Shown piece after piece: positions 1 to 64,000 of a stretch of 64,000 nt of DNA (positions are counted from its first letter, which is position 1; every line of letters begins with the position of its first letter). Made by a program: the position numbers and the translations under genes. The stretch comes from Acetobacteraceae bacterium (GTDB taxonomy: Bacteria; Pseudomonadota; Alphaproteobacteria; Acetobacterales; Acetobacteraceae). Location of the stretch: contig CANJLW010000023.1 of NCBI GenBank assembly GCA_947475245.1, positions 1 through 64,000 of the forward strand, written 5' to 3'. Under the pieces are notes generated by a model. It searched no databases. It saw only the letters and a program-made list of their open reading frames with translations, and was not told the origin of the DNA.

Positions 1-105
1 CAGGACCCCGCCGTCGGAGGTGATGCGACCGCCATCGAAAGCGGCGGTGACTTTCTTGCGCCGCACGGATGGCAGAGAAAACGGCAGTGGAGTATTTTCG
101 ACCAT
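1..105 (-). CDS. IS1380-family transposase, N-terminal fragment (runs off window edge)
   Basis: Reading the minus strand from ATG at 105 gives 35 codons open to the window edge. The start MVENTPLPFSLPSVRRKKV is followed by AAFDGGRITSDGGVL. The FDGGrxTSDGG block near the N-terminus is the hallmark opening of IS1380-family transposases, a DDE enzyme in the IS4 superfamily that mobilises its own element. Only the N-terminus is visible, so completeness and the catalytic DDE residues cannot be judged. It lies just downstream of the phage tail-spike gene on the same strand, so an insertion sequence probably bounds or interrupts the phage region here. Family assignment is fairly sure; activity is unknown. 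Confidence 0.8.
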   Translation of the reverse strand, partial: MVENTPLPFSLPSVRRKKVTAAFDGGRITSDGGVL

Positions 106-225
106 GGCGGGTGTGGCACCGTCCGATTCACCAGATGTTGGTCTCGACACCCAAATCTCTGCGTCAAATCAGACGATTACGCTACGCCCGCCAACGAATC
201 CCTGGCATGCGATGAATAAGATGGG
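106..225. other. Putative end of the IS1380-type element, between tail spike and transposase
   Basis: These 120 bases separate the stop of the phage spike gene at 226 from the transposase start at 105. The terminal inverted repeat of the insertion sequence should lie here, but the other end is outside the window, so it cannot be paired or delimited. No gene is seen. Confidence 0.4.
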
Positions 226-2283
226 TTAGGTTTCCGGTGTGATTGGGATAGGTACTAGCGTTGCTGCCAGTGGGAAGTCCAGATTCCACTGGCTTCCGAG
301 TTCTGCACCAATATCCCAACCCACTGGCTTTACGACCGACGTGTAATTGTCAGTAATACAATTACCACGACCTATTGTATCTGAACCATATGGGTAATAA
401 AGGCTGTGATCGGTAATGGCTGGGCTGCGCGGCTGCGCTAAGGTCAGGACCAAGTGGTTGTGATCCAGGCGTTCACAGCGATTGGCAAAAATCAGCGGGC
501 CCGGACTGGCGGGCGATCCGCCTTCCATGATTGCGAAGCCTTTGCCCAATGCGGCCTGTCTGGGAAGACGTAGATCCGTTCCGCCATCATGCTCAACGGT
601 AATGCGAATTGTATTCGGATCCATCCAAACGGCGCCCACAATCCTTGGGCCACCGCGCATCGGTAAGGCATCGGGAAGCTGTAAAAAATCGGGCGTGGAC
701 GACTGGGAAATCACACGGGCAATGCCCGCGGCCGCGATAATCCCAAATTGCTGTAGATCAATACTGTCCCTATGCGAAAAATCACCGCCAGTCGCAACGC
801 CGGTTACCTCATCCCATACGGAGCCGCGGGCATTGCTGGCGGCAGTCTGCGGAAAGGCGACAAACCCATTGAATACCGGATCATTCGCAAGGGTGTGTGT
901 TGCTTTGCGATGCATCTGCATTCCCAGCGCGCTCCCGTATGGGATGCCACTCCACAAACATATTGGCAACGCATGTGCCGGTTTGCCGATAACCGCGCGT
1001 TCCAGGTCGCCAAGCCGACGCATTGCGGCGGAAAATTGTGCTAGCTCAGAGTAATCTCGGAGACTATCGGTCTCGTTCCAAGGCCAAATGATCGCTCGAA
1101 TGTCTTCCCTGTCTTCCGGACTAAGACCTTCCAGGAATAAGCGGAGTGCGTTGCCATCGGTTCCTGTTGTCCAGGTTACAGGGGCGGAGCCATCGCCTGG
1201 ATCATGTAGGAAGCTCCCCGGATATGTCCCTCCGACCGCTGGGTAGATACCGTGCCCACTCTGCATGGTATATGCGGTACCACTACCTGTCGATGCGATA
1301 ACGTTATACGAAAGAGCCCCTAAATGCCACGCGATACCCCTCGCCAAAAGGTGCGCGGCACCGTCATTTAGTGCAAAATTTATCGCATTGGATTGGCCAT
1401 TGATAAGAATGGACAAACCTTGTCGGGCACCTCTGTTCCAGCGCCTGGCATAGTCGAGAATTTTTTCGGTATTTGATGTGGATTGTGCCGATGACCAAAT
1501 TGCGGCTTCATGAAACCAGCACTGCGCGCTTCCGCCTGATGTGCCGTCATGTAAGAAAACCAAATCAGACGTCGGGGTGACATCGCCGGATATTGTTGCG
1601 GACTCTAAAAAGTGGTGATCGTCCAGCCATGCATCCATGCCGACCGACGGTCTGTAGCGCAACAGCAAAGAATGTGTATGGCGCCTTGATAATATCGGAT
1701 AGCTTTCGTCGAGATCACTGCTCGATGAAATCTGCAGGCGATCGTTCAGGGCAATTCTGAGAGGAGGCAGGCCGCATCCGCTCAAAAGAGAGACTGGTGA
1801 TGAAGAGATGCCTGATCCCTGCTTTCGGTTCGGCCTGGACCATACCAAAAGGACGGTCCAACCTGCTGACAGGTCGCCCGAAAAATTCGAAACACGGAAC
1901 CCGCATTGTGGATTGAGTATCGGGTGTAGTAGCCCAGGGGTATTGGTCGAGAGCGGAGCTCCAAGCCCTCCTAAGGTGCCGGAGAGGTGTGGGATCGCGA
2001 GAGCGGGCGAGCCACTGCCGAAGGCGGTCAAAGCATTGCCGTTAGCTGAGCGGTCAGCAACTGATATGACCGGATCGCTCCATGATGTCAGTGGAAGCTG
2101 ACCGCTTCCGAGCATAGAACTCAGATTACTGGCGTCCCACCAACCCGCCAAATCCGGGATGTCTGCGAGAGACCCTGTAGATGGAGCAGGAATCGAGGAG
2201 GTATCACCCAGGGAACGGCGAAGACCGATACGTCCGTCGCTTAAACACATGGGATGGCCGGGGGAGACGAAGATTACACTCAT
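226..2283 (-). CDS. Phage tail spike with LamG-like and SASA/SGNH acetylesterase domains
   Basis: The product is 685 residues. ATG at 2283 is chosen because it follows the stop of the upstream fibre (2285-2287) directly; longer forms would run into that gene. Residues about 45-280 (DLAGWWDASNL onward) look like a beta-sandwich LamG/concanavalin module. Residues about 288-525 carry GQSN at 296-299 (likely nucleophile S298), WNETD near 402-406 and DFSH at 501-504. These match the block I, QGExD-like and DxxH positions of sialate/xylan O-acetylesterases (SASA, SGNH superfamily). The likely role is deacetylating host surface polysaccharide from the tail tip. The remaining 160 residues are probably beta-rich. 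Substrate is unknown. It is the last phage gene before the insertion sequence, so C-terminal truncation cannot be ruled out. Confidence 0.68.
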   Translation of the reverse strand: MSVIFVSPGHPMCLSDGRIGLRRSLGDTSSIPAPSTGSLADIPDLAGWWDASNLSSMLGSGQLPLTSWSDPVISVADRSANGNALTAFGSGSPALAIPHLSGTLGGLGAPLSTNTPGLLHPILNPQCGFRVSNFSGDLSAGWTVLLVWSRPNRKQGSGISSSPVSLLSGCGLPPLRIALNDRLQISSSSDLDESYPILSRRHTHSLLLRYRPSVGMDAWLDDHHFLESATISGDVTPTSDLVFLHDGTSGGSAQCWFHEAAIWSSAQSTSNTEKILDYARRWNRGARQGLSILINGQSNAINFALNDGAAHLLARGIAWHLGALSYNVIASTGSGTAYTMQSGHGIYPAVGGTYPGSFLHDPGDGSAPVTWTTGTDGNALRLFLEGLSPEDREDIRAIIWPWNETDSLRDYSELAQFSAAMRRLGDLERAVIGKPAHALPICLWSGIPYGSALGMQMHRKATHTLANDPVFNGFVAFPQTAASNARGSVWDEVTGVATGGDFSHRDSIDLQQFGIIAAAGIARVISQSSTPDFLQLPDALPMRGGPRIVGAVWMDPNTIRITVEHDGGTDLRLPRQAALGKGFAIMEGGSPASPGPLIFANRCERLDHNHLVLTLAQPRSPAITDHSLYYPYGSDTIGRGNCITDNYTSVVKPVGWDIGAELGSQWNLDFPLAATLVPIPITPET

Positions 2284-2284
2284 G

Positions 2285-4144
2285 TTAGGCGACGGTGAAC
2301 GGCGAAGCATAAATCGTTGAGCAACTTCCATCAGTTCCCTGAGCCCAGGCATACCAAGTGCCGGGAGTACCGGGAGTTGCTACGTACGCACCCCAAAGGT
2401 CAGTATTCACAGGAACAGCGTCGGTCCAGGCTGATGGGGGGCTGCTTAGCTCGGTCGAAAACCCAAAGCGAATAGGTGCGGAAGCTGGAGTGACATGAGC
2501 GTTTACCCCAATTGCGCCGCCTGACGAATACTGTCCGTAAGGTGCGACGTTCCATACGATGTTTGAAACCGCACCAGGCGTGGAGGTCGTGGATGCAGCG
2601 ATCGGCTCTGAAGGCGGTCCGCCTCCTCCTGCATTGAATGCCGTAACCTTGAACTCATATAGTGTACTTGCGGTCAAACCGCTCACGGTCTGGGACGTCG
2701 TGACGATGCTGTTAATCTGGCCACTCCAGGTCAAAGAGCCTGACGGTCGATAGAGCAAAGAGTAACTGGATACAACGCCCCCTGAACTCGGTGACTGCCA
2801 GTTTATTGTAACATAGGTTGGACCAATATCTGCAGCAGTTAGGTTTGTAGCCTGACCGGGGACGCTGTCCTGGAGCGCGGTTGTGCTGACCGAAATCGTG
2901 CTGGGTTCGCCTCCGCCAGCTTCATTGAACGCTGTTATACGTACTTCATAGACTGTAGATGGTAAAAGTCCAGTAATAGTAAATGTCGTTCCGGAAGTTA
3001 TTATCCCAGCCGCAAGCCACGTGGTTGCACCAAGTGCTCGGTGATTGATCGTATAGCCAAGTGCATTACCACCACCGACAGGGGCATTCCAATCAAAGCT
3101 AATCGCAGATGCACCAGGTATATAAGTTATATCCGCTACGATATTGAGGCGGGCAGAACCGGGAGCCATAGCGCTCTGTTGTGCATATAGCAGCGGGGTC
3201 CCCTCGGAACTGAGGCACCTGATTTGCGCCGTCTGACGTGGCGCGAGAGCCGGGAAGTCAAGGGACGCAATGAATGCGCCCTCCAACAACACCATCCCCG
3301 TGCTAAGGTTGATCACCTCACAGTGAAAGCCCGATCCCATGTTTGCGGGAATGGCGGTAAGACGGATCGGTGCCTTGCATAGCAAGACCCGCCCGTTATG
3401 ATTTGTGACATCCAGTGTTAGATCTTGAGATACCTCGATCACGGGCGGCTTATACGCAGGCATCTTGTTGATGACCCACTGCCACAGCGCCGAGAAATTT
3501 TGACGTACCATAGTGTTCCCGCTCTGCGCGACCCAGAGGGTGTCGGCATCAGAAGCGGCTGCGGCCGCGGACGCTTGATCAATCGTCAACCCATTCAGTA
3601 GGTGTTCGACCGTAATGCCGTATGTCGTCCCCTGCTGATTGATTGGCAGGATCGCCTGGGCTGTTCCGGAAGCAATCGTTGGGAGTTGGGCGATGGATGA
3701 AAGGGTGTCAGCCTGTCCCGAATTCGGGCCAGGCCATTCCGCGGATATTGTGCCAGATGCGTCAATGGCGATATGGGCGCCAGGCTGAAAAAGGGAACGA
3801 ATGGCGTTCAGTGAAACCTGCGCCATTCCCGAAGCGCCGATTCCGACCAGACTATCACTGCTCGATAACTGAGACAGGCTTGGCAACTGCATTGGATCGA
3901 ACGGAGTCACCGTCAGGGTGTTGTTCTCCAAAGCAAGGCCGTTCCCTAAGGCGACCGGTTCCGGTCCACCAACCCCGATGCTGCTGCGGCCCAACAAATT
4001 TTTTGACGGGATTAGTATTGTGGGCTGCACATTACCAAGCAATGTACCAAGCGTAGTGGAGCGAGCCTCCCCATTCTGACTGATGGGAATTGTGTCGGCC
4101 GCCGTGACAGAGGCGGAGCGCGGAAGTTGCGGTATGGTCGGCAT
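2285..4144 (-). CDS. Phage tail fibre with two fibronectin type III domains
   Basis: The product is 619 residues. The N-terminus (about 1-90) resembles that of the next fibre upstream: MPTIxQL, ISQxGxAR, and LLGRxSxGVGxPE followed by LGxxL. It is probably a shared anchor to the tail. A central region to about residue 320 has short beta-type repeats. Two fibronectin III domains follow at about 331-430 and 433-528, each with the Y/F-x-I/L-x-Y-R strand and a TxYEV/FKVTAFNxxGxGxPS ending. The C-terminal 90 residues resemble the small sandwich domain that ends some fibres. The role inferred is receptor binding, with FN3 domains giving weak carbohydrate contacts or acting as spacers. It sits in the fibre block, 39 bases after the previous gene and 1 base before the spike start. 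Confidence 0.72.
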   Translation of the reverse strand: MPTIPQLPRSASVTAADTIPISQNGEARSTTLGTLLGNVQPTILIPSKNLLGRSSIGVGGPEPVALGNGLALENNTLTVTPFDPMQLPSLSQLSSSDSLVGIGASGMAQVSLNAIRSLFQPGAHIAIDASGTISAEWPGPNSGQADTLSSIAQLPTIASGTAQAILPINQQGTTYGITVEHLLNGLTIDQASAAAAASDADTLWVAQSGNTMVRQNFSALWQWVINKMPAYKPPVIEVSQDLTLDVTNHNGRVLLCKAPIRLTAIPANMGSGFHCEVINLSTGMVLLEGAFIASLDFPALAPRQTAQIRCLSSEGTPLLYAQQSAMAPGSARLNIVADITYIPGASAISFDWNAPVGGGNALGYTINHRALGATTWLAAGIITSGTTFTITGLLPSTVYEVRITAFNEAGGGEPSTISVSTTALQDSVPGQATNLTAADIGPTYVTINWQSPSSGGVVSSYSLLYRPSGSLTWSGQINSIVTTSQTVSGLTASTLYEFKVTAFNAGGGGPPSEPIAASTTSTPGAVSNIVWNVAPYGQYSSGGAIGVNAHVTPASAPIRFGFSTELSSPPSAWTDAVPVNTDLWGAYVATPGTPGTWYAWAQGTDGSCSTIYASPFTVA

Positions 4145-4183
4145 CTGAGGGTCTCGCTTGAGAAGCTGCGTCTTTGGATTGTC

Positions 4184-7100
4184 TTAGGCGACGACAGGTG
4201 TTCCGCTGCAACCCGACACCCAGCGGGTACCATCATGAAATACTTCCACCCCGGTTCCTGTGCCGGCTGTCTCATTGGGCTTGCGCCCATTCGTAACAAA
4301 CGCTTTGGCGCCGGCTCCTGGCGACGCCGGCAGCGTTGCTACCGTGTAGGATGGCAGGATTGGTGGGGCACCGAACCGCGGACCCATCGAATTTGTCCGA
4401 AAGATTTCCCGCCACGTATTGGCGCCATCGGATACGATGTGGAGCCGATCATGCTGTCGCAGTTGAACAGGGTTGAGGTCTATGACGTCACCGCTGGCAG
4501 GTGCGATTGATGCGACCCCATTAGTGAGTGCTGAAAAGGTGAAACCCGTCCCCGCGAGAACAGTCGATGCCGAGGGTAACGTTATGGTGTAATTTCCGCT
4601 ACCGACGAGAAAGATGATATTGCCGGCAAGATAGCCTTGCAACGTCGTATTTCCGCTGCAGACATTCTGCCAGCCGACTGAAATCCCCTTGCCAACGGCA
4701 TAAGAAAGAGGGCCCTGATACCAGCGCAGGGTCCCATAGGTACTATCGTATGCCAGCCGATTGCTGCCGGATGCTTCGAAGGAGATCGAATGTCCGGCGG
4801 CAAGTCGGATTGCGGAGGCACCGGAGAGTTGCTGGGAATGAGTGGTATCAAGGACTGCATTGGAGAACGGGATACCGACGTTGAAGACGGTATAAGTTTT
4901 CCCGGTTGAGCCAGCCCCAAGGTATACCCCAATAATCGTTGATACCTCAACCGGAGCACCTGCCGGATCGTGCTGGGCGACGACCAGCGATTGCATCTGC
5001 CGACGCTTTGACTCGTCAGACCCATTGCCGATCCAGTCCATTTCGACAACCAGTGAGTCTCCGGCCCAGTTCGAGGATTTTCCGGTGGCATCGCGATACT
5101 CAAGGCACGCTGCCCAGAGTTCGGGCTGTGGCAGCGGTTGCCCATTCGCATCGGCCGATGCTGATTGTCGGATGGTCTGCACGTAGCGACCAACATGTTG
5201 AGCGGGGCTGGCGGGCACCGGTGTTTGGGTCCCGGCCCAGATCAGTCTATCAAGTCCCCCCCAAATAAAATTCCTCGGACTATTGTATATAATGGTATCA
5301 CTGCGAGCATTGCAAATGACTGAATTGATCGAGCCGCCCGAGTGGCTTGAAACATATGATGTCTGCAGGACTGCAAAGTCGGAGTCCTGCGAGTTTGCTT
5401 GTGAGATTGCAACCGAGTTCGGTGTGTTACCGGAAACGAAGCCGGGAAGTGGAATGGTTGTTGGGCCGTTCCCAAACGGAACCGCGGTGGCCAGGGCGGA
5501 ACCATCGAGGAGAGTGGTGCCATCTATGATCCACTTGACACGCTTGGTGAGCGACACTCCCCATGATCCAGGGTGCTGGATGTTTGCGATGCCGTTCGGC
5601 ACATAAATGGCCGAACCGGCCGGCGCGGCCAGGTAGGCGTTCTTGAATGCGCTGGTATCGTCCGTGATGCCGTTCAGGGCAGCATTGTAAGGCGGCAGTT
5701 TGACGTTGATCACGCCATCTCGGCCAGGGTTGGCGTCAACGTAACCCTTTGTCGCAATATGGAGTGGAGCCGTTGGGGCAGCCGCCCCTGTAACCGCCCC
5801 GGTGAATGTACCGCCAGTGAGCGGCATAGCGCCGCTCACTTGCGTGTCCACGTATGATTTAGTCGCGGCGTGACTGCTTGTTGTCGGGGAATTCGCCAGA
5901 GTCAGTGGACCGGCGAGAGTGCCACCCGTACGAGGGAGATTTCCGCCGATCTGCGTGTCGACATATTGCTTTGTTGCGGCATGCAACGCGATCGAAGGAT
6001 CCGAATTGAGGGTAAGGGGGCCTGTTAGGCTTCCGCCAGATCTGGCCAAAGCCGTCGAGATTTGAGCGTCAACATAACCCTTGTTGGCCGCATGTGCAGT
6101 AGTCGTTGGTTCGCCGACTAAACCTAACGGGCCGGTAAGTGTATCACCAGTCCTTAACACGCGCGTGTCGACATATTGCTTGGTTGAAGCATGCAGATCC
6201 GCATTGGGAGAGCCGCTTAGTACAAGCGTACCGGTCATCGTACCTCCACTGCGTGGAAGAGCACTCTGAACCTGAACATCCACATAGCTCTTGGTCGCGG
6301 CTTGGGTCGAGACCGTTGGGTCTCCGGCCAGGATCAGGGGGCCGGATAGCGTATCACCCGTGCGAGCGATGCGACTGTCGGCATAACGCTTCGACGCAGC
6401 CTGCAAGGGAAGTGTCGGATCGCCATTCAGGATAAGCGCCCCACTAAGGGAGCCACCTGCATTGCCGAGGCTGGTTGCGGCCTGCGCATCGACATAGCGT
6501 TTGGTTGCCGCATGAGCGCTTGCCGTAGGGTCAGCCGACAGGGTTAGCAGTCCCGTTAACGTGTCGCCGGCTCGATTGACGCGGGTATCCACGTATTGGC
6601 GGGTCGCTGAATGCAGTGGCAGGGTCGGATCGCCATACAGCGTCAGATAGCCGGACATGCTGCCACCGGACTTGGCTAGACTATTGGCGACCTGGCTCTC
6701 GACGTAATTTTTTGTGCTGGCGTGTTGTGGAGCGCTCGGGTCACCAGGCAGAGAAATTGGACCAGTAAACGAGCCACCCAAAATCGGCATGGCGGAACTA
6801 ATTTTTCCGTCGACATAACCCTTGGTAGCCGCTTGTAGGACAGTGATGGGGTCAGTCTGTAAGCCCAAGGAACCGGTCATGGTTCCACCTGCAAGGCTCA
6901 GCACATTCGATGCGAGGTCGCCGAGCCTTACCCCGCTCTTGGAGCCGGCGGGCAATACAACTAATTGTGATCCATCAATATTCGGAACGGACGGCAACCC
7001 ACTCATCAGTTGACGGTAGGTGACCGCTGCGTTCGTGCCCGCCTGTGATACCGGAATTTGATCATTCGAGGTTGGTACAACCCCCGAGGGAAGCTGCGCA

Positions 7101-7357
7101 ACATTGAACGGGCTGGACGCTGCCGAAATAGTCCCATTTGCAACCGAAAGATTTGCGCCAAGCACTATCGACTCCGGCGCTCCGACACCATTTGAAAACC
7201 GTCCCAACAGAGAGCCGGATGGTACGGGGATTTGAGTTTGGAGACCCGAGATTACCTGCGATCGTGTGATCTTTCGTGCAATTCCCCCTTGGCTTATCAA
7301 TAGTACGTCGTTGTCCGACGCAGATGTTGCCGGCGCCAACTGCTCAATCGTGGGCAA
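4184..7357 (-). CDS. Long phage tail fibre with eleven ATKxYVD repeats
   Basis: The product is 1057 residues, the largest phage protein here. Residues 1-130 form the anchor shared with the FN3 fibre. From about 172 to 540 there are eleven degenerate ATKxYVD motifs, spaced 37 residues apart or 33 when the unit carries the shorter xRVxRxGDTLxG linker. This is the usual shaft repeat of lambda Stf-like and T4-like long fibres. The distal 500 residues begin with a pectate-lyase-like start (GITDDTSAFKNAY), typical of trimeric beta-helix or tip domains. A C-terminal head contains GTGVEVFHDGTRW, common at fibre ends. No chaperone gene is obvious nearby. Function as a receptor-binding fibre is secure; receptor is unknown. 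Confidence 0.85.
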   Translation of the reverse strand: MPTIEQLAPATSASDNDVLLISQGGIARKITRSQVISGLQTQIPVPSGSLLGRFSNGVGAPESIVLGANLSVANGTISAASSPFNVAQLPSGVVPTSNDQIPVSQAGTNAAVTYRQLMSGLPSVPNIDGSQLVVLPAGSKSGVRLGDLASNVLSLAGGTMTGSLGLQTDPITVLQAATKGYVDGKISSAMPILGGSFTGPISLPGDPSAPQHASTKNYVESQVANSLAKSGGSMSGYLTLYGDPTLPLHSATRQYVDTRVNRAGDTLTGLLTLSADPTASAHAATKRYVDAQAATSLGNAGGSLSGALILNGDPTLPLQAASKRYADSRIARTGDTLSGPLILAGDPTVSTQAATKSYVDVQVQSALPRSGGTMTGTLVLSGSPNADLHASTKQYVDTRVLRTGDTLTGPLGLVGEPTTTAHAANKGYVDAQISTALARSGGSLTGPLTLNSDPSIALHAATKQYVDTQIGGNLPRTGGTLAGPLTLANSPTTSSHAATKSYVDTQVSGAMPLTGGTFTGAVTGAAAPTAPLHIATKGYVDANPGRDGVINVKLPPYNAALNGITDDTSAFKNAYLAAPAGSAIYVPNGIANIQHPGSWGVSLTKRVKWIIDGTTLLDGSALATAVPFGNGPTTIPLPGFVSGNTPNSVAISQANSQDSDFAVLQTSYVSSHSGGSINSVICNARSDTIIYNSPRNFIWGGLDRLIWAGTQTPVPASPAQHVGRYVQTIRQSASADANGQPLPQPELWAACLEYRDATGKSSNWAGDSLVVEMDWIGNGSDESKRRQMQSLVVAQHDPAGAPVEVSTIIGVYLGAGSTGKTYTVFNVGIPFSNAVLDTTHSQQLSGASAIRLAAGHSISFEASGSNRLAYDSTYGTLRWYQGPLSYAVGKGISVGWQNVCSGNTTLQGYLAGNIIFLVGSGNYTITLPSASTVLAGTGFTFSALTNGVASIAPASGDVIDLNPVQLRQHDRLHIVSDGANTWREIFRTNSMGPRFGAPPILPSYTVATLPASPGAGAKAFVTNGRKPNETAGTGTGVEVFHDGTRWVSGCSGTPVVA
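5729..6842 (-). repeat. DNA encoding eleven ATKxYVD fibre-shaft repeats
   Basis: The repeats lie inside the long fibre gene. Unit lengths alternate between 37 codons (111 bp) and 33 codons (99 bp), the short units being those with a GDTL linker. The repetition is in the protein and only partly preserved in DNA, so it is an old expansion. Confidence 0.8.
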
Positions 7358-7447
7358 TTACGATAACTCCAGAAGCGCCGGCAACCCTTGGGTCGTGCTC
7401 GGCGGTATAATTCAACTGATATGTAGTAAAGTTATAGCGAAAACTGG

Positions 7448-7930
7448 TCAGCTTACCAGGACTGGATTTCCGTTCTGGTCAGTCAATACGACGCCACTTG
7501 AAACCTGAATGGCATTCGAAGGCACTGGTAGAGTTGAAAGAGCGAGTACTGGGAGTAGGATGCTGCGTTGAATGGTGCGTCCACTCGCAGTGGTAATCAG
7601 TACAGTAATTGTGTAAACTGTACCCGCTTGACCCCCGCCGATCCAGAGTATAGCGATCATACCATCTGCGGCTGAACTGCGAATCGTGAGATCGCCAGGT
7701 GCGTTGGGTGTCGAACTAATATCCAGGGTCGAGATGAGATCGCCATCGTTGCCAGCGACAGCAGGGCTGATGTCGATCTTATAGTCGAGAATGTCGGCAG
7801 GGTCTTTGGTAGGCCAGTTCAGAGGCGGAGGTGCAATAGCTGTCGAGCCGCGCGGCACCGGAACAAAAGAATCCACGAGCACCACGCGAGCGGAGCCGGG
7901 TTTCCAAACATGAGAAATTACTGTTGGCAC
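7448..7930 (-). CDS. Phage fibre-tail adaptor-like protein
   Basis: The product is 160 residues. The segment with KDPADILDYKIDISPAVAGNDGD and the following beta-rich stretch (LTIRSSAADGMIAILWIGGG) match the pattern of phage fibre-tail adaptor proteins, which have the form K-DP-L-DY-DW-L-GD-I and a small sandwich fold. These sit between baseplate and fibres and attach the latter. The C-terminus has a beta-prism-like TDQNGNPVLVS ending. It lies between the glycine-rich fibre and the long fibre, as expected for an adaptor. Identification rests on pattern recognition only. Confidence 0.6.
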   Translation of the reverse strand: MPTVISHVWKPGSARVVLVDSFVPVPRGSTAIAPPPLNWPTKDPADILDYKIDISPAVAGNDGDLISTLDISSTPNAPGDLTIRSSAADGMIAILWIGGGQAGTVYTITVLITTASGRTIQRSILLPVLALSTLPVPSNAIQVSSGVVLTDQNGNPVLVS

Positions 7931-7979
7931 CGATTTGCCTTATTTCGTACGATTAGATATGGAAAAAAATTGTCGCCTA

Positions 7980-9234
7980 CTACCAACGAATTACGACCAG
8001 TCCGTTAGCACCGGCTGCACCGTCATACGGCGTAAGGCTGTTGGCACCTGTGCCAGCACCTGAAGCTCCGCCACCGGGAAAAATTCCTGCGTTCCCGGAA
8101 GTACCACTGTTTTGAGATCCGCCCATTGGTGCGGCACCGCCCATGCCTCCCTGGTTAAGCAGTCCTGCCTGTCCCGCCGATCCACCCAGGTTTACATCAC
8201 CATTGACGCCAGTTCCTGGCGGAGTGGCTCCATTTTGGGGGGGCGTTGGCGGTGGCCAGATAGTTGAGGCGCCCACCTGTGGCGGATACGATATTACTAA
8301 TACTGGAGGTACCTCCGTTGCCCGGAGCCGTGCCGCTGACCGTGCCGGCCGCACCGCCGGCACCTACTACCACGTCCAGCGCTTGACCTGGCGTCAGTCC
8401 GGATATGAGGCGCTTTGCATATCCGCCTCCGGCCCCTCCTCCGCTTGGCAGTCCTGCGACGGATGCGAAACTGCCGGAGCCTCCACCCCACAACTCGACT
8501 TCAACCTGTGTTACGCCGTGAGGCACGACGAACGACCCGGAACTGGTAAAACTCCGCACGCCGGAACCAAAGCCGGGGCGCAGTTGTGGAGCCTTCCAGT
8601 AGAGGAATGGTGCCGTCGGAAGGGTCAAAATGGACGTTGTATTGATCGCGATTTGCCCGCTGGCGACGGACACCGAATAGAGACCAACAGCCCCCTCGTC
8701 CGGAGATGGCGTGGTCTGAGTACCCGTCGGGGCCGGAACCCCCGGCTTCACCTGCAGGTTCACCAGTTGTCGGCGCAGCGTGCTTTGGGCAACACCGGAG
8801 TTTCCAGGACCGCTATAAGAAAGCGACGGATCCGCGGCATTGTAGTACGGTAACACAATGTCGTTTGTATCAGTTTCCTGCAACGACGCCTGGATCAGGT
8901 AGTTGACCGACTGCCCGGGAATATTGGGGGCCTGAAAATTGAAGTCTGTCTTTTCGGAATTGATGCCCATTTTCATAATGGGTGTCGAAGTGTCAGCGGC
9001 AAGAGAGCCGTATGGGGCGACATCAATGACGGATAGTTGAGTGACTGACCCTGGAGCGACCGAAACCGACATCGACGGTGGGTTAGTGGGCGTGCATTCG
9101 AGTCCATCGACGCATGTACCCGGTCCGACCAGAAGACGAAGGACAGAGCCTATAGCCAGCATTGCGTTTCGATTAATCGATAGAATATCGGTGTCCAGAG
9201 GAATACTGCCGGCGTAAACGATGTTGCGATCCAT
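7980..9234 (-). pseudogene. Glycine-rich phage tail fibre interrupted by a frameshift at a C7 tract
   Basis: ATG at 9234 is preceded by AGGAT and starts MDRNIVYAGSIPLDTD. The first frame reads about 330 residues and then stops at 8197. The second frame carries the rest of a glycine-rich adhesin domain and ends GANGLVVIRW at 7980. The frames join at seven Cs on the coding strand (8237-8243). Removing one C would give a continuous 417-residue fibre. The C-terminal Gly-rich loops resemble phage distal adhesins that contact host receptors. The break could be a true mutation, phase variation by slippage, or a sequencing error. The gene begins 26 bases after gpI, at the start of the fibre block. 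Confidence 0.75.
8237..8243 (-). other. C7 homopolymer at the fibre frameshift point
   Basis: The plus strand shows seven consecutive G (C7 on the coding strand). With C7 the fibre frame terminates within about 15 codons; with C6 the two halves of the glycine-rich domain join in frame. Confidence 0.8.
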
Positions 9235-9259
9235 TGAATATCCTGAATAAATGTTGTGA

Positions 9260-9943
9260 CTATTGGATCTTTGTCCAGGCAATCACCGCAGCCGGCGTGA
9301 CTCGGCTCGCCATTGCATAGATGTCTCTGGTCGAAACGCTCCCATTGCCGACTTTCAGCGATGCGAAGCCTGTGCCCGGACCGCCGTACGCTCCGAATGT
9401 TTGGTTCCATCCGCTACTGCTGATCGTCGTCTTCACGGGTGAGCGTTGCGCATGGAGGAAAAACTGAAATGGCAGGGTCAGGCTTCCCCATCCACCAGCC
9501 GTACCGTACGCAACACCGCCTCCAGCGGATTGTGTATCCGCTGGATGAGAGCGATATCCCCCGGTGTCCCGTGGATGTCCTGGTTCGAAAATCGAGATAG
9601 GATTGCCAGTTAACGACGTTATCGCCGTTGCGACCGCATTCCGAGTGCAGCGTTCGCGAGTGATCTCGTCCTGAATCCGCGTGCGAAGGTCAGAATCATT
9701 CTCGTCGGGCCGTCGCTGCACGACCGACCCGAACAAATCCTCTCCGATGAGGTCGAGCCACATGCCGGATGCCGACACGAGACGACTCTGACGGCGGATA
9801 TAGGCAATGCCCTGATAGGTATGTTCCCACATCGCGGAAAAGCCATTCAACAGTGCATCCAATACCGGAGTGGTCTCACCAAACCATCGCGTTGGTAGAA
9901 CCGCCTTCATCAGATTGACAAAATATGGTCGAGTGCCAATCAT
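9260..9943 (-). CDS. Phage baseplate wedge protein gpI-like
   Basis: The product is 227 residues. Position directly after baseplate J and before the fibres is that of P2 gene I. The sequence begins with a helical region (YFVNLMKAVLPTRWFG, then GMWLDLIGEDLFG and DSDLRTRIQDEITRER) that is characteristic of gpI/DUF2313-type tail proteins linking baseplate wedge to fibre. The C-terminal 90 residues (YGTAGGWGSLTLPFQFFLHA onward) form a beta-rich add-on seen in related prophages. The start is 1 base after the J stop. The role follows from gene order and N-terminal pattern. Confidence 0.65.
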   Translation of the reverse strand: MIGTRPYFVNLMKAVLPTRWFGETTPVLDALLNGFSAMWEHTYQGIAYIRRQSRLVSASGMWLDLIGEDLFGSVVQRRPDENDSDLRTRIQDEITRERCTRNAVATAITSLTGNPISIFEPGHPRDTGGYRSHPADTQSAGGGVAYGTAGGWGSLTLPFQFFLHAQRSPVKTTISSSGWNQTFGAYGGPGTGFASLKVGNGSVSTRDIYAMASRVTPAAVIAWTKIQ

Positions 9944-9944
9944 T

Positions 9945-11069
9945 TTAGTGCACTATCACAGAGCTGGTTTTGATGATTCGACCAGGTGACCCAATAAGGT
10001 CGTTAGGCAATCCGTTTATCGACAGCGATGTAACATTGCGAATGCGATCATCGCAGCGATAGCAGACTTCAGCAACACGGGTGATTGCAAGCGGCTCCCC
10101 GATACCCAGGCTCGCAACATAAGAGCTAATGGCCGCTGCTGCTTGACTGCGGATATCGATAGCTGAACTGTCAGAACGCACCACGAGCGTCAGTTGAATA
10201 TTGGCGAGGTCGACGCCTGCAGGAGTGACCGAAAAGGTAGAGCCGATCGGTCGGACCGCCTCGACAGCGGCGATAATAGTATCAAACAGCCCAGACGAGA
10301 CCGTGGCACCATTTTCGTCGACGACAATTGAGATGTGTCCCAATCGTAAACTACCCGATGGGTCCTTGTTCTCGGCGATACTGAATTTGACTCCGAGGCC
10401 TAGTTCCGCGATGGCATATTGGATAGCAAAGGTGGTTGCGCGCGAGCGGCTCAAAAGGAAACCCTTGAATCGGGCCCTTAACGCATCGTCGTCTTCTTGA
10501 TCCATGCCATTCGCCAGGGCTTCCGGATTGAATACGTGATCGATGCCGGGTACGGCGCTGGCGATCATTGAAATCGTACCGGCTTGTACATTGCCGATCG
10601 ATCCAGGTTCTTGGCAAACGATCGGAACGGTTACCTGTCCAACCCCTGCTTCTAACAGGTACCCAGCATCAGCGGGCATCCAGCAAGGATGGGATGGGTC
10701 GTCGATGACACGGAAGGACGGCGAACCCGTCATCGCTTTCAGCATCATACCCGTAGGAACGACGCATCGGACGGAACTTGATAGCCTGGAGATTGTGACG
10801 ACGCCTGACGATGGCTTTGCGGCAAGTCGCTTTATACCGAAGTCCATCATCCAGCTGTCCAGGTCATCCGCGTTGGATGTCGCGGCTCGAGTTGAACGCA
10901 TAACCTCGAGCATTTGCCATTGTAGCCACGTACCTACAGAAGCATTTGCTTCCAAAAGAGAACGTACTACTGATCCCGGTGAGAAGTTGATTAAACGACC
11001 GGAGAAGCTTCCGACCGCCGTGGCCATATCACGGAGAAATTCGGAGAAGCTCTTTACAGGGAAGTCCAT
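9945..11069 (-). CDS. Baseplate protein J-like
   Basis: The product is 374 residues. It carries the baseplate-J signature region: SPGSVVRSLLEA near residue 28, a beta-rich core, and EDDDALRARFKGFLLSR around 190 (the DxxxRxR segment of the family). A GSTFSVTPAGVDLANI stretch follows near 280. J proteins form the baseplate wedge of contractile tails. It overlaps the stop of the gp25/W gene by 16 bases, indicating translational coupling. Order W-J-I is the same as in P2 and Mu-like phages. Confidence 0.88.
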   Translation of the reverse strand: MDFPVKSFSEFLRDMATAVGSFSGRLINFSPGSVVRSLLEANASVGTWLQWQMLEVMRSTRAATSNADDLDSWMMDFGIKRLAAKPSSGVVTISRLSSSVRCVVPTGMMLKAMTGSPSFRVIDDPSHPCWMPADAGYLLEAGVGQVTVPIVCQEPGSIGNVQAGTISMIASAVPGIDHVFNPEALANGMDQEDDDALRARFKGFLLSRSRATTFAIQYAIAELGLGVKFSIAENKDPSGSLRLGHISIVVDENGATVSSGLFDTIIAAVEAVRPIGSTFSVTPAGVDLANIQLTLVVRSDSSAIDIRSQAAAAISSYVASLGIGEPLAITRVAEVCYRCDDRIRNVTSLSINGLPNDLIGSPGRIIKTSSVIVH

Positions 11070-11449
11070 CCATCCTCCGATGTCGAGATTTGCACGAAGC
11101 TTGGTTTATCGGATTGGGCCCCGAAGTACTGTATGCTGACATCGAACCGACCGCCGCCATTCTCGATCGAATGCACGAGATCTACGATGGGTAACGGCGA
11201 GTGTGACACCGCAGGCTCTTGCCGCAGGTGTGTGCGAACCAAAGCCGCTACGCCACCGGGGGTTACTGCCCGCCCTACTGCCTTGGGAAGGCCCGCACCG
11301 TAAGGAAGGTGCCAAAGATAATCTTGTCGGTTCGTCATCAGTCTTCGTATGACACGCTCTCGCGTAAGCTGCTCTTCGTCTGCGAGATGCAGATCGCCAT
11401 GCGGGGCGACCGTTAGGTCGCCACCCCAGAGATGGGCCAGATCAAGCAT
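11054..11449 (-). CDS. Baseplate protein gpW/gp25-like
   Basis: The product is 131 residues. The sequence GDLHLADEEQLTRERVIRRL near residue 20 and the following LMTNRQDYLWHLPYGAGL match the W/gp25 lysozyme-like fold family, the most conserved wedge component of contractile injection machines (no lysozyme activity in P2 W). Its place between gpV and gpJ is canonical. It starts 5 bases after the gpV stop and overlaps J. Confidence 0.75.
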   Translation of the reverse strand: MLDLAHLWGGDLTVAPHGDLHLADEEQLTRERVIRRLMTNRQDYLWHLPYGAGLPKAVGRAVTPGGVAALVRTHLRQEPAVSHSPLPIVDLVHSIENGGGRFDVSIQYFGAQSDKPSFVQISTSEDGWTSL

Positions 11450-11454
11450 TTGGT

Positions 11455-11970
11455 TCAGTCCTGCAGGTCAGGAGGGCTGGTGAGACCGCCGCGAGAGTCA
11501 ACGTGTCGGTGGTGATTAAAAGATTGTCGGACGGAATCGAGAAAGCCGTGATTATCTCTGATCGCTCCGTTTACGATTAGGTCGCCTTCGATGACGATCG
11601 TACCGTCATTCTTCAATTTTATGGCCTGGCCCCTTGAATGGACCAGCCAGATTTCCCCAAGTGGAGCAGCCGGCGGTGGATGAACATCGGAAAAAACCCG
11701 TCCAATAACAACGCCGTTCTCAATGTCGCCTTCCATCGGTTGTATGATCACCTGATCGCCGGGGGCAGGCAGGCACACAATACCCCAGCCACCACCGCAC
11801 CAGCTTGTCAGTACCGGTAACCAACCCGTCAGTATATCTTCGGGCTTTAGCACTACTCGTACGGAGCCATGGGTAGGGTCGGTTGAAGATACAACTCCGA
11901 AGCGTGTTTGACCGCTCTTACGGTCAAGCGAATCGGCCTGTCGACGCATTGCGGCAATCAGTCGTTCCAT
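11455..11970 (-). CDS. Baseplate spike protein gpV-like
   Basis: The product is 171 residues from ATG at 11970, which has GGAA nine bases upstream; a TTG start at 11985 is possible. Residues about 20-110 look like the gpV OB-fold (RFGVVSSTDPTHGSVRVV, then PAPGDQVIIQPMEGD). A beta-helix spike follows (IKLKNDGTIVIEGDLIVNG). The tail contains HHRHVDSRGG: the HxH at the tip of P2 gpV-type spikes binds an iron ion. The trimeric spike pierces the outer membrane when the sheath contracts. It lies between the gpD-like hub and W, as in P2. Confidence 0.85.
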   Translation of the reverse strand: MERLIAAMRRQADSLDRKSGQTRFGVVSSTDPTHGSVRVVLKPEDILTGWLPVLTSWCGGGWGIVCLPAPGDQVIIQPMEGDIENGVVIGRVFSDVHPPPAAPLGEIWLVHSRGQAIKLKNDGTIVIEGDLIVNGAIRDNHGFLDSVRQSFNHHRHVDSRGGLTSPPDLQD

Positions 11971-12012
11971 AACATGATGTTCCAATTATAAATCACAAGG
12001 TATAAGCGCTCT

Positions 12013-13077
12013 TTACATCGTGTGAGCCAATACCTTCTGAATGAATCCACGCCTGTTGTGGAACGATGATTCGAGCGATACTATTCGATAAGTGCCATCT
12101 AATCCGGACGAGCCGGTCAGAATAAACTGCTCTCGGGGGCGTAAATTGACATCGCCTGGGACCGTCAACTCGAGATGGCTCATACCATTCAAAAGATCCC
12201 CGCCATATTGCCGAGCCAGTAGTTCGGCATCGGACCTGGCAAGGTTGGGGCGCATAATGTGGAGCGTCGATCCTGAGGAAATTAGGTCCGATGCAATGGG
12301 ATTGAGGTCGCCATTGACGTGAAATTCCTCAAAATGCTTTATAACTGTTTGGGTTTTCGCATTCCAGCTTTCGACACTTACTGTTGGTGTCGCGGACATC
12401 GGTAATACGCGTTGAAACCGGACATCGATTGCGTCACCACAATGCAACTGCTTAGCGGTTTCGTTTAAAGACGATGAACGAGGATGAAAATGCAGTTGCC
12501 GTCCGAAAACGTAAAGGTCATAGTTTTCGGAGCGAGCCAAATCCGCGAGTAGATCCCAGTGTGTCGTCGCAGACGTATGGCGGGGTAGAGTGAATTTTGT
12601 GTGCCCGCCGTTGTCAGTCCGCCCGATCATTGCATAGGTCGCAGTCGTACGGGGCTCAAGATTATGCTGCCCCGCGATGTGCTTGACGATCTCACTGGCG
12701 GTTTGATTGACGAATGTCTCTCGTAGCGGGTGTTGTAATAGTGATGCGCTAAAGTCCCGTCCGGTGAGGTGCAGCGTGTTATGCAGAGGATCGAGCGTAA
12801 CTTGATCAACTCGTCCCTGGATAATACCCTGATATGGCGCGTTTTGATCAGGGCTAATTGCAATATCGACTTCAATTGCGGATCCGGCGATCCAATGCTG
12901 ACGTTCACCGTCGGAGCCTGCAGGGAGCACTGCCGACAGCACAAATCGATCCGCGCTCAGGCTATCCGTGGAAAAAATGCGTGCCGCGGTAACACCTAGA
13001 GAGTATCCAGTTTGGGTCGCGGCCTTTAGTCGAGGCGACCGGTTGCGTATACCCGATACGCGGTTCGAAATAATCAT
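12013..13077 (-). CDS. Tail hub protein gpD-like (late control D family)
   Basis: The product is 354 residues. Features recognised are GRDFSASLLQHPLRETF at about 103-120, then TASEIVKHIAGQHNL and WDLLADLARSENYDLYVFG near 170-190. All are typical of the phage late-control D/tail-hub family, related to VgrG gp27-like domains. In P2 gpD caps the tail tube and carries the spike. It is preceded by tail protein X and followed by gpV, the usual order. Confidence 0.83.
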   Translation of the reverse strand: MIISNRVSGIRNRSPRLKAATQTGYSLGVTAARIFSTDSLSADRFVLSAVLPAGSDGERQHWIAGSAIEVDIAISPDQNAPYQGIIQGRVDQVTLDPLHNTLHLTGRDFSASLLQHPLRETFVNQTASEIVKHIAGQHNLEPRTTATYAMIGRTDNGGHTKFTLPRHTSATTHWDLLADLARSENYDLYVFGRQLHFHPRSSSLNETAKQLHCGDAIDVRFQRVLPMSATPTVSVESWNAKTQTVIKHFEEFHVNGDLNPIASDLISSGSTLHIMRPNLARSDAELLARQYGGDLLNGMSHLELTVPGDVNLRPREQFILTGSSGLDGTYRIVSLESSFHNRRGFIQKVLAHTM

Positions 13078-13119
13078 ACGGGCCTCCGATTGCCGTCCTC
13101 GAAGCGAGGCGGAGTGGCC

Positions 13120-13299
13120 TTAGCGCCGAACTGAGTCTGATTCCGTCGTGTCATCGGGGAGGATTAATGTATGAAAGCCCGTGAGTAGTGGCGACTCCAG
13201 TTTGTTGACTTGGGCGATTTTGTCCCACGCATTTGCGTCATTGAGGTGTTGAGCTGCGATCCTGAACAAATTCTCATTAAATACGGAAATAGTCTTCAT
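13120..13299 (-). CDS. Tail protein X (LysM-like), short gene
   Basis: The minus strand from ATG at 13299 encodes 59 residues starting MKTISVFNENLFRIAAQHLN. The NxLFxIAAxHLxDAxAWxxIAxxNxL core followed by TGFHTLILP matches the LysM-like tail protein X family of P2-type phages, which stabilises the tube-baseplate junction. Its start lies inside the last 23 bases of the gpU-like gene, so it is translationally coupled. The gene is easily missed because of its length. Confidence 0.8.
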   Translation of the reverse strand: MKTISVFNENLFRIAAQHLNDANAWDKIAQVNKLESPLLTGFHTLILPDDTTESDSVRR

Positions 13300-13948
13300 G
13301 TAGACTCTCGTGTTTTTTACTCGGAAATTGTCCTGTACGTATACGGTGCGCTATGGACTCTACTTCTACCTTGGAACTTTGCGATAGTCGCGCGATTGCC
13401 TGGCTGAAGGCTAATACGGAGCCAGATGAACGTGGTGACACTGATAGCGCGACAGCTCCTGCCGACAAAGCCGTATTCGTCTGGCCGATCGCAGTCTCAA
13501 GCACGCCGGTCAGCTCGGTCGGAATCGGATTGCCTGGATTTGACGGATAGGAAAGTCCCAACAGCGCGTCGCCAGTCACTCCGATCATCCGGGTGACGGG
13601 ATCGTCGACAACGACACACGAGACAAAGTATCTGATCCAGGATGATTGATGGTACTCTGCGCGCAGGGCCGACACAATGACCGTAAAATAGTATTCTCCC
13701 CAGCTCAGAGGAGAGAGCGTACCAGATTGCCGCAGTAGATTAAGTGCTTGAAACCTAGAATTTGCATCCGGTCCGGTGAATATTCCGCTAAATTCGATAT
13801 TTGCATTCTCCGGACCTAGCCGCTCGATGGCCTGACTGCCGTCCAGCAGTGGAGTGACCGCCAAACGGTGCCGTCCACCGAAAACAATTGAGGTTGGAAT
13901 TTCGAACTGCTTAAAAATCAGCGGCCCAAGCGAAAATATGCCATCCAT
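13277..13948 (-). CDS. Phage tail protein gpU-like
   Basis: The product is 223 residues. The N-terminal half (FGGRHRLAVTPLLDGSQAIERLG, then FSGIFTGPDANSRFQALNLL and WGEYYFTVIVSAL) matches the phage P2 GpU/tail-completion and related DNA-circularisation N-terminal pattern. The C-terminal half is low in pattern and may be helical. Position before protein X and gpD is as in P2 (U-X-D). The last 23 bases overlap tail protein X. Confidence 0.65.
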   Translation of the reverse strand: MDGIFSLGPLIFKQFEIPTSIVFGGRHRLAVTPLLDGSQAIERLGPENANIEFSGIFTGPDANSRFQALNLLRQSGTLSPLSWGEYYFTVIVSALRAEYHQSSWIRYFVSCVVVDDPVTRMIGVTGDALLGLSYPSNPGNPIPTELTGVLETAIGQTNTALSAGAVALSVSPRSSGSVLAFSQAIARLSQSSKVEVESIAHRIRTGQFPSKKHESLHEDYFRI

Positions 13949-14001
13949 TCTGTATTCCCACCGCCAACTGTAGCGCTGACGTGCCCGATATCATATTGAA
14001 A

Positions 14002-14895
14002 TTATAGTGTGCTGCTGATGGTCGACCAGGGGCTGAGTGCTCGGGTGTCGACCGCCGAGGTTCCGCTCGGCGCCTGATTTAGCAACTCTTCCAGGTGACG
14101 AGTGACCCAGGTACCCAACTGGTGACCATCCAGATACAAAGAGCCGACGGTGGTCGTTGGCGTGGGCTCGACGCTTTCCGCTTCCCGCATCGGTCCCGCC
14201 ATCGAGCCAATAAAATGGTCATTCTGACGCTCGCCGATTGGAGCAAAAAGCGGTCTGGGACGGTGTGAATGTGTAGTGCCGATAGCAGGAGCCGCCGTGG
14301 GAGCAGGATATTGCGGTGGCGGGGGCATCTGAATAAACGACGATCCGGCGGTTTCTGCCCGTTCACTGCGAATGACTCTGTTGAATTGTGCTTGTGGGCG
14401 ATTATCCGCGATCTTTGATGGCTTGCTAAGCATGTCCCGAGGTCGCTGAAGCAGATTTGGTGATAGTGTGGCGCGGTGCGCTGCGGATGTATTAAGCGGG
14501 GGCAGGTTCTTGGACCGGAGACGCATGTGACCGTTGGGCGGATCGGCTCGTGCAACAAGTGAGCGATCGGTGACCACAGGCACCGATAGTGGTCGGACAG
14601 ATGCCGTTCGGGCGACACTCTTTAGCCGAGGTCCAGTATCAGAGGACGGTTGTATTGGGGATTGGAGTGGTCGGATGCGATCGATTTTAGCGCGGTCGTT
14701 GTAAGTGCTGCCACTGACGTTATCGCGAATGACGATCCTGGGAAGCGGATGGGTCAAGAGTATGCGTCTCGACGCCTTCGGTAACGGTTCCGATGGAGGC
14801 GGTGTGGTACGCCGGCGCGATTGATTGGATACGTTCGCCGGGAGGCGATACAGAAGCAGGCTTTTGAGCTTACTAATGCGCGGATGAATAGTCAT
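14002..14895 (-). CDS. Arg/Pro/Ser-rich protein in the tape-measure position
   Basis: The product is 297 residues with no family recognised. Residues 1-235 are rich in Arg, Pro, Ser and Thr and look intrinsically disordered and basic. The last 50 residues form an ordered segment (SLYLDGHQLGTWVTRHLEEL). It occupies the slot between the tail-assembly chaperones and gpU/X/D where contractile phages encode the tape-measure protein. No other long protein exists in the tail block, so it may set tail length. If so the tail would be short, since tape measures are usually 600 residues or more, and the usual hydrophobic helices are absent. It may instead be another tail component, with the tape measure lost. 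Confidence 0.45.
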   Translation of the reverse strand: MTIHPRISKLKSLLLYRLPANVSNQSRRRTTPPPSEPLPKASRRILLTHPLPRIVIRDNVSGSTYNDRAKIDRIRPLQSPIQPSSDTGPRLKSVARTASVRPLSVPVVTDRSLVARADPPNGHMRLRSKNLPPLNTSAAHRATLSPNLLQRPRDMLSKPSKIADNRPQAQFNRVIRSERAETAGSSFIQMPPPPQYPAPTAAPAIGTTHSHRPRPLFAPIGERQNDHFIGSMAGPMREAESVEPTPTTTVGSLYLDGHQLGTWVTRHLEELLNQAPSGTSAVDTRALSPWSTISSTL

Positions 14896-14938
14896 TGTAG
14901 GCTCGCCAATACCACAATAGGAAATCTGAATCTGCCGA

Positions 14939-15160
14939 CTACTTCCAGGTCATTTGATCCCAGTCAAACTCTCGACCGTCTAGAATTCCAAAGGCAATAA
15001 TGTAGGAGGTGCGATCGGTTTCGTTCAGCGAGAAGGCCAGGTCGAATGGCACTCCATTCCGGACAAGGTATAGACAGTCCATCAAGCAGGAGTGCCTGAT
15101 CAGTTTCCCACACTGGACCTTAAATCGGGAACTGCAGGATCGTTTGTCAGCGAACTCCAA
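14939..15160 (-). CDS. Second-frame tail-assembly chaperone extension
   Basis: An open frame ends at 14939 and overlaps the end of the chaperone gene in the -1 frame. Within it, the segment from FKVQCGKLIRHSC to the end (LYLVRNGVPFDLAFSLNETD, FDWDQMTW) looks like a real small phage protein family. The only upstream start is a TTG at 15160 without a Shine-Dalgarno. This arrangement is that of lambda G/GT and P2 E/E-prime, where a -1 ribosomal frameshift fuses the second frame to the chaperone. A near-slippery TTTAAGG lies at 15118-15124, exactly where the recognisable sequence begins. The true form (fusion or separate start) is undecided. Confidence 0.55.
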   Translation of the reverse strand: MEFADKRSCSSRFKVQCGKLIRHSCLMDCLYLVRNGVPFDLAFSLNETDRTSYIIAFGILDGREFDWDQMTWK

Positions 15161-15447
15161 TGAGCAATGGCGTTAATGCCGGCCTCACCGAGTCTGGAAA
15201 TAATGCTCTCGATTTGCCCCTCGGTCGTCGGAGGCGGAACCGGAACTCCGTCGATGTCGGATACAGCGATTGCCAGAGCAGCGAACTGCAACCACGCGTT
15301 GTTTTCCGATAGCGTGGGCCCCGCTGCCTTATACAATCTCAGCGTGTCAACGGGTCCCAAGGTCCGAACTCCGATCCGTCGTCCAGTCTGGTCCTGGATA
15401 ACGTCGCGCTTAACTGAGTCCTCGATTATCGATTGGGTTGGTGTCAC
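15100..15447 (-). CDS. Phage tail-assembly chaperone
   Basis: The product is 115 residues. The N-terminal beta segment (VKRDVIQDQTGRRIGVRTLG) and helical remainder (PVDTLRLYKAAGP, then AWLQFAALAIAVSDIDG) fit the tail-assembly chaperone family that coats the tape-measure protein while the tube polymerises. It starts the base after the tube stop, the canonical place. A second reading frame overlaps its 3' end. Confidence 0.6.
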   Translation of the reverse strand: MTPTQSIIEDSVKRDVIQDQTGRRIGVRTLGPVDTLRLYKAAGPTLSENNAWLQFAALAIAVSDIDGVPVPPPTTEGQIESIISRLGEAGINAIAHWSSLTNDPAVPDLRSSVGN

Positions 15448-15873
15448 TTACACTCTCCGTCGGCGGGATGCAAAGAAGTCCAGTTTTTGCTTAACGCTGG
15501 CGTCCCCCCGCCAAACCCCGGCATTCGACAGCTTGAACACGACATTATCATACTGATAGGTAGACGTTGATCCATCGGGTTCTGTGACGTACTGGTACAT
15601 CGAGCCGGCAGCGGTGTCGGCACCATCGAAGTACCCCTGTTCCAGGCTGGCGATGAAATCGTCGACGCTTGAAGTTCCCCGTTCGAGCTCGAAACTCCCG
15701 TCCCAGCCTTTGGGCAACTCGGCACCGAGGGGAGTTCCATCGAGGCGGGAGACCCGGATGGATTGGGTCAACTGACGGCTTTCGAATGCAGTGACATGCG
15801 TAAGGTCCAGTCGACCAGACTGGCCGATCACAACCAGTTGGGTGTCACGACCAACTGAAAATGCAGTTAGCAA
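15448..15873 (-). CDS. Phage contractile-tail tube protein
   Basis: The product is 141 residues. The pattern SGRLDLTHVTAFESRQLTQ, PKGWDGSFELERG and YQYDNVVFKLSNAGVWRGD is that of a beta-barrel tail-tube monomer (FII/Hcp-like fold). It forms the inner tube of the tail. It follows the sheath by 15 bases and precedes the chaperone directly, as in all contractile tails. Confidence 0.75.
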   Translation of the reverse strand: MLTAFSVGRDTQLVVIGQSGRLDLTHVTAFESRQLTQSIRVSRLDGTPLGAELPKGWDGSFELERGTSSVDDFIASLEQGYFDGADTAAGSMYQYVTEPDGSTSTYQYDNVVFKLSNAGVWRGDASVKQKLDFFASRRRRV

Positions 15874-15888
15874 CTGAGTATTCTCCGC

Positions 15889-17451
15889 TTAAGCCAGACG
15901 ACCTGCCGGCAGGGTTTGGCGAGATACCTGTACGGTTTGTCCGCCTTCGACGTTGATGATGAATTTTTCATTGATTGCCTGGTACTTAACCTGTGCGTCG
16001 GACTGTACGTATCCCAGCCCCGTTCGATCAGGTGAATTGTTGGTGCTGTCGCAGACAACGCTGAATGGCAGTGAGCCGTCCGTGCTACCCAGCATGCCCG
16101 CATTGAACATGTTTTGCAGGAACGAGAGTTGGGTGGCCCGAATACGACGGAAGAGCTCTGTATTAATCACCTGACCGACATATTGCCCCATTCCGGCCGC
16201 CAGAGTCGCGGCGATGTAATTGGTCAATCGGGTGTAGTTATCGCCATTGACGGTCGGATTGCTCGAGCTGTTGTGGCCACCGCGAACACCCCAAAAATTG
16301 CCGGCAGGTTGAGGGGTGGTAATCACGTCAATTCCGGCGCGCAATAGAAGTGATAGTTCGGCCGTCGAATAAGACGCACTTTGGCCGCTGGCGGGATCCC
16401 CCACATGTTGACTGCCAACTATGCCGAAAATCGGCTTGTTGAGGCTGGACTGTTCGGGTGATAGATTTGCCAGGCGTCCCGCGGTGAAGCCTTGCGGGGA
16501 CACCAAACGTACGGTGCCGGTTGTTATATCGTTCCACCATAGCCAGTCGCCAAACATAAGTTTGATCGACGAAGTATCAATACCGGCGTTATATTTTGTT
16601 TCGACAGCACTTTGCGGGGTTTCCCCGCCTGGCCCGGTAAGGACCATATACACACCTTCCTCGCGCCCAAAGACCGATTGGGCTGGCCAACTCTGAGGGT
16701 CGTCGCTGTCAGATAGTAATGCGATTCCGCATGATTGGCCACGCAACGCATACATTCCGAGGCGTGGTAGTGTGTCGCGCCCCAGAAGGTGAGAGCTGGC
16801 GACCGTGCCTGCACCGTCGGTGCCGGCGATATCCAATCCAACGCGGAGTGTGAAAGGAGTCGGCGCGGCGATGGTACCGCCGGCGTCGATCATAATAAGT
16901 TCGGAGCGCCCTCGATGAACGCCGATCCCTTGATTCACCGCCGCTGCCAAAGCATTCCAGAAGCCGGCACCGTCGCCGCGGAGGTTGTCAAATATTTCGA
17001 GAGACTGACCTTCCAGGGACACCACGAGTTGCCAGGAATCCAGCTGACTACCCGGAGAAAGTGCAACAACAATTTTGTTGCCGACAGATCCGCTATACGC
17101 TGCGGTGAAGGTGACGGTCGTATTCGGAAGGGATGACTGCGCCGATGTGTGGGTACCATCGGAGACGCGAACACATCGGAAATCTTGCGCGCCTTGTTGG
17201 ATAGCCGTTGCGACGTGCGTGCCCATGTCGTGGCGTCGGGGAACCAAGGGGCCGAATCGTCGAACATAGTCGGACATGGTCGCTACCAGAACAGGCTGTC
17301 CAACAGGTCCCCAAGCCGCGGTCCCAACCATACCAATAATATTGGTTGGTACGCCATTCAGAACCAAATTCTGCGGCGGCGTGATCTGTACGTATATATC
17401 CGGAACCACGAGAGCATTGGTGTTGAGCTCCCCCTGATTTGATATCGGCAT
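15889..17451 (-). CDS. Phage tail sheath protein
   Basis: The product is 520 residues. The N-terminal region (LVVPDIYVQITPPQ, IGMVGTAAWGPVGQPV, DYVRRFGP) is the classic sheath N-domain. The C-terminal region (YIAATLAAGMGQYVGQVINT, VVCDSTNNSPD, YQAINEKFIINVEGGQTVQV) is the strongly conserved sheath domain whose strands mesh neighbouring subunits. The sheath contracts to drive the tube into the cell, which makes this a myovirus-type element. It is the first tail gene after the neck genes. Confidence 0.9.
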   Translation of the reverse strand: MPISNQGELNTNALVVPDIYVQITPPQNLVLNGVPTNIIGMVGTAAWGPVGQPVLVATMSDYVRRFGPLVPRRHDMGTHVATAIQQGAQDFRCVRVSDGTHTSAQSSLPNTTVTFTAAYSGSVGNKIVVALSPGSQLDSWQLVVSLEGQSLEIFDNLRGDGAGFWNALAAAVNQGIGVHRGRSELIMIDAGGTIAAPTPFTLRVGLDIAGTDGAGTVASSHLLGRDTLPRLGMYALRGQSCGIALLSDSDDPQSWPAQSVFGREEGVYMVLTGPGGETPQSAVETKYNAGIDTSSIKLMFGDWLWWNDITTGTVRLVSPQGFTAGRLANLSPEQSSLNKPIFGIVGSQHVGDPASGQSASYSTAELSLLLRAGIDVITTPQPAGNFWGVRGGHNSSSNPTVNGDNYTRLTNYIAATLAAGMGQYVGQVINTELFRRIRATQLSFLQNMFNAGMLGSTDGSLPFSVVCDSTNNSPDRTGLGYVQSDAQVKYQAINEKFIINVEGGQTVQVSRQTLPAGRLA

Positions 17452-17529
17452 TCTTACCTCGGGAAAATACTGTGTTCAGGTATGGTAACGTCGGCAACCG
17501 GTGACGTGGTCGTCCGTAAAGGCCTGCTT

Positions 17530-18339
17530 CTAAATGGCGGTCTGAATTGCGTTAATTCCAAGGGAACCAAATACCATAGGAGTCCCAGCCTCTGTGGAGA
17601 TTGTCGAGTACTCGACAGATACTGTGATGTCCCGCCGAAACAGCATGGCGTTTTGTGATTGATCATAGACATTCGTACCCTTATAGGTCAGGCGCCCCTG
17701 GGAGTTGTCAGGAAGTGCCAGAAATGTCAGCCTTGCTAAATCACTGTCGACGCGTGACACCACGGCGTCCCGAGCTGCCGGGTGGGGACACCAGCACGAA
17801 ATTTTGATGTCGTGCTCTTGTCTACGAAGCTCTCGTCGTACCGATGCGGTCGCGGCTACACGACCAATCACTTGGCTTGCAAAGGGAAAGTGGATGTGAT
17901 GACCAGACAACTCTACAACGTGATCCTTCGAGATAAGGGATGCCATGTTGGCGGCAATTAAGTCGAGACTATCCCCCTCAATTACACGATAGACGTAGGT
18001 TGCGCTATTTACTTGCACGCCGACCAGCGATGATGCTTGGGGCTCCCCCTGCAGAGTGATCGTGTTTTGGTTCGTGAGCCACCTGAGAGAAGTCGGGGAC
18101 ACCAGTGTTTCCGGTTCCGACGAAAATCGGGTTGTCACATTCCCGGGATCACTTGCCGCAAAGATCGCGACGTTTATTCGCCCAGCGGCGAGATCGGCGG
18201 AAAGGCCGCCTGCATGCGGCCAGCCGCGAAACACGCGACAAGGATAACCAATCGAACTGGGCTGATCTGGTCCGAGAGGATATAGGCTGTTCACGACCTG
18301 CTGAGCGATCGCCTCCTCAACATCGGATAGGTCTGCCAT
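17530..18339 (-). CDS. Phage neck/tail terminator-like protein
   Basis: The product is 269 residues and is not recognised at family level with certainty. The N-terminus (DVEEAIAQQVVNSLYP) and its place between head-completion proteins and sheath are those of tail-terminator or tail-completion proteins that cap the tail at the neck. Beta-rich segments (TYVYRVIEGDSLDLIAANM, HDIKISCWCPHPAARDAVV, MLFRRDITVSVEYST) fit such a fold. Its start overlaps the previous stop by one base. Confidence 0.5.
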   Translation of the reverse strand: MADLSDVEEAIAQQVVNSLYPLGPDQPSSIGYPCRVFRGWPHAGGLSADLAAGRINVAIFAASDPGNVTTRFSSEPETLVSPTSLRWLTNQNTITLQGEPQASSLVGVQVNSATYVYRVIEGDSLDLIAANMASLISKDHVVELSGHHIHFPFASQVIGRVAATASVRRELRRQEHDIKISCWCPHPAARDAVVSRVDSDLARLTFLALPDNSQGRLTYKGTNVYDQSQNAMLFRRDITVSVEYSTISTEAGTPMVFGSLGINAIQTAI

Positions 18340-18983
18340 TATGGGGTGACCAACCGCGCGATCAACCGCCAGCCGAGAGCGCTTTTTTCACAACCTGATA
18401 CAATGTGCACGCGCGCGAGATCGTCGGTGACGATATCAGTAGGACGGATTGTAAGTGTCATGGATGCCGGCAACAGAATAGTGGAAATCGTTCCAAGAAT
18501 GTCCGTCGGTAGACCCAATGAGACCGCGCTGTCGCGACCGGTAGCCAGGATGCTGGCAGGCCATTGCGAAGCATATTCTGTGGACGGTTCGGTGGACCCG
18601 TTTGCGTAGTGGGTGCCTCCGAGGGAGGCGGATAACTCTGGACGAGCCAGGCCAACGATGTGGTTTGTCAGGATACACGTCGCCGCGCCCAGGGCCTCTT
18701 GCGCCGCGATAAACCAAGTGCGTTCGCCCTGTACCAGGTAGTCGCCGGGCTGTGTATAGGAGAGGTCGAAATAGCCGCCGTAAGCCGCTTCCCCGTAGGT
18801 GTGATTTCGGGAAAGCGTACCGTCGAGCGCCGCAAATTTAGCGGGAAGCCGCAAAAACCGATTGCCGGTTGAGAGTGGATGAAAGTTGCCGGATGGACGG
18901 TATGCGTCTGCAGAACCGCCGATCGCCCGAGCTACTCTACCATTGGCCCAGGCGACTCTATCGGCAATATACAGATCTCTCAT
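18339..18983 (-). CDS. Phage head-completion/neck protein, family not recognised
   Basis: The product is 214 residues with beta-rich content (GDYLVQGERTWFIAAQEAL, SMTLTIRPTDIVTDDLARV). It starts with a distinctive MRDLYIADRVAWANGR. Between the connector-like gene (stop 18985) and the terminator-like gene, with 1-base junctions, it is part of the head-to-tail joining set. No catalytic motif is seen. Confidence 0.5.
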   Translation of the reverse strand: MRDLYIADRVAWANGRVARAIGGSADAYRPSGNFHPLSTGNRFLRLPAKFAALDGTLSRNHTYGEAAYGGYFDLSYTQPGDYLVQGERTWFIAAQEALGAATCILTNHIVGLARPELSASLGGTHYANGSTEPSTEYASQWPASILATGRDSAVSLGLPTDILGTISTILLPASMTLTIRPTDIVTDDLARVHIVSGCEKSALGWRLIARLVTP

Positions 18984-18984
18984 G

Positions 18985-19368
18985 TTAAACCGTCAGCCAT
19001 AACCCGGCGGCTTTGCCAATCGCCGAGCCGGACGGCACCCCCAGAAAATTGCTTAGCCGACACCGCCAGTCGTCAAACAGTTCAATTCTGTCGCGCACTT
19101 CATTGACGTTATGCTTCCATACGGCGGCTTGGTCGGTATCAAGATTCTCGCTCGAACGAGGGATGGCAAGTTCAAGTGCCGTTAGCGTCGCCAAGTATCG
19201 CCTGACAACCGCGATTTCCGGTTCGGTCAACAGTGTAAGGCGGGACTCGAGCGTCTCTGCGGACGGTGAGTACCCGACGAACTGGGTGCCGGACGTCCCG
19301 GTGGCTCGAATTGGGTAGCCACAGAACCGCCGAACGTCCGTGCGTTCGCTGTCGGATAATGCGGTCAA
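18985..19368 (-). CDS. Phage head-tail connector-like protein
   Basis: The product is 127 residues, predominantly helical (AETLESRLTLLTEPEIAVVR, RYLATLTALELAI). Size, helical content and position right after the capsid genes resemble adaptor proteins that join portal to tail (gp6/gp15-type). The start overlaps the preceding stop by an ATGA junction. The exact family is not recognised. Confidence 0.5.
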   Translation of the reverse strand: MTALSDSERTDVRRFCGYPIRATGTSGTQFVGYSPSAETLESRLTLLTEPEIAVVRRYLATLTALELAIPRSSENLDTDQAAVWKHNVNEVRDRIELFDDWRCRLSNFLGVPSGSAIGKAAGLWLTV

Positions 19369-19673
19369 ATGGACGACCCATCGCCACGGGTCACGTAAAC
19401 GGTTCCGCTACCGGTGGAAAGCACGACGGCGACGGTAGTGATCAGCGCGTTGACGCTCAAAAGTGCTCTCGTGTTTGCCTGGATTGGCATATCGGTATTC
19501 GCGGCCGTGATGCTGCTATCGGACCCAAACCGGACAAACGCTACGGCGTTTGTCGCGTTAGTGATGAGTACTGTCTCACCACCACCAGCGAGCGCTGCGC
19601 TCGCGGTGGTCGTGCCGGCGGCAATGGGCACAGTACCTGATGGTCGAAATGCGCTGGTCGATCCGGTGGCCAT
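19365..19673 (-). CDS. Small capsid-associated protein
   Basis: The product is 102 residues, beta-rich with Ala/Thr/Gly repeats (VPIAAGTTTASAALAGGGET, VLITNATNAVAFVRFGSDS, SGTVYVTRGDGSSI). It resembles capsid decoration or stabilising proteins in size, composition and position just after the major capsid gene (16 bases). Function is inferred. Confidence 0.5.
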   Translation of the reverse strand: MATGSTSAFRPSGTVPIAAGTTTASAALAGGGETVLITNATNAVAFVRFGSDSSITAANTDMPIQANTRALLSVNALITTVAVVLSTGSGTVYVTRGDGSSI

Positions 19674-19688
19674 GATTACCGGATCCCT

Positions 19689-21011
19689 TTAGCCGATATG
19701 TTCGACGATGACGGCGCGCTTAAAGGCGGCGTTGGTGGCGGTCGGCACAGTCGTTGGGTTTGTGGTCGTGTCGGACGGTGCGCAGAACCCGCCGATCCAA
19801 TACCAGGATTGGGCAATGATTTGTTGCAACCGATCAACCGCGGCGCGGGTAACCATGGCGACGCCATCAACCATGGTGACGATCGAGTCCGCGGAATCGA
19901 CGTCTGTCGCTGCGCTGCCGGCGAAATCGCCTTCGACCAGAGCGCCCTTGCCGCAAATCACCGGACGACGGACCATCAGCGTAGATAGGGTTGGGTGGGT
20001 CTGGACGAAAGTTTCGGTTGTCGTGATGAAGCGCAGACCAAGAAAATCATTGGTCATACCCTGACGGAACACCTGGTTCGCCGAGGTTGCGCCCTGGAAG
20101 AGTTGTTTGAAGTCCGGATCGGCGAAGAGTTGACGGGCCGAAACAGGATCGAGGTAGCAGTTATAAGCGCCGTTGATTTCCGGCACGGCGTTAAGGCGCA
20201 ATTTTGCGACTGCATCCAAAAGTGACGCCATAGACAGCGTGTCACTGGCATTGATTTGGGCGGTGGTGGTACGGTTGGAGGGGCGGACGATTGTCGAAGC
20301 GTTGGCGGCGAGCACTGCGTTCCCGCTCGTTCCGTCGTTGACCGAAACGTTGGCGGACAGGGTCAGCGTTCCCGAAATGCCTCCAGGCGCCGTGGAGACA
20401 TTGGTAACGTCGACTCCGACGCCGGTTGCGGTGTAGGCGTTGGCACCGATCGTCACGACAAGCGGTGCCGAAGGGCTGATCGCCGTCTGTTGGCCATTCA
20501 CAAATGTGGTCTGAAAGCCACGGACGTCGTCGACCGTTACTGTCAATCCCGGGCTTCCGAGGGTCGTGCGGACGCGCGTGTTGCCGCCGAGGTAGGCACT
20601 AAACAGCGCATTTCGGGCGAGTTCATCGAGGCTCCGTGCAGCCTGTTCTCCATTCGCATATGCGTTCTGCAGAAAGAGAGAGGCGATGCCGACCCGGCTC
20701 GTGACCATGTTGAGATCGGTGGTCGCAGCATAGTGGTTCATCGTCAACGTGTATTGCTCGACGCCCCAGTTGCCCGGCGTCAGGCCGTTGTCGAGGTTTG
20801 TGTTGGTGGACGGAACAAGCGGCGTGGTGACGGCGGGCTTCAGGCCGGCGCGGGTCTTCGTGACGGTTTCTCCGATGCCGACCGATACGGTGACCCGATC
20901 CGCGCATGCGCGATATCCAAGCTTCGACCGCAGGGCTTGGTCGAATTCACGCTCAAGGAAACCCTGCTGAATGATCGGCTGCAGTGCGGTCGGAAAATTC
21001 TGAATGGGCAT
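19689..21011 (-). CDS. Phage major capsid protein
   Basis: The product is 440 residues. An N-terminal arm (PTALQPIIQQGFLEREFDQA) leads into a core with an inserted beta domain around 160-270. A C-terminal region (AYNCYLDPVSARQLFADPDF, LGLRFITTTETFVQTHPTL, RRPVICGKGALVEGDF) is of the P22-coat/N4-gp56-like HK97-fold type. Position after the scaffold-like gene and before head-completion genes supports this. No N-terminal maturation cleavage site or protease gene was noted, which suits scaffold-directed assembly. Confidence 0.82.
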   Translation of the reverse strand: MPIQNFPTALQPIIQQGFLEREFDQALRSKLGYRACADRVTVSVGIGETVTKTRAGLKPAVTTPLVPSTNTNLDNGLTPGNWGVEQYTLTMNHYAATTDLNMVTSRVGIASLFLQNAYANGEQAARSLDELARNALFSAYLGGNTRVRTTLGSPGLTVTVDDVRGFQTTFVNGQQTAISPSAPLVVTIGANAYTATGVGVDVTNVSTAPGGISGTLTLSANVSVNDGTSGNAVLAANASTIVRPSNRTTTAQINASDTLSMASLLDAVAKLRLNAVPEINGAYNCYLDPVSARQLFADPDFKQLFQGATSANQVFRQGMTNDFLGLRFITTTETFVQTHPTLSTLMVRRPVICGKGALVEGDFAGSAATDVDSADSIVTMVDGVAMVTRAAVDRLQQIIAQSWYWIGGFCAPSDTTTNPTTVPTATNAAFKRAVIVEHIG

Positions 21012-21064
21012 TAAATGCTAAAGTCCTGAACAAGAAGGAATAGTGACATACTACGACGAATAAT

Positions 21065-21466
21065 TTAGCCGGCGTTACGAAGGAGCGCCGCGCGTGCGGC
21101 ATGATACTCGTCTTCGGACATTTCAGTCGCCGACCGGAGCTTGATTGGTTGGGAGCGCGGCGGATTGGCGGTATTGGTGGAAGACCGTCCCACGAATAAC
21201 CAAGGCTTCGCAGCCTTAAAGCGTGCGATGTGGTCTTCCACTCCGATCGGGTGGCCGTCTTCACCGATGGTGACGCCGGCGGAGTCGAGTAATTTCAATG
21301 CGTCTAAATCGACAATGCCCGCACGCCTGGCTTCGGACTTCAGTTCGGCTTGGATCAGCCGCTCCTCTGCCTCCTGTTTGGTGCGCGCAAGCAGTTCTTC
21401 GAGTTGTGATGCTCGATCTCGCCAATTTTCGATCGGGTCGATCGAATCTTCAGTATTCTCATTCAT
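21065..21466 (-). CDS. Phage scaffold-like protein
   Basis: The product is 133 residues with a coiled-coil N-terminal half (RDRASQLEELLARTKQEAEE then RLIQAELKSEARR). It is followed by ARRAGIVDLDALKLLDSAGV and a short C-terminal tail. This size, charge and location between portal and capsid are those of scaffolding proteins (gp20-like). The start overlaps the portal stop by 8 bases. Confidence 0.6.
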   Translation of the reverse strand: MNENTEDSIDPIENWRDRASQLEELLARTKQEAEERLIQAELKSEARRAGIVDLDALKLLDSAGVTIGEDGHPIGVEDHIARFKAAKPWLFVGRSSTNTANPPRSQPIKLRSATEMSEDEYHAARAALLRNAG

Positions 21467-22889
21467 TTGTAGATTTCACTCCATTTTCCGCCTGCTCGGC
21501 ATTAATCCGAGCCGTCTCACCGGCGATATCCTCCAGATCGTAAGTGTCGGAGATTGCCTTCATTGCGGTTTCTCGACTGATGTGGCCCGCATTCACCAAG
21601 ATGGCCAGCGTTTGTGCGTCTTTCTGCCTGTCGTCGGCGGAAAGTGGATACCAACGCGGCCACTTTAGTGTGATCGGGGCGGCTTCGTCGAGATTTCGGA
21701 CGGATTGACCGAGTACGCGCAGTTCGTAACGGTGTGATGCCCGAATGATCAATCGGGTCAGCGAAATCAGCGCGATCTCGCCGTACGTGACCCGCAAGTT
21801 GTCCGCCAACCATAATAGGCCTTGGTTCAAAAGCTCCAACGCGCGTCCCGATTGGGCGGCAGTCAGCCGTTCAGGGCTCGCTCGGTTGCCGTGCACACTC
21901 TCTAACGCCAGTTCGCGTAAGGTGCGGACGTATTCGATAACGGCCGCCGATGCGCTGCCGCCGATTTCCAGGAGCCTTGCATCGCCATGTTCTCCAACGA
22001 CCAGGGCGTTGCCGGCACCTTTAACGATCTCCGCGGATGCGGGGGATGGATCTTTCAATAACAACGTTGGGTCGCTGCTATATTTCAGACCACGCCCAAC
22101 CTGACTGAGCTGGTAGTCGATTTCGATCTGAGACTCGATGGCTGGCCGAAAAGTGCATGCCCCGTCATCCGGATGACCGGTGGAGGAGTGACCTGGGAGA
22201 TTTTTGATCCAGACGAGAGGAACAAATCCCAGCCCATGATGCACGCTTCTTGCGTCATCGATCTTCTCTGAATTTCTACCGCCGACCGGTTCAGGTTCGT
22301 ACCAGATTTCGCTATCTCGCGTCCATCGTCGACTGAACCAATATTCCTGGGCTGCGTCGTCTATTTTGTATCCGGCTTCTTTCAGAAGCCTTCCTTTAAC
22401 TTTGTAGCGCTCGATAACCTCGGCGAGAACATCTGGCTCGTCCGGCGACCATTGGGCGGTCAGATACAGTGTATTCAGGGTTTGAAAGAAAACGCGACCT
22501 CTGATCACCTTGAGCAATATGGCGACCGACCCAATCGATCCTCGGATCGCAGCGTCGATCATTGTCATGTTCAGGCGCGACTCCTTGACCACCGCAGCCA
22601 TGGTTTGACGTACGAGCGGGTCAGGACAGTCAATCGTGGGGAAGTGCCCTTCGCTGAACAGTAGCGCGACACTATCTTCGACAACCACTCGACAGAGTGG
22701 ATAGCGGACACTCGGGCGACGATTTCGGAGCGGAATATAGACGCCGTCGATCGTCCGCTCCTCGTGGAATTGGAAGGGGAGGGCGTCATAAAGTTGCCCC
22801 TCCAGGACCCGGGTCAAAATATCGAGTGTACGGGTCCGTTCCGAGTAGTCTGGATCTCTCGGAGTAAGGTCGCATATCGTGTCAAACAT
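21459..22889 (-). CDS. Phage portal protein
   Basis: The product is 476 residues. The region SGRALELLNQGLLWLADNLR and adjoining helices resemble the portal stem/wing of SPP1-like portals, and the protein lies directly after terminase. The N-terminal 60 residues (EGQLYDALPFQFHEERTIDG) and the beta segments in 120-220 fit a portal wing. Twelve copies form the ring through which DNA is packaged. It is separated from terminase by 26 bases and overlaps the scaffold-like gene. Confidence 0.75.
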   Translation of the reverse strand: MFDTICDLTPRDPDYSERTRTLDILTRVLEGQLYDALPFQFHEERTIDGVYIPLRNRRPSVRYPLCRVVVEDSVALLFSEGHFPTIDCPDPLVRQTMAAVVKESRLNMTMIDAAIRGSIGSVAILLKVIRGRVFFQTLNTLYLTAQWSPDEPDVLAEVIERYKVKGRLLKEAGYKIDDAAQEYWFSRRWTRDSEIWYEPEPVGGRNSEKIDDARSVHHGLGFVPLVWIKNLPGHSSTGHPDDGACTFRPAIESQIEIDYQLSQVGRGLKYSSDPTLLLKDPSPASAEIVKGAGNALVVGEHGDARLLEIGGSASAAVIEYVRTLRELALESVHGNRASPERLTAAQSGRALELLNQGLLWLADNLRVTYGEIALISLTRLIIRASHRYELRVLGQSVRNLDEAAPITLKWPRWYPLSADDRQKDAQTLAILVNAGHISRETAMKAISDTYDLEDIAGETARINAEQAENGVKSTNE

Positions 22890-22915
22890 TGGAGATTCCG
22901 CAGTTGTCGGGTCGA

Positions 22916-24337
22916 TCAGCGACCAAAAAATGGGACAGACGTGAAGCGTGACAGATCTGTCGTTCCGTTCAGCGCGGTGAAACCCCGCACCAGGGCGTCG
23001 ACCTGATCGTCTTTACGTCCGAGAGGAAATTCGGCCAATTCGTCGAAGAAGCATCGATTCCAGGCCGCCTGGACGGCGCAGATATTGCCAACTTCCATTT
23101 GTGAGGCGACTGGTAGCGCTCTCGTTAACTTTGAACCGCTTTCCCGAGCGGTAATAACGCGATATCCACTAAGCTGACGCGTCATGTAAGCCGCCTGACT
23201 TTTGCCGGCTTGTCCGGGGTCCTCAGGCAGTCCGATCCAGACCTTCTCACCATCGGCTTTCGCGGCAATGCGAATTGCATCTTCAATCTGGCTAGGAGAT
23301 CCACGCAAACGAATGACATCCAGAATAGTATAGTACCCCTTCGCGTCCCGGGATATCTTAACGCCGACTGTCCAATCGGGGTCGCTTCCCTTCTCCGCCA
23401 GCGTGGCGGCCAGGTCCCATGCTCGGATTGTATGCGTATCCGTTGCTACAATAGCGTTTTCCAGCAACCTGACCCGCGTTGTGTTGAATACGGTGCCTTC
23501 GGTCTGCCGCGGAGATTGTTGATACAGAGCCGACCAAATACGGCTCCCGACGAGGTCGCGCTTTGCCGATAGCGCCTCCATGCCCTCCCATTGTGGCCAG
23601 AGTGGCTCACCGATCTCGCGTCCGAGCGGGTCATGCGGTTCTGCAAGCGCCGGTAGGCGCAGGACGCGCCATTCCGGGCCCGCGGCGCTCAGGAGATGCC
23701 CGCCAAGGTCGTCCTCATGCCATCGGGTCATAATCAGAACGATACGTGCATTTGGCTTCAGACGTGTGACCAGGTCGGAGCGATACCAATCCCAGATGTG
23801 ACCCCGTTGGACGCTGCTTTCCGCGATGAACTGCGATTTGATCGGGTCATCTATTATGGCCAAATCCGCTCGACGCCCGGTAATCGCGCCACGAATTCCT
23901 GCTGCAATGTACTCGCCGCCAAGCGATGTAGTCCATGAATGAGCGGAAGCAATAGAGGACGTAACCTGGTATCCGAGGAGTTCTCGATATCGCGCTACGA
24001 TATCACGCACGCGACGACTGAAGTGGAGGGCAAGTCCAGCAGTATGTGATGCGGCTATAATGGAACTGGTTGGAAATTGTGTGTACCACCAGGTCGGAAA
24101 AAGAACAGATGCATACGTAGATTTCGCAGACCCGGGTGGCATCAAAACCATAAGACGCAAGAACTTCCCCGCAGCCAATGCCTCCAGTTCGGCTATCAAA
24201 AGATCATGATGTCGAGCTGGGCTTTGTCCGATCGGCGCCAGTACGTGCTGCGCCCAGCGACGCAGGCTCCGACGCACTTGCTGTCGGAGCAAAAACTCGG
24301 CTTCGAGCGTGAGCCAATCGCTCACAGAGCTCTGCAT
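22916..24337 (-). CDS. Phage terminase large subunit
   Basis: The product is 473 residues. The ATPase half has the Walker A-like MPPGSAKST at about 64-72, Walker B DLAIIDDP near 157-164 and a coupling motif IVLIMTRWHEDD near 200. The RNase H-like nuclease half shows acidic residues in RAWDLAAT and DQVDAL (near 448). It powers DNA packaging into the prohead and cuts the concatemer. It is the first structural gene transcribed; no small-subunit gene lies upstream, where a glycosyltransferase gene is found instead. Confidence 0.92.
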   Translation of the reverse strand: MQSSVSDWLTLEAEFLLRQQVRRSLRRWAQHVLAPIGQSPARHHDLLIAELEALAAGKFLRLMVLMPPGSAKSTYASVLFPTWWYTQFPTSSIIAASHTAGLALHFSRRVRDIVARYRELLGYQVTSSIASAHSWTTSLGGEYIAAGIRGAITGRRADLAIIDDPIKSQFIAESSVQRGHIWDWYRSDLVTRLKPNARIVLIMTRWHEDDLGGHLLSAAGPEWRVLRLPALAEPHDPLGREIGEPLWPQWEGMEALSAKRDLVGSRIWSALYQQSPRQTEGTVFNTTRVRLLENAIVATDTHTIRAWDLAATLAEKGSDPDWTVGVKISRDAKGYYTILDVIRLRGSPSQIEDAIRIAAKADGEKVWIGLPEDPGQAGKSQAAYMTRQLSGYRVITARESGSKLTRALPVASQMEVGNICAVQAAWNRCFFDELAEFPLGRKDDQVDALVRGFTALNGTTDLSRFTSVPFFGR

Positions 24338-24576
24338 CAGTAAAAAGAGTCGTATTCAAGGATGAGTACAGGGAATTCGGATCGTTTAATTGTCGGGACT
24401 TTCGGTTAATATGTGTTGGAGTCAAATTAGGTCCGTTGACGAATGTTGCTTTCAGCGTTCGTAGCTTCGGTCGACCGGAACAGACGGTTCAAGGTCTTTT
24501 CTCCACACTGGGAACACCTCCCGTGATACAGAGCTTCGATCATATTGAGATTATTATCCCAGATTGGGGTGCCTGG
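24338..24576. other. Gap at the right end of the phage region
   Basis: These 239 bases separate the terminase start from the glycosyltransferase stop. The minus strand holds a TTGACT at 24420-24425 that could be a -35, but no convincing -10 follows at 16-18 bases. No tRNA, integrase, attachment repeat or small terminase frame was recognised. Confidence 0.4.
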
Positions 24577-25740
24577 TCAAGGACTATTTTCCGGATATCG
24601 ACCTGCATCCGTCAATGCCTGGCGATAGACGTCGAGGGTCGCATCTTGCAGAGCCTGAACGGTCGGAACCGCGCGCCTCGCACGTATGCCAAGGGCCAGG
24701 AGATCGGCCCTATCCATCGCCAGGACCATAGCGATCGCATCGGAGAGTGCGGTTGGATCGCCAGCGCGAACCAGGAAGCCGGTCTCGCCATGTCGAACGG
24801 TTTCGGCAGGTCCGCCGATCTCCGATGCGATGACGGCGCGTGCCATGGCTTGGGCCTCAATGATGACGCGACCAAATGCTTCAGGTTGGACGGATGCGTG
24901 TACGACCACATCGGCCGTCATGAAGGCGGCTGGCATATCCGAGCAATCCCCAACAAAATATGCACGGTCAGCCAAGCCAAGCTCTGACGCACGCTTTCGC
25001 AACGCGTCGGAGTAGGCTGTGCGGCCTTGATCGGACCCGACAAACACACAGCACACTGTCGGATCGGACAATTTGGCGATGGCTTCCAATAGTATGGTCT
25101 GACCTTTCCATGCAGTCAGCCGCCCAGGCATCAGAACAAGTCGACGCTCCTGCGTCACGCCCCAACTGTGTCGGAGTTTCTCGATGCGGTCACTCGCAAT
25201 TGCGTCGGGATTAAAAGCTGCCAGGTCCACGCCCCTGGGAATCAGAGCTATGCGATCCGCGGGAATACCGTGTTCGCGGACAATGCGTTCGGCAATAAAT
25301 CGGCTTGCGGCGATCACAATGCTGCCTCGGGCCATAATTGAATTGTAAAACCGCTTCAGCGCGGACCGCGCGCTGTAAGTGCCATGGTATGTGGTCATGA
25401 AGACCGCGCCGGTGCATTGCATGGCCAGCCATGCGGACCATGCCGGTGCGCGGGACCGAGCATGTATGATCGATACGTTCTTCGAGATCACGACATTCCG
25501 CAGCCGCAGCCCGTTTAACACGAGCGTGATTGGATTTTTGGAATCCAGAGGTAATGTGATGTGATGTCCGCCAGCGGCTTCTATATCGCGCACCATGCGT
25601 CCGCCCGCGCTCGCAACCAAAGCGATCCCACCCGCCCTGACGATAGCGGCCGTGATTTCAACGGTACCTTTCTCTACCCCCCCGGTGACGAGAGAAGGAA
25701 GTACCTGCAGTACGACGGTTGATCCCGGCAAGTGTGTCAT
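24577..25740 (-). CDS. Glycosyltransferase family 4
   Basis: The product is 387 residues from ATG at 25740. Longer starts would run through the divergent hydrolase gene. The N-terminal Rossmann domain has LVTGGVEKGTVEIT. The C-terminal domain has RGVDLAAFNPD near 190, MPGRLTAWKGQ, and the E-x7-E donor motif EAFGRVIIE followed by EIGGPAETVRHGETG. GT-B family 4 enzymes transfer sugars from nucleotide-sugars to lipopolysaccharide, capsule or glycolipids at the cytoplasmic face of the membrane. No other polysaccharide genes adjoin. Donor and acceptor are unknown. It is transcribed towards the phage operon, with a 239-base gap. Confidence 0.85.
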   Translation of the reverse strand: MTHLPGSTVVLQVLPSLVTGGVEKGTVEITAAIVRAGGIALVASAGGRMVRDIEAAGGHHITLPLDSKNPITLVLNGLRLRNVVISKNVSIIHARSRAPAWSAWLAMQCTGAVFMTTYHGTYSARSALKRFYNSIMARGSIVIAASRFIAERIVREHGIPADRIALIPRGVDLAAFNPDAIASDRIEKLRHSWGVTQERRLVLMPGRLTAWKGQTILLEAIAKLSDPTVCCVFVGSDQGRTAYSDALRKRASELGLADRAYFVGDCSDMPAAFMTADVVVHASVQPEAFGRVIIEAQAMARAVIASEIGGPAETVRHGETGFLVRAGDPTALSDAIAMVLAMDRADLLALGIRARRAVPTVQALQDATLDVYRQALTDAGRYPENSP

Positions 25741-25820
25741 ACAAATCTTATAGTGTCCCCGCGGGTCATCGGCGACAGGTACCGATAAGAATGTAAACGG
25801 CTTGAGGGCATTGAGAGGCA

Positions 25821-26582
25821 ATGATGGAAATTTCAGGACGGCTGGATTGTGGCGACGGTATCGAGCTTGCATGGCGAAAAATCGAGGGCACCGGACCGAC
25901 AATCGTGTTTTTGCCGGGGTTTCGGAGCACCATGGCGGGGGATAAAGCAACAGCGCTTTCGCAGTGGTGCGCCGCTCGAGGCCAGGCGATGCTGCGCTTC
26001 GATTATTCAGGCCATGGCGAAAGCGGCGGGCGGTTTCTCGACGGGACAATTGGACGTTGGGCCACGGACGCGCTGCATGTGATCGACCACCTGACCACGG
26101 GCCGGCTCGTGTTGGTTGGCTCGTCAATGGGCGGTTGGATTGCCTTGCTGTGTGCACTGGCACGCACGGAAAGGATCGCGGGTGTGATCGGTATCGCTGC
26201 TGCGCCTGATTTCACCGGCAGGTTAATGTGGGATTCGATGATGCCTGCTGAACGGGAGATTTTACGCCGTGACGGCGTATTGCACGTGCATAGCCAATAT
26301 GGCGACCCGACGCCGATCACATGGCGATTGATTGAAGATGGGCCGCGGCATTTTGTCCTGAACCGGCCACTCGAATTGGGATGCCCGATCAGGCTGTTGC
26401 ATGGTCAGGCGGACCCTGATGTACCTTGGGAGTTGGCGCTGCGGATCGCCGAATGCGTTACGTCGTCCGACGTCGAGGTCATACTGGTTAAATCAGGCGA
26501 TCACCGCCTGTCGCGTCCCGTGGACCTGTCGTTGTTGACGCGTACGATTGGAGCACTATTGGACCCGCCCGCGTCGATTTGA
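25821..26582 (+). CDS. Alpha/beta hydrolase
   Basis: The product is 253 residues. The fold is shown by FLPGFRSTMAGDKA (oxyanion loop), FDYSGHGESGG, the nucleophile elbow GSSMGGW (Ser at about 96), the acid in HGQADPDVP and His in SGDHRLS near the C-terminus. The sequence resembles the ABHD10/palmitoyl-thioesterase-like hydrolases. A start at 25821 or 25824 (MMEIS) cannot be separated. It diverges from the glycosyltransferase and converges on the YeeZ-like gene, overlapping it by 82 bases. Substrate is unknown. Confidence 0.83.
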   Translation: MMEISGRLDCGDGIELAWRKIEGTGPTIVFLPGFRSTMAGDKATALSQWCAARGQAMLRFDYSGHGESGGRFLDGTIGRWATDALHVIDHLTTGRLVLVGSSMGGWIALLCALARTERIAGVIGIAAAPDFTGRLMWDSMMPAEREILRRDGVLHVHSQYGDPTPITWRLIEDGPRHFVLNRPLELGCPIRLLHGQADPDVPWELALRIAECVTSSDVEVILVKSGDHRLSRPVDLSLLTRTIGALLDPPASI

Positions 26583-27436
26583 GAACATACCTCCGAGGAG
26601 GTTTCCGCTGCGAGAATGGCTTTTAGTCCCTCTCGAAAGGTTGGATACAACCAGCTTAAACCAAGCGCCTTCTTGGTTTTCACTGCGGAAACCTGCCGTT
26701 CTTCGGACCAAAAACTGCGAGCCATCGGCGACATGGAGAGCCAGGCCTCGTCGAATAATGTTGCCGGCGGAGGTAAGGTACCCAGCAAGCGCGAGGCCTC
26801 GGTAACAACACTGGCGCTTTCGGCGGGCTCATCATCGCTGAGATTAAAAATGTGACTGCCTGGCCTGGAAGTATGGGTCATCGCCTGCACGACAGCGCGT
26901 GCGAGATCGTCGCGATGGATTCGGCCAAACTTATGACCGGGCTTGATCACGCGGCGCGCGCGTCCAGCGCGAAGATCGTCGAATGCGGAACGGTTAGGCC
27001 CGTAGATCCCCGCGACGCGAAAGACCACGACGGCTTTTCGATCGGCAAAGTCCTGCCATGCATCCTCCGCCACCAACCGCCGTACTCCGCGATCTTGTCC
27101 AGGCGCGGGGGGCGTGTCTTCATCCACCCATCCGCCGTTGCGATTGCCGTATACGACGGTGCTGGACAGGTAGCCGATCCACCTCAATGCCGGTGCCTCA
27201 GCGATTGCTTGCCGATAGCGCGCCAGTACGGGATCGCCGTCGGCACCCGGAGGGGCGGTTACTAAGATGTGGGTGGCGGTCGCTAACACAGCGTCGGCAT
27301 GTTCGAAGGGAATTGTCTCGATGCTCTTGCTTCGCGACGTGCCGGTCACCGTGAAGCCCTCGGTACAGGCCAGTTGCCTGACGGCCTTTCCCGAATACCC
27401 GAGACCGAAGATCAACAGGTGATTTTCGGGCATCAT
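26501..27436 (-). CDS. YeeZ-like NAD-dependent epimerase/dehydratase family protein
   Basis: The product is 311 residues. The Rossmann motif GLGYSGKAV lies at 11-19. GYLSSTVVYGNRNGGWVDED, with the Tyr of the extended-SDR site, is near 95, and VVFRVAGIYGPNRSAFDDLR follows near 143-162. The family (YeeZ) is a cytoplasmic NAD-binding protein of unknown substrate. Its start overlaps the permease stop by ATGA, making it the third gene of an ABC transporter operon. The C-terminal 25 residues overlap the convergent hydrolase gene, so a tail extension relative to the family is likely. Confidence 0.8.
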   Translation of the reverse strand: MMPENHLLIFGLGYSGKAVRQLACTEGFTVTGTSRSKSIETIPFEHADAVLATATHILVTAPPGADGDPVLARYRQAIAEAPALRWIGYLSSTVVYGNRNGGWVDEDTPPAPGQDRGVRRLVAEDAWQDFADRKAVVVFRVAGIYGPNRSAFDDLRAGRARRVIKPGHKFGRIHRDDLARAVVQAMTHTSRPGSHIFNLSDDEPAESASVVTEASRLLGTLPPPATLFDEAWLSMSPMARSFWSEERQVSAVKTKKALGLSWLYPTFREGLKAILAAETSSEVCSQIDAGGSNSAPIVRVNNDRSTGRDRR

Positions 27437-28188
27437 CGGCGACTCCTGCGATCCATCGGTATTTTGGCCAATGCTCCCAACCCCGCACTGATCGCAATGC
27501 CTGCCAGGGACAGCAGGATCAACGCGGCAAACATTCGGGGGACCTCAAGCCGGTAACCTGCCTCAAGGATGCGATAGGCAAGACCGGAGGCGAAACCACC
27601 GGACCCCGCGACGAATTCTGCAACGACCGCTCCTACCAGTGCCAGCCCACCGGATATCCGCAGGCCGTTCCAGAAGTAAGGCGTTGCGGAGGGAATGCGT
27701 AGCAGCATGAGCGTCGTATAGCGGCCGGCACCGTACAGTCTGAACAGATCGGCCAGATCGGATGACATTGATTCCAATCCTTCCAGCGTATTGGAATATA
27801 TTGGAAAGAAAGCGACGATCGTCGCGCAGACCACCAGCGACGCGAACGGATTTCCAACCCAAACGACAATCAGTGGCGCAATGGCGACGATTGGGGTCAC
27901 TTGTAGAACGACGGCCCAGGGAGCGATGGCGGCGCGCGCAAAGCGACTGTACACCATGATCACGCCAAGCAGCACGCCGACGGATGCCGAACAAATAAGC
28001 GCTGTGATTGTAACCGCCAATGTCGAGGCGAGCGAAACCAAGAGGCCGAGGGGTTCATCTACAAATGCCTGAAAAATGTCCAACGGGCCGGGAACAAGGT
28101 ACGAAGGCACCTCGATCACTCTGACCAGCACCTCCCAACCGGCCAAGACGGCTAAGCCGAACAGCAGCGAACAGAAGCGGTCGGTCAT
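27433..28188 (-). CDS. ABC transporter permease (nitrate/taurine/HMP type)
   Basis: The product is 251 residues with about six membrane segments. It has the EAA-loop region (YRTLMLLRIPSATPYFWNGL with GLRISGGLALVGAVVAEFV), typical of the SsuC/TauC/ThiX permease class. It imports a small solute together with the ATPase encoded just upstream, whose stop overlaps its start by ATGA. No periplasmic binding protein is encoded next to it. The YeeZ-like gene follows with another ATGA overlap. Confidence 0.85.
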   Translation of the reverse strand: MTDRFCSLLFGLAVLAGWEVLVRVIEVPSYLVPGPLDIFQAFVDEPLGLLVSLASTLAVTITALICSASVGVLLGVIMVYSRFARAAIAPWAVVLQVTPIVAIAPLIVVWVGNPFASLVVCATIVAFFPIYSNTLEGLESMSSDLADLFRLYGAGRYTTLMLLRIPSATPYFWNGLRISGGLALVGAVVAEFVAGSGGFASGLAYRILEAGYRLEVPRMFAALILLSLAGIAISAGLGALAKIPMDRRSRR

Positions 28189-28928
28189 CCTGCCTGTCCG
28201 AGTTCATCCATCGCCGCCGTCACCTCTGCGACAAGCAGAGCATAGGCTGGGTCAAGACGGTTCGCGTGCCGCGGGTCGAGAGGGGAGGGGATCTCGCGCG
28301 CTATTCGCCCAGGACGTGGGGACATCAGAACAAGACGCTGCGCCAGATAGGCGGCTTCGTAGATCGAATGTGTGACGAAAATAACCGTGCATCCGATGGA
28401 GCACCATAAGTTCAACAACTCCTGCTGCAGCTTGTGCCGTGTGAATTCGTCAAGTGCTGCAAAGGGTTCATCCAACAACAGCAGGCGCGGACGTGTCACC
28501 AGGGCGCGTGCGATCGAAACGCGCATGCGCATACCGCCCGACAATTGTTGAGGCAGCGCGTTGCGAAAACCCTCGAGTCCAACCTGTCGCAACGCCGTAC
28601 CGACTGCCTCGCGCGCGGTGTTCCAGGCCATGCCGCGTAAGCGGAGAGGGAGAAAGACGTTCATTTCCGCGGATGCCCAGGGCATCAGCGTCGGGTCCTG
28701 AAAGACATATCCGATGTCGCCGGGCATGGGTGCAGAGCCACCATCCCAGTTAATGCGTCCGGAATCCGGCAGATCGAGGTTGGCGATCAATCGCAGCAAG
28801 GTCGATTTGCCACAGCCCGACGGGCCTAACAGTGCGACGAAATCTCCGGTCTGCAGCCGCAGCGAGGTGTCGTGCAGCGCGATGGTGCCATTCGAAAATT
28901 GCCGCGTGATACGATCCACAGTCAGCAT
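28185..28928 (-). CDS. ABC transporter ATP-binding protein (SsuB/TauB type)
   Basis: The product is 247 residues. Walker A GPSGCGKST is at about 34-42, the Q-loop in VFQDPTLMPW, the signature LSGGM near 128, Walker B RLLLLDEPFAALD at 145-157 and the switch His in VTHSIYEA. The class energises import of sulfonates, nitrate or thiamine precursors. It is the first gene of a coupled ATPase-permease-YeeZ operon. A divergent SDR gene begins about 100 bases away, so promoters for both lie in 28929-29029. Substrate cannot be read from sequence. Confidence 0.88.
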   Translation of the reverse strand: MLTVDRITRQFSNGTIALHDTSLRLQTGDFVALLGPSGCGKSTLLRLIANLDLPDSGRINWDGGSAPMPGDIGYVFQDPTLMPWASAEMNVFLPLRLRGMAWNTAREAVGTALRQVGLEGFRNALPQQLSGGMRMRVSIARALVTRPRLLLLDEPFAALDEFTRHKLQQELLNLWCSIGCTVIFVTHSIYEAAYLAQRLVLMSPRPGRIAREIPSPLDPRHANRLDPAYALLVAEVTAAMDELGQAG

Positions 28929-29029
28929 GTCACGACCCTGTGCCGAAAGCTTTTTCGCATTGATCCACCCGGTAGCCTTCGTCGCCTAATCGCCGCAGAA
29001 TGGCACCGACCTGCCTGGAAGGAAACCGG

Positions 29030-29764
29030 ATGCCGCCTCATATCAGTTTTGGCCTTAGCGGACGGCGCGCGATCGTCACGGGTCATCGCGGTGGCATAGG
29101 TGCGGCGATCACCAAGGTGTTGCAGGATGACGGAGTGGAGGTCATTGGACTCGACCTTCCGGATTTCGATCTCTCCAGGACCGAGGACCTTGAGGAGCGT
29201 CTGGCGACCGTTCTCAGCGCAGCGGGCCCGATCGATATTCTCGTTAACAATGCGGGAGTCACTGTTCTTGGCTCTGTGACAGAGACGCCGGTTGCGGAGG
29301 TAGAACGCGTCTTTCGGGTCAATTTTCTGGCGGGCTATGCTCTGATGCGTGCCGTACTGCCCGGCATGGCGGAACGTGGCAAAGGCGCGATTGTCAATAT
29401 CGCCTCGGATCAGGCACTGATCGGCAAGCAAGTCAGCGCGGCATATGGTGCTTCGAAGGCCGCAATCGCCCAGCTCTCTCGTTCGGCTGCCTTGGACTGG
29501 GCGCGGTTTGGTATTCGGGTGAACTGCATTGCTCCCGGCAGCACGGACACCGCGATGCTTTCGGGTGTCATTGGGGACCTGGCAAAGGCCTATCCGGATC
29601 GCTTTCCAACGTCGTCGGTTGAGTTTTACCGCTCATCGGTGCCGATGGGACGCTTCGCCGATCCAAGTGAGATCGCCCACGCGGTCGCTTTTCTGGCATC
29701 TGACGCGGCCTCGTTCATAACCGGTGTGATCATGCCGGTCGACGGCGGTGGGACGGCGCAATGA
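29030..29764 (+). CDS. SDR-family oxidoreductase
   Basis: The product is 244 residues. ATG at 29030 has AAGGAAA seven bases upstream; the in-frame start at 29000 has none. The cofactor site reads TGHRGGIGAAI (TGxxxGIG), NNAG is near 77, the active site has Ser in NIASDQALIG, and YGASKAA gives Tyr/Lys. It is a classical NAD(P)-dependent short-chain dehydrogenase acting on a hydroxyl or keto group. It is coupled by ATGA overlap to a second SDR. Confidence 0.85.
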   Translation: MPPHISFGLSGRRAIVTGHRGGIGAAITKVLQDDGVEVIGLDLPDFDLSRTEDLEERLATVLSAAGPIDILVNNAGVTVLGSVTETPVAEVERVFRVNFLAGYALMRAVLPGMAERGKGAIVNIASDQALIGKQVSAAYGASKAAIAQLSRSAALDWARFGIRVNCIAPGSTDTAMLSGVIGDLAKAYPDRFPTSSVEFYRSSVPMGRFADPSEIAHAVAFLASDAASFITGVIMPVDGGGTAQ

Positions 29765-30453
29765 AACATGCCGTTGTCACCGGTGGCACGCGAGGCATCG
29801 GTGCCGCTATCGTCCAGCGTCTGCGCGCTGACGGCTATCGGGTCACAAGCGTCGGCCGCAATCGGCCAGCCTCTGGCGATGTGCATTTTGCCGCGTGTGA
29901 CGTTTCGAGTGCAACCGATGTTAATGCGTTGTTCGCGACCATGGACCGTGTCGATGTATTGGTAAACTGTGCCGGCATCGCCGGATCAAACCGGCTTGAT
30001 GGCGACGATGCGCTTTGGCACGGCATCATCAACTCAAACCTTCATGGGACCTACCATTGCTGTAAGGCCGCTTTGCCGCTGCTTCCGGATGAAACGGGGC
30101 GCATCGTCAACATTGCGTCGGTCCTCGGATTGCGCGGGGTGCCGGACCAGACCGCCTATTGTGCGGCAAAGCACGCCGTCGTCGGATTGACGCGCGCGTT
30201 GGCGCTTTCGCTTGCACCGCGGGGAATAACCGTAAACGCGCTGTGTCCTGGGTGGGTCGATACTGACATGGCCGCCATGCGCTACCGTGAGTTGGGCATT
30301 ACGCCGGCGCAGGCCGCGGCCGGAGTGCCCTCGGGCCGCGTCGCAAGCCCCGCTGAAATAGCGGATGCGACGGCGTGGCTGCTTCGCCCGGAGTCCCGGG
30401 GCATAACCGGCCACGCATTGCCGATTGACGGCGGCGGTTTGGCACTTCCATGA
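29761..30453 (+). CDS. SDR-family oxidoreductase (FabG-like)
   Basis: The product is 230 residues. It has TGGTRGIGAAI at 7-17, NCAG near 69, Ser in NIASVLGLRG, YCAAKHA with the catalytic Tyr/Lys, and a C-terminal DGGGLALP. The substrate is unknown; the family reduces ketones or 3-oxoacyl groups with NADPH. Its ATG overlaps the upstream SDR stop. Two adjacent, dissimilar SDRs suggest sequential steps on one substrate. Confidence 0.85.
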   Translation: MKHAVVTGGTRGIGAAIVQRLRADGYRVTSVGRNRPASGDVHFAACDVSSATDVNALFATMDRVDVLVNCAGIAGSNRLDGDDALWHGIINSNLHGTYHCCKAALPLLPDETGRIVNIASVLGLRGVPDQTAYCAAKHAVVGLTRALALSLAPRGITVNALCPGWVDTDMAAMRYRELGITPAQAAAGVPSGRVASPAEIADATAWLLRPESRGITGHALPIDGGGLALP

Positions 30454-30496
30454 CGGCGACCGCTGACAACATTGGGTGGAGGTACCGAGCCGGATC

Positions 30497-30832
30497 ATGA
30501 TGGAACCACGGGTAAAGGCTCGGCTCTGGGTGCAGATGGCGCTCCGCCTCGGCGATATCGAAGGTTGTCATGGGGCCGTGCTGCGCAAGGGAGACCCCGA
30601 TGCAGGCGGTGTCCTGGTCGTGTTGCGTCAACAGGAGCGCATGCTGGTGTTGAGCCAGATAAGATCCGCTGAAGGAGAGCTCTCCTGGCTGCGGGGGACC
30701 GGGCATGCTCCGGTCGACCAGGCGACTGTCGATGCCTACCTGGAGCGGCGTGTATCGTCCGATCCTGACCTGTGGATCTTGGAATTCGAAACCATGGACC
30801 TCAAACCGCCCTTTGACGCCCGTATTCTATGA
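30497..30832 (+). CDS. DUF1491-family protein
   Basis: The product is 111 residues. The start MEPRVKARLWVQMALRLGD, the following segment ending in VLRKGDPDAGGVLV, and the ending DPDLWILEFE match DUF1491, a small family of unknown function common in Alphaproteobacteria. There is no signal or membrane segment. ATG at 30497 or 30500 is preferred over an upstream start because the family begins there. It converges on the ferredoxin reductase gene, 7 bases away. Confidence 0.75.
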   Translation: MMEPRVKARLWVQMALRLGDIEGCHGAVLRKGDPDAGGVLVVLRQQERMLVLSQIRSAEGELSWLRGTGHAPVDQATVDAYLERRVSSDPDLWILEFETMDLKPPFDARIL

Positions 30833-30839
30833 TGCCGTC

Positions 30840-31850
30840 TCAGGCCGGCACACCTTTGGTCGTAGAATATTCGAAATGCAGCGCCTGGTCGGGCCGTACG
30901 ACCGCGAAGATCGCATGCGCCGCCATAGCGGCCTCGCTGAAGCCCTGCAGGATGAGCTTGAGTTTCCCCGGGTAGGTCGCAACGTCCCCGATGGCGAAAA
31001 CACCCGCCATACTGGTCTGACAGGTGGCGGGGGCCACGGTTATGTGGCTCATCTCACGTTGCAGGCCCCAATGGGCGATCGGACCGAGGTCCATCGACAG
31101 GCCAAAAAAGGGCAACAACACATCGGCCGGGAGCAGTCTGCTTTCACCCTTAAGCGTGGAGACCTCGACGAATTCAAGTTTACCGGCTTCGCCATGTAGG
31201 GCGTGCAACTGATAGGGCACGACCAGTTCGATCTGCCCGCTCGCCACCGCAGCGTCCAACTGCGCAGTGGTTTCGGGGGCGGCGCGGAACTTCGGTCGAC
31301 GATGCACAACCGACACGCGCGCGATGTCCTTCAGGGTCAACGCCCAATCGACGGCTGAATCACCTCCGCCGGCAATGACGACCGCCTTACCCCTCAGGTC
31401 TTCCCGGCGGCGAACGAAATACTGAACGGCTCCCGATGCTTCATAGGTTTCCAGTTTCTCCATCGGCGGACGGTTCGGACCGAACGCTCCCGCGCCGGCG
31501 GCGATCAAAACCGCTTTGGCATGGATGGTATCGCCTTGATCGGTCGAGAGGCAGAAAGCGCCCTCGGCTCCCGCCAGACCCGTAACGCAGCGTCCGAGCA
31601 ACCGAGGCGCCTGGAAGGGAGCAATCTGAGTTTCCAGGCGCGATATCAGCTCGCTACCGGCAATCGCCGGACATGCGGGAATGTCATAAATCGGCTTTTC
31701 CGGGTACAGCGCCGAACATTGGCCGCCGACATCCGACAATGTGTCGATCAGGACGCTTGATAGTTTCAACATACCCAATTCGAAGACCGCGAAAAGCCCG
31801 GCCGGGCCCGCGCCGATGATCGCAACGTCGGTGTGAATGTCTTGTGGCAT
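30840..31850 (-). CDS. Ferredoxin--NADP+ reductase, thioredoxin-reductase-like
   Basis: The product is 336 residues. The FAD site GAGPAGLFAVFELG is at 14-27, the family-typical DVGGQCSALYPEKPIYDIPA near 41-60, the NADP site AGGGDSAVDWAL near 159-170, and the C-terminal FAIGDVATYPGKLKLI near 290. The CxxC of true thioredoxin reductases is absent, as in the TrxR-like ferredoxin reductases. It passes electrons between NADPH and ferredoxin, which could serve nearby oxygenases. It lies downstream of the TPP enzyme genes with a hairpin between. Confidence 0.87.
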   Translation of the reverse strand: MPQDIHTDVAIIGAGPAGLFAVFELGMLKLSSVLIDTLSDVGGQCSALYPEKPIYDIPACPAIAGSELISRLETQIAPFQAPRLLGRCVTGLAGAEGAFCLSTDQGDTIHAKAVLIAAGAGAFGPNRPPMEKLETYEASGAVQYFVRRREDLRGKAVVIAGGGDSAVDWALTLKDIARVSVVHRRPKFRAAPETTAQLDAAVASGQIELVVPYQLHALHGEAGKLEFVEVSTLKGESRLLPADVLLPFFGLSMDLGPIAHWGLQREMSHITVAPATCQTSMAGVFAIGDVATYPGKLKLILQGFSEAAMAAHAIFAVVRPDQALHFEYSTTKGVPA

Positions 31851-31867
31851 GCCGTTCCGTATCAGAT

Positions 31868-31894
31868 AGGGGCGGCGGCTGGCCAGCCGCCCCC
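31868..31894. terminator. GC-rich hairpin between TPP enzyme and ferredoxin reductase genes
   Basis: The inverted repeat GGGGCGGCGGCTGGCC / AGCCGCCCC lies downstream of the beta-subunit stop. No U-run follows on the minus strand, so it may only weaken or process the transcript. Confidence 0.45.
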
Positions 31895-31916
31895 GACAGG
31901 AAAAATCCCCGATGGA

Positions 31917-32501
31917 TTAGCGATCGACGCCCAGGGCCTCTCGAAGGTCCTGCACGACCTTGTCGGCGGATTTTTTCCGCCAGCGAACCCGCTGACCGAT
32001 CGGTGTATTCTCAACCTCGGGCCAGACTTTAAGGGAGACGAACACCGGACCTGGCCCGGATAAAATGCCTGGAAGCGCGTCGCGGAAATCGTCCAGCGCG
32101 TCGATATTAAAGGCGCGCGGATAGCCCGCGGCTTTTGCCATTGCTGCGTAGTCGACGACTTTGGACCCAGGTACCGGTTGCCCGCCGGTGGTGGCGTACA
32201 CCTCGTTATCGAGGATGAAGTGGTAGAAATTTTCCGGTGCCTGTTCGGCGATGGTGACCAATTGCCCGAGGCTCATCAGGATATCGCCTTCGGAATCGAA
32301 CAGAACGACCCGCTTGTTCGGCTGCGCCAGGGCAAGGCCCAGGCCGAAACCGGCATGACCGCCCATCGCGGGGTCACCAAGGGGAATGTCGGTCACTGTG
32401 TCGCTCAGGGCGATCCAGTGCTTGCCGCCTCGTCCGGAAATGACAATGGCATCGTTCCGGTGTTCAGCGAAAATCTGGAGCAAATCGGCGGTATGCATCA
32501 T
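31917..32501 (-). CDS. TPP-dependent decarboxylase beta subunit (sulfopyruvate decarboxylase-like)
   Basis: The product is 194 residues, the C-terminal TPP-binding domain as a separate chain. It has DPAMGGHAGFGLGLALAQ near 40 and the TPP/Mg motif EGD about 27 residues before LDNEVYATTGGQP. Split decarboxylases of the ComD/ComE, sulfopyruvate and phosphonopyruvate type bind TPP at the alpha/beta interface. The alpha gene lies 14 bases upstream. No coenzyme M, taurine or phosphonate genes are nearby, so the keto-acid substrate is open. Confidence 0.78.
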   Translation of the reverse strand: MMHTADLLQIFAEHRNDAIVISGRGGKHWIALSDTVTDIPLGDPAMGGHAGFGLGLALAQPNKRVVLFDSEGDILMSLGQLVTIAEQAPENFYHFILDNEVYATTGGQPVPGSKVVDYAAMAKAAGYPRAFNIDALDDFRDALPGILSGPGPVFVSLKVWPEVENTPIGQRVRWRKKSADKVVQDLREALGVDR

Positions 32502-32515
32502 GGCTCAGCGCTCCG

Positions 32516-33028
32516 TTATCGATTGAAGCCGTGGTATTCGTCGCCCACCAGGACGACCACAGGTTGCCGCGTGCGTTCGGCTTCCTGGAAAGCGATGGTG
32601 ATGCGCGCCGAATCGGCGTCGTTTTCCACCAGATAGAACTGCAGACCGAATGCCATCAAAAAGCGCTCGGTATAGGTCGCTGCGGTGTCGGTGTTCACAC
32701 CGTGTCGAGTATATCCCCGATAGCCAACCATCAGAACGATCGGGATGTTCAGGCCCATCAACCACCCACGGATCGAATCGCCCGATTCCAGCATGCCGGT
32801 ATTCTGGATAAGCATCATCGGCTTACGACCGCCTGAAAAAAGCCCTGCCGCGATTGAGCAGGCATGGCCCTCCCGCGTGACGCCGATCAAACGCAAATCG
32901 GGATCGGCCTGCATCAGCAGATACAACCAATTGGTTTCACTGTCCGGCAGCCACACAATATCCGTGACGCCGTTGTCTTTCATCTGACGCATCACTGTCT
33001 CGGGACTCAGCGCCGCCGCTTCCGTCAT
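32516..33028 (-). CDS. TPP-dependent decarboxylase alpha subunit (sulfopyruvate decarboxylase-like)
   Basis: The product is 170 residues, the pyrimidine-binding N-terminal domain of a TPP enzyme. It has VWLPDSETNWLYLLMQ, then TREGHACSIAAGLFSGG containing the Glu that activates TPP, and QNTGMLESGDSIRGW, characteristic of the ComD/sulfopyruvate decarboxylase alpha family. It works only with the beta chain encoded next. The pair forms a two-gene operon divergent from the MBL hydrolase gene. Confidence 0.78.
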   Translation of the reverse strand: MTEAAALSPETVMRQMKDNGVTDIVWLPDSETNWLYLLMQADPDLRLIGVTREGHACSIAAGLFSGGRKPMMLIQNTGMLESGDSIRGWLMGLNIPIVLMVGYRGYTRHGVNTDTAATYTERFLMAFGLQFYLVENDADSARITIAFQEAERTRQPVVVLVGDEYHGFNR

Positions 33029-33116
33029 AGCAACCTCCCCCTACCCGTTCGGCCCAGGCGAAGCTAACATCCCTGAGGCGAAAAGGTAAAACCGCTCAGA
33101 TTGGGGAGACACCGCG

Positions 33117-33989
33117 ATGAACTTAACCTTCAAGGCCGGGGATATGACAATCCACCGGATTATCGAGATGGAGTGCGGCTTTACGCCGGCACTGGAATTC
33201 CTTCCGGGCCTCACGCCTGAAGTGTTGGAAGAAAACCGCTCGTGGTTGTCTCCGGCAGCGCTCGACGCCAACGACAACCTTGTGCTGTGCTTTCAGTCCT
33301 ATGTGGTGCAGACCGGTAAGCACAACATTCTGGTCGACAGCTGCGTCGGGAACGACAAGGACCGCGCCGCGCGCCCGTTGTGGCACAAGAAAAAGGACGA
33401 CGCCTTCATGCGCGGCCTCGCCGGCGCCGGGCTGACGGTGAATGACATCGACTTCGTCATGTGCACGCATTTGCACGTCGATCACGTCGGTTGGAACACA
33501 AAGTTGGAGAACAACCGCTGGGTTCCGACCTTTCCGAAGGCACGATACCTCTTTTCCAAGACCGAGCTTGACTATTGGCTGGCGGAGAACGCCAAGACCG
33601 CGATCGCGCCGATCGTTGACAGCGTTATCCCGATCGTCGAGGCGAAGGCCTGCGATCTCGTCACCAGCGATTTCGCGTTGAACGATGTCGTGTCGCTTAT
33701 TCCGACGCCGGGCCACACAATCGACCATTATGCCGTGCAGCTGGGACGGGGCGGGCGCGACGCGGTGATCACCGGCGACCTGATCCATTCGCCCTTGCAG
33801 GCGCGGTATCCGGAACTGGCGATGCGTGTGGACTACGATCCCAAGCAAGGCGCGGCCACTCGGCGTAAGTTCCTGGAATCGTATTGCGACACCAACACCC
33901 TGTGCTGCTTTGCACACTTCCCGTCGCCGTCGCGTGGCTACGTGAAGCGTTGGGGCGATGGGTTCAAATGTGACTACGTGACCGAGTAG
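33117..33989 (+). CDS. MBL-fold metallo-hydrolase
   Basis: The product is 290 residues. The metal site is THLHVDHVGW (HxHxDH at about 118-123), with PTPGHTIDHY, the bridging Asp in ITGDLIHSP and a late His in CFAHFPSPSRG. This is the lactonase/hydrolase-type metallo-beta-lactamase fold, using two metal ions to hydrolyse a lactone or ester. It has no signal peptide. It diverges from the TPP-enzyme operon across 88 bases. The start MNLTFKAGDM is preceded by GGGGAG about nine bases upstream. Confidence 0.82.
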   Translation: MNLTFKAGDMTIHRIIEMECGFTPALEFLPGLTPEVLEENRSWLSPAALDANDNLVLCFQSYVVQTGKHNILVDSCVGNDKDRAARPLWHKKKDDAFMRGLAGAGLTVNDIDFVMCTHLHVDHVGWNTKLENNRWVPTFPKARYLFSKTELDYWLAENAKTAIAPIVDSVIPIVEAKACDLVTSDFALNDVVSLIPTPGHTIDHYAVQLGRGGRDAVITGDLIHSPLQARYPELAMRVDYDPKQGAATRRKFLESYCDTNTLCCFAHFPSPSRGYVKRWGDGFKCDYVTE

Positions 33990-33996
33990 AAGCCGA

Positions 33997-34023
33997 GCGG
34001 GGCAGTCATCGCGGCTGCCCCGC
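33997..34023. terminator. Bidirectional hairpin between MBL hydrolase and LRR genes
   Basis: Perfect 9-bp arms GCGGGGCAG and CTGCCCCGC flank a 9-base loop, immediately after the plus-strand stop and spanning the minus-strand LRR stop. There is no strong U-run. Confidence 0.5.
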
Positions 34024-34671
34024 CCGCCGCAGGCGCCGATAGCTTGCCGAGGAGACGATCTCGCAAGTGGACGGCAGCATAGAAAGATCGATCACGGGTG
34101 TCCCCCGTGCGTCAACCCGACGCAGCCGCGTTAAGCCGGCCAGCGGCGATGCGTCCTCAACCCGAGTATCGCCCAGGTCCAGAAACTCCAGCGCCGCAAG
34201 ATTAGCCAAGGGTCGCAAGTCGGCAACCCGCGTCGTGGACAGTTCCAGGCTGCGCAATCGGGTCAAATGCGCGATCGGTCGCAAATCCTCGATCTCCGTC
34301 CCCCCCAGATCCAGGCGTTCCAGCGCGGTCAAGCCGGTCAGCGGCGTGAGGTCCCGAACCAAAGTTCCGGTCAGATAGAGGCTTTCCAGGCATGTCAGCG
34401 CCGCCAGCGGCGCAATATCCTCGACCGGAGTCAGCGACAGCACCAGGCTTCGCAAGCCGACCAGATCGGCGAGCGGCGTGACGTCATCGATCCGGGTCAA
34501 CTTCAAACTGAGCCGCGTCAGCCCAGTCATGCGCGCGAATGGCGTGGCGTCGGTCAGCGGCACGCGCTCCAGCCGCACGGCATCGATCAACGCGACCCAA
34601 TCGTCGGGGATCGGCTCCGCCGCATGTAACAGGCGGCGGAGTTCATCGTGCCATCCTTCGGGTAACGCCAA
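34006..34671 (-). CDS. Leucine-rich-repeat protein (internalin-like repeats)
   Basis: The product is 221 residues. From about residue 45 to 205 it consists of seven or so 22-23-residue units of the form L-xx-L-x-L-xx-T-x-(I/V)-xD-(L/V)-x-PLAxL, the short internalin/SDS22-like leucine-rich repeat. There is no signal peptide or anchor, so it is probably cytoplasmic. Such proteins bind other proteins; the partner is unknown. It is 4 bases after the LLM gene on the same strand, so it is co-transcribed with it, an unusual pairing. Confidence 0.8.
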   Translation of the reverse strand: MALPEGWHDELRRLLHAAEPIPDDWVALIDAVRLERVPLTDATPFARMTGLTRLSLKLTRIDDVTPLADLVGLRSLVLSLTPVEDIAPLAALTCLESLYLTGTLVRDLTPLTGLTALERLDLGGTEIEDLRPIAHLTRLRSLELSTTRVADLRPLANLAALEFLDLGDTRVEDASPLAGLTRLRRVDARGTPVIDLSMLPSTCEIVSSASYRRLRRAGQPR

Positions 34672-34675
34672 TGGA

Positions 34676-35866
34676 CTACTCGGCCGCGGCAGCTTCGGGA
34701 ACGCCGAGTTCGAGGAGGCGCGGCGCGACTTCTTTGCCGAACAGGTTGATATTGTCCTTTGCGTCCTGGTGCGACAGATGGCCGCCCTGACCGAAGAACA
34801 GGAGATGCCCCACGCCGCCCATGCGCGTGTTGAACGCCTTGATCTGGTTGAAGACGTCGTCCGGTGTGCCGGCGAACACTGTTTCCGTGTCCATGAACTG
34901 CTCGACCGTCGCGGTGCGGTGATTGATCTGCACCCCGTGGCGATCGGTGACGATGCGGTTGGCCCGGGGGCCGGACTTCAGGATCGCCACGTTCGCCCCC
35001 AAGGAGTTGTAACCCGGCGGGTTGGAGAACGGCTCAGCCACGACCGGCGCGGTTCGAACATACTCCGCGATGATATCGGCGCGCCGTAGGCCTTCTTCGC
35101 GTGTCTTGCCGACGCCGATGATCGCGGCATAGGCCATGCGATCAGGTCCGGCTTCCCAGCCAAGTTCGCGGGCACGCTTGCGATACGCATCATACATCGG
35201 TTTGGCTAAACCGCCCGACAGCAAGGTACCGACGACATGACCGCGTTCGGCGGCCAACACGCCGGTCTCCACGCTCATGCCTGTCATCCAGATCGGCGGC
35301 GTGGGCTGCTGGATCGGGCGCGGCCAGATGTTCACATTGCGGTACTGGAAAAACTCACCTTCCCAGGAGAACGGACCGGTATGCGTCGACAAGGCCTTTA
35401 CGATGAGATCATGGGCTTCCCAATAGCGCCGCATCAGGCGGCCGGGATTGGAATTCGCCGGCGCGATCTCGTAGGGCGCGCCCTTGACCAACCCCATTTC
35501 CAGCCGACCGCCGCAGAGGCAATCAAGCCAGGCCATTTCCTCGGCGACGCGCACCGGATCGGGACGGTTGGCGATCGGATTGCCCAGTGTCAGCAGGCGG
35601 GCCTTCTTGGTTTCCCGCGCGATGATCGACAGCGCCATCGGCACCGACACGGTCATGCAGGTGGCGGTGCTATGGTGCTCGTTCACCATGATGTTCAGCC
35701 CGACTTCGTCGCACAGCGCGAACTCGTCGAGATAGCGGTTGAGCAGCGTTCCGGCCTCGACCGGGTCAAGGTTTTCGCTGGGGAAGTTCACTCGCAACGA
35801 ACCGCGTTCCAGCCCTTTGTCCCAGGCCGGATGATACGCCATTTCGGAAAAATACCAGGTCTTCAC
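34676..35866 (-). CDS. LLM-class flavin-dependent oxidoreductase
   Basis: The product is 396 residues. The luciferase-like TIM barrel is marked by NEHHSTATCMTVSVPMALSI near 63-80, TLGNPIANRPDPVRVAEEMA near 92-112, LDCLCGGRLEMGLVKG, and IWMTGMSVETGVLAAERG. These enzymes use FMNH2 and O2 to oxidise or cleave organic substrates, including C-N and C-S bonds. A separate flavin reductase is not seen nearby, though the ferredoxin reductase lies 3 kb away. It is followed by the LRR gene and preceded by an alpha/beta hydrolase. Confidence 0.85.
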   Translation of the reverse strand: MKTWYFSEMAYHPAWDKGLERGSLRVNFPSENLDPVEAGTLLNRYLDEFALCDEVGLNIMVNEHHSTATCMTVSVPMALSIIARETKKARLLTLGNPIANRPDPVRVAEEMAWLDCLCGGRLEMGLVKGAPYEIAPANSNPGRLMRRYWEAHDLIVKALSTHTGPFSWEGEFFQYRNVNIWPRPIQQPTPPIWMTGMSVETGVLAAERGHVVGTLLSGGLAKPMYDAYRKRARELGWEAGPDRMAYAAIIGVGKTREEGLRRADIIAEYVRTAPVVAEPFSNPPGYNSLGANVAILKSGPRANRIVTDRHGVQINHRTATVEQFMDTETVFAGTPDDVFNQIKAFNTRMGGVGHLLFFGQGGHLSHQDAKDNINLFGKEVAPRLLELGVPEAAAAE

Positions 35867-35885
35867 GATCGTGGTTCCCGTCCGG

Positions 35886-36641
35886 TCAGGAGATGAGGGA
35901 GGCGAAAGCGTCCGGCTGCTCCCAATGCGGGTAGTGGCCGGCGTTTGGAATGGTCGTCAGGGTGGCACCGGCGATTTCCGCCTTCCAGCCTTCCGCGTAA
36001 TCCAGGCTGACGATGCCGTCTTGCTCGCCCCACAACAAACGCGTCGGAATATCGATCCGATGCAGCCATCGCTTCAGTCGCGGGTTGTGCATATAGGGTT
36101 TCCAACCGAAAACCGCGAGCGACTCCCGTCCACGCGCGATGCCGGCCAGTTCGGCGTCGGGTAACGCCATGTAGTCGATCTCGCCCTTGGCCTGGTCGGC
36201 CCAGGCAAGACGCATGAACTCCGAGCGGGGGATCGAGTGCATGTCGACGATATCGCGATCCAGAACGCCGCGGACCTTAATGCCGAGCGGGGCGGAGAGG
36301 ATGAGTGAGTCAAAGCGTTCGGTGTTGCGAACCGCCATCTCCGCCGCGATCCAGCCGCCGAAGCAGGCACCGACCAGGACCGCGTTCTCCAGTTTCAGTT
36401 CGGCGGCGAGGTCGAGATACAGGTAGGCGAGGTCGTCGACCGTGCCGAACCAGTCAGGGAGTGCGGAGCCGCCGAACCCTGGATGGTGCGGCGCGATGAC
36501 CCGATGAGTACGGGCCAGCGCGTCGAGCCATGGTCGGTTTGGTTGCAGCCCTTCGCCGGGGTGCAAAAACAGCAGCGGGCGGCCGGATCCGCGCTCTTCC
36601 AGTTCGAGCGAAACGCCCGATACCGTTAAGTGCCGGCTCAT
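35886..36641 (-). CDS. Alpha/beta hydrolase with Cys at the nucleophile position
   Basis: The product is 251 residues. It has FLHPGEGLQPN, HHPGFGGS, then the elbow VGACFGGW at about 92-99. Cys replaces the usual Ser (G-x-C-x-G), as in dienelactone hydrolases. The acid is likely in GEQDGIV and the His in NAGHYPHWEQP. The overall pattern resembles MhpC/RutD-like carbon-carbon or carbamate hydrolases. It lies 19 bases upstream of the LLM oxygenase, suggesting it acts on the oxygenase product. Substrate is unknown. Confidence 0.82.
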   Translation of the reverse strand: MSRHLTVSGVSLELEERGSGRPLLFLHPGEGLQPNRPWLDALARTHRVIAPHHPGFGGSALPDWFGTVDDLAYLYLDLAAELKLENAVLVGACFGGWIAAEMAVRNTERFDSLILSAPLGIKVRGVLDRDIVDMHSIPRSEFMRLAWADQAKGEIDYMALPDAELAGIARGRESLAVFGWKPYMHNPRLKRWLHRIDIPTRLLWGEQDGIVSLDYAEGWKAEIAGATLTTIPNAGHYPHWEQPDAFASLIS

Positions 36642-36692
36642 TGTCGTATCCTCCGTCGTGTCGTTCCGACGGAGCCTAGAATGGATTACGCG

Positions 36693-38024
36693 TTACGGCC
36701 AGAGTTCGCGCAGTCCGGACGTCGGGTCGGGATCGATAATGGGCGCCAAAGCCTTGGCGATCGCCAGTAGACGCGCGTCAGACATCCGCTTGCCCACCAG
36801 AGTTACGCCGACCGGCAGGTTCTTCGGCCCGCGGCAAGACGGGATGCCGACATTCGGGACGTGGAGGAGCGTCCACATGCTGTTGAAGATCGCATTTCCC
36901 GTTGTATGCAACCCTTCCGGTGCCTCTCCGCAGGAACTTGGCGTCAGGATCACATCCAACTCGGGTCCGAACAGAGCGTCGAACATGGGCCGGCAGGAAT
37001 CCGCCAGTGCATAGCTGGCAAGCAGCTTTTCCGGTGACGTGCCGCGCGCGTTCTCCACCTTGGCGCGCAGGTCGGGTGCCAGGATCGGATAGGCGTTGAC
37101 GTATTCCGGCAGGAACGAAGCGCCGCCCTCGGCGTTGACGATGTCGCCGTGCGCCTCGTGCATGCGATTGAATGGTTCCGGCAGTGTCAATTCCTCGACG
37201 ATCGCGCCGGCGTCGGCCAGGCGCTTCGATGCCGTCGCCAACGCCATTTCCCCACCCGGCTCGATCGCATGCCAGACCGGGCTTTTGCACACGCCGACGC
37301 GCAGCCCCTTGACCTCGATCGGCGTCGTGTCTTCGGCCAGGCGGAACGCTTTGCCCACCAGGATCAGATCGTCGACGCAGTGGCCATACCAACCGACAGT
37401 ATCCAACGTCATGGAGGACATCCGCACGCCTTCGCGGCTGACCAAATTCCACGACGGCTTCAGGCCATAGATGCCGTTGAACGATGCCGGCCGGATATGC
37501 GATCCGCCGGTTTGTGTGCCGAATGCCAGCGGCACCTGAAAGTCCCCGACCGCAGCGCCCGAGCCGGACGACGACCCGCCGGGCGTGTGTGCCTTGTTAT
37601 AGGGGTTGGTCGTCACCGCCTTCCGCCCGCCGGAAGCGAATTCGACCGTGTCGGTCTTGCCCATAATCAACGCGCCCGCGCCGCGCACGACCGCGATCGG
37701 TGCCGAATCCCGTCCAACCCGCACCCCGTCATAGATTGGCGAGTTGTGGGTCGTGGGATAGTCCGCTGTATCGAAAATGTCCTTCACCCCGAACAGCAGC
37801 CCGTGCAGCGGACCTTTCGGGGCGAGTTTGTCGAGTTCGCGCGCGCGCCGGATCACGTGGTCCGGATCGAGCCAAAGCCATGCCTTCACCACAGCGTCGC
37901 GCGCCGCCACGCGCGCCAGACAGGATCGCGCCAGTTCCTCGCACGACATCTTCTTGGTTGCGATCAGCGCGGCCGCATCCGATGCAGTCATTTGCGCGGG
38001 TTCGGTTGCCGTCATATGAGTCAT
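36693..38024 (-). CDS. Amidase (amidase-signature family)
   Basis: The product is 443 residues. The Ser-cisSer-Lys triad is visible: GVKDIFDTADY (Lys near 80), GGSSSGSGAAVG near 154-165 and TQTGGSHIRPASFNGIYGLK with the nucleophile near 178. Such enzymes hydrolyse amides or carbamates to acid and ammonia. It is 12 bases downstream of the formamidase-like gene on the same strand and follows the AtzE/AtzG-like pair, forming a four-gene amidase operon. The substrate is not inferable. Confidence 0.88.
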   Translation of the reverse strand: MTHMTATEPAQMTASDAAALIATKKMSCEELARSCLARVAARDAVVKAWLWLDPDHVIRRARELDKLAPKGPLHGLLFGVKDIFDTADYPTTHNSPIYDGVRVGRDSAPIAVVRGAGALIMGKTDTVEFASGGRKAVTTNPYNKAHTPGGSSSGSGAAVGDFQVPLAFGTQTGGSHIRPASFNGIYGLKPSWNLVSREGVRMSSMTLDTVGWYGHCVDDLILVGKAFRLAEDTTPIEVKGLRVGVCKSPVWHAIEPGGEMALATASKRLADAGAIVEELTLPEPFNRMHEAHGDIVNAEGGASFLPEYVNAYPILAPDLRAKVENARGTSPEKLLASYALADSCRPMFDALFGPELDVILTPSSCGEAPEGLHTTGNAIFNSMWTLLHVPNVGIPSCRGPKNLPVGVTLVGKRMSDARLLAIAKALAPIIDPDPTSGLRELWP

Positions 38025-38036
38025 CCTTTGCTGCGA

Positions 38037-38984
38037 TCAGAAAAGCAGGCCCTTTTTCAGCATGCCGTGCACGCCTTTTTCGCCGTTCACCGTCTGCGTC
38101 ACGTGGAAATCGACGGCCAGCGAACAGAATGCGTAAGCCTGTTCGCGCGACAGGTTCGACCGTGAGCAGATGAACGCGATCATTTCGCGCAGCGCCTGCT
38201 TCATCGCCTGATCCAAGTCCTCGTTCATCCCCATACTGATGAAATGCGTCGGCGTTTCCGCGCGCGGCATTTTGAACGGGACGCCGTTTGCCTTATGCAG
38301 CACGAAGGTGAATGTGCCGGTCAGGCACATTTCCAGTGCGGTGACGCAAACCTCGCCGTCGCCTTGCACGCCGTGTCCGTCGCCGACCGAGAAATTCGCG
38401 CCCTCTACCCAGACCGGCAGGAACAACGTGCTGCCCGCCGTCAGTTCCTTGTTGTCGAGATTGCCGCCATGGACGCGTGGCTCTTTGGAGGCGATGCGTC
38501 CGAAGGCCGGCGGCGGGGCCACGCCCATGACACCGAAGAACGGGGCCATTGCGAGTTCGGTGCCCCAGGGCAGCGTGCAGATCAGCCGTTCTTCGTCCAC
38601 CGGGATGTGCATCATGGTGGTTTCATGGAAATCTTCCGGCAGCGTGCCGGCCAGGGGGCGAATGACGTTATAGCCCCAATTGGCACCAGGAACGATCTTC
38701 TCGATGCGGATTTCCAGCATATCGCCCGGCTTGGCCCCGGCGATGGCGATCGGACCCGTCACGATGTGTCCGGCCCGTGTTCCCGGATTGGCGGCCAGAA
38801 TGGCCAGCAGTTCGGGGGGCGACTTCAAGGGCGAGCCGGGCGGCGGCATGATTTCGTCGCGGCCGGAAACGCACTGTACTTCCACCGTGTCCCCGGACTC
38901 GATGGTGATGATCGGCGGGAACTCGGCGTCGAACACGCCGATTCGGACCGTGTCCGGCGCGGCGCGCAAGGTATGAAGCGTCAT
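38037..38984 (-). CDS. Acetamidase/formamidase family protein
   Basis: The product is 315 residues. Residues such as ESGDTVEVQCVSG near 29, GHIVTGPIAIAGAKPGDMLE near 72-91, and GDGHGVQGDGEVCVTALEM near 205-223 (metal/active-site region) identify the acetamidase/formamidase family (FmdA-like). It releases ammonia from small amides. It sits between two amidase-signature genes on the same strand, consistent with a late step removing formamide or a related fragment. Confidence 0.85.
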   Translation of the reverse strand: MTLHTLRAAPDTVRIGVFDAEFPPIITIESGDTVEVQCVSGRDEIMPPPGSPLKSPPELLAILAANPGTRAGHIVTGPIAIAGAKPGDMLEIRIEKIVPGANWGYNVIRPLAGTLPEDFHETTMMHIPVDEERLICTLPWGTELAMAPFFGVMGVAPPPAFGRIASKEPRVHGGNLDNKELTAGSTLFLPVWVEGANFSVGDGHGVQGDGEVCVTALEMCLTGTFTFVLHKANGVPFKMPRAETPTHFISMGMNEDLDQAMKQALREMIAFICSRSNLSREQAYAFCSLAVDFHVTQTVNGEKGVHGMLKKGLLF

Positions 38985-39002
38985 GGGTTTGTTCTCCTGA
39001 GC

Positions 39003-40391
39003 TCAGCCGACCATCGAGGGGCGCTTTGCCCGGAAAGGGGTGGCTTTTTCGAAGGCGTCGGCAACCTGGAAGACCTTTGCCTCCTGGAACGGCTTACCCA
39101 CAAGTTGCACCGAAACCGGCAGACCCGCCGGCCCAAATCCGGCGCAAATCGCCATTGCCGGATAGCCCGACACATTGAACGGCATCGTGAAGCCGGGGCT
39201 TGCGAAGACATCCCAGCGCGGGATCGCGTCCATCTTCGGAGCCTCGCCGGGCGCGCCGGCGGTGATCACGATATCCAGATTGGTCATCGCGGCCTTGAGT
39301 TCCGCGCGCAGTTCACGCCGCCGGCGAACGGCTTGCACGTAGTCGACGCCGGATACCAATGCGCCCAGCATCAGCCGCCGCTGCACGCGCTCGCTGAAGT
39401 CCCCGAGCCGCGTGCGCGCCCATTCCTCGTAAGCCGAAGCACGCTCGGTGATCGAAATCAGCGAGCCGCACGCATGCCAATCCTGCAGGGGCGACAGCGT
39501 TACATCGACGACCTCGGCGCCGAGAGAACGGAACGTCGCCGCGGCATTGTCGATTCCGGCCTGCGTCGCCGCGGCGACCTTGTGATCGACCTCGTGAAAA
39601 TGCCGGATCACGCCGATACGCACCCCCTTCAGGCCGACGCCGATCAGGGCGGAGTAATCCGGCACGGCGCGATTGGCGCTGGCCGGGTCCTTGGGATCGT
39701 GCCCAGCCAGGGCCTGCAACATGATCGCGCAGTCTTCCGCGGTCCAGGCCATCGGACCGATATGGTCCAGGCTGAACGCAGCAGGCGCGACACCGGCTCT
39801 GGAGACCAACCCGTATGTCGGCTTCATGCCCGCAATCCCGCACAATGCGGCGGGACCGCGAATGGATCCGCCGGTATCCGTGCCGATGCCGCACAGGATC
39901 ATGCCCGCCGCGACCGCCGCCCCGGTTCCGCTCGACGAACCCGCGGTGAAGTGTTCCGGGTTCCAGGGATTGCGGGAAGGGGGCTTCGGTAGGTCAAACG
40001 AAGGGCCGCCATCGGCAAATTCATGCGTCGTCAACTTACCCATCAACACCGTGCCGGCCGCAGCCAACTTCGCGGCGCAAGTCGCATCGGAGTCCGGTAC
40101 ATTGTCGACAAGGATTTTCGATTGGCACGTTGTCGGGATGCCGGCGGTGTCGACGATATCCTTCAGTCCGATCGGAATGCCGTGCAACTTCCCGATCGGC
40201 CCGTCCTTCATAATGGCGGCCTCGGCGGCTTTTGCATCCGAAAGCGCGCGCTCCTCGGTCGGCAAAATGAAGGCATGCAGCGTGTTGTCCATGGCCGTCA
40301 TCCGCGCCAGGCACGCCTGCGTCAGTTCCACCGGAGACAACTTCTTGGCGGCGATCAGCGCCGCGGCCTCCGCGATCGTCGGTATGCTCAC
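39003..40391 (-). CDS. Amidase (AtzE-like, amidase-signature family)
   Basis: The product is 462 residues. Triad residues are in GLKDIVDTAGIP (Lys near 81), TAGSSSGTGAAV near 152-163 and GTDTGGSIRGPAALCGIAGM near 174 onwards. The GTG start overlaps the stop of the 65-residue AtzG/GatC-like gene (GTGA). That arrangement is the one seen in AtzG-AtzE, where the small protein stabilises the amidase. AtzE-like enzymes deaminate ureido or carboxybiuret-type compounds; here the true substrate is unknown. Confidence 0.87.
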   Translation of the reverse strand: MSIPTIAEAAALIAAKKLSPVELTQACLARMTAMDNTLHAFILPTEERALSDAKAAEAAIMKDGPIGKLHGIPIGLKDIVDTAGIPTTCQSKILVDNVPDSDATCAAKLAAAGTVLMGKLTTHEFADGGPSFDLPKPPSRNPWNPEHFTAGSSSGTGAAVAAGMILCGIGTDTGGSIRGPAALCGIAGMKPTYGLVSRAGVAPAAFSLDHIGPMAWTAEDCAIMLQALAGHDPKDPASANRAVPDYSALIGVGLKGVRIGVIRHFHEVDHKVAAATQAGIDNAAATFRSLGAEVVDVTLSPLQDWHACGSLISITERASAYEEWARTRLGDFSERVQRRLMLGALVSGVDYVQAVRRRRELRAELKAAMTNLDIVITAGAPGEAPKMDAIPRWDVFASPGFTMPFNVSGYPAMAICAGFGPAGLPVSVQLVGKPFQEAKVFQVADAFEKATPFRAKRPSMVG

Positions 40392-40585
40392 GCCAGGTCC
40401 TCCTCGGTGAAACCATAGGTATGCGCCAGTTCCGCCATCCGTCCGCGCGGTTGGCGAACCCGCGCCTTCATCGCGGCCAGACTTTCAGTGATGGTCTTCA
40501 GATCGGCCTTTTGCTCCGGGTTCAGCTCCAGCCCCGCGCTCGCCAACAGAAAATCCAGTGCCTCGTCCCCAATTTCAGAAGGCAT
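40388..40585 (-). CDS. AtzG/GatC-like small amidase partner
   Basis: The product is 65 residues, all helical (ALDFLLASAGLELNPEQKAD, LKTITESLAAMKARV). Size, helical content and direct GTGA overlap with an AtzE-like amidase match AtzG, which resembles GatC of the amidotransferase and wraps around the amidase. The C-terminal RGRMAELAHTYGFTEEDLA probably extends onto the partner. No tRNA-amidotransferase subunit B is present, so a gat role is unlikely. It is the first gene of the amidase operon. Confidence 0.65.
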   Translation of the reverse strand: MPSEIGDEALDFLLASAGLELNPEQKADLKTITESLAAMKARVRQPRGRMAELAHTYGFTEEDLA

Positions 40586-40678
40586 CGCTTATTCCCCTTG
40601 TATGGATGCAACGCATAGCCGCACGCTGGCACGAGAGTAGCAAGAAGCGGGCCGAGAGCGGCACCTCCTGGAGGAAAA

Positions 40679-41851
40679 ATGGAAGATCAGTTCAACGCCT
40701 TTGTTCCCGGCCCTCGCTGCACGGTCGACGGTGCGCCGGCCGGGCCGCTCGCCGGTTTGACCTTCGCGGTCAAGGACCTGATCGATGTCGCGGGCTGGGC
40801 GACAGGCGGCGGCAATCCCGATTGGGAGAGAGCCACGCCGACGCCCGATCGTCATGCCTGGATCGTCGAACGGCTGCTGTCCCGTGGGGCATCGATCATC
40901 GGCAAGACCGCAACCGACGAAGTGTCTTTGGGCATTCTTGGGGAGAATCCCTACACGGGGACGCCGGTTAACCCCGCCGCGCCCGATCGCGTTCCGGGAG
41001 GCTCGTCGTCCGGCTCCGCATCTGTTGCCGCGGCAGGTTTGTGCGATTTTGCCTTGGGGACGGATACCGGCGGGTCGGTTCGCGTTCCCGCCAGCTTTTC
41101 AGGCCTTTACGGCATTCGTCCGACGCATGGTCGGATCGATTTTTCGGGGATCGCGGTTCAGGCCCCGACGTCCGACACGGTCGGCTGGCTTGCACGGGAT
41201 GCGGAGGTTTTCGCGCGGGTCGGCGAGGCCGTTTTCGACGCGCCGCTACCCACGACGCTGCCGACCCGTCTGATCGTCGCGACCGACGCATTCGATTTCG
41301 CCGACCCAGATGTCGCGGCAGCCTTGCAGCCCATGGTCGACAAACTCTCTGGGATCATCGGCAATCGCGTCGATGGCGTCCTTGCGCCGCACGGCTTATC
41401 AGTCTGGAAGGCGGCACAGCGCACGCTGCAAAGCAGCGAAGCCTGGAAGACCTTCCAACCCTGGATTGACCGATACAATCCTCGGTTCGCCTTCGCCGTC
41501 GCGCGCAACCTCGTCCTGGGATCCATGATCACCGACGCCGAACGGACAAATGCTGCGCTGATGCGGGAGGAGGCGCGGGGGTATATCCGCCGGTTGCTGC
41601 CGCCGGACACAATCCTTTGCCTCCCGACGACGCCATTTCCCGCCCCACTGCTCGGTCAGTCCATTTCCGCTCTCGCTTACCCCAGAGAGCGGATTACCTG
41701 TCTCGCCTGTGTCGGCGGTCTGACCGGATCGCCGCAGGTCAATCTTCCCGGAGTGACCGTAAATGGTGCACCGATCGGACTATCGATCATCGGCGGTCGC
41801 GGCAGGGACCTGGACCTTCTGCGCGTCGCGCTGGAAATGAGTAAAAATTGA
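40679..41851 (+). CDS. Amidase (amidase-signature family)
   Basis: The product is 390 residues, the third amidase-signature enzyme in 5 kb. The triad lies in AVKDLIDVAGW (Lys near 32), GGSSSGSASVAAAGLCDFAL near 105-124 and GTDTGGSVRVPASFSGLYGI. AGGAGG-like AGGAAAA sits upstream of ATG. It is divergent from the AtzG-AtzE operon, sharing an intergenic region of 93 bases that should hold both promoters. Its length is shorter than the other two, as in AtzF/indoleacetamide-type amidases without a C-terminal extension. Confidence 0.86.
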   Translation: MEDQFNAFVPGPRCTVDGAPAGPLAGLTFAVKDLIDVAGWATGGGNPDWERATPTPDRHAWIVERLLSRGASIIGKTATDEVSLGILGENPYTGTPVNPAAPDRVPGGSSSGSASVAAAGLCDFALGTDTGGSVRVPASFSGLYGIRPTHGRIDFSGIAVQAPTSDTVGWLARDAEVFARVGEAVFDAPLPTTLPTRLIVATDAFDFADPDVAAALQPMVDKLSGIIGNRVDGVLAPHGLSVWKAAQRTLQSSEAWKTFQPWIDRYNPRFAFAVARNLVLGSMITDAERTNAALMREEARGYIRRLLPPDTILCLPTTPFPAPLLGQSISALAYPRERITCLACVGGLTGSPQVNLPGVTVNGAPIGLSIIGGRGRDLDLLRVALEMSKN

Positions 41852-42065
41852 TCGATCAATGACCGAACGGAGTGATGTAGCCTAGATTGTAGTTAACATC
41901 GGATTGGCGGGATTGTGGTTGCCGATTTTATGCGCTGATCCGGCGCGTTTGAATCGGTAACCTGCCCGCCAATCATCAGAGTGCCTGGGGCCATGGCGAA
42001 CCTCAATTCCGGCGTTGCGAAGGTCGCGACATGACACCGTCCCGCGTTGGCGCTAAGCCCGCGCG

Positions 42066-43718
42066 ATGCCGCGCATTACCGAACTCAAACTCCCCCTGGA
42101 TCACGATGCCGCCGCGCTCGAAGCCGCTGTTCGATCGGCGTTGGTCCTGCCCCCCGACGCCACACTCTCCTTCACCATAGCGCGCCGCGGCTACGATGCT
42201 CGGCGTCGATCCGCGATCCAATTGGTCTACACGATCGATGCGCGCGTGCCGGATGAGGGGGAGTGCCTGCGCCGTTGCGCCGACAACCCCCGCATCGGCC
42301 CCATCCCGGACCAGACCTATCGCTTTATCGTCGACGCACCCAACCGGGCAGCACCGCGTCCGGTCGTGATCGGGTGCGGCCCCTGCGGCCTTCTGGCGGC
42401 GTTGACCCTCGCGCAAATGGGCTTCCGTCCCTTGATCCTCGAACGCGGTCGCATTGTCCGCGAGCGCACCAAGGATACCTGGGGCTTGTGGCGCCGAGGC
42501 GTGCTGAAGCCGGAAAGCAACGTCCAATTCGGCGAAGGCGGGGCAGGCACATTCTCCGACGGCAAGCTTTACAGCGGCATCAAGGACTCGCGCCATCTCG
42601 GTCGCAAGGTCCTGGCGGAGTTCGTGGAGGCCGGCGCGCCCGAGGAAATCCTCTATGTCAGCAAGCCCCATATCGGCACCTTCCGATTGGTGACGGTGGT
42701 AGAGGGAATTCGCCGCAAAATCCTCGAACTCGGAGGGGAATACAGGTTCGACGCGCGCGTTGAGTCGATTGATCTGGATAGCGAGCGGCGCGTGCGCGGC
42801 CTGGTGCTGGACGGCGGCGAGTACATCGAGGCAACCCATGTCATCCTGGCCATCGGCCACAGCGCTCGCGATACCTTCGCCATGCTGCACGATCGGGGCG
42901 TCTATATGGAAGCGAAGCCGTTCTCGATCGGCGTCCGCATCGAGCATCCGCAGTCACTGATCGATCGGGCGCGTTTCGGTGCCTTCGCGGGCGATCCGAC
43001 GCTTGGTCCCGCCGACTATAAGCTGGTTCACCACGCCGCCAACGGCCGATCCGTCTACAGCTTCTGCATGTGTCCGGGGGGGCGCGTGGTCGCCGCGACC
43101 TCGGAAGCAGGGTGCGTGGCGACGAACGGCATGAGCCAGTATTCGCGCGCGGAGTTCAATGCCAATGCCGGGATCGTCGTCGGCGTAACCCCGGCCGATT
43201 ATCCCGATGGACCCCTCGCGGGGATCGCCTATCAGCGTCACTGGGAACGTCTGGCCTTCGAGGCCGGCGGAGGCACCTATGCCGCGCCGGTTCAGACCGT
43301 CGCGGATTTCCTCGCCGGCCGCCCATCGACCGACCTGGGCTCCGTCGTGCCTTCCTATAAGCCCGGCGTGACGCCGACCGATCTGGCGCTGTGCCTGCCC
43401 GATTTCGCGGTGGCAGCGATACGAGAGGCGCTGCCGGCCTTCGCCCGCCAGATCCCCGGCTTCGCGATGGATCAGGCGGTGATGACCGGCGTTGAAACCC
43501 GCACCTCGGCCCCGCTGCGGATGACCCGGCGGGCCGACGGGCAGAGTGTGAACACCGAAGGGCTGTTCCCAGCCGGGGAGGGCGCCGGCTACGCGGGCGG
43601 GATATTGTCCGCCGGGGTCGACGGCATCCGGGTCGCGGAAGCGGTGGCCGCGCGCATGACCGGGCGGGCGCCGATCGAATCCATGGTGCGGGGCGGGGCC
43701 TCCGGCGTTTACGGCTGA
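42066..43718 (+). CDS. FAD-dependent oxidoreductase (COG2509 family)
   Basis: The product is 550 residues. An N-terminal RNA-binding-like segment (about 1-90, VYTIDAR) precedes the FAD site IGCGPCGLLAALTLAQMGFR near 100-119. QFGEGGAGTFSDGKLYS follows near 158-174, with C-terminal TRTSAPLRM-like and FPAGEGAGYAGGI segments. This is the COG2509 dehydrogenase family of unclear substrate found widely in bacteria. It stands alone, upstream of aroE. The preceding 214 bases hold no recognised gene. Confidence 0.85.
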   Translation: MPRITELKLPLDHDAAALEAAVRSALVLPPDATLSFTIARRGYDARRRSAIQLVYTIDARVPDEGECLRRCADNPRIGPIPDQTYRFIVDAPNRAAPRPVVIGCGPCGLLAALTLAQMGFRPLILERGRIVRERTKDTWGLWRRGVLKPESNVQFGEGGAGTFSDGKLYSGIKDSRHLGRKVLAEFVEAGAPEEILYVSKPHIGTFRLVTVVEGIRRKILELGGEYRFDARVESIDLDSERRVRGLVLDGGEYIEATHVILAIGHSARDTFAMLHDRGVYMEAKPFSIGVRIEHPQSLIDRARFGAFAGDPTLGPADYKLVHHAANGRSVYSFCMCPGGRVVAATSEAGCVATNGMSQYSRAEFNANAGIVVGVTPADYPDGPLAGIAYQRHWERLAFEAGGGTYAAPVQTVADFLAGRPSTDLGSVVPSYKPGVTPTDLALCLPDFAVAAIREALPAFARQIPGFAMDQAVMTGVETRTSAPLRMTRRADGQSVNTEGLFPAGEGAGYAGGILSAGVDGIRVAEAVAARMTGRAPIESMVRGGASGVYG

Positions 43719-43748
43719 TCGGGGACTGTTGATCTCCGGCGGGAAGCG

Positions 43749-44603
43749 GTGAATCCTAAGCCTATGCCGATATTGTCTGGTAAGGCGCGAGTCGCCGGAA
43801 TCATCGGGTGGCCCGTCAGCCACTCCCGTTCGCCGCGCCTGCACGGTTTCTGGCTGGAGCGCCACGGGATCGACGGCGCTTACATTCCCTTGCCGATCCG
43901 TCCGGCGGATTTCATCCCCGCCGTTCGCGGCCTGGTCGCGGCGGGCTTCGCCGGCGCGAACGTCACGATCCCGAACAAGATCGCGGCCTTTGAAGTCTGC
44001 GACGTCGTCGACGATACCGCCCGCCGAGCGGGGGCGGTGAACACGCTGGTGTTCGATGAGGGGAAGATAACGGGCAGCAATACCGACGGCTGGGGGTTCA
44101 TGGCGAACCTGCGCGCGCACGGCGTCGATCCGGCGGCGGGCCCGGCCCTGATCCTGGGTGCCGGCGGTTCGGCCCGCGCCATCGCGGCGGCGTTCCAAAG
44201 CGCCGGCAGCACGGTGACGATCGCCAATCGCACGCGTGAACGGGCGGAGCACCTGGGGCGAGACCTGCCTGGCCTGTCCGTTCTGGACTGGGACGATCGC
44301 CATGCCGCGCTGGCGGATCATGCGATCGTCGTTAACACGACGTCTCAGGGCATGGCCGGACAACCGGCGCTCGACCTCGATCTCCGCCATGCGCGCGCCG
44401 ATCTGGTTGTCTCCGACATCGTTTACGTACCCCTCGAAACACCCCTGCTCGCGTCTGCTCGGCAGGCGGGGCTCAGACCGGTGGAAGGACTAGGCATGCT
44501 GCTCTATCAGGCCGTTCCCGGCTTTTCGGCCTGGTTCGGCGTCGAACCGACCGTCGATGCCGACCTGCGGGCATTTGTGACACAGGACCTGGTCCGCTCA
44601 TGA
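43749..44603 (+). CDS. aroE: Shikimate dehydrogenase
   Basis: The product is 284 residues from GTG 43749; ATG at 43764 (MPILSGKARVAGI) is equally possible, as neither has a clear Shine-Dalgarno. The shikimate site reads GWPVSHSRSPRLH near 18-30. Catalytic Lys is in NVTIPNKIAAFE, Asp in GSNTDGWGF, and the NADP loop in GAGGSARAIAAAF. It reduces 3-dehydroshikimate with NADPH in aromatic amino acid synthesis. It overlaps coaE by ATGA. Confidence 0.93.
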   Translation: MNPKPMPILSGKARVAGIIGWPVSHSRSPRLHGFWLERHGIDGAYIPLPIRPADFIPAVRGLVAAGFAGANVTIPNKIAAFEVCDVVDDTARRAGAVNTLVFDEGKITGSNTDGWGFMANLRAHGVDPAAGPALILGAGGSARAIAAAFQSAGSTVTIANRTRERAEHLGRDLPGLSVLDWDDRHAALADHAIVVNTTSQGMAGQPALDLDLRHARADLVVSDIVYVPLETPLLASARQAGLRPVEGLGMLLYQAVPGFSAWFGVEPTVDADLRAFVTQDLVRS

Positions 44604-45187
44604 AGATCGTCGGTCTGACAGGCGGGATCGGCATGGGTAAGTCCACCGCCGCCCTGGCGTTTCGACGCGCGCGCATCCCCGTCTTCGATGCGGACGCGAC
44701 CGTGCACACGCTGCAATCCCGCGGCGGACGGGCGATCCCGGTGTTGGATCGGGAGTTCCCGGGCACCATCCGCGACGGCGTGCTGGATCGCGCGGCGATG
44801 CGCCAAGCGGTTCTGGGCAAGCCCGACGCGCTGAAGCGTCTTGAACGCATCCTCCATCCCATGGTCCGGCAGGAGGAGAACGCCTTCCTCGCCCGCGCTC
44901 GGCGCCGCGGTTGCCGAGTCGCGGTGTTGGACGTGCCGCTGCTGCTGGAAACGATGGAGGGGCGGAACCTCGACAAGATCGTTGTGGTATCGGCGCCGCG
45001 CGCCATCCAGATCCATCGCGTCCGCCTGCGCCGTCGCATGAGCGCGGAGGATATCGCCGCCATCATCTCTCGGCAGATGCCCGACGCGGAAAAGCGCCGT
45101 CAGGCCGATGTCGTGATCAAAACCGGTCTTTCGCGTAACCATACGCTGAAAGCGCTGCACCGCCTGATCCGGGACCTGCGCGCTTGA
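44600..45187 (+). CDS. coaE: Dephospho-CoA kinase
   Basis: The product is 195 residues. The P-loop is GLTGGIGMGKST at 5-16, DADATVHTL is at 33-41, the LIHP-equivalent ILHPMV near 85, and AVLDVPLLLET near 116-126. It phosphorylates dephospho-CoA, the last step of CoA synthesis. It is coupled by ATGA overlaps to aroE before and dnaQ after. Confidence 0.95.
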   Translation: MKIVGLTGGIGMGKSTAALAFRRARIPVFDADATVHTLQSRGGRAIPVLDREFPGTIRDGVLDRAAMRQAVLGKPDALKRLERILHPMVRQEENAFLARARRRGCRVAVLDVPLLLETMEGRNLDKIVVVSAPRAIQIHRVRLRRRMSAEDIAAIISRQMPDAEKRRQADVVIKTGLSRNHTLKALHRLIRDLRA

Positions 45188-45861
45188 CCCGCGCGGTCTT
45201 GTTCGACACCGAAACCACGGGGTTGGAGCCGCTGAAGGGCGATCGGATCGTTGAGATCGCGGCGCTTGAACTGATCAACGATCTGCCGACGGGCCGCCAT
45301 TTCCATACGCTGATCGATCCGGAGCGCGACATCCCGGACGAGGTGATCCGCATTCATGGGATCACTTCGTCCGATGTCGCCGGGAAACCCAAATTCGCCG
45401 AGATCGTCGGCGATCTGATCGCGTTCATGGGCGAGGGCAGCCTGATCGCCCATAACGCGCCGTTCGACTTTGGCTTCGTCAATGCGGAACTGGCGCGGGC
45501 GGGCCTGCCGTCACTGGATAAGGGGCGGATGGTCGATACGCTGGCCCTGGCGAAGGGGCGCTTTCCCGGCATGCCGAACAGCCTGGACGCGCTCTGCCGA
45601 CGTTTCGATATCGATCTGTCTGCGCGCACCAACCACAATGCGCTGCTCGACTGCAAGTTGCTCGCCGAGGTCTATGTTGAGTTGACCGGCGGGCGGCAGC
45701 GCGGTCTGTCCCTGGCGGCGGACAACACGCGTTCCGCTGTAACAGTCTATTCACATACCGGGACGCGGACGCCTCGGCTGGTTGAACCAACCGAGGCGGA
45801 ACGTACCGCGCATGCCGCCATGGTCGCCAAACTGAAAGATGCGGTCTGGCTTTCGGCGTAA
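45184..45861 (+). CDS. dnaQ: DNA polymerase III epsilon subunit (proofreading exonuclease)
   Basis: The product is 225 residues. The DEDDh exonuclease motifs are FDTETTGLEP at 8-17, AHNAPFDFGF near 92-101, and HNALLDCKLLAEVY near 155-168. It proofreads for the replicative polymerase. The start overlaps the coaE stop by ATGA. The gene converges on secB with only 6 bases between stops. Confidence 0.94.
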   Translation: MTRAVLFDTETTGLEPLKGDRIVEIAALELINDLPTGRHFHTLIDPERDIPDEVIRIHGITSSDVAGKPKFAEIVGDLIAFMGEGSLIAHNAPFDFGFVNAELARAGLPSLDKGRMVDTLALAKGRFPGMPNSLDALCRRFDIDLSARTNHNALLDCKLLAEVYVELTGGRQRGLSLAADNTRSAVTVYSHTGTRTPRLVEPTEAERTAHAAMVAKLKDAVWLSA

Positions 45862-45867
45862 CGGGGG

Positions 45868-46386
45868 TCAGACGACGGCGGGGGCGCCGGCCTGATTGCG
45901 GCGGGATTGCCACAAGGCGACGAAGTCGATGGGTTGCAGCAGAACCGGCGGAAATCCGCCGTCGCGGGTCACATCGGACAGGATGTTGCGCGCGAAGGGG
46001 AACAGGACGCGCGGGCATTCCACCAGCAGAACCGGTTCGACCGCGTTGTCCGGCAGGCCGTTCAGGGTGAAGACGCCGGCATAGGTCAGTTCGGCGACGA
46101 ACACGGTCGGCGGCACGGCGGGAACCTGGCCGTTTGCCTGCGGCGACGTGTCATGCGCCTCTGCCCGGATGATCAGGGAGACTTCGAAGACGCTCTGGCC
46201 TTCGGTAACGCGGCGGGCCTGGACGTCCAGATTGATGTTCACCTGCGGCTGGGCGCGCAACTGGGTGAAGATGGCCGGTGCGCCCGGAACTTCGAACGAA
46301 AGATCTTTAACATATTGAATATTAACGACAAGCGGAGGTTGCGCTGCCGGCGCGCCTGCCTGCGGGGGAACGGTCGTATCGGACAT
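45868..46386 (-). CDS. secB: Protein-export chaperone SecB
   Basis: The product is 172 residues. QYVKDLSFEVPGAPAIF near 24-40 and ECPRVLFPFARNILSDVTRD near 130-149, followed by GFPPVLLQPIDFVALW, are diagnostic of SecB. It is a tetrameric cytoplasmic chaperone delivering unfolded preproteins to SecA. The N-terminal 20 residues are Ala/Pro-rich, as in alphaproteobacterial SecB. It is opposite dnaQ, the conserved alphaproteobacterial arrangement. Confidence 0.95.
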   Translation of the reverse strand: MSDTTVPPQAGAPAAQPPLVVNIQYVKDLSFEVPGAPAIFTQLRAQPQVNINLDVQARRVTEGQSVFEVSLIIRAEAHDTSPQANGQVPAVPPTVFVAELTYAGVFTLNGLPDNAVEPVLLVECPRVLFPFARNILSDVTRDGGFPPVLLQPIDFVALWQSRRNQAGAPAVV

Positions 46387-46525
46387 AATGCTCTCCGTAT
46401 CGGTGTTGCGCCAAACCGGGGCGCTCTAACGCGAGGGGCGCGTAGCATGGTTCATGCGCGCGCGCCAACCGTATCGGCACTCGGCCGGACGTATTTGGGC
46501 CCTGGCGGCGTCAGGGTTACCAACT

Positions 46526-47220
46526 CTCAGGGTGCATGGGGTGTTGTTCGCGGGTTTCTGTTCCATGCGGTTCCGACGGGGGCTGGTTGGACGACATTCT
46601 TTGCGTGGGAGTTGCACGGTGTTGGCGCGGAGTTTCTCGGAGCCTGCTGGGCGGGCGGAGGTGCGCTCAGGGCGCATGAGGTTTTTCCGTCGGATTGGCG
46701 GGCGAGCGCTTGCCTCCGAGAAACTCCGCGCAAACACCGTGCAACTCCAGCAACCCGAGGCCCCTGCGCTCGGCTCCGGGCGGTGGGGTGTTCTCAGGGC
46801 GCATGAGGTCTTTGTTGTCGGGTTTCCGATCCAGGCGGCTCCGGTGGGGGCGGGTTGGGCGACATTGTTCGCTGGGGAGTTGCACGGAGTTGGCGCGGAG
46901 TTTCTCGGAGCCTCCCGGACGGGCGGTGGTGCGCTCAGGGCGCATGAGGTTTTGCCGTCGGATTGGTGGGCGAGCGCTTGCCTCCGAGAAACTCCGCGAA
47001 AACACCGTGTGACTCCCAGCAACCCAAAGCGTCCGCGCTCGGCACCGGGCGGTGGGGTGTTCTCAGGGCGCATGAGGTCTTTGTTGTCGGGTTTCCGATC
47101 CATGCGGCTCCGGCGGGGGCTGGATGGACGACATTGTTTGCTGGGGAGTTCCACGGAGTTGGCGCGGAGTTCCTCGGAGCCTGCTGGGCGGGCGGAGGTG
47201 CGCTCAGGTTGCGTGGGGTG
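46526..47220. repeat. Tandem array of roughly 268-bp units with long inverted repeats
   Basis: The landmark GGGTTTC(C/T)G recurs at 46552, 46820 and 47089 (periods 268 and 269 bp). A shorter motif CTCAGGGCGCATGAGGT recurs at 46526, 46666, 46793, 46934, 47062 and 47203, spaced 140/127/141/128/141. The first full unit has an inverted repeat of 32 bases (46611-46642 with 46714-46745, 31 of 32 matching) around a 71-base loop. The second unit has the same arms at 46879-46910 and 46982-47013 with five mismatches. The third is truncated. Long open frames on both strands are a side effect of GC content. No function is known. It fills most of the 1-kb gap between secB and the phosphatase. Confidence 0.85.
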
Positions 47221-47389
47221 TTTTTCGCGGAAAACGAATCGGCGACGCGCGGCCAGGAACCACGCATCGGGGAGGGGAGGCACGAACGTTCGGGGCGGCT
47301 TCATCACCCGAACGACCTACCAAAGTGCCGCGTCCGCGCCAATCGTCGCGTGGTGCCCCGCGCAATCGCGGCGGGATCGGCGGCCGGGT

Positions 47390-47935
47390 TCAAACCTGTG
47401 CCGAAGCGCCGCTTTCCCTGGGGTCGCAGCGCAACCATTGGCCGTTGGTAACGCTCTGCCCGGTCAGGCTCAGGATAAAGCCCCAATGGCTGACCACCAG
47501 CGTCGTCGTCCAATCCGGAGTCCGCGCCATCTCCGCCCGAAACCGTGCCGCGCGATCCGCGACATCCTCGACCGGCTCCTCGCTTTGCGGCCACCAGATC
47601 TCGTCGATATGGTCGAAGCTGTGATCCACCCAGGTTTCCGACAGGACGGAGCGTGGGGAGCCGATGTCGCAGGTATAGCCGAAGCGTTCCCGTACCAAAG
47701 GATTGACGTGTACCGGAAGGCGCAGCGCGCGGGCGATCGGTGCGGCTGTCTGCAGCGCGCGGGTATAGGGCGATGCCACGATCCGCGTGATCGGTTCTTG
47801 AGCAAGCTGCTCGATCGCCGCCTCGGCCTGTCGATGACCGTCCGGGGTCAGCTTAGGGTCGACGATTCCCGGATCGCGCCGGGTCTTCGTGAAATGGAGG
47901 TTGAATTCGCTCTGGCCATGGCGCAGCAGGATCAT
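47390..47935 (-). CDS. Histidine phosphatase family protein (phosphoglycerate-mutase-like)
   Basis: The product is 181 residues. The catalytic LLRHGQSEFN is at 3-12, ASPYTRALQTAAPI near 54-67, the acid in VRERFGYTCD, and the second His in VVSHWGF near 146-152. These enzymes remove phosphate from metabolites or phosphoproteins through a phosphohistidine. It begins 107 bases before the divergent Tim44-like gene. The substrate is not inferable. Confidence 0.87.
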   Translation of the reverse strand: MILLRHGQSEFNLHFTKTRRDPGIVDPKLTPDGHRQAEAAIEQLAQEPITRIVASPYTRALQTAAPIARALRLPVHVNPLVRERFGYTCDIGSPRSVLSETWVDHSFDHIDEIWWPQSEEPVEDVADRAARFRAEMARTPDWTTTLVVSHWGFILSLTGQSVTNGQWLRCDPRESGASAQV

Positions 47936-48042
47936 GGCCGGGAATTAACAGGGCCTCGGCTGGTGGGGCAACCCACGATAGACCATATTGGTTTGTCATA
48001 AGGCCGTTGCGCGCCTATCTGTAGCGAACAAGGGGGTTTCAC

Positions 48043-48711
48043 ATGGGTGCGAGCGGCGGCTTTCCGATTGATCTGATCCTGTTCGGCATGATTGCGGCGT
48101 TCCTGGTCCTGCGCCTGCGCGGCATACTCGGCAAGCGCACCGGCTTTGAACGTCCGGCCCAGGCTTATGCTCCCCCGACCCCGGCGCAGGGCGCGCCACC
48201 GGCCGCGCCCGCGGTTGAATCCACCGGCGCGCCGGTGAACCGGACCGTTCCCGAACCCTCGACACAGATCGGCCAGACCCTGCTGCAAATGCGCGGTGTC
48301 GACCGGTCGTTTGACGCCGCCGGCTTTCTGGGCGGCGCCGAACAGGCGTTCCGCATGATCGTGTCGGGCTTCGCGGCGGGTGATCGGGTGTCTTTGCGGT
48401 CGTTGCTGTCCGACGACACCTATAATGCGTTTGAGGAAGCCATCGCCGCGCGGGAAGCCGCCGGCCACACCCAGATCAGCGAAATCAAGGCCCTAGAATC
48501 GATGTCGATCGAGGGGGCCTTGCTGCGCGGCTCCGTCGCGACGATCACGGTCAGGATTGTCTCCGACCAGACCAATCTGACGACCGACAAGGCCGGGCAT
48601 CCCGTGATCGGGACCGACGCGGTGACGGAGATTACCGATATCTGGACGTTTGAACGCGACCTCGCGCAGCGTGACCCGACCTGGCGTCTGATTGCCGCCC
48701 GCAGCGCCTGA
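48043..48711 (+). CDS. Tim44-like domain protein
   Basis: The product is 222 residues. One membrane segment lies at 7-24 (FPIDLILFGMIAAFLVL). A Pro/Ala-rich linker follows, then a Tim44-like C-terminal domain from about 85 (FLGGAEQAFRMIVSGFAAGD, RVSLRSLLSDDTYNAFE, EITDIWTFERDL). This matches the TimA proteins of Alphaproteobacteria, relatives of mitochondrial Tim44, tethered to the inner membrane near the Sec pathway. It lies near secB, its usual neighbour, but no MltA gene follows, unlike many relatives. Confidence 0.85.
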   Translation: MGASGGFPIDLILFGMIAAFLVLRLRGILGKRTGFERPAQAYAPPTPAQGAPPAAPAVESTGAPVNRTVPEPSTQIGQTLLQMRGVDRSFDAAGFLGGAEQAFRMIVSGFAAGDRVSLRSLLSDDTYNAFEEAIAAREAAGHTQISEIKALESMSIEGALLRGSVATITVRIVSDQTNLTTDKAGHPVIGTDAVTEITDIWTFERDLAQRDPTWRLIAARSA

Positions 48712-48747
48712 TTCCGCTCTTAGCCTGGGACCAGTGGACGTAACGCA

Positions 48748-49521
48748 ATGATGAAGCCAAAGCTGCGGGTCGCGCTGTTCGTGACGTGTCTGGTGGATAT
48801 TCACCGCCCCAGCGTCGGCTTCGCCGCGATCAAGTTGCTGGAGCAGGCCGGGTGCCAGGTCGAAGTGCCGCGCGGGCAAACCTGCTGCGGCCAGCCGGCC
48901 TATAACGCCGGCGACCGCGCGACGGCGCGCGATCTGGCGATCGGGTTTCTGGACGCGTTCGCGGGCTACGATTTCATCGTCGCTCCATCCGGTTCCTGCG
49001 CCGCGATGCTGAAGCACCATACCCCGCATCTGTTCGACGACGATCCCAACCTGCGCGCGCGGGCGGACAAGGTTGCCGCCAAGACGTTTGAACTCGTGGA
49101 TTTTCTGCACACCGTGATGCGGATCGACCGGCTGTCGCCGTCACCGATCGCCGGGGGAGTCACCTATCACGACAGCTGCTCCGGCCTGCGGGAACTGGGC
49201 ATCAAGGAACAGCCCAGGGCCTTGCTCGCGCTTGCGGGGATAAAGGTGTCGGAAATGGCGGATGCCGAGGTGTGCTGCGGTTTCGGCGGCACGTTCTGTG
49301 TCAAATACCCCGATATTTCCGTGCGCATGGTGTCCGACAAAACCCAGGCCATCGCGACGACGGGGGCCGATCTGCTGCTGGCCGGCGATCTCGGCTGCCT
49401 GCTGAACATGGCGGGCCGCATGAGCCGCGAAGGCCGAACGACGGAGGTTCGGCATGTTGCGGAGGTTCTGGCGGGGATGGTCGACGTGGTCCCGCCCATC
49501 GGCGTTGCCCACGATCAGTGA
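48748..49521 (+). CDS. LutA-like (Fe-S)-binding protein
   Basis: The product is 257 residues. Two cysteine-rich CCG domains are visible: FVTCLVD/TCCGQPAYNAG/SGSCAAML in the first half, and HDSCSGLRELGIKEQ, VCCGFGGTF and LGCLLN in the second. LutA (YkgE) is a subunit of the L-lactate oxidising LutABC system that transfers electrons via iron-sulfur clusters. Neither lutB nor lutC lies nearby, so this is a lone copy. It converges on the aap operon. Confidence 0.8.
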   Translation: MMKPKLRVALFVTCLVDIHRPSVGFAAIKLLEQAGCQVEVPRGQTCCGQPAYNAGDRATARDLAIGFLDAFAGYDFIVAPSGSCAAMLKHHTPHLFDDDPNLRARADKVAAKTFELVDFLHTVMRIDRLSPSPIAGGVTYHDSCSGLRELGIKEQPRALLALAGIKVSEMADAEVCCGFGGTFCVKYPDISVRMVSDKTQAIATTGADLLLAGDLGCLLNMAGRMSREGRTTEVRHVAEVLAGMVDVVPPIGVAHDQ

Positions 49522-49526
49522 AGCGC

Positions 49527-49552
49527 CGTCCCACCGCGCATCGGGTGGGACG
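49527..49552. terminator. Bidirectional terminator-like hairpin between lutA-like gene and aap operon
   Basis: The arms CGTCCCAC and GTGGGACG enclose CGCGCATCGG, lying between convergent stops. No strong U-run is seen on either strand, so it is a weak call. Confidence 0.5.
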
Positions 49553-49562
49553 ACTCCAGGGT

Positions 49563-50345
49563 TCAGTGACCGCGCAGGATCTGGCTGAGGAACAGCTTCA
49601 GTCGTTCGGTCTGCGGGTTTTCAAACATGCTTTCCGGCGTGCCGCTTTCCACGATTTCACCGCGATCCATGAACACCACGCGGTGCGCGACCTGACGCGC
49701 GAAGCCCATTTCATGCGTCACGCACACCATGGTCATGCCGTCTTCGGCCAGTTCGATCATGGTATCGAGCACTTCCTTGATCATTTCCGGATCGAGGGCG
49801 GAGGTCGGCTCATCGAACAGCATGATCTTGGGCTTCATGCACAAGGCGCGCGCGATGGCGACGCGTTGTTGCTGACCGCCGGATAGCTGGCCGGGGTATT
49901 TCAGCGCCTGTTCGGGAATTTTGACGCGGCGCAGGTAACTCATGGCGAGTTCCTCCGCTTCGGCTTTCGGCATCTTGCGGACCCAGATGGGGGCAAGGGT
50001 GCAGTTTTCCAGGATAGTCAGATGGGGGAACAGGTTGAAGGACTGGAAGACCATGCCGACCTCACGCCGGATCGTATCCAGCGCGCGCAGATCGTCAGTC
50101 AGTTCGGTGCCGTCGACGACGATTTTGCCTTCCTGATGGACTTCCAGGCGGTTGATGCATCGGATCATCGTCGACTTGCCCGACCCTGACGGCCCGCAGA
50201 CGACGACACGCTCCCGCGCGCCGACGGTCATGCTGACGTCGCGCAGGACGTGCATTGCGCCGTACCACTTGTTCACCTTGTCCAAGGTGATGACAGGCGC
50301 GCCAACGAGGCCGATTGCGTTGGCCGCCGACATGGTCTGATTCAT
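49563..50345 (-). CDS. aapP: General L-amino acid ABC transporter, ATP-binding subunit
   Basis: The product is 260 residues from ATG at 50345, which has AAGGA upstream. It has Walker [10 protein letters not shown] near 55, [13 protein letters not shown] (Q-loop), [15 protein letters not shown] signature near 155, Walker [15 protein letters not shown] and [11 protein letters not shown]. It energises uptake of L-amino acids by AapQM with AapJ. It is the last of aapJ-aapQ-aapM-aapP, all on the minus strand with gaps of 3-14 bases between Q, M and P. Confidence 0.92.
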
Positions 50346-50358
50346 GACTGTCCTTTCG

Positions 50359-51504
50359 TCATCGCCGTTCACCGCGGCCAAGTTCACGTTCCAGCCCGCG
50401 GCTGTAATTCGACATGGCGAAGCAGAAGCCGATGTAGATGATTGCGAGCGCGATATAGACTTCGGTTGAGAAGCTTTGCCAGGGCGGGTCGCTCAGGGCG
50501 ACCTTTCCCATCGTCAGCAGGTCGAACAGCCCGATGATCAGAACCAGGCTGGTATCCTTGAAGAAGCCGATAAAGGTGTTCACCAGCGGGGGGATCACCA
50601 GTTTCAGCGCCTGCGGCAGAATGATCAGGCCGGTTTTGTGCCAGTAGCTCAGCCCCAGGGCGTCCGCGGCCTCGTACTGTCCCTTGGGCAGGCTTTGCAG
50701 ACCGCCGCGCACGACCTCCGCCAGGTAGGCCGCGGCGAACAGGATCACCGCGATCTGTGCCCGCAGCAGCTTATCGATGTTCACGCCGGCGGGCATGAAC
50801 AGCGGGAACATCACGCTGGCCATGAACAGCACGCTGATCAGCGGGACGCCGCGGATCAGTTCGACGTACAGGACGCACAGCAGTTTGACGGCGGGCAATT
50901 TGGTGGAACGCCGCCCCAACGCGACCAGGATGGACAGCGGGAAGGCGCAGGCGATGCCGAAGGTCGCCAGGATCAGTGTAATCGGCAGACCGCCCCAGTA
51001 GTCGTTCTGGACTTCTTTAAGGCCGAAGAGGCCGCCGCCCATCAGAATGAAAATCGCCGACAGGGTCACGATCCAGATCAGCGCGAGTTCCTTGCGCCAG
51101 AAGCGGCGCATCGCGGAGACGATGTAGAGGCCGATGAACAGCACGACGCACAGTGCCGGGCGCCATTGTTCTTCGTAGGGGTAGCGACCGAACAGGATCA
51201 GGCGATACTTATCGCCGATCACCGCCCAGCAGGCGCCGACCTCCTTGGCATTCTGGCAACTGGACGTGTCCGGCACGCCCTTGGCGCTATAGGGCACCGT
51301 CCAGATGGCATGGATGAAGGCCCAGTCGATGAACCCGACGGCGGCGCGCAGGATCAGGTAGCCGAGCAACAAGGTGGTGGCGGTCGATAGCCAGGAATTG
51401 AACAGATTGGCTTTCAACCAGGCCCATGGGCCGACCATTCCGGCCGGCGGCGCCTTGTTGCCCCCGGCGGGGATCGACGATGCGGTGACGACGGTTTCGC
51501 TCAT
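50359..51504 (-). CDS. aapM: General L-amino acid ABC transporter permease AapM
   Basis: The product is 381 residues with an N-terminal helix, a long periplasmic loop ([20 protein letters not shown]), and a C-terminal permease core of about five helices. The EAA-type motif is [19 protein letters not shown] near 285-303. The loop with WAVIGDKY is characteristic of AapM. It pairs with AapQ in the inner membrane. The gene starts 3 bases after aapQ. Confidence 0.9.
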
Positions 51505-51507
51505 CGT

Positions 51508-52719
51508 TCAGCGCTCCACCAAGGCGATATGGGCATTGTACCAATTCATGAACAGGCTGATCGACAGGCTGATCGTCAGGTAGACCGCCATGATGACGGC
51601 AATCCCCTCGATCGCCTGACCGGTCTGGTTCAGCGTTGTATTGGCGATGGAAACGATATCCTGAAAGCCGATCGCGACAGCCAGGGAGCTGTTCTTGGTC
51701 AGATTCAGATACTGGCTGGTCATCGGTGGGATGATGACCCGCAGCGCCTGCGGCAGGACGATCAGGCGCAGCACCATGCCGGATCGCAGGCCAAGCGCCC
51801 CGGCGGCTTCCCATTGGCCGCGCGCCACGGCCTCAATCCCCGAGCGGACGATTTCCGCGATATAGCCGGCGGTGTAGACGACAAGCCCGAGCAGAAGGGC
51901 GAAATATTCCGGGCTGATGGTGAGACCGCCCTGGAAGTTGAAGCCGCGCAGGACCGGCAGTTCGATTTCAAGCGGCGCGCCGAGCACGATGCCGACGATC
52001 GCCGGCAGCGCGATCAACAGGCCGCAGCCGATGGGCCAGGTCGCGGGCCGGACGCCGGTCGCATCCTGGCGTTGCTTTGCGTGTTTGCTCCACAAAAACA
52101 CGCCGACCAACCCGACGGCCAGCGTGGCCAGGACCATCGTATGCTGCCATTCCCAAACCAAAAGCGGGAGTTTCAGGCCTCGGTTGGTCAGGAACACCGC
52201 ATCGCCGATGCGCAGCGCCTGCTTCGGAGAAGGCAGGCCCTGAAGCAGCGTGTACCAGAACAGCAATTGCAGCAGCAGGGGAATGTCGCGGATGGTTTCG
52301 ACGTAGAAAGCCGTGATTTTGGCGACGAGCCAGTTCTTGGACAGGCGGCCGATGCCGATGACGGTTCCCAGCAGGGTGGCAAGGACGACCCCGATCACCG
52401 CCACCTTCAGCGTATTCAGCACCCCAATAAGCAGTGCTCGGCCGTAGGTATGTTCGGCGGGGTTGTAGGGGATCATCGACTCGCCGATCGGGATGCCGGC
52501 GATCCGATCCATGAAGCCGAAGCCGGTGGCGATGCGCCGCGCCGCCAGATTGTTCGCGGTGTTGCTGATCAGATACCAGATAACGCCGACGACGACGCCG
52601 ACGATCAGAACCTGCCAGACGATGGCGCGAAACGCCGGGTCGGACCACGCGAAACTCATGGAACGCTTGGGCGAACTGCGCGCGCTGCTCATGCGTGGAT
52701 CGGCATGGGTGTCGGCCAT
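51508..52719 (-). CDS. aapQ: General L-amino acid ABC transporter permease AapQ
   Basis: The product is 403 residues from ATG at 52719; the upstream in-frame start lies close to the hairpin and lacks a clear ribosome site. It contains a helix near 35-60, TYGRALLIGVLNTLKVAVIG, a long insertion (100-230) typical of AapQ, and the EAA motif QWEAAGALGLRSGMVLRLIV. It forms the channel with AapM. A perfect 13-bp hairpin lies between it and aapJ. Confidence 0.9.
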   Translation of the reverse strand: MADTHADPRMSSARSSPKRSMSFAWSDPAFRAIVWQVLIVGVVVGVIWYLISNTANNLAARRIATGFGFMDRIAGIPIGESMIPYNPAEHTYGRALLIGVLNTLKVAVIGVVLATLLGTVIGIGRLSKNWLVAKITAFYVETIRDIPLLLQLLFWYTLLQGLPSPKQALRIGDAVFLTNRGLKLPLLVWEWQHTMVLATLAVGLVGVFLWSKHAKQRQDATGVRPATWPIGCGLLIALPAIVGIVLGAPLEIELPVLRGFNFQGGLTISPEYFALLLGLVVYTAGYIAEIVRSGIEAVARGQWEAAGALGLRSGMVLRLIVLPQALRVIIPPMTSQYLNLTKNSSLAVAIGFQDIVSIANTTLNQTGQAIEGIAVIMAVYLTISLSISLFMNWYNAHIALVER

Positions 52720-52817
52720 CGGTCGGCGGTCCCTATAATTTACGGCGTCGTTCCATCGGGACCGTGAAAGGCGGTGATCCCGATCGGTGTTTAGCAAAAG
52801 TCATGCCGCGGAAATGC

Positions 52818-52847
52818 CACGCCCCGAACGAGACCGTTCGGGGCGTG
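52818..52847 (-). promoter_or_regulatory. Intercistronic hairpin between aapJ and aapQ
   Basis: Perfect 13-bp arms CACGCCCCGAACG and CGTTCGGGGCGTG flank a 4-base AGAC loop, downstream of the binding-protein gene. No U-run follows on the minus strand. Such hairpins usually stabilise binding-protein mRNA or lower expression of the permease genes, giving more AapJ than permease. Confidence 0.7.
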
Positions 52848-52859
52848 ATATCCGAAGCC

Positions 52860-53900
52860 TTAGCGCAGCGGCGGCGCGTACTGCAGGCCGCCTTTGGTCC
52901 AGAGATTGTTGATACCGCGCGGCACGCCCATCGGCGTAATGTTGCGGTCCCACATCTCCCCAAGGTTGCCGACGGCCTTGATCACGTTAAAGGCCCACTT
53001 GTTGTCCAGGCCGAGCGCCTTGCCCATATCGCCTTCGATGCCGAGCAGACGACGGATATCGGGGTCGGTGCTGGTCAGGAAGCTTTCGACGTTGGCCTGG
53101 GTGATGCCCTTTTCTTCGGCGGTGATCATCGCGGCGAAGGTCCAACGAACGACATCGAACCACTTATCGTCGCCCTTGCGGACGACGGCGCCGAGGGGTT
53201 CCTTGCTGATGATGTCGGGCAGCAGCAGCAGTTCGTCGGCCTTCGGGCCCTGGCTGAAGCGGAAGGTCGCGAGCGCGGATGCGTCGGTCGAGTAGGCGTC
53301 GCAGCGGCCGGACAGGAACGCGCCCTGGATTTCCGCCTGATCCTGGATCAGAATCGGCGTGAATTTCATCTTGTTGAGGCGATAGTAATCGTTGATCGCC
53401 AGTTCGGTGCTGGTGCCCGGCTGCACGCAGATCGTGGCGCCGTCCATTTCCTTGGCGGCTTTCACGCCGGAGGATTTTTTCACCAGAAAGCCGGTGCCGT
53501 CATAGTAGTTCACCCAGGCGAACATCAGGCCCAGGTTGCCTTCGCGGCCCAGCGTCCAGGTCGTGCTGCGGGACAGCATGTCGACTTCGCCGGATTGCAG
53601 CGCGGTAAAGCGGTTCTGCGTCGTCGTCGCGACGAACTTGACCTTTGCCGCATCGCCCAGCGCGGCCGCGGTGACGGCTCGGCACGTGTCGGCGTCGAGC
53701 CCGCGCATGACGCCCTGGCTATCGGGCAGGGAGAAGCCCGGGACGCTGCCGGACATGCCGCACAGTACCTGGCCGCGCGTCTTGACGGCGTCCAGCGTGG
53801 CCGAACCCGTTCCTTGCGCAGCGGCGGGACCGGTAACGCCCGCCAACATCATCAACCCACCCAAAAGCGCTCCCGCGCCCGACGTGATTAGCCGCATCAT
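52860..53900 (-). CDS. aapJ: General L-amino acid ABC transporter substrate-binding protein
   Basis: The product is 346 residues. A signal peptide is clear (MMRLITSGAGALLGGLMMLA, ending AAAQG), so it is periplasmic. It has LCGMSGSVPGFSLPDSQGVM near 45-64, GLDADTCRAVTAAALGD, and DMLSRSTTWTLGREGNLGL near 128-147, all typical of AapJ. It captures polar L-amino acids for AapQMP. ATG has GGGAG upstream. It is the first gene of the operon, 141 bases before aapQ, with the intercistronic hairpin in that gap. Confidence 0.92.
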   Translation of the reverse strand: MMRLITSGAGALLGGLMMLAGVTGPAAAQGTGSATLDAVKTRGQVLCGMSGSVPGFSLPDSQGVMRGLDADTCRAVTAAALGDAAKVKFVATTTQNRFTALQSGEVDMLSRSTTWTLGREGNLGLMFAWVNYYDGTGFLVKKSSGVKAAKEMDGATICVQPGTSTELAINDYYRLNKMKFTPILIQDQAEIQGAFLSGRCDAYSTDASALATFRFSQGPKADELLLLPDIISKEPLGAVVRKGDDKWFDVVRWTFAAMITAEEKGITQANVESFLTSTDPDIRRLLGIEGDMGKALGLDNKWAFNVIKAVGNLGEMWDRNITPMGVPRGINNLWTKGGLQYAPPLR

Positions 53901-54013
53901 GCAAATCTCCCAGATGAAGCGAGGTTTCCCCGCATCGGCGGACTGTGATGCGGAGTTGAGCGGAGATCAATGGGAGGGTCGCAAGATACGGGCAAGATTG
54001 CCCGTTCCGTAGG

Positions 54014-56044
54014 CTAATCTTCCGGTAATCCGCCCAACCGTAAACCTTGCGCGTAGTGTTCAAGGTCCGCCGGCCGTTGGAAGGGGGAGCGTTGGATGGC
54101 GACATTCACCGTAAAGCGCGGCTCGATCGCCAAAAGACGGGCTTTGACTTCGCGCGCTTCCTCTCGATTGCCCAGATGCCCGAGGGCCGCGAGTTGGCCC
54201 TTATAGGTGGACGAAAAGCCGGGGTTCAGCTCGATCGCGCGTCGGCCGATGGCGGCTGCCTGCGCGTAGTCGCCCCGTAAGAGAAAAGGCATCGTCAGCG
54301 CGGAGTCGAAGAAGAACATATGCGGGTCCGATGGCGACAGCCGCATCGCGCGAGTCATCCGGTGTTCGGCTTCGTCCAGATTGCCGAGGTAGGCGTGCGA
54401 CAGGCCGGAAAAGCACCATGCAAGCGCGAGGTTCGGGTTCATCGTCAGCGCGCGATCGTGCAGTACGGTCGCCTCCGACGGTTTGCGGCCCACGAACCCG
54501 CGCACGTGGCCGGCCAGCGTCAGCGCGCGGGCGTCGCCGGGGTCCAGCGTGACGGCGCGTTCGGCCAACTGCACCGCGCGGACGGCGTTTTGCTGCGGGT
54601 CGGTTGCCCAACCCTGCCCGAGCAGAAACAGATACCAATAAGCGTACCAGGCATGCGCGACGCTGTTCAGGGGTTCGGCGGCCACGGCGGCTTCCAGCAG
54701 CAGCCCGGCGGCCTCAAAGCCGCTCAATTCCAGGCGATAGATCGCCGGAATGGCGCGCAGAACATAGTCGTGTGCGGTTGGGTCCGGGTGGTTCGCCGCC
54801 GCGCTGCGTTCGGCTTCCTGGATCAGCAATTCCGGATCGATCTGGGCGACGAGCGTGGCGGCCAGGCTTTCCTGCAGGGTCCAGGTATCTGTGATGGGGT
54901 GATCGAAACGTCGCGCCCAGGCGACGCCGCCGCCCTGTCGCATGTCGTGCAGCCTTGCCATCAGGCGAACCTGCCCGGTGGATTGCTGTAAGGTGCTGTC
55001 CAGCAGGAAATCGTAGTCCGGCGTGCCGCCCGCCGCCGAACGCGCACCGAGAGCCGCGTCCGTGGCCTCGACCGGAATGCAACTGATCCAGCGGAAGCGC
55101 GACAGGCCGGTCACGACTTCCTCGGCCACGCCGGCGGCCAGATCGTCGATTGCTCCGACCCCGATCGTGCGCGGCATGGCGACGCCGAGGCGGAGGCGAC
55201 CGCGGACGGTCGTTCCACCGCCGGCCGGGGCGGGTTCGACGACCGGCGGAGCGACGCGCGGGGGAGGGGACGGCACCGTTCGCACGCGATCGATCAGTTC
55301 CTCGGTCTCGGCCGAGGGGCGGCCTTGTTCCGCTCCGGCCAGGGCCAGGCAGCATTGCTCGTAGGCGGCGATCGCCTCGGCGATGTTCCCGCGGGTGGTT
55401 TCGGCGCGGATAATGGCGCGCCAGGCTGCCTCGTGCCCCCGATCGACGGACAGAATGTGGTTGGCGGTGGAAATCTGATCGTCCGGGTCCACCCGCGTCA
55501 GCAGGATGCCCTCGCCGATCGACAATGCCAGGCGCTTGATCCGCGCGCGTTCGTCCTGAATCCAGACGTCGAAAGCGGGGTCGAGGCCGCCGAGATCGTC
55601 GAGGATCGGCGTTTGAAAGCGCAGGATCGCTTCGGGGTTGGCGGCGTCGAAGCGCAGCGCGTTCAGGACGTCGACCGACATGCCTTCGTCGCGCAGCGCG
55701 AGGAAGTTGCGGTCGATCGTCAGCAGATGGCCGAAGCGAAAGCCGAGGGTGTCCTGGAGTTCGTGGATGGCCTGGCGAAGGGAGGAGCGGCCTTGTTCCT
55801 TGCCGCGCCGGCTCCAGAGCAGGGAGACAAGTTGCAGCCGCAGGACGGGTTTTGGCGCGCCGAGGGCCAGTATGGCGAGGATGGCGCGGGTTTTTCGGGT
55901 GCGCGGCAGATAGGGTCTGCCCTGGGGGTCGTCGGCGGCGAAATGCCCGAACAAGCGCAGGCGGAGATTGCCCTCGGTCGATTGGGCGAAGCCGGCGCGA
56001 TCGTGGATCAGGCTATCGTTCACGGCGGCGCGTGGCCCCTGCAC
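54014..56044 (-). CDS. SARP/BTAD-type transcriptional regulator with TPR repeats
   Basis: The product is 676 residues. Residues about 25-120 form a winged-helix DNA-binding domain (LRLRLFGHFAADDPQGRPYL, then RGKEQGRSSLRQAIHELQD). A BTAD/TPR domain follows to about 265, with AWRAIIRAETTRGNIAEAIA. From 290 to 420 there is a TolB/adenylate-cyclase-associated-like domain, followed by TPR repeats (ALAWCFSGLSHAYLGNLDEA near 560). SARP-family proteins activate nearby genes; this long form is found in Alphaproteobacteria. It diverges from the YeiH-type exporter, so that gene is a plausible target. The inducing signal is unknown. Confidence 0.8.
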   Translation of the reverse strand: MQGPRAAVNDSLIHDRAGFAQSTEGNLRLRLFGHFAADDPQGRPYLPRTRKTRAILAILALGAPKPVLRLQLVSLLWSRRGKEQGRSSLRQAIHELQDTLGFRFGHLLTIDRNFLALRDEGMSVDVLNALRFDAANPEAILRFQTPILDDLGGLDPAFDVWIQDERARIKRLALSIGEGILLTRVDPDDQISTANHILSVDRGHEAAWRAIIRAETTRGNIAEAIAAYEQCCLALAGAEQGRPSAETEELIDRVRTVPSPPPRVAPPVVEPAPAGGGTTVRGRLRLGVAMPRTIGVGAIDDLAAGVAEEVVTGLSRFRWISCIPVEATDAALGARSAAGGTPDYDFLLDSTLQQSTGQVRLMARLHDMRQGGGVAWARRFDHPITDTWTLQESLAATLVAQIDPELLIQEAERSAAANHPDPTAHDYVLRAIPAIYRLELSGFEAAGLLLEAAVAAEPLNSVAHAWYAYWYLFLLGQGWATDPQQNAVRAVQLAERAVTLDPGDARALTLAGHVRGFVGRKPSEATVLHDRALTMNPNLALAWCFSGLSHAYLGNLDEAEHRMTRAMRLSPSDPHMFFFDSALTMPFLLRGDYAQAAAIGRRAIELNPGFSSTYKGQLAALGHLGNREEAREVKARLLAIEPRFTVNVAIQRSPFQRPADLEHYAQGLRLGGLPED

Positions 56045-56263
56045 GGCTGGTGTTCTCGGCGCAACGATTCAACCTTATGGGGTATTATAACACAGTGACA
56101 ATACCTTTCGGGGATTATCACAAACTCATATCGTAATAATTCCGCTTCCTTGCAACCGGTTTGCGGTGGGACCGGGCGCGGGATCGATCCCGCACAGGCT
56201 TGGCGAGGCGAACGAAAAAGACGACAGTCGCGGCACCGATTCATTTGCCGAAGGACATCCGCC

Positions 56264-57319
56264 ATGGCCACCCCACGCGACACGGCGCTGCCCGCCCCAT
56301 TTCCGGAGGCCTTGCCGAGTTGGGCGAGGCTCGCCCTGGGCGGTGTGCTGTGTCTGATCATCGCCGCATGCGCCCAGGCCCTGGCGGTGCCGCTGCCGTT
56401 GATCGGCGCCCCCATCTTCGCCATCGCAATCGGCATTCTGCTGACCAACACGCTGCACGGTGTCCTGCCGCTTAAGGCGCTGCGCATCGGCGACCTAAGC
56501 AAACTTGTGCTCAAGGGCGGCATCATCCTGCTGGGCGCGAGCCTGGATATCGGCGACATCGCGCGCACCGGGATGAATTCCCTGCCCTTGCTGTTCGTCA
56601 CCATCGCGGCGGGCCTGATTTGCTCCCTCGGGATCGGCAAGCTGATGGGGATCGATTGGCGCATCCGCTGTCTGATCGGCATGGGCACCACCATTTGCGG
56701 CGCGTCGGCCATCGCGGCGTTGTCGCCGGTGATCCGCGCCAAGGCGGAAGCGATCGCCTATTCGGTGACGGTCGTTTTTCTTTTCAACATGATCGCCGTG
56801 TTCACCTTCCCGACCCTGGGGCATGTGATGGGGTTGACGGATAACGGCTTCGGCATTTGGGCGGGCACGGCCGTCAACGACACGTCGGCGGTTGTCGCCG
56901 CCGGCTTCGCGTATAGCCAGGATGCCGGCACGACCGCGACCATCGTCAAGCTGACCCGGACAACGCTGATCATCCCACTGGTCATCGGCTTTGGCTTGGC
57001 CTTGCCGCTGTTTGAAGCCCGTTCGGCGGACGACGACGTATCCCTGGCCCGTCGCGTCTATAACGCGTTCCCGACGTTCATTCTGCTGTTCCTGCTGGCT
57101 TCGGTGCTGCGGTCCATGGGCCTTGTCGGACCTTACACCGATCAGGTGCAGTTGTTCGGTCGGTGGATCCTGGTCGTCGCGCTTGCGGCTGTCGGGCTTC
57201 AGGGACATTGGCGCGCATTTGTCGGCGCGGGCATCAAGCCGTTGGCGTTGGGCTTTCTGACCTGGCTCGCGGTGGCCCTGTCCAGCCTGGCGATGCAAAG
57301 CTGGTCCGGGGAGTTGTAG
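56264..57319 (+). CDS. YeiH-family putative sulfate exporter (UPF0324)
   Basis: The product is 351 residues from ATG at 56264 with AAGGA eight bases upstream. There are about ten membrane segments. The pattern GTTICGASAIAALSPVI near 145-161 and GTAVNDTSAVVAAGFAYS near 205-222 is diagnostic of the YeiH/UPF0324 (Cons_hypoth698) family, proposed to export sulfate or related anions. It is divergent from the SARP-type regulator. The transported solute is only inferred for the family. Confidence 0.85.
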   Translation: MATPRDTALPAPFPEALPSWARLALGGVLCLIIAACAQALAVPLPLIGAPIFAIAIGILLTNTLHGVLPLKALRIGDLSKLVLKGGIILLGASLDIGDIARTGMNSLPLLFVTIAAGLICSLGIGKLMGIDWRIRCLIGMGTTICGASAIAALSPVIRAKAEAIAYSVTVVFLFNMIAVFTFPTLGHVMGLTDNGFGIWAGTAVNDTSAVVAAGFAYSQDAGTTATIVKLTRTTLIIPLVIGFGLALPLFEARSADDDVSLARRVYNAFPTFILLFLLASVLRSMGLVGPYTDQVQLFGRWILVVALAAVGLQGHWRAFVGAGIKPLALGFLTWLAVALSSLAMQSWSGEL

Positions 57320-57423
57320 GAAATTTATCAATTATAGGAAAAATGTCTTGACGCGTTTTCCGGGCGGGCATATCGATACGGTCATCGACCGGTTACGCAC
57401 GTCCGGAGCGCGCCTCTACTTGC

Positions 57424-57451
57424 TTGAACGCATTCGAGGTAAAAATATATC
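57424..57451 (+). promoter_or_regulatory. Sigma-70-like promoter of the repeat-peptide gene
   Basis: TTGAAC (57424-57429) and TATATC (57446-57451) are separated by 16 bases, each matching four of six consensus bases. Transcription would begin about 50 bases before the peptide ATG. A second weaker pair is TTGACG 57348-57353 with TATCGA 57371-57376. Confidence 0.55.
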
Positions 57452-57505
57452 CGCTCATCCACCGCACAGGCCGGATCGTTATTGATTATTCATTCGGAGA
57501 TTTAC

Positions 57506-57676
57506 ATGACGATGAACAATTCGACGATTTCCCAGATCGCAGTTTTACTCCCGGCACCCGTCCGCGTGACGCATGTGCAGGTCGGCGGCGGCTATCGCCT
57601 GCCGGCGCCGGTGCGGACGCCGAGCGTTCAGGTCGGTGGCGGATATCGGCTCCCGGAAGCGGTCGCCAAAAACTGA
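57506..57676 (+). CDS. Small repeat peptide, two 17-residue units (candidate modified-peptide precursor)
   Basis: The peptide is 56 residues. ATG at 57506 is preceded by GGAG at eight bases. A leader of about 14 residues (MTMNNSTISQIAVL) is followed by LPAPVRVTHVQVGGGYR, LPAPVRTPSVQVGGGYR and a short LPEAVAKN end. The two units share 14 of 17 residues. Nine of those 14 codons differ synonymously between units, and the three differing residues are clustered. That means protein-level selection, not a recent DNA duplication. It has its own promoter and a strong terminator. No family is recognised and there is no signal peptide. Leader-plus-repeated-core architecture suggests a ribosomally made, post-translationally modified peptide, with the next gene as a possible partner. 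Function is unknown. Confidence 0.7.
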   Translation: MTMNNSTISQIAVLLPAPVRVTHVQVGGGYRLPAPVRTPSVQVGGGYRLPEAVAKN

Positions 57677-57687
57677 TACGAACTTCC

Positions 57688-57722
57688 GGTCCGCCGGCGG
57701 TCGTTCAAAGCCGCCGCGGACC
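57688..57722 (+). terminator. GC-rich hairpin after the repeat-peptide gene
   Basis: Arms GGTCCGCCGGCGG and CCGCCGCGGACC (one bulge) enclose a 10-base loop 12 bases after the peptide stop. It may act with the stronger terminator just downstream. Confidence 0.55.
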
Positions 57723-57732
57723 TTCGGAATTC

Positions 57733-57762
57733 AGCCGCCATGCCCCGCATGGCGGCTTTTTT
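57733..57762 (+). terminator. Rho-independent terminator of the repeat-peptide gene
   Basis: Perfect 11-bp arms AGCCGCCATGC and GCATGGCGGCT enclose a 3-base CCC loop, and the final T opens a run of six T. This is the strongest terminator in the window and isolates the peptide transcript from the next gene. Confidence 0.9.
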
Positions 57763-57826
57763 AATGGCTGACAGCGCGAAATGGGCGTCGCCCGCCCGGT
57801 TCACGCAAGCGCGACGATCCCATGGA

Positions 57827-57863
57827 ATTCCACGGGGCAATTCCAGGGGGCCATTCCAGGGGG
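57827..57863 (+). repeat. Three 13-bp repeats in front of the DUF6065-like gene
   Basis: ATTCCACGGGG, ATTCCAGGGGG and ATTCCAGGGGG begin at 57827, 57840 and 57853. The third ends nine bases before the ATG and supplies the ribosome site. They could be an operator or repeated ribosome-binding sequences. Confidence 0.65.
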
Positions 57864-57872
57864 TAAACACGC

Positions 57873-58649
57873 ATGTCGCAGACAGACTCTCCCGTCATTC
57901 GCTTTTTCCGCATGATCGACTCTGCCCGTCCGCCGCAGCGCGCCGACCGCTCTGCCGCAGGAACATTGCCAACCCGTGCATTTCGGTACTGTGAAGCCGT
58001 CACCAGCGCCAGCGCCTTCGGCTGGTGGGTATTCCCCCCCGTCGACTTCCAGGTGGTGTGGGACGGCGAAAGCATCTTTTGGGCGGCCAATGACAAAGCG
58101 GAATGGGAAGTCCTGGCGCCGTCGGCCGACGCGCCGGGGTTTGGCGACGCGTTTCGGGCCGCGGCGCCGGATTACCTGCGGGACCGCATTCCCCCCTTTC
58201 TGACCGCCCTGCCGGAGGTCGGGTCCCTGCAAATCTGGACCGGGCTGCTCGCGAGAACCCGTGACGACTGGAGTCTGCTCGCCCGCGCGCCGGCAAACCT
58301 GCCGCCGTCCGGCGGTTATGGCATCTACGAGGGCATCGTCGAGGCCGATCGGTGGTTCGGCCCGCTGTTTATCAATGTCCGCCTGACGCGGAGCCATTCG
58401 CCCATTCGGTTCCGGGCGGATTTCCCCCTGCTTCAGGTGCAGCCGCTGCCGCGCGACGTCTACGGCGATGCCGTCCTGGGTTCCATGACGATGGGGCCGG
58501 ACATGAACGCGTTCGCGGCGGAGGACTGGGACGCGTTCGATACCTCTGTGCTGACGCCGGGCATTGATGCCAACCGGCCCTTCGGCGCCTACGCGGTCGC
58601 AACGCGCAAGCGCGCCAGATCGGGGTGTCCGGTTCACGCAACCGCCTGA
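57873..58649 (+). CDS. Uncharacterised protein (DUF6065-like)
   Basis: The product is 258 residues with AGGGGG ribosome site nine bases upstream. FRMIDSARPPQRADRSAAGT at about 11-30, FRYCEAVTSASAFGWWVFPP near 37-56, FTGLLARTR-type segment TGLLARTRDDWSLLARAPAN near 120-140, and EGIVEADRWFGPLFINVRLT resemble, from memory, the DUF6065 family. Its members are cytoplasmic, about 250 residues, with no known function. A Trp-rich core and the absence of recognised catalytic motifs leave the activity open. It lies about 200 bases downstream of the repeat-peptide gene on the same strand, with a terminator between, and could be its partner. Confidence 0.6.
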   Translation: MSQTDSPVIRFFRMIDSARPPQRADRSAAGTLPTRAFRYCEAVTSASAFGWWVFPPVDFQVVWDGESIFWAANDKAEWEVLAPSADAPGFGDAFRAAAPDYLRDRIPPFLTALPEVGSLQIWTGLLARTRDDWSLLARAPANLPPSGGYGIYEGIVEADRWFGPLFINVRLTRSHSPIRFRADFPLLQVQPLPRDVYGDAVLGSMTMGPDMNAFAAEDWDAFDTSVLTPGIDANRPFGAYAVATRKRARSGCPVHATA

Positions 58650-58761
58650 CGCTGTCGGTTTGCAGGCTGGCGTGGCGGCGGCTTATCGCCGTCGCGCTTT
58701 GACACCGTCGCCTTGGGGCGCTTTTCTGCTCACCGTCAACGACAGGTGAGGAAACAGCGGT

Positions 58762-59949
58762 ATGAGCACAGCACTCCGGCCACTCGACGGCATACGTGTT
58801 GTCGCGCTCGAACACGCGGTGGCCGCGCCGCTCTGCAGCCGGCACCTCGCCGATCTCGGCGCGGACGTGATCAAGATCGAACGCGCCGGAGAGGGAGATT
58901 TCGCCCGGAACTACGACAATTACGTTTTTGGCCAGAGCAGCCATTTCCTGTGGCTGAATCGCGGCAAGCGCAGCATCACCCTCGATATCAAGAACCCGTC
59001 GGGCCGAGCGGCGCTTACCCGTTTGCTTGGCGATACCGATGTGCTGATCCAGAATCTCGCGCCGGGCGCGACGGCCCGCCTGGGGTTGAGCCACGAGGCC
59101 CTGAAGCCCGCGCATCCGAAGCTCGTGGTGTGCGATATCTCAGGCTATGGGGAAAGCGGGCCGTTCGCGCAAAAGAAGGCCTACGACCTGCTGATTCAGG
59201 CGGAATCCGGGATTATCAGCGTGACCGGTTCGCCGGACGAGCCGTCGCGCGTGGGTATCTCCATCGCCGATATCTGCACGGGCATGTATGCGCTGACCGG
59301 TATTCTGGCCGCGCTTGTCCGGCGCGGACGAACCGGGGAGGGGGCGAACGTCAAGATCGCGATGCTCGACGCCCTGGCGGAATGGACGACTCAGCCGCAG
59401 TTGCGCGCCGCCTATTTCGGCTCTCCCCCGCCGCGTTCGCCCGGGATGCACCCGGCGATCGCGCCGTACGGACCGCATCGGACCGGCGACGGGCAGGTGA
59501 TCTTCGGCATTCAGAACGAGCGGGAATGGGCCAATTTCTGCGCCAACGTGCTGAAGCAGCCGGAGGTGCGGACCGATCCGCGTTTCAGCACGGTGAAGGA
59601 CCGGCGTGAGAATCGCGCCGCGCTGACGGCGTTGATCGAGGGGCATTTCAGCACCATGACGTCCATGCAGGTGGTGGAGGTGCTGGAGGCGGCGGGCATC
59701 GCCAACGGCCGGTTGAACGATTCGAAGGATGTGTGGGAGCACGCGCAGTTGGAGGCGCGGGATCGTTGGCGCGAAGTCGGCACGCCGAACGGGCGTATCC
59801 GCGCGATGTTGCCGCCGTTTACCTTTTCGGATGTCGAGGCGTCGATGGGCGATGTCCCGGCGGTCGGGCAGCAAACCGACGCAATTCTGGCCGAACTCGG
59901 CTATTCCGCCGCTGAAATCGCGGCCATGCATGCGGAGGGCGCGGTATGA
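58762..59949 (+). CDS. CaiB/BaiF family (class III) CoA-transferase
   Basis: The product is 395 residues. It has LDGIRVVALEHAVAAPLCSR, GADVIKIERAGEGDFAR near 31-47, DISGYGESGP near 122, and the catalytic Asp region VGISIADICTGMYALTGILA near 160-179. Class III transferases move CoA between carboxylic acids. GAGG upstream of ATG supports the start. It overlaps the MaoC-type gene by ATGA, so the two probably act in sequence on one acid, for example CoA activation followed by hydration. Confidence 0.9.
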   Translation: MSTALRPLDGIRVVALEHAVAAPLCSRHLADLGADVIKIERAGEGDFARNYDNYVFGQSSHFLWLNRGKRSITLDIKNPSGRAALTRLLGDTDVLIQNLAPGATARLGLSHEALKPAHPKLVVCDISGYGESGPFAQKKAYDLLIQAESGIISVTGSPDEPSRVGISIADICTGMYALTGILAALVRRGRTGEGANVKIAMLDALAEWTTQPQLRAAYFGSPPPRSPGMHPAIAPYGPHRTGDGQVIFGIQNEREWANFCANVLKQPEVRTDPRFSTVKDRRENRAALTALIEGHFSTMTSMQVVEVLEAAGIANGRLNDSKDVWEHAQLEARDRWREVGTPNGRIRAMLPPFTFSDVEASMGDVPAVGQQTDAILAELGYSAAEIAAMHAEGAV

Positions 59950-60428
59950 GCGATTTCGACCCAACCCGGCATCGGATGATCCCGGAACAGCGCTGGTTCG
60001 AGGATTTTACGCTGGGTGAGCGGTTTGTCCTGCCGAGCAGAACGATGACGGAAGCGGTTTTTCTGGCGTTCCAGGGCGCGAGCGGGGATGCCCATCCCGT
60101 GCACTATGACGTCGAATACTGCCGATCGCGGGGAATGCCACATTTGTTGGCGCATGGGTTACAAACCTTGGCGCAGACTGCGCCGGGCGCGGGCATGTTT
60201 CCCTACATGGTTGAGGATTCGCTGGTCGGATTTATCGAGCAATCGAGTAAGTTTCTGAAACCCGTGTTTGCCGGCGATACCGTGTATCCAGCTTTGGAGA
60301 TTGACGAATTGACGGCGAATCGCACGACCGGCGTCGTCGGGTTTCGCAGTACCATTTATAACCAGCGCAAGGAAATGGTGCTGGAGGGTCGCCAACGGTA
60401 TCTGATTAAGAAGCGGCCGGTGGGGTAG
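59946..60428 (+). CDS. MaoC-family hydratase/dehydratase
   Basis: The product is 160 residues. The hotdog-fold catalytic segment FQGASGDAHPVHYDVEYCRS near 39-58 carries the family Asp and His. RGMPHLLAHGLQTLAQTAPG and the ending VLEGRQRYLIKKRP follow. It hydrates enoyl-CoA or mesaconyl-CoA-type substrates. The start overlaps the CoA-transferase stop by ATGA. Confidence 0.87.
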   Translation: MSDFDPTRHRMIPEQRWFEDFTLGERFVLPSRTMTEAVFLAFQGASGDAHPVHYDVEYCRSRGMPHLLAHGLQTLAQTAPGAGMFPYMVEDSLVGFIEQSSKFLKPVFAGDTVYPALEIDELTANRTTGVVGFRSTIYNQRKEMVLEGRQRYLIKKRPVG

Positions 60429-60543
60429 GCCGGCGATACCGACAGAAATTTTGCGTTACCCCACAATTGGGCCAATTCTGCCTTTTTGCTGCCATGAGTC
60501 CCCGGCATGGTGCGCCGCAACAGAAGACCGAAAGGTTCTGAAG

Positions 60544-60840
60544 ATGGCACGCATGGGTAGCCGGATGCACCCTGGTCGGGTGTTGCGAGAAGAGTACATG
60601 GAGCCGATGCGCCTCGACGCAGACGGCTTGGCGCGGGCTCTGGGCGTTTCGGCCGGCAGCATCACGCCGGTGATCGCGGATCAGGAACCGCTGACATCCG
60701 ATCTGGCCTTGCGCCTGGCGCGCTGCTTCCGCACCAGCCCGCAATTCTGGCTCGGCCTGCAATCCGCTTACGATCTATCCGTGGCGCAAGCGCGCTTCGG
60801 CGCCGAGATCGAGGCGCACGTCCACCCGCTCGCCGCCTAG
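60544..60840 (+). CDS. HigA-family antitoxin (XRE), apparently without toxin
   Basis: The product is 98 residues from ATG at 60544; upstream in-frame sequence is not conserved-looking. The HigA opening RMHPGRVLREEYMEPMRLDA at about 7-26 is diagnostic, followed by the helix-turn-helix ALARALGVSAGSITPVIADQ and RLARCFRTSPQFWLGLQSAY. Antitoxins of this class bind the toxin and repress their own promoter. No HigB-type toxin frame is seen in the 115 bases before it, and a convergent regulator gene follows. It may be a solitary regulator. Confidence 0.8.
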   Translation: MARMGSRMHPGRVLREEYMEPMRLDADGLARALGVSAGSITPVIADQEPLTSDLALRLARCFRTSPQFWLGLQSAYDLSVAQARFGAEIEAHVHPLAA

Positions 60841-61238
60841 CCGGCTTTACCGGCCGCGCGTCGTAATCGGGGCTTGGGCTGGGTACTGGTCGTATCCAGC
60901 ACGGCGTGCAAGGCCGCCACCGTTTCCGGCCCCAGGCGGTGGATGGACTGAGCGACCCGGTTCGCCAGCGCCGTCTGCTCCGGCGTCAGCCCCGCCGTTC
61001 GGACTGCGACGCGCGGATTCGACAGACGCGCCAATCGGGACAGGTCATCGGCCTCGTCCCAGATAAGCCCGAAAAACTCGTTCACCTGATGCACCAGCCC
61101 GGCGCTGGGTGAACCGCGCTTGCCGTGTTCCAACGCGGACAGGTAGGCGGCGGACACTTGCAGGGTTTCCGCCATTTGTTTCAACGTCACGCCCCGTTCC
61201 GCGCGCAGACTGCGCAGGCGCGCGCCGAAGGGAGTCAC
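60837..61238 (-). CDS. XRE-family helix-turn-helix regulator
   Basis: The product is 133 residues from GTG at 61238, which forms a GTGA overlap with the Smr gene stop; longer starts would lie inside that gene. The HTH spans about 4-60: FGARLRSLRAERGVTLKQMA, ETLQVSAAYLSALEHGKRGS. The remainder contains FFGLIWDEADDLSRLARLS and a helical tail. It is co-transcribed with Smr. Targets are unknown. It ends 4 bases into the convergent HigA-type gene. Confidence 0.82.
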   Translation of the reverse strand: MTPFGARLRSLRAERGVTLKQMAETLQVSAAYLSALEHGKRGSPSAGLVHQVNEFFGLIWDEADDLSRLARLSNPRVAVRTAGLTPEQTALANRVAQSIHRLGPETVAALHAVLDTTSTQPKPRLRRAAGKAG

Positions 61239-61780
61239 CGAATCCGCCGCAGCAACAGGCGCACGGAGCCGTGATTGGCCGCGTGCGGATGGCTGGCGGC
61301 GAGGATCATCGGGCGAACGGTGGGCAGGTTCAGCCACATCGGAAATTCGCGGCGGATGACGCCGCCGCCTTCGCCGCTGCCGCGCCCGGTTACCACCTCC
61401 ACACAGCGCAGCCGGTCGGCATGGGCGGTGCGCAGAAAGGCCAGCAGGGCGTGATAGGCATGCTGCGCCGTCATCCCGTGCAGGTCGAGCCGACGGGTGG
61501 CGGTCAGCTTGCCGCCGCGAAACTTCAGCCAGGACGCGGTATCCAATCCCGCCGGCTGGCCGCCGATCGCGACGGAGGCCGGTGTGGCGCGCCGGACCTG
61601 CGTGTCGGCGATCGCCGGTGCGGCGAGCGCGCGCGGCGGCCCCGGCGTGGCCTGCGATTCCGAGGTGGGTAACTCCGGCGGGGGCAGCACGGGCGCGCGT
61701 CCACGCAGGGGCGCGATGGCATTGGCGAATCGCGCCCAGTCGGTGCGATCGGCCTCGGTTAAGGCACCACGCCGCCGCAT
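61235..61780 (-). CDS. Smr-domain protein
   Basis: The product is 181 residues. The C-terminal Smr (MutS2-type) endonuclease domain shows LDLHGMTAQHAYHALLAFLR near 98-118, VVTGRGSGEGGGVIRREFPM near 130-150, and HPHAANHGSVRLLLRR at the end. Stand-alone Smr proteins nick nucleic acid or act on mRNA. The first 90 residues are a Pro-rich linker. It overlaps the HTH gene by GTGA and follows the DUF971 operon. Confidence 0.88.
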   Translation of the reverse strand: MRRRGALTEADRTDWARFANAIAPLRGRAPVLPPPELPTSESQATPGPPRALAAPAIADTQVRRATPASVAIGGQPAGLDTASWLKFRGGKLTATRRLDLHGMTAQHAYHALLAFLRTAHADRLRCVEVVTGRGSGEGGGVIRREFPMWLNLPTVRPMILAASHPHAANHGSVRLLLRRIR

Positions 61781-61804
61781 GATGTCAGAGACCCGAAGCC
61801 GTCG

Positions 61805-62161
61805 TCATGTGGGGTCGCGCGACAGGCCGGCGGCTTCGAGCGCCTGGAGATAGGCGGACCATTTCCGATCCTTGTCGCGACCAAGCTCGTAGAGATAGTC
61901 CCAGGCGTAGATGCCGGTGTCGTGCAGGTCGTCGAAAATCAGCCGAACCGCGTAATGCCCGACGGGTTCGATGGTCATGATGCCGACATGACGGCGGCCG
62001 GCGATGGTTTTTTTCTGCGATGCCGTGTGTCCCTGCACTTCGGCGCTGGGGCTTTCGACGCGCAGGTATTCGCAGCTGAGCTCGAAGCTTTCGCCGTCGT
62101 CGAAAGTGACGAACAGCGCGCGGGCGGCGCGGTCCAGGCGGATTTCGGTCGGGCTGGGCAT
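61805..62161 (-). CDS. DUF971 family protein
   Basis: The product is 118 residues. FELSCEYLRVESPSAEVQGH near 27-46 and VGHYAVRLIFDDLHDTGIYA near 65-85, followed by WDYLYELG, identify DUF971, a domain like the N-terminal part of gamma-butyrobetaine hydroxylase. It is found alone in many bacteria and is implicated with Fe-S or scaffold roles. It overlaps the Trm112-like gene by one base. Confidence 0.88.
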   Translation of the reverse strand: MPSPTEIRLDRAARALFVTFDDGESFELSCEYLRVESPSAEVQGHTASQKKTIAGRRHVGIMTIEPVGHYAVRLIFDDLHDTGIYAWDYLYELGRDKDRKWSAYLQALEAAGLSRDPT

Positions 62162-62364
62162 CAGCTGTCGAGCCTACGCGCTTCCTCGGGCAGCATGATC
62201 GGAATGCCGTCCCGCACCGGGTAAGCCAGGCCGGCCTGGTGGCTGAGCAGTTCGCCGGCCTTGCGGTCGTATTCCAGCGGGCCCTTGGTCACCGGGCAGA
62301 CCAGGATTTCCAGCAGCCGCGGATCGACCGCGGACGGTTGGGCGGATTCGGACGGGTCGGACAT
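62161..62364 (-). CDS. Trm112 family protein
   Basis: The product is 67 residues from ATG 62364 with GGAG seven bases upstream; an in-frame GTG two codons earlier is less likely. [16 protein letters not shown] and [20 protein letters not shown] match the bacterial Trm112/YcaR family. Its eukaryotic relative activates methyltransferases; the bacterial role is not settled. The usual pair of later cysteines is absent, with one Cys in LVCP. It lies between the LON-domain gene and DUF971. Confidence 0.9.
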
Positions 62365-62393
62365 GGCCACACTCCATTCTTTAGCTGCCGGGA

Positions 62394-63059
62394 TTAGCTG
62401 AACGCTCGGCCCGGCGGCGAGTCCGGCCCGGCCGCGCCCATGCGCAGCAGCGCCAACAGCGTTGCCGCGCGATCGACCTCACTCGGCGCTTCCAGCAGCG
62501 CTTGCTTTTCGGCGGCTTCGAACGGGCAGACCATCGACAGGGTGACGATCAACGTTTCATCCGGCATGCGATTGATGGCATCCCAGTTCGCGTCCACGTT
62601 GCGACGCGCGAAATAGGTGCGCAGTGCTTCCATCAGGGCGTCTCGGTCCACGCCGATCGGTTGCGGCGAAAGATCGAGGTCATGCCAATAGCTGGAAAAA
62701 TCGGCCCGCACCCGGCGAAACCCATGCCGCATCGCCAGTTCCGTCGCGACGCGGAAGCGGATGACGCCGGTCAGGCTGATCAGAAACCGACCGTCGTCCG
62801 TTTCGCTGAAGGACGACAGGCGGCCGAGGCACCCGATCTTGTAAAGGTCGGGGATGCCGGTGTCCTGATCTTCGCCCGACGCGGGTTGGATCATGGCGAA
62901 CATTCGCCCCAATCCCAGCGCATCCTCCACCATCGCCTTGTAGCGCGGTTCAAAGATGTTCAGCGGCAATTTGCCGCGTGGCAGCAATAACGCGCCGGTC
63001 AGCGGAAAGACGGCGAATTCGCTGGGGATGTCCTGGGGGGAAGGGTGGAATGCGGCCAT
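62394..63059 (-). CDS. LON-substrate-binding domain protein
   Basis: The product is 221 residues. [20 protein letters not shown] near 16-36, [20 protein letters not shown] and the later [20 protein letters not shown] show the N-terminal LON domain without its protease part. The role is not established. It is 1 base after the thioredoxin-like gene stop and 29 bases before the Trm112-like gene, a common alphaproteobacterial run. Confidence 0.86.
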
Positions 63060-63944
63060 TTAGCTGAACAGAATCGCGGACAGACGGCGACGCGCGGCAC
63101 CGGTGGTCGGGTCGTCCGACCCCCAGGATTCGAAGAACTTCAGAAGTTGCAGCCTCGCGGCGCCCTCATTCCAGGCGCGATCGCGGCGCACGATTTCGAG
63201 CAGGGCTTCGGCCGCGGCTTCGCGCTGTTCCATCGCGTTCAACGCGGTGGCGAGGTCGTAGCGGGCGGCATGATCGGCCGGGTCGGCGGCGAGGCGATCC
63301 TGCAGCGACTGAAGCTGGCTTTTGGCCTTGCGGCCTTCTTCCGCCAGGGCAAGGGCGCTGCGGGCACCGGCGATTTCCGGATGGTCGATCAGCTTTTCCG
63401 GTACTTGCGACAGCGCCTGAGCGGCCTGTTCTTCCTGGTCCAGGGCCATCAGGGCGCGCACCAGGCCGCCCCAGGCGTCACCGTTTTCAGGTTCTTCGGC
63501 CAACAGCGAGCTGAACAGTTCGCCGGCCTGCTGGGCATCCCCGGCTTCGAGCGCGGCCTTGGCTTCCGCCAACAGGTCGGCGCCGGGCATCGTGCCGCCG
63601 GCCATCTTCAGCAGCGCTTCGATGAAGCGCTTAACCTCCGATTCGGGCAGCGCGCCTTGGAAGACGTCGGCGATCTGGCCTTGCCAGAAGGCGGCGACCG
63701 TCGGCACGGACTGCATCGGCAGGCCGATCTGGGCGAGTTGTTGGACGAGGGCGCGGTTGGCGTCGATGTCGATTTTGACCAGCTTCACGCGTCCGCCGGC
63801 GGCGCGGACGATTTTTTCCAGGGTCGGGGTCAGCTGTTTGCAGGGGCCGCACCAGGTTGCCCAGAAATCGACGAGGACGGGGACGGTGCGTGATGCCTCT
63901 ATCACGTCCTGCATGAAGGTTTGCTGGGTCCCGTCGACGATCAT
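63060..63944 (-). CDS. Thioredoxin-domain co-chaperone (CnoX/YbbN-like)
   Basis: The product is 294 residues. The thioredoxin domain (1-110) has WATWCGPCKQLTPTLEKI near 29-46 with a standard CGPC, then a helical TPR-like C-terminal region (AGGTMPGADLLAEAKAALEA, ALMALDQEEQAAQALSQVPE). YbbN/CnoX binds unfolded or oxidised proteins and delivers them to chaperonins. It heads the LON-Trm112-DUF971 run. The start MIVDGTQQTFMQDV lies 57 bases from the window edge. Confidence 0.85.
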   Translation of the reverse strand: MIVDGTQQTFMQDVIEASRTVPVLVDFWATWCGPCKQLTPTLEKIVRAAGGRVKLVKIDIDANRALVQQLAQIGLPMQSVPTVAAFWQGQIADVFQGALPESEVKRFIEALLKMAGGTMPGADLLAEAKAALEAGDAQQAGELFSSLLAEEPENGDAWGGLVRALMALDQEEQAAQALSQVPEKLIDHPEIAGARSALALAEEGRKAKSQLQSLQDRLAADPADHAARYDLATALNAMEQREAAAEALLEIVRRDRAWNEGAARLQLLKFFESWGSDDPTTGAARRRLSAILFS

Positions 63945-64000
63945 GTTTCCCGCGGCGGGTGCGCCGGTGGGGGAGGGGGACTGGCCGATAATATGGTCCA

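What the first reader, a model, noticed from the sequence alone, without database searches (positions are those of the whole stretch)
57506..57676. Self-contained repeat-peptide gene with codon-level evidence of selection
The 56-codon gene has a promoter, ribosome site and strong terminator, and two 17-residue units, LPAPVRVTHVQVGGGYR and LPAPVRTPSVQVGGGYR. Fourteen residues are identical, yet nine of those codons differ synonymously, so the peptide itself is under selection. A leader plus repeated core ending in a fixed GGGYR motif is what a precursor of a modified peptide, or a cleaved multi-copy signal peptide, would look like. No family is recognised.
Basis: partly seen in the sequence, partly recalled or inferred. 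Interest (0 to 1): 0.8.

Follow-up and report, generated by a model that had tools for sequence, protein, structure and literature searches.

The report
Repeat peptide with a DUF6065 partner
The small repeat peptide is real and belongs to a family of short, repeated peptides mostly encoded right beside one particular unstudied protein, which looks like a natural-product-style peptide pathway whose product and purpose are unknown.

Summary
In detail: a 56-codon gene with two 17-residue units, 14 residues identical, 9 of those codons synonymous. It is a divergent member of a large family. Beside a distinct branch of DUF6065 (PF19541) proteins lie short peptides of 1 to at least 19 units around D-x-G-[KR]-[VI]-R-[LV]-G-[GA]. 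A unit pattern, written after seeing the sequences, was met upstream of 78 of 100 loci with enough flank, a looser form by eye in 13 more, none in 9; against 0 of 18 ordinary DUF6065 loci and about 0.5% of other positions. Adjacent units are under strong purifying selection (pN/pS 0.11 in frame, above 3 in the other frames). The DUF partner is in 33 of 33 genomes of the genus and 67 of 200 of the family, mostly with a BTAD regulator, in part of the loci with a transporter or tldD. Two models give DUF6065 a dUTPase-like fold, with modest scores. Best reading: a RiPP-like pathway in which each unit carries its own recognition sequence and DUF6065 acts on it; modification is not shown. A non-catalytic binding system is the main rival.

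The parts
57506..57676 (+). repeat peptide gene, 56 aa
   Evidence: translation; homologues; selection
57548..57598 (+). unit 1 LPAPVRVTHVQVGGGYR
57599..57649 (+). unit 2 LPAPVRTPSVQVGGGYR
57496..57499 (+). putative ribosome site GGAG, 6 nt before the ATG
   Evidence: read from the sequence
57733..57762 (+). intrinsic-terminator-like hairpin and T run between the peptide and DUF6065 genes
   Evidence: found again
57873..58649 (+). DUF6065-like partner protein, 258 aa, predicted dUTPase-like fold
   Evidence: PF19541 E 5.8e-13, 49.3 bits; in 12 of 12 first loci; structure
56264..57319 (+). YeiH-family (PF03601) putative transporter; the ATG at 56264 is taken as start inside the open frame 56150-57319
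   Evidence: a YeiH gene nearby in 17 of 37 RLP-type loci with 2900 nt upstream (window not counted)
54014..56044 (-). BTAD/TPR regulator, divergent
   Evidence: BTAD 23.1 bits, cut-off 22.1; BTAD homologue in 38 of 44 loci with both flanks (window not counted)

Best explanation
A two-gene peptide cassette that works like a multi-unit RiPP pathway. Shown by computation: a short peptide made of 1 to at least 19 copies of a unit of roughly 12-30 residues is under purifying selection and is mostly encoded directly before its own branch of DUF6065 proteins, usually near a BTAD-type regulator and in part of the loci near a transporter (YeiH, BT1 or MFS) or the peptidase gene tldD. Inferred: each unit carries its own recognition sequence (D-x-G-[KR]-[VI]-R-x-G) in place of a leader; the DUF6065 protein, predicted to have a dUTPase-like fold and keeping a Cys and two acidic residues, binds each unit and changes the residues after it (GGGYRLP, GGYAPTL, GAGCR and so on); TldD/E or another peptidase trims the chain into repeated products; a neighbouring transporter exports them. 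Copy number would set the dose of one product, because neighbouring units differ little.
For: Homologues with 1 to at least 19 units. Adjacency: pattern in 78 of 100 loci (one search printed 79 of 101; one broken gene, L133, had been entered twice), looser unit in 13 more; 0 of 18 ordinary DUF6065 loci; other positions 8 of 1256 and 30 of 5850. pN/pS 0.11 in frame, 3.26 and 3.37 in the others, 223 adjacent unit pairs in 62 arrays (234 pairs in 63 arrays gave 0.11, 3.08, 3.47). Unit type follows the DUF tree: 25 changes, shuffled mean 62.3, 0 of 200 as low. BTAD regulator in 38 of 44 loci; YeiH in 17 of 37 RLP-type loci; BT1-family transporter in five loci; in Rhizobium sp. SRDI969 the repeat peptide ends 16 nt before DUF6065 and an MFS gene overlaps the DUF stop. 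An array lies directly behind tldD in 10 of 30 tldD loci examined, in 7 of 16 PxL-type loci seen from the DUF side and in the own genome; TldD/E removes the leader of microcin B17 and a homologue is encoded in the ammosamide cluster (passages of PMC10885120). Residues shared by ten members of both DUF6065 branches include C40, T129, N142, E157, D159, W161.
Against: No modification, cleavage or export is shown. No leader common to the family was seen and no known RiPP enzyme among the neighbours that I scanned (not all neighbours of all loci). The fold match is modest (best PDB E 9e-4, TM 0.39 by query; the second model has mean pLDDT of only 67.8). tldD is a common gene, in 57 of 60 family genomes with one match each but for one split over two contigs, so its place may be inherited. 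Transporters differ between loci and were not seen in many. 9 of 100 loci have no unit found, and a divergent or partial relative in L164 (141 bits) has none either. Only 7 of about 100 loci have a terminator-like hairpin between the genes as the window has.
Confidence: 0.48

Rival explanations
1. The peptide is an unmodified multivalent ligand: each unit binds a DUF6065 protein, which like dUTPases may be a trimer, so that the array assembles, stores or regulates DUF6065.
For: One dedicated partner and no known modifying enzyme; conserved units without a leader; dUTPase-like fold, a family known from recall to be trimeric and regulated by protein partners; the hits include dUTPase-Stl complexes.
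Against: Does not account for adjacent transporters or tldD, or for single-unit peptides of about 30 residues; DUF6065 keeps a Cys, a Glu and an Asp that could be catalytic.
Confidence: 0.3
2. A cleaved, unmodified multi-copy signal or antimicrobial peptide, with DUF6065 as processing, immunity or sensing partner.
For: Repeat units with near-identical products; transporters nearby in part of the loci.
Against: By eye no signal sequence or double-glycine leader common to the family (no signal-peptide predictor was run); no cleavage site shown; the DUF protein matches no peptidase family in Pfam.
Confidence: 0.15
3. A chance or low-complexity repeat without function.
For: Arrays are repetitive and GC-rich and other frames stay open in some.
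Against: pN/pS 0.11 in frame, above 3 in the other frames; 33 of 33 genomes of the genus keep the DUF partner; the unit recurs in other families.
Confidence: 0.02

Closest known systems
Multi-core RiPP precursors (microviridin type; PMC5934393, search listing and start of abstract only)
   Same: several similar units in one precursor, dedicated partner gene, regulator; in part of the loci a transporter or a leader-trimming peptidase gene
   Different: no conserved leader seen, no known RiPP enzyme seen, modification not shown
DUF6065 (PF19541)
   Same: the partner scores above the family's cut-off and shares C40, N142, E157, D159 with ordinary members
   Different: a separate branch: among fetched loci 111 bits or more against 31 or less with the window protein; ordinary members show no unit peptide (0 of 18) and two are fused to Cupin_8/JmjC
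dUTPase superfamily
   Same: best PDB fold matches of two models are dUTPases
   Different: 8-15% identity in the listed hits; dUTPase motifs compared from recall only, and motifs 2 and 5 do not look kept
TldD/E-processed peptides (microcin B17; PMC10885120 and PMC5810440, passages only)
   Same: tldD lies directly before many PxL-type arrays
   Different: tldD is a widespread gene here; no azole-forming enzymes among the scanned neighbours

Membership tests
RiPP pathway | short ribosomal precursor conserved beside a dedicated partner gene | tested here: met
RiPP pathway | conserved leader peptide | tested here: not met
   variable 6-36 residues before the first unit; a recognition sequence inside the unit could replace it
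RiPP pathway | known class-defining enzyme nearby | tested here: not met
   Pfam scans of window neighbours and chosen neighbours elsewhere gave none; not all neighbours were scanned
RiPP pathway | post-translational modification of the product | not testable with these tools
   needs mass spectrometry
DUF6065 (PF19541) | score over Pfam cut-off 26.6 bits | tested here: met
   49.3 bits
dUTPase | fold | tested here: met
   Foldseek top hit probability 1.00, E 9e-4, TM 0.78 by target but 0.39 by query; model of ordinary DUF6065 (low confidence), E 9.5e-4
dUTPase | five catalytic motifs | tested here: inconclusive
   compared by eye with recalled motifs; only the acidic motif 3 region looks kept (EGIVETDxWFG)
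anti-phage defence | match to a known system | tested here: not met
   no PADLOC hit at E 0.1 for four window proteins

The most novel reading that the evidence does not exclude
A new class of ribosomal peptide pathway in which a dUTPase-fold enzyme (DUF6065) modifies tandem units that each carry their own recognition sequence, found throughout one genus of Acetobacteraceae and on plasmids of pea-associated Rhizobium; by extension the ordinary DUF6065-JmjC fusions would be protein-modifying enzymes too.
Probability: 0.4. Interest if true: 0.9.

Novelty: categorically new. Interest (0 to 1): 0.78.

Why it matters
It gives a protein family of unknown function (DUF6065) a strong functional lead, a dedicated peptide partner, and makes it testable with two genes. 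If the peptide is modified, the catalyst would be the first of the dUTPase fold known to me to act on peptides (searched only). Records not labelled as metagenome assemblies carry it: Rhizobium sp. SRDI969, Neoroseomonas alba, Elioraea sp. Yellowstone and Sneathiella glossodoripedis.

Tried and rejected
Rejected: phage defence (no PADLOC hit; no phage record with the DUF protein); a known RNA element (no Rfam hit); chance repeat. Weak family hits of the peptides were set aside as low complexity: most have no stretch passing on its own; one autotransporter model has one (L109), and DUF3299 exceeds its whole-protein cut-off in two arrays by summed repeats without a passing stretch. The weak hit of the regulator to a peptide-modification cyclase model (TIGR04510, E 0.0087) lies in its TPR-rich end and was not used.

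Literature: no paper for DUF6065; PF19541 and three motif strings gave two unrelated antibody papers; the rows listed show no description of this system by title and start of abstract. The library holds open-licence papers only.

Weak points: the unit pattern was written after seeing the sequences, so 78 of 100 is not a blind test; the controls used the same pattern. One search printed 121 distinct, 101 with flank, 79 met; L133 is one gene in two pieces counted twice, so 120, 100 and 78. 20 loci were left out for short flank. Looser units judged by eye: window, L023, L031, L025, L170, L204, L207, L138, L247, L197 (partly masked), L173, L166, L162. None found: L129, L217, L163, L132, L130, L209, L154, L241, L139. 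For L210 the script chose a wrong frame; its real two-unit peptide is. The class 'below 150 bits' had 19 with flank; one, in L164, is a divergent or partial relative of the peptide branch, so 18 ordinary members. The tree and one search also hold L133 twice. My notebook says 11 of 30 tldD loci and 17 nt in Rhizobium; recounting gives 10 and 16 nt.

Full report
What is there. The open frame 57506-57676 codes for 56 residues with two 17-residue units. Fourteen residues are identical and nine of those codons differ synonymously; in frame pS is 0.65 and pN 0.14, in the two other frames the pattern is reversed. A ribosome site is visible and a terminator-like hairpin follows at 57733-57757. No sigma-70-like promoter was found on this strand.

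Homologues. A search of 98 related genomes gave weak but repeated hits in short open frames; read out, they are peptides with one to four copies of [VI]-x-[LV]-G-G-G-[FY]-R-[LM]-P or close to it. In 12 of 12 of these loci, window included, a DUF6065-like gene lies directly downstream and a divergent BTAD/TPR regulator upstream; a YeiH-family gene lies between in 8 of 12.

The wider family. PF19541 is in 73 of 200 family genomes. Among fetched loci its members fall into two groups by similarity to the window protein, 111 bits or more and 31 or less. Upstream of the first group lie tandem peptides, for example TADAGKVRLGGYAPTLS-like units (17 residues; 18 by a loose count up to a contig edge in L122, 19 in L211), ADSGAVRVGAGCRTPKASV (about 18 in L109), and single-unit peptides of about 30 residues such as in L187. 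A scan of named genomes with the DUF alignment found 284 relatives, of which 80 were kept, mostly Acetobacteraceae, also Roseomonas, Elioraea and Sneathiella.

Count. After removal of duplicates 120 proteins belong to the peptide branch and 100 have at least 700 nt upstream (one search counts one broken gene twice). 78 of 100 have an open frame with D-x-[GS]-x-[VIAL]-[RKVQ]-x-G-[GASNRC] ending within 700 nt upstream; 13 more have a looser unit by eye; 9 have none. Of 18 ordinary DUF6065 loci none has it, nor has a divergent or partial relative in L164. The same test at other positions is met in 8 of 1256 (window) and 30 of 5850 (elsewhere in the loci). Letter shares within the unit are bound by the pattern that selected them (D and the G of position 7 by construction); among the letters it allowed, R at position 5 has 86% and G at position 2 has 84%.

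Selection. Over 223 adjacent unit pairs in 62 arrays pN/pS is 0.11 in frame, 3.26 and 3.37 in the others. By the strict pattern, which undercounts looser units, arrays not cut by a contig end hold 1 (26 loci), 2 (31) and up to 17 units. The unit type follows the DUF tree, 25 changes against a shuffled mean of 62.3; vertical descent and near-copies contribute to that.

Spread. The partner is in 33 of 33 genomes of the genus, 1-4 matches each; 67 of 200 of the family; 9 of 385 of the class at 1e-10, 5 of them strongly, own genome included; only the own genome among 398 of the phylum. Two Rhizobium plasmids carry a version with three units like DFxDDGKVHIANKSPAFDI, 16 nt before a DUF6065 gene of 39.7% identity; in SRDI969 an MFS gene overlaps the DUF stop, while in WSM4643 two hypothetical proteins are annotated there. 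In this version the G of the motif is an A.

Surroundings. A BTAD regulator is present in 38 of 44 loci with both flanks; a YeiH gene in 17 of 37 RLP-type loci and 2 of 9 loci without a strict unit, in 0 of 16 PxL-type and 0 of 7 GxGxR-type; BT1-family transporters in five loci. PxL-type arrays lie directly behind tldD in 7 of 16 loci; from the tldD side, 10 of the 30 loci examined (of 57 genomes with tldD) have an array behind it. The own genome has such a second locus at the ends of contigs 41 and 6: tldD and array at one, array, DUF6065, a GDSL-type hydrolase and the regulator at the other; that the two ends join is inferred.

The partner protein. The model of the window protein (59 sequences, mean pLDDT 83.9) matches dUTPases first in the PDB (E 9e-4, TM 0.39 by query, 0.78 by target). 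A model of ordinary DUF6065 (10 sequences, pLDDT 67.8) does the same (E 9.5e-4). In the viral library uncharacterised phage proteins come first (E 7e-9) and dUTPases follow. P33, C40, A46, G50, W63, G65, G117, T129, N142, G154, E157, D159, W161 and N168 are common to ten members of both branches. Two ordinary members, one in the own genome, are fused to Cupin_8/JmjC. This suggests, but does not show, a role in peptide or protein modification.

Reading. A dedicated peptide and partner, purifying selection, a regulator, and in part of the loci transporters or tldD look like a RiPP-type pathway. It lacks a conserved leader and I found no known RiPP enzyme beside it, so I do not file it as a RiPP; it may work like one. 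TldD/E cuts unfolded peptides from the N terminus without sequence preference and is often encoded outside RiPP clusters (passages of PMC10885120 and PMC5810440). The window copy is divergent: it has lost D-x-G, its DUF protein sits on a long branch (0.57) beside L163, where no unit was found, and near L025, which has GGGYRLP units. It may be a changed or relaxed member.

Noticed in passing
L145 (own genome, contig 21) and L151: Ordinary DUF6065 domain fused to a C-terminal Cupin_8/JmjC domain (PF13621 E 2.2e-40 and 2e-41).
   Followed up: partly
L105 and L106 (own genome, contigs 6 and 41): A second array of TADAGKVRLGGYAPTLS-like units in the own genome, cut by the contig ends, with its own DUF6065 and tldD.
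   Followed up: yes
L105, L106, L107, L108, L122, L254, L263: Contigs often end inside these arrays, so long copies may be cut or lost in draft genomes.
   Followed up: partly
L247: An outlying class member has many KVKLGMMAPAFGKS units without the D-x-G part.
   Followed up: no
L164:1201-1950: A divergent or partial relative of the peptide-branch DUF (141 bits) lies about 4.8 kb before the main one, without a unit peptide.
   Followed up: no
viral library hits such as A0A6J5MPI8: Uncharacterised Caudovirales proteins match the DUF6065 model better (E 7e-9) than the dUTPases do.
   Followed up: no
titles of L236, L238, L223: Records labelled Solirubrobacterales, Nitrosovibrio and Asaia carry DUF proteins that nest among Acetobacteraceae rows; the labels may be wrong.
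   Followed up: no
L283: In Rhizobium sp. WSM4643 the place of the MFS gene holds two hypothetical proteins, perhaps a broken copy, while SRDI969 has one MFS gene.
   Followed up: no
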